DNA from: a bacterium
Lineage (GTDB): Bacteria > RBG-13-66-14
NCBI GenBank assembly: GCA_035528375.1
Contig: DATKYS010000116.1
Span: 1-10,305, forward strand
Direction: 5' to 3'
Length of the DNA: 10,305 bases
Under the pieces are notes generated by a model. The model worked only from the letters and a program-made list of their open reading frames with translations. It was not told the origin of the DNA and ran no database searches. Shown one piece after another: positions 1 to 10,305 of this stretch. The stretch's first letter is position 1. The number at the start of each line of letters is the position of its first letter. The translations under genes and the position numbers were made by a program.

Positions 1-203
1 GCCGGTTCGCCAAGCCGGTTGGGGCCAACGCTCCGGAGCTGTTCTTTGCCGGGCCGCAAAAAAACATCATGATTTACTTGGCGATCCTTGGCGCTCTTGG
101 CGTCTTGGCGGTTTTCTTACGGCCTATTTTGGACAAGAGTGTTTTCGGGCCGGCGGCTTCAAATTTTCTCCGGGGCGCCGTATTATATCCTTTCGGCGCA
201 TGA
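1..203 (+). CDS. C-terminal end of a polytopic membrane protein (5' truncated)
   Basis: The frame whose first complete codon is at 3 is open from the window edge to a TGA at 201-203, giving the last 66 residues of a protein. They contain one clear hydrophobic helix (around IMIYLAILGALGVLAVFL, encoded at about 69-122) followed by a basic/polar turn (RPILDK) and a short hydrophobic tail. This is what the last transmembrane segment and cytoplasmic tail of a transporter-like inner-membrane protein would look like, for example a major-facilitator or peptide-transporter type protein. The fragment is too short to name a family, and that suggestion is inference only. The competing frame starting at base 2 is also open through the region, but its composition (rich in Arg, Trp and Cys) is not protein-like. 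The stop overlaps the ATG of the next small ORF as ATGA (200-203). Confidence 0.5.
   Translation, partial: RFAKPVGANAPELFFAGPQKNIMIYLAILGALGVLAVFLRPILDKSVFGPAASNFLRGAVLYPFGA
158..186 (+). promoter_or_regulatory. Candidate sigma70-like promoter upstream of the methyltransferase
   Basis: TTCAAA at 158-163 and TATTAT at 181-186 are separated by exactly 17 bases. The first matches 4 of 6 positions of the TTGACA box and the second 5 of 6 of the TATAAT box. The site lies inside the last codons of the upstream membrane-protein gene, so it could provide a separate start for the small ORF and the methyltransferase, with transcription beginning near 193. The match is by eye, and the organism's sigma-factor preferences are unknown. 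Confidence 0.3.
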
Positions 204-286
204 TATGGAGGGGAAGCGGCGTGATTCGGCTACGGCCTCTTGAGCCGCCCACAATTTTTTGTTATCTTGGCGTTTCGCGGACATGA
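200..286 (+). CDS. Possible small linking / leader ORF (28 codons, or 21 from GTG 221)
   Basis: An ORF runs from ATG 200 to TGA 284-286. Its ATG overlaps the stop of the upstream gene (ATGA, 200-203) and its TGA overlaps the tandem ATGATG (283-288) at the start of the methyltransferase. A strong Shine-Dalgarno-like GGAGGGGA (207-214) sits inside it, 9 bases before an in-frame GTG at 221. The version most likely to be translated is therefore the 21-residue peptide starting at 221. The peptide has no recognisable domain. It could be a leader that couples translation of the methyltransferase to ribosome arrival, because the methyltransferase has no good ribosome binding site of its own. It could equally be chance, since the region is short. 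The pattern of overlaps is directly seen; the coupling is inferred. Confidence 0.3.
   Translation: MIWRGSGVIRLRPLEPPTIFCYLGVSRT
227..260 (+). terminator. Weak hairpin plus T-run inside the leader region
   Basis: CGGCT at 227-231 can pair with AGCCG at 243-247, leaving an 11-base loop. An alternative pairing is GCGGC 216-220 with GCCGC 244-248. A run of six T residues follows at 255-260. The 5-bp stem is short and 7 bases separate it from the T-run, so this is a poor intrinsic terminator. It might end the upstream transcript or act as an attenuator in combination with translation of the small ORF that spans it. Confidence 0.25.
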
Positions 287-2442
287 TGAAAAACAGCCCA
301 GACAGTTCGAGCCGGTATGATCTTCCGGGCTCCCGGATTCTGATCCGTTCCTGGCGCGCCTGCGCCCGCCGGGCCCGGGCGCTGGCCGGAGACTCTGACC
401 CGGTCCGGCTCAGCCAGGTCGAGGCCCGGGTGCTTTGCATGGTGCGCGACCTGTTCGTGGTTCGGCTTTTGGAGGATCACCGCTCGCTCTCGGACCGCTG
501 GCTGTGCGGGGGCAAGCGCTCGCGCCCGCTGGAGGGGGCATTGGCCGTTGAGAAGCTGGCGGAGCTCAATGGGTGGGCCGGGTTCGCGCTGTTCGACCTG
601 GAGGCGTGGCAAGAGCTGGGTCCGGGTCCGGAGCTTGGCGAGCTTTACCGGGAGATGCAGCTCAGCCGCTTTTGGCCTCCGCAGATGCCGGTGGAGTGCC
701 TGGGCGCGCTGTGGGAGGAGGGTCTGCCGGGGCTTCGGCGGAACGGGGTCTATTATACGCCGCGGCACATCGTGGAATTCGCTCTCAAGCACGCGCTGGA
801 GGGGCTTTGGGCCGAGCGTCGTCCCGGCGTGGCGCGGGTCCTGGACCCGGCCTGCGGGGCGGGCTATTTTCTGCTCGAGGCCTTCCGCCGCCTTTCGTCC
901 CGCGAGCTTTCGCGCTACTCGATCCGGGGCGGGGACCTGTTCGCGCCGGTCAAGCGGGGTGAATCGGGACGGCCGGTGCTGGACCCGGCCCGGCGCCTGG
1001 AGCTGATCGGCGAGCACATATTCGGGGTTGACATAGACGGCGTGGCCCTGGAGCTGGCGCGGCGGGCGCTGTTCGTTGAGGCGGTGGCCGATGTCCCGGC
1101 TTTGCGGGGCGCGGCGCCCGACCCGGCGCCGCTGTTTCGGAACCTGCGGGAGGGCGACGCCATCGTGGAGGAGCGGTTTCCCCAGCAGGCCAGCCTTTTT
1201 GACTCGGGCCAGGCGCCGGCGCTCAAGCCCTTTTTCTGGCGTGACCCGGAAAACGGTTTCGGCCACATCATGGGGGAGGGCGGGTTCAGCTGCATCGTGG
1301 GCAATCCGCCGTGGGTGAGCCTGAAGGGGCGGCACAAGCAGGTGCCGTACTCGCAGGACGTGGTGCAGCACCTGGTGGAGCGCTACCACGCGGACACCTA
1401 CCGCCCCAACGTCGTGGAGTTCTTCATCCGCCGCGCCATCGAGCTGCTCGCGGAGAACGGCTGGCACAGCTTCGTGGCGCCGGACCGCATCGCGGAGAAC
1501 GAGCAGTACGCGCCGCTCCGGAAGTTCATGCTCGAGCACGGCGAGCTCTCGCGGCTCCACTACCGCGAGCCGTTCCCGGGCGTGGCCGCCGACACCCTGG
1601 TTTACGTTTACTGCAAGCGCCCGCGGCCGCGGCGGTCGGCCCGGATCATCTTGAGCGACGCCTCGGGCGCGGGCTCCGAGGTCTCGCAGGGGTTCTGGCT
1701 CAAGGGCGAGGTCTTCGTGCCGCAAGACGCGCGCGGCGGCTCGGCGGAGGACGTGCTCAAGAAGATCGAGGCCGCGGGGCGGCGGTCGCTTTCCGACTTC
1801 ATGGAGACCGGTGTCGGCTTCATCGCCAAGCCCCGCCGCATCACCGGGGAGCGGACCTCGGAAAACCAGTTGGCGGTGCTCAAGGGCGAGCACGTGTCGC
1901 CGTACGCGCGGAGCGGCTCGGCCTGGTTCGAGTTCACGCTTCCCAACCTGGCCGGCGGGACCCGCAACCTGGACAAGCTGACGAAAAAGCACCGCATCCT
2001 GTTGCGCAAGACGGGGGCTCGTCTGGTCGCGGCCCGCGACGAGAGCGGCGACATCCCGGAGCAGTCGCTCTATTTCGCGTTCTTGAAGGACCGGCGTCTC
2101 TCCCGGAAATATCAGCTCGCTTATTTCCTGGGCATCCTCAACTCCCGGGTGATGTCGTTCTGCTTCCGCCACCGCAAGATCACCAACCGGGCCACCACGC
2201 CGCAGATCAAAAAGATCCACCTCGACACTCTCCCCATCCGGCCCATCAACTGGAGCGACCCGGCGGCCCGGGAGCTGCACGACGCCCTGGTCAGCGCCGT
2301 CCTTAAAAGGGAGGCCGCCGCCGACCCGGAGACCATCGCCCGGCTCGACCGCGAGATTGACGGCGTCGTGGCCGGATTGTATGATCTTGACGAGCGGGAA
2401 ATGGAGATCATCAAGGCCGAGATGAACAAGGGATGGGGATGA
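283..2442 (+). CDS. N6-adenine-specific DNA methyltransferase, Eco57I/TaqI-like class I enzyme
   Basis: This 719-residue protein is expected to transfer a methyl group from S-adenosylmethionine to N6 of adenine in a specific DNA sequence, acting in the cytoplasm. In order it shows: an all-alpha N-terminal region; a motif X-like GVYYTPRHIVEF (around residue 157); the SAM-binding motif I DPACGAGYF (from residue 188); motif II GVDIDGVALELARRA (around 249); and the catalytic motif IV NPPW (341-344), which is diagnostic of amino-methyltransferases acting on adenine. The C-terminal part (about 500-660) resembles the TaqI-like target-recognition domain, with the typical LGILNSRVMSF helix (around 617) and LPI strand (649-651). 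Type IIG fusions of this family are usually longer and carry an N-terminal nuclease. No PD-(D/E)xK pattern is evident here, and no nuclease gene lies next to it. I prefer ATG 283 over the longer TTG 259 frame because the TTG falls in a T-run and adds nothing conserved. ATG 286 is also possible. The gene starts inside the stop of the small ORF, which suggests coupled translation. Confidence 0.88.
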   Translation: MMKNSPDSSSRYDLPGSRILIRSWRACARRARALAGDSDPVRLSQVEARVLCMVRDLFVVRLLEDHRSLSDRWLCGGKRSRPLEGALAVEKLAELNGWAGFALFDLEAWQELGPGPELGELYREMQLSRFWPPQMPVECLGALWEEGLPGLRRNGVYYTPRHIVEFALKHALEGLWAERRPGVARVLDPACGAGYFLLEAFRRLSSRELSRYSIRGGDLFAPVKRGESGRPVLDPARRLELIGEHIFGVDIDGVALELARRALFVEAVADVPALRGAAPDPAPLFRNLREGDAIVEERFPQQASLFDSGQAPALKPFFWRDPENGFGHIMGEGGFSCIVGNPPWVSLKGRHKQVPYSQDVVQHLVERYHADTYRPNVVEFFIRRAIELLAENGWHSFVAPDRIAENEQYAPLRKFMLEHGELSRLHYREPFPGVAADTLVYVYCKRPRPRRSARIILSDASGAGSEVSQGFWLKGEVFVPQDARGGSAEDVLKKIEAAGRRSLSDFMETGVGFIAKPRRITGERTSENQLAVLKGEHVSPYARSGSAWFEFTLPNLAGGTRNLDKLTKKHRILLRKTGARLVAARDESGDIPEQSLYFAFLKDRRLSRKYQLAYFLGILNSRVMSFCFRHRKITNRATTPQIKKIHLDTLPIRPINWSDPAARELHDALVSAVLKREAAADPETIARLDREIDGVVAGLYDLDEREMEIIKAEMNKGWG

Positions 2443-2547
2443 GACTTCATTACAGGCCATGAGCTGCCGCACTCCGCAAAATACCATAAAAATTCGAAGA
2501 TAATCGTCTATTAAAACATGACTTGGCGCAGTTTCCGTTAAATATCA

Positions 2548-2586
2548 TTCCCCGCGGAATTGCAAATCATGAAATGCGCGGGGGAA
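2548..2586. repeat. Imperfect inverted repeat upstream of the giant gene
   Basis: TTCCCCGCG at 2548-2556 is the reverse complement, with one extra base, of CGCGGGGGAA at 2577-2586. A 20-base AT-rich spacer separates the arms. No T-run follows, so it is not an intrinsic terminator. It ends 5 bases before the TG of the proposed extended -10 element, so it could be an operator for a dimeric regulator. It could also be an RNA hairpin of a longer transcript. Confidence 0.35.
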
Positions 2587-2591
2587 CAGCT

Positions 2592-2600
2592 TGTTACAAT
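2592..2600 (+). promoter_or_regulatory. Candidate extended -10 element for the giant gene
   Basis: TGTTACAAT (2592-2600) fits the extended -10 pattern TGnTATAAT with one mismatch. No good -35 box stands 16-18 bases upstream, but extended -10 promoters often work without one. It lies 43 bases before the ATG at 2644, leaving room for a short leader and the ribosome binding site. Confidence 0.3.
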
Positions 2601-2629
2601 GATTATTTCAAGTTAAATGCGCCACTGCC

Positions 2630-2640
2630 AGGGGAAGGGG
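2630..2640 (+). promoter_or_regulatory. Ribosome binding site of the giant gene
   Basis: AGGGGAAGGGG holds two overlapping Shine-Dalgarno options. AGGGG (2630-2634) is 9 bases before ATG 2644, and AAGGGG (2635-2640) is 6 bases before ATG 2647. Either of the two tandem methionines could be used, and both leave the signal peptide intact. This site fixes the start of the giant gene. Confidence 0.65.
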
Positions 2641-2643
2641 ATC

Positions 2644-2721
2644 ATGATGAAGAGGCTTGGTTTTTGCTTATGCATAGTTCTGGCCCTGTTGTTGACGGGT
2701 ATTGCTCCCCGGGCCTGGGCC
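2644..2721 (+). other. Signal peptide of the giant protein
   Basis: Residues 1-26 have the three classical parts: a basic start (MMKRLG), a hydrophobic core ([14 protein letters not shown]) and a polar end with the signal peptidase I pattern A24-W25-A26 before Leu27. Two cysteines (8 and 10) lie inside the core and are not in a lipobox, so lipoprotein processing is unlikely. The Asp-rich repeats start immediately after the cut. Confidence 0.85.
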
Positions 2722-5700
2722 CTTGATGACCGGGACCGGGACGGGCTTACCGATGCCCAGGAGACCGTGCTGGGCACCAACTCGCTGGATCCGGACACCG
2801 ACAATGACGGCATCCCTGACGGTTGGGAGTACACTCACGGGCTGAATCCTCTCGTGAACGACTCCGGCCTGGACCCGGACGGCGACGGTCTCAAGAACTT
2901 CTCCGAGTACCTGTCCGGGACCGACCCGCAGAGCGCGGACTCGGACGGCGGCGGGGTGAACGACGGGACCGAGGCGTCGGAGGGCAGGAGCCCGGTAACG
3001 AAGCTGGACGATTACTCGGAGACCACCATCACGCTGGGCAGCATGGCCACCCGGGGCGCGGTTGCGCTCTCGGGCCGGGGCAACCAGTTCCGGGTGACCC
3101 AGGGCACCGTGCTGGAGTCCTATTCCCAAATGCTGGACCCACCGGACGGCTCAACCCTATATTTCACGGTGTATGAAGGCTCGACCATCAGCGGCCTGGC
3201 CACCAAGGTTTTTGAGCGGGCGGTGTCGGTGGTTACGGGAGGCACGGCCTGGTACGATTCCGGCCCGATCAACGTGATTTTTGACCCGGCGTCTAAATAC
3301 ACCGTCATGACCACGTGGAGCAATGACGCGGTGGGATATTTCTACGGCAATTATCCCGGCACTCCTCCCCAGAACCTTTTCTTCGGCCAGGCCGCCACCG
3401 GGGCGAGGCTGCTGGTTGCTATTACCGCGCCTCCGCCGGAGCAACTGACTCCGATTTCCTGGACCAGTTTTTATAATCAGAGGCTGATTTTCTGCGACCA
3501 CGGCTGCTTCCCGGCCCGCGCCGCGGTGCTGCGCGACAGCGCCGCCTGGGGGACCAAGGAGGACTCCATCTTCGCCAGCTTCGGCATCCCCTTCAGCGTC
3601 TATTCCAGCGCCGGCCTCGGCAACGTTGATCTCTCCCCCTTTGACAAGGTCGTGGTGCATTCCAACCAGCCCCAGGCCTTTTACGACCAGCTGGCCCAGA
3701 GCAGCAAGTGGATCAACGACTGGGCGGGCGCGGGCGGGAACTTCGAGTTCCACGGCGCGGCCTCGCCGGCCTACGGCAAGTGGCACTCCTACTACACCAT
3801 GCCCACCGGCATCAAGGCCCCGCCCTTCGCCAACGTGAGCGACGGGCTTTCCATCCTCGAGCCCGCGCACCCCATCATGTCCGACGTGCCCCGCTCCGCC
3901 ATCTCCGCCGGCGCCGCCATGGGCGAATTCAACGGCTGGGGCGGGACCCCCACCCACCTGGTCGCGGGAGGCTTCTTTGATGATAAGTTCGTCCATGACG
4001 TCTTCAGCTTCGGCCGGGGCCAGACCATATGCTCCACCTATCCCCTGGAATTCCCGGCCCTCACCGACCCCGCGCACAAGCTGCTCCGCAACTCGCTCCT
4101 GTATCAGCGCTCGTACCCCGCTTGCCCCGCGCCCTTCAACGCCGGCAGCCCGGCCATCAACAGCATATCCTCCAACATCTACCGCGGCGACAAGTACCAG
4201 GTGGACCAGGACACCAGGCTCGTGACCTTCATAGCCTACCTCAACCCCGCCGCCGATGTTAATCTCGACTTCCGTGTTTATGAGAGCTCCAGCCTGAGCG
4301 GCACCTATACCATGATCGCATCCTACCAGGTGCCCACCGGGACCGGCCCGCTCCGCTGGTACGGACCCGACAACATGGGACTCACCCTTGAGGCCGGAAA
4401 ATATTACGCGCTCCTCTACGGCTTCAATGCATCCACCACGTATTATTACCAGAGCGCTTTCCCCTTCCCGGCCAATACCTCGTTCGGGAGCTTGAGGTAC
4501 GGCGTCGCTTATGCCGGGTTCCCCGCGCCCTCTACTTACACGTTCGGCAATTCGACCACCGCCTATTATGAGTTCGTCATCACCGAGCCCGCCGGAGACG
4601 TCTGCCGCGTCGCGGACCAGGACGGCGACGGCCTCGAAGACCGCCGCGAAGTTTTATGGGGCGCGACCTCGACCTCCCCCGACACCGACGGCGACTCCAT
4701 GCCCGACGCCTGGGAGACCGCCCACGGCCTGAACCCCAACTCCGCCAACGGGAGCCAAAACCCCGACGGCGACGGACTCACCAACCTCCAGGAGTACAAG
4801 TGGGGCTCCGACCCCAACCTCGCCGACACCGACTCCGACGGACTCTCCGACTCCCTCGAAGTCCTCACCCTCTACACCCTGCCCGCCGCGGCCGACACCG
4901 ACGGCGACGGCATCGCCGATTATGACGAGGTCAACCTCGACGGCAACCCCAACAACTACACCCCCGGCATTGACACCGATCCCAACAACTGGGACACCGA
5001 CGGCGACGACATGGCGGACGGATGGGAGTACGATCACGGACTCGACCCCCTCGACCCCGTTGACCTCGTCCTCGATTCCGATTCCGACGGGCTCACCAAC
5101 TGGCAGGAATATTATTACGGCACCGACCCCCAGCTCGCCGACTCCGACGGCGACGGACTCAGCGACGTTGACGAGCTTTACCTCACCCTGACCGATCCCA
5201 ACAGTATTGACACCGATGGCGACGGCATGGACGACCAGTGGGAACATGAGTACGGCACCGACCCGCTCGTGGACGACGCCGCCGCCGACCCGGATTCCGA
5301 CGGCCTCACCAACCTCCAAGAGTATGAGCTGGGCCTTGACCCGGGCAGTTACGATCTGGATCTTGACCAGGACGGACTGATGAACGCCGTCGAGACCGGC
5401 ACCGGCGTCTTCATTGACATGACCGACACCGGCACCGACCAGTTAAACCCCGACACCGACAACGGCCTGGAATGGGACGGCCTCGAAGCCCTGATCGCCC
5501 ATGACCCCCACTCACCGGCCGACGACCGAAAATGGTCGGCGCCATCGCTCATCTCCGCGGATGATCTGGGCGACATTGACATCACCCAGACCCGCAACGG
5601 GACCTTCCACGTGGTCTTCATCAAGCGCAACCAGACCGACATCTACTACGCTTCCAACTCCGGCGGAGGATGGTCAACGCCAACCGTCATCAGCGCCACC

Positions 5701-8700
5701 AGTTGCGACGCCCCCCGCATCGCCGCCGAGGGCAACACCGTGCACATGGTCTATGAACCCGGAAACACCACCATGCCCACCGTGCTTTACTATCGCAGCC
5801 GCAGTCCGCTCGGGGTCTGGAGCGATCCGGTGGACATCACGCAAAACACCTCCACCTATTACTACAATCCACTGCCCGTGCTCCGCGCCGACGGAGACCT
5901 CTACGTCTTCTACCGCGAATGGTACGGCAACACCATCGCCTACAGCGTCCTCGACCCGCCCACCAACACCTGGACCGCGAGGAAAGTGGAAATCCCCGAC
6001 GCCACCAACGCCGGCGGAGCTTTTGACGCCGCGGCCGGGACCGACGGCAACCTCCACCTCGCCTGGCAGACCGCCGACACCTGGCAGGAGGAAATATGGT
6101 ACCTCGAGCTTGACGGCGGGACCTGGACCAACCTCTACCAGGTGTCCTCATCCTATGACGCGTCGTCCCTCACCCCCAGGATCGCCGTGGACTCCAATAA
6201 CAATGTCTATGTCAGTTGGTATGAGTATGACACCCACTACTCCACCCTGCGCGTCCGCCGCGATGGCGAATGGGAGACCATCACCCCTATCGCCGAAATC
6301 GCCGGCGTAAACCCGGTTGCCCCCATCGCCCTCGACCGCCTTGACAACCTCTACGCCGCCTTCATGAACCGATACACCGGCCTCTCCCACTTCGGTTTCC
6401 TGGGACCGCTCAAATATGAGCGCGACGAATGGGCCATCGCCTTCAAGATGTTCACCGACAACAACGGCTCCACCCTCCATATCTTTTACGCCATTCTCTC
6501 CCTGAGCGGACAGCTCCAGGGGACCTATCTCACCTCGCTCGCGTTTCCCGACACCGACGCCGACGGAATCAACGACCTCCAGGAGTTCCTCATCGGATCA
6601 GACCCCAATGACACCGACACCGACGGCGACGGGCTCGACGACTACCTCGAAGTCGCCGGCTACGACACCGACCCCACCGTCGTGGATACCGACCTCGACG
6701 GCCTCGGCGACGGCTACGAGCTCACCCTGGGCGACGACTTCAACTGCCTCTCCGACGATTGCATCTCCTCCGGATGCAGCCTCCAGACCTTCGGACCCCA
6801 TCACTACCTCTTCTGCGATTCCGCCTCCACCTGGCCCAACGCCCGCACTCTATGCCAATCCTACGGCGGCGACCTCGTCTCCATCGAGACCACCGCCGAG
6901 AACCAGTTCGTCTACAACACCGCCGCGACCCTGCTCTCCACCACCAACCTCTACCTCGGATACAACGACATCACGACCGAGGACTCTTTCATCTGGTCAA
7001 ACGGCGAGCCGAACGTTTATGAAAACTGGATCGCAAAAGCACCCGACGACATCTACGACATCGCCGGAGACAACAGCTCCACAACCCTGGGAAACAACAT
7101 TGTCGGCAACAAGTATCTGGCATCCATTGACACCACCCTCACCAACTTCGATCAGTACCTCGATGTGGCTACCGGAAACACCGTCATTTTCTATGTCTGG
7201 GAAGCCACCGCCCTGGCCGGGCCCTATACCCTTATCGCCTCCAATACCTTCGCCGCCTCCGGCTCCGGAGCCAGGTTCATCAATTCCGGAACCTTGAACG
7301 CCAGCCTGGTCGCCGGAAGGTACTATTATCTCGCGGCTGGATTCCCCATGGACCAGCGCTACTATCACCATGGCTTCTCCACCTATACTACATTGCACCT
7401 CTCTTTCGGAGACTATCTGCGCGGAGCCCACTACGGAACCCTGCCCGGGTCAACATTGACCGTGAACGACACCACCAGAGCCTATTACCAGCGTCTCAAC
7501 CTCCCTGCCGAGGACTGCGCCGCCATGAGCCGCTCCACCGGTTTCTGGAACGACCTCTCATGCGCCGTGGCCCGCGATTACGTCTGCGAGGACGGCCTGA
7601 ATTATTTGAACCCCGCCAGCAACGACACCGACGGCGGCGGCGAAACCGACGGCCAGGAGCTATATCTCGGCAAGGACCCCAACAACTCAGCCGACGACTA
7701 TCCGCACGGACCCCTCCCCATCCTCGATACCTCCACCGCCAACTACGGATATGAAGACATCAAGATGAGCGTGGACGTCAACGGCAAGATCACCATCTTC
7801 TACAAGGAAAAGAACTGGGTCTTGCCCGATTACCTGTTCGCCCTCAAAGTCACCAAGAGTTACGACGGCGGCGCCACCTGGTCCGTGCCCCAGACCCTCA
7901 TCTCCGAATCCAATACCGATCTCAAGCTCCTCGACGTCGCCCCCCTCGACTCCAACACCGCCGTCATGGTCGTCTACCACCGCGGATCGCCCGCCAAAAA
8001 AATCTTCTCCGCCATGTACTCGGGAGGAACGCTCTCCGGAGAAACCGTCATCACCACCGGATATGCCGCCGTATACAACCAGAGCATACCCTACGGTTTC
8101 GAGCTCGGAGTGCTCTCCAGCTCCACTGTCCGCGCCGTCTGGGGCATGCAGCAAAACCCCGGAGACCCCGTCCAGGTCTTCTACGACACCTGGTATGCCG
8201 CAACCGGATGGGGAGCGCCCGCCCAGTTGACCAGCGAGGCCGGAGACTCATGGATGCCCGACCTCATGGTCCACGGCAACACCGTCTATGTCGCTTATAC
8301 CAGCGATTACGATGCCGCGGGACTCGGCCGCTGCTTTGTCTATTACCGCAAATGGGGCCAGACCGGATGGACCGCCCGCGAGAGCGTGGCCCAGTTCTCC
8401 GAAGGATGGGGAGCCTACCCCGCGCTCTGGTATAGCCCGGCGGGAGGAGTCCACATTCTTGTAAATAACCTCAACTTTATAACGGGCGATTTCACGCTCT
8501 ACTATGCCCACAAGGATGCGGGCGCCTGGACCGAGCCCCTGGCCCTGGGATCAAGGTACGCCAAGCACATCACCGAAACCCGCCCCGGCGTCGTCCACGC
8601 CTTCGTCTATGGCGGCGGCGTCTTCAGGATGTCCAGGTATAAACAGACGTGGACCAGCGCCATCCCCTTCATCATGAACGCACGCATCGAGGACGTGTAC

Positions 8701-10305
8701 AGCGAGAACAACAGCCTCGTCCACATCGCCGGCAGGCTCTTCGTCGCCGGGACCCAGCAGGCATTCTATACCTCCTTTTATTACAACGACGCCGACTACG
8801 ACGGAATCCCCGACGAGGGAGAGTTCATGAACGGCACTCTCCTGGACGACACCGACTCCGACGGCGACGGACTCACCGACTATGAAGAGCTCATCCTCTA
8901 CGGAACCGATCCCAACAGCCCGGACTCCGACGGCGATGGCTTGACCGATCCCGAAGAGCTCGCCGCCGGCACCGACCCCCTGCTCCGGGACACCGACGGC
9001 GACCACATGCCCGACCAATGGGAAGTGGAATACGGCACTAACGCCCTGATCGCCGACGACACCGCCGACCCCGACAGCGACGGACTAACCAACTTCGACG
9101 AGTTCCGCTATCACACCAACCCCCTCGTCACCGAGCCCGTCCCCTCGTCATCATGCTCGTCACCGGCTTACCTCAGCGCCGGGCCCTTGCCCGTAATATT
9201 TACCTGCAGCAACTATCTCGCGTCCGTGGACCTCTACGCCAGCTATAACAATTCCATTTACATCAACATGGCAATTCTCGGATACTCCAAGTCCTGCTTC
9301 GAAAACCAGTTCAGCTTCATACCCTTCTGGGGCGACGGCACCTATAAATTTTACACCGTGGCCCGGCTGGGCACGGTGCTCATCGAGCCCACGCCGCCGA
9401 CACCGCCCGACACCACAACCGTCCTCGATTCCCAGAAACCCGTCATGCAAAACGTCCTCGACGACGGCACCTATACCTCCAACAACACCTCGATCAACGC
9501 CGTCGCCACCGCCGTTGACCTCGGGCCCGCCGGACTCAAGCAGTACTGGTACGCCGTCGGCACCGCCGCCTATCCAACCGCCGGATGGAACAGCCTGCTC
9601 ACCTGGCAGTTGGACGCCGACGGCGTCATCAGCCGGGCCGTGGCCCTCTCCTCGGGCGTCAATTACTTCGTCACCGCCATGGCCGAGGACCAGGCCGGAA
9701 ACACCAGCCAGCCGGCTTCATCCAACGGCATCCGCGTTGACACCTCGGCGCCCACGGCGTTTACGGTGACGGATGAAGGTGATTACACCGGGTATACGGA
9801 TCAGCTTTACGCGAGCTGGACCGTGGCGGGAGATACGACCTCGGGGATTGATCGGTATGAGTATTGTATCGGGACGGCCTTGGGGTCGTGCGACGTGGCG
9901 GGGTGGACCGACAACTTTTTACTCACCGAGGTTACGCGGATGGGTCTTGCGCTGGCGGAGAACCAGAGTTACTTCGTGGGGGTGCGGGCTTATAACGGGG
10001 CCGGGTTATACTTAGAGGCATGGTCGGACGGGATTCTGGTGGACTCGAAGGGCCCGGTGATCGTGTATTCGTCGCCGGCGCACCGGGAGATCGTGAACGA
10101 TACCATGCCGCCGGTCGCCAACCAGGCGTTCGCCATCCGCTTCGGCGACGCGGGCGGGAGCGGGATAGACTGGGCCGCGCCGCATCCGATCGTGCTCGAT
10201 TTTTCGACCGTGGTCTCCTACTCCCTCACCGGCGATACGGTATCGTTTGTATGGGGGAATACTCTGAACCTCGGCAACCACGTGGTCAACGTCACCGTGA
10301 GCGAC
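2644..10305 (+). CDS. Giant secreted multidomain protein with calcium-binding Asp repeats, nested C-type lectin, propellers and Ig/FN3-like modules (3' truncated)
   Basis: The frame is open for 2554 codons to the window edge without an internal stop, so the true protein is longer. It begins with a Sec signal peptide (residues 1-26, AWA before the cut). The mature chain alternates Asp-rich, probably calcium-binding repeats (about 28-115, 658-956, 1303-1363, 1661-1685, 2049-2162) with globular domains. These are: a beta-domain (126-265), a Rossmann/GATase-like domain (280-488), a second beta-domain (505-649), a propeller (964-1299), a C-type lectin domain carrying a third beta-domain (1378-1649), a second propeller (1690-2047), an unassigned Cys-containing segment (2163-2260) and Ig/FN3-like modules from 2262 on. 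The role is probably binding of glycans, surfaces or other cells outside the cell or at its surface; this is inferred from domain types. No enzyme active site is certain, and no surface anchor is visible because the C-terminus is missing. Codon choice is strongly C-ending over most of the gene but changes abruptly near 9750. The intergenic region before it suggests its own promoter. Confidence 0.93.
2725..2988 (+). repeat. Asp-rich calcium-binding repeat cluster A (thrombospondin type 3-like)
   Basis: Residues 28-115 contain DRDRDG, DTDNDG, DPDGDG and DSDGGG loops, each followed by a short xDxxE stretch. This is the pattern of thrombospondin type 3 or EF-hand-like loops in bacterial secreted proteins, where the Asp side chains coordinate calcium and stiffen the chain. 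The second and third loops form the first copy of the 46-residue paired module. Confidence 0.8.
2794..2931 (+). repeat. 46-residue paired Asp-repeat module, copy 1
   Basis: The module has the form DTDxDG(I/M)PDxWE, then GLxP, an irregular acidic linker, DPDGDGLxNxxEY, then GTDP. The same layout recurs at 4681-4818, 4993-5133, 5209-5346 and 8989-9126. All are 46 residues long except the third, which has 47. It pairs one calcium loop followed by WE with one followed by EY. Confidence 0.75.
3019..3438 (+). other. Beta-domain copy 1 of the giant protein
   Basis: Residues 126-265 are rich in beta-prone segments and contain [13 protein letters not shown] in the middle. They resemble residues 505-649 ([19 protein letters not shown]) and 1470-1622 ([19 protein letters not shown]). 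I take the three as copies of one beta-sandwich-type domain of unknown family. This copy is the most diverged: it lacks the TMIAS/TLIAS piece, but keeps the G-W-Y/S-G stretch, an A-x-K-Y near the next strand and an FFG near the end. Confidence 0.5.
3481..4107 (+). other. Rossmann / class I glutamine-amidotransferase-like (ThuA-like) domain
   Basis: Residues 280-488 start with a hydrophobic strand (RLIFCDHGC). An FGIPFSVYS strand follows, then [11 protein letters not shown] as the next core strand, a helix with [16 protein letters not shown], an HPIM turn and a final [13 protein letters not shown] strand with a closing helix. This order and the acceptable placement of the gaps resemble the ThuA/GATase-like flavodoxin-type fold. 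No clear nucleophilic Cys elbow with a following His/Glu dyad can be assigned, so it is more likely a binding or structural version. It is flanked on both sides by copies of the beta-domain. The assignment rests on pattern only. Confidence 0.4.
4156..4590 (+). other. Beta-domain copy 2 of the giant protein
   Basis: Residues 505-649 show [12 protein letters not shown], a YLNP turn, [19 protein letters not shown], a GTGPLRWYG stretch, [18 protein letters not shown], then SFG and a TTAYYEF end. The same blocks in the same order occur in copy 3 inside the lectin domain ([53 protein letters not shown]). The block order supports common descent. The function is unknown; a carbohydrate- or protein-binding beta-sandwich is a guess. 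Confidence 0.6.
4681..4818 (+). repeat. 46-residue paired Asp-repeat module, copy 2
   Basis: The layout is that of copy 1: [34 protein letters not shown]. The first Asp of the second loop is replaced by Asn. Confidence 0.75.
4993..5133 (+). repeat. 46-residue paired Asp-repeat module, copy 3 (one residue longer)
   Basis: [34 protein letters not shown]. The linker between the two loops has one extra residue compared with the other copies. Confidence 0.75.
5209..5346 (+). repeat. 46-residue paired Asp-repeat module, copy 4
   Basis: [34 protein letters not shown]. It is very close to copy 5 (8989-9126), which lies more than 3.6 kb away beyond the lectin and second propeller. Confidence 0.75.
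5533..6540 (+). other. Beta-propeller-like region 1 (sialidase/BNR-like)
   Basis: Residues 964-1299 repeat a blade-like unit. Each has a W-x-x-P/T strand, a stretch such as [31 protein letters not shown] or VYVSWYEY, a strand such as [11 protein letters not shown] or [11 protein letters not shown], and the next W. About five to six such units can be read, with a final weaker pair. This is typical of sialidase-like or YVTN-like propellers in secreted bacterial proteins. No sialidase Arg triad can be assigned, so I expect a binding rather than a catalytic role. Confidence 0.6.
6550..6732 (+). repeat. Asp-rich calcium-binding repeat cluster C (3 loops)
   Basis: Residues 1303-1363 hold [24 protein letters not shown] and [12 protein letters not shown] in a row. 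The cluster joins the first propeller to the lectin domain. Confidence 0.8.
6775..7590 (+). other. C-type lectin domain with an inserted beta-domain
   Basis: Residues 1378-1649 read as a long-form C-type lectin fold in two halves. The first half has C1378 and C1391 (the extra N-terminal pair), W-x-x-A, C1404, GGDLVSI, the LYLGY strand (WIGL position) and [13 protein letters not shown]. The second half has EDC (C1625), FWND (W1635), C1640 and YVCE (C1648). The four conserved cysteines would pair 1404-1648 and 1625-1640. The stretch between the halves, normally some 10-20 residues, holds about 150 extra residues (1470-1622) that match the other beta-domains of this protein. The EPN here belongs to the DG-x-P-x-x-Y-x-NW strand. 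The true Ca2+/sugar motif position (EPN or QPD in classical lectins) reads APD at 1466-1468, so sugar specificity cannot be predicted. The WND triplet needed for calcium is kept. Confidence 0.8.
7051..7509 (+). other. Beta-domain copy 3, nested inside the C-type lectin fold
   Basis: Residues 1470-1622 interrupt the lectin domain just after the KAPDD stretch and end right before EDC. They carry the same blocks as copy 2: [31 protein letters not shown], a G-x-G-A-R-F-x-N-S-G stretch, [13 protein letters not shown], a YYHHGFST segment, LSFGDYLRG and TTRAYY. The reading frame is unbroken on both sides. The codon style is that of the surrounding sequence, so the insertion is not recent. Confidence 0.65.
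7624..7698 (+). repeat. Single Asp-rich repeat D
   Basis: Residues 1661-1685 contain one loop, [12 protein letters not shown], followed by LGKDPNN. The Gly-rich form DTDGGG is the same variant as the last loop of cluster A (DSDGGG). It links the lectin domain to the second propeller. Confidence 0.7.
7711..8784 (+). other. Beta-propeller-like region 2 with an Asp box
   Basis: Residues 1690-2047 repeat units with strands such as [46 protein letters not shown] and VHAFVYGGG, each near a W-x-x-P or W-T-x strand. SYDGGATWS at 1739-1747 is a canonical Asp box (S-x-D-x-G-x-T-W), the signature of sialidase-type BNR propeller blades. Only this one box is clear. It resembles region 1 in type but differs in detail. 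Enzyme activity cannot be claimed. Confidence 0.65.
8788..9129 (+). repeat. Asp-rich calcium-binding repeat cluster E (5 loops)
   Basis: Residues 2049-2162 hold [50 protein letters not shown] and [12 protein letters not shown], with GTDP turns between. The last two make copy 5 of the 46-residue module (8989-9126). Confidence 0.82.
8989..9126 (+). repeat. 46-residue paired Asp-repeat module, copy 5
   Basis: [34 protein letters not shown]. It is an end copy: the GTDP turn has decayed to HTNP and the first loop ends in His instead of Gly. Confidence 0.7.
9130..9423 (+). other. Unassigned segment with three cysteines and a proline-rich linker
   Basis: Residues 2163-2260 start with a Ser-rich stretch containing a Cys (SSSCSSP), then show two more cysteines (IFTCSNY and KSCFENQ), several beta-prone strands ([32 protein letters not shown]), and end in [11 protein letters not shown] do not recognise the fold. 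The proline-rich end is a linker to the first Ig/FN3-like module. Confidence 0.5.
9427..9738 (+). other. FN3/Ig-like module 1
   Basis: Residues 2262-2365 run from DSQKPV to the next DTSAPT. They contain the pattern of fibronectin-III-like bacterial repeats: [11 protein letters not shown], then [16 protein letters not shown] and SNGIRVD. Module 2 has the same blocks, so the two are tandem copies of about 100 residues. Codons here are almost all C-ending (Ala is GCC except for one GCT). Confidence 0.65.
9739..10041 (+). other. FN3/Ig-like module 2, with different codon usage
   Basis: Residues 2366-2466 run from DTSAPT to DSKGPV and match module 1 in layout: [32 protein letters not shown]. The codon style is quite unlike module 1. 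Of the twelve Gly codons at 9781-10080, nine are GGG, against one GGG among nine Gly codons in the 300 bases before. Confidence 0.65.
10042..10305 (+). other. Bacterial Ig-like module 3 (cut by the window edge)
   Basis: Residues 2467-2554 start with DSKGPV, then [25 protein letters not shown], a hydrophobic strand ([14 protein letters not shown]) and [14 protein letters not shown]. The GSGID turn and the L-x-x-G-x-H-x-V-x-V-x-V-x-D end are typical of bacterial Ig-like repeats of surface proteins. It is a different Ig type from modules 1 and 2. The sequence ends inside the protein. Confidence 0.55.

Follow-up and report, generated by a model that had tools for sequence, protein, structure and literature searches.

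A giant bacterial protein that is predicted to be secreted contains a C-type lectin domain (CTLD) divided into two complementary halves by a complete second domain, here called domain B, which lies in the ligand-binding loop of the lectin. This nested anatomy is well supported: at the level of sequence it is established by the split itself, by the homology of the insert to other copies of domain B, by a relative with an empty site and by the occurrence of domain B as an insert elsewhere. The reading that we prefer, with a probability of roughly 0.6, is that the nested domain is real and makes up, together with the lectin, a composite head for ligand binding on a giant, adhesin-like secreted protein.

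The host protein and its domains

The window, meaning the whole stretch of 10,305 nucleotides that was analysed, is one entire contig (G000:C116) with two genes. The features relevant here are listed below, with residues numbered along the open reading frame (ORF).

259 to 2442: Eco57I/TaqI-type adenine methyltransferase
2617 to 10305, forward strand: giant multidomain protein, predicted secreted; open frame of at least 2563 residues whose 3' end lies off the contig
3037 to 3486, forward strand: domain B copy 1 (matched by the insert at 3079 to 3507), standing free with TSP3 repeats before it and the ThuA-like region after it
4144 to 4584, forward strand: domain B copy 2 (matched by the insert at 4141 to 4611), standing free with the ThuA-like region before it and TSP3 repeats after it
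6745 to 7047, forward strand: N-terminal half of the CTLD, beginning at the first conserved Cys (1377) and ending with A-P-D (1475–1477)
7039 to 7047, forward strand: APD at the EPN/QPD position (ORF 1475–1477), with Ala in place of the first residue and Pro and Asp unchanged
7066 to 7503, forward strand: inserted domain B, the third copy (ORF about 1484–1629), replacing the short QPD–EDC loop
7510 to 7596, forward strand: C-terminal half of the CTLD, E-D-C ... W-N-D ... C ... Y-V-C-E-D-G
7546 to 7554, forward strand: WND motif (ORF 1644–1646) of Ca2+ site 2 and the hydrophobic core

The true start of the giant protein is probably the ATG at 2644, which stands ahead of a signal-peptide-like segment. 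The original prediction counted its residues from this ATG, and adding nine converts them to ORF numbering. Besides its single Lectin_C domain the protein contains at least 12 bacterial TSP3 repeats, two BNR/propeller-like regions and an Ig-like region at the C-terminus. The region at about 3490 to 4135, which has a domain B on either side, reads by eye as ThuA/amidotransferase-like and has no Pfam match; a similar region, likewise flanked by domain B, is found in a giant protein of Deltaproteobacteria bacterium RBG_13_61_14 (L009). Weak NCBIfam matches of the window protein to CglD and MtsD fall far under the cut-offs of those families and stem from the TSP3 repeats only. Overall the protein is adhesin-like and resembles giant secreted adhesion proteins.

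The split C-type lectin domain

The Lectin_C profile (PF00059) matches the protein in two pieces, at window positions 6823 to 7041 (profile 2–72, E 3.9e-13) and 7480 to 7590 (profile 71–106, E 1.3e-4 per genome). Each piece is above the curated cut-off, and together they make up the whole domain with an overlap of two profile positions, so that the original prediction of a CTLD in two clean halves is borne out. The six cysteines named in that prediction are all present (ORF 1387, 1400, 1413, 1634, 1649 and 1657), as are two that it did not mention (1377 and 1382). Judged by sequence, these include the cysteines of the conserved disulfides (C1413, C1634, C1649 and C1657) and of the hairpin pair C1387/C1400.

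In known lectins the first residue of the EPN/QPD motif is a ligand of both the Ca2+ and the sugar. The window CTLD lacks an EPN or QPD motif of the Ca2+-dependent sugar-binding lectins and has APD in its place, while WND is kept, just as had been read previously. Of the five side chains that canonically make up Ca2+ site 2, four are retained (D1477, E1632, N1645 and D1646), the first being Ala1475; E1632 is the Glu ahead of Asp-Cys in the EDC motif (ORF 1632–1634). The WIGL motif has decayed to LYLG. For comparison, published reviews have the Ca2+ of the sugar site bound by the EPN/QPD and WND motifs and by the Glu of E-D-C (PMC7618208, PMC6468738); in mincle the site-2 Ca2+ and the sugar are held jointly by residues 168–170 (EPN), E176 and 191–193 (WND) (PMC7618208).

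When the two halves were joined, as had been proposed, a phmmer search matched 154 different chains of known structure (E<=0.001), and all of the matches listed are C-type lectin proteins. The best were the phospholipase A2 receptor, the avian IgY receptor, the mannose receptor and Endo180, with APD aligned to the EPN-type motif. The CTLDs of the mannose receptor and Endo180 share with the window the PF00059 fold profile, the cysteines and the EPN/QPD–E–WND layout; they differ in that their EPN–EDC loop is a handful of residues long, whereas the window has a domain of about 150 residues there and Ala as the first motif residue.

The inserted domain

The CTLD is broken after the APD motif and before Glu-Asp-Cys, which places the insertion in the ligand loop as predicted, and the limits given originally (7048–7512) were right to within a few residues. 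The frame is open through both junctions, and GC3 is coding-like, at 0.74 in the insert against 0.81–0.85 around it. The insert had been said to match a domain present twice elsewhere in the protein, and it is 33% identical to copy 2 (BLASTP 7e-18) and 26% identical to copy 1; in a leave-one-out test the profile recovers the insert at E 5e-21, and none of 1000 shuffled sequences scores better than 0.02. With only 26–33% identity to copies 1 and 2, the insert is not a repeat misjoined in assembly. Domain B has no Pfam match at E<=5 (six members searched) and no NCBIfam match. It is an uncharacterised module of about 145 residues, predicted to be a beta-sandwich.

Structure prediction gave a divided answer. 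AlphaFold models the insert as a separate beta-sandwich, with pLDDT mostly 77–92 over its core in the second model, so that this part of the prediction stood; the CTLD core reached only low confidence, with pLDDT mostly 55–64 in the N-terminal half and below 50 in the upper lobe. The first model, from an alignment of four rows, left the CTLD unfolded. Adding phage CTLDs to the alignment in the second model improved the insert and, only in part, the CTLD, which then showed the beta-alpha-beta-alpha order of the lower lobe at low pLDDT. Foldseek with the second model returned CTLDs (Endo180 CRD2, langerin, DC-SIGN and aggrecan) as well as beta-sandwiches, none at E<=0.001.

Comparisons with a fold library probe the insert and not the lectin. 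They gave Z of 7–8 to PHR and phage fibre domains for model 1 and to Asf1 and adhesin repeats for model 2, in both cases level with unrelated sandwiches, and Foldseek found no match for the insert fold at E<=0.001. The Z values are middling, and the insert is not assigned to the Asf1, PHR, GH2 or CBM families; the structure libraries place the modelled fold only as a generic jelly-roll or Ig-like sandwich.

A relative without the insertion

The closest CTLD was found in RBG_13_61_14 (L015/L008, contig MGQK01000034.1) and is 44–45% identical. Like the window it has the pattern of eight cysteines, all of which it shares, and it is set among TSP3 repeats in a giant protein, with a frame of 4768 residues. 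Unlike the window it is contiguous: it reads NWSTTNGQPDNYMGNQNC...WADDDC, with six residues at the place where the window has about 154, and its motif is QPD...NQNC...WAD. Together with the modelled sandwich, this empty site fits the earlier view that the insert lies outside the CTLD core. With the lectin matches of the joined halves, none of the outcomes named beforehand as refuting that view came about.

The two RBG_13_61_14 frames L008 and L009, of 4768 and 4155 residues, both have TSP3 repeats, Ig-like repeats at the C-terminus like those that end the window protein, and a region that reads as caspase/C13-peptidase-like.

RBG_13_61_14, rather than the phylum of the bin, also provides the best relatives of both genes on the contig. 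The methyltransferase is 44% identical over its full length to the protein from RBG_13_61_14, against 32% over part of its length in the bin's phylum. The tetranucleotide correlation between contig and bin is 0.78, compared with 0.84–0.88 for pieces of the bin of equal size; with RBG_13_61_14 it is 0.80 for the contig and 0.57–0.66 for the bin's own pieces, although the reference loci are similar giant genes and 0.80 may be inflated. It is likely that the contig was placed in the wrong bin or was gained by horizontal transfer, neither of which bears on the insertion itself.

Domain B in other genomes

Domain B is rare, occurring in 4 of 386 genomes sampled across many phyla and in none of 189 genomes of a phylum rich in Lectin_C. 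RBG_13_61_14 has a second giant protein with at least three free-standing copies, and genome G529 has one copy in a small frame of 282 residues. In the phylum of genome G496 it is present in three of five genomes. In three proteins there (L205, L238 and L239) domain B interrupts a BACON/HYDIN-like Ig domain at a constant point, between about 42 and 52 in the positions of the Ig profile. The downstream flank matches Ig profile positions 43/52–106 with i-E 8e-9 (L239) and 2e-5 (L205), where the best shuffle gave 0.055, and the upstream flank matches positions 2–42 weakly. As in the window, domain B interrupts its host, but the host is Ig-like and not a lectin; domain B is thus an insert in two unrelated host folds, which the original prediction did not include. 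Because of its position inside the Ig domain in these three proteins, domain B looks prone to insertion. In L239 another repeat apparently holds a ThuA-like domain in an Ig loop of this kind.

Searches for further cases

Searches of genome contigs, viral contigs, phage records and plasmids found no relative with the same insertion, the plasmid search giving one partial CTLD match, in Gloeothece verrucosa. Among the matches listed for sets of 14, 3, 84, 195 and 386 genomes, which partly overlap and are samples, no other split Lectin_C domain was recognised. The partial matches that were inspected proved to be short or frameshifted, or to be C-terminal CTLD pieces that follow a different domain, and many CTLDs in the search of 84 genomes lack the cysteines and are seen only to about profile position 72. 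No report of a separate domain in the long loop of a CTLD was found in the open-access literature. The nested arrangement is known from a single case, one sequence of a metagenome bin.

Two other groups of CTLDs were noticed. Viral contigs from many metagenomes (L111–L190) carry a large C-type lectin family, with 207 matching stretches, in proteins of about 330 residues with a signal-like start and GEPN...NED...WND intact. In the phylum of genome G041 there are six isolated C-terminal CTLD pieces (L191, L192, L193, L194, L200 and L201) with the pattern W..xGEPN...EDC...WND..C...ACK; the roughly 200 residues upstream contain no N-terminal half and look by eye like another, possibly PI-PLC-like, domain.

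Discussion

In the reading that we prefer, the calcium-type CTLD of a giant, TSP3-rich surface protein has acquired an entire domain B, a module already in use elsewhere in that protein. The CTLD core may still fold around the insert, both halves together, since all cysteines and four of the five site-2 Ca2+ ligands remain. Domain B would project from the rim of the Ca2+/sugar site and could serve as a lid or a second binding surface that covers, extends or replaces the sugar-site surface, giving a composite head that could attach to cells, polysaccharide or surfaces. The original prediction had the insertion either replace or reshape the binding site, and reshaping appears the likelier of the two because most of the site-2 residues are kept. 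Tentatively, and on balance doubtfully, domain B may be a dedicated module that giant surface proteins of bacteria insert into Ig-like and lectin loops alike, here forming a hybrid Ca2+–glycan site with a specificity that neither domain has alone.

The main alternative, rather unlikely though well worth considering, is that the insertion ended sugar binding and that the CTLD core merely holds out domain B as the working part or as a spacer. The loss of the first EPN/QPD ligand in APD and the decay of WIGL would fit this, and many CTLDs that do not bind sugar exist, such as the snaclecs (PMC6468738); yet the D, E, N and D ligands and all cysteines are retained, which is more than the uninserted relative in RBG_13_61_14 has kept. 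The poor prediction of the CTLD core might instead suggest two remnants on either side of domain B that do not fold together, as debris of shuffling or for pairing between chains, and separate C-terminal CTLD pieces do follow other domains in another phylum. We regard this as improbable, given that the halves are exactly complementary, that every conserved cysteine has kept its partner and that the relative carries an unbroken CTLD whose cysteines follow the same pattern.

A chimeric contig assembled from unrelated pieces is highly improbable. The contig is short, ends within a gene and is probably mis-binned, with its genes and tetranucleotide signature leaning to RBG_13_61_14, but mis-binning cannot create an insertion, a single open frame spans both junctions and GC3 is coding-like throughout. 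Domain insertion is common, being found in about 20% of multidomain proteins (PMC13114784), which makes the arrangement less surprising.

Elaborations of CTLD loops are already known: in snaclecs the index-finger loop elaborates the C-type lectin fold (PMC6468738), and insert 4 of AvpA places about 60 residues between beta4 and beta4' (PMC5006420). Both resemble the window in adding structure to the loops of the CTLD upper lobe (PMC6468738, PMC5006420) and differ from domain B in that neither is a domain of its own with relatives in other proteins; insert 4 of AvpA also occupies a different point in the topology and is without structural relatives (PMC5006420). A layout with a whole second domain is unusual.

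The integrin alpha-I domain, which sits in a loop of the alpha-chain beta-propeller and takes part in ligand binding, offers an analogy for how a nested domain B might work, although host and insert are unrelated to those of the window. The C-type lectin fold is a general scaffold for ligand recognition, whose diversity is thought to come from the sequence and length of its loops. If our reading is true, this scaffold would tolerate domain-sized grafts in the loop of the sugar site with most of the Ca2+ ligands kept. Domain B is also an undescribed module, inserted repeatedly and in more than one kind of host.
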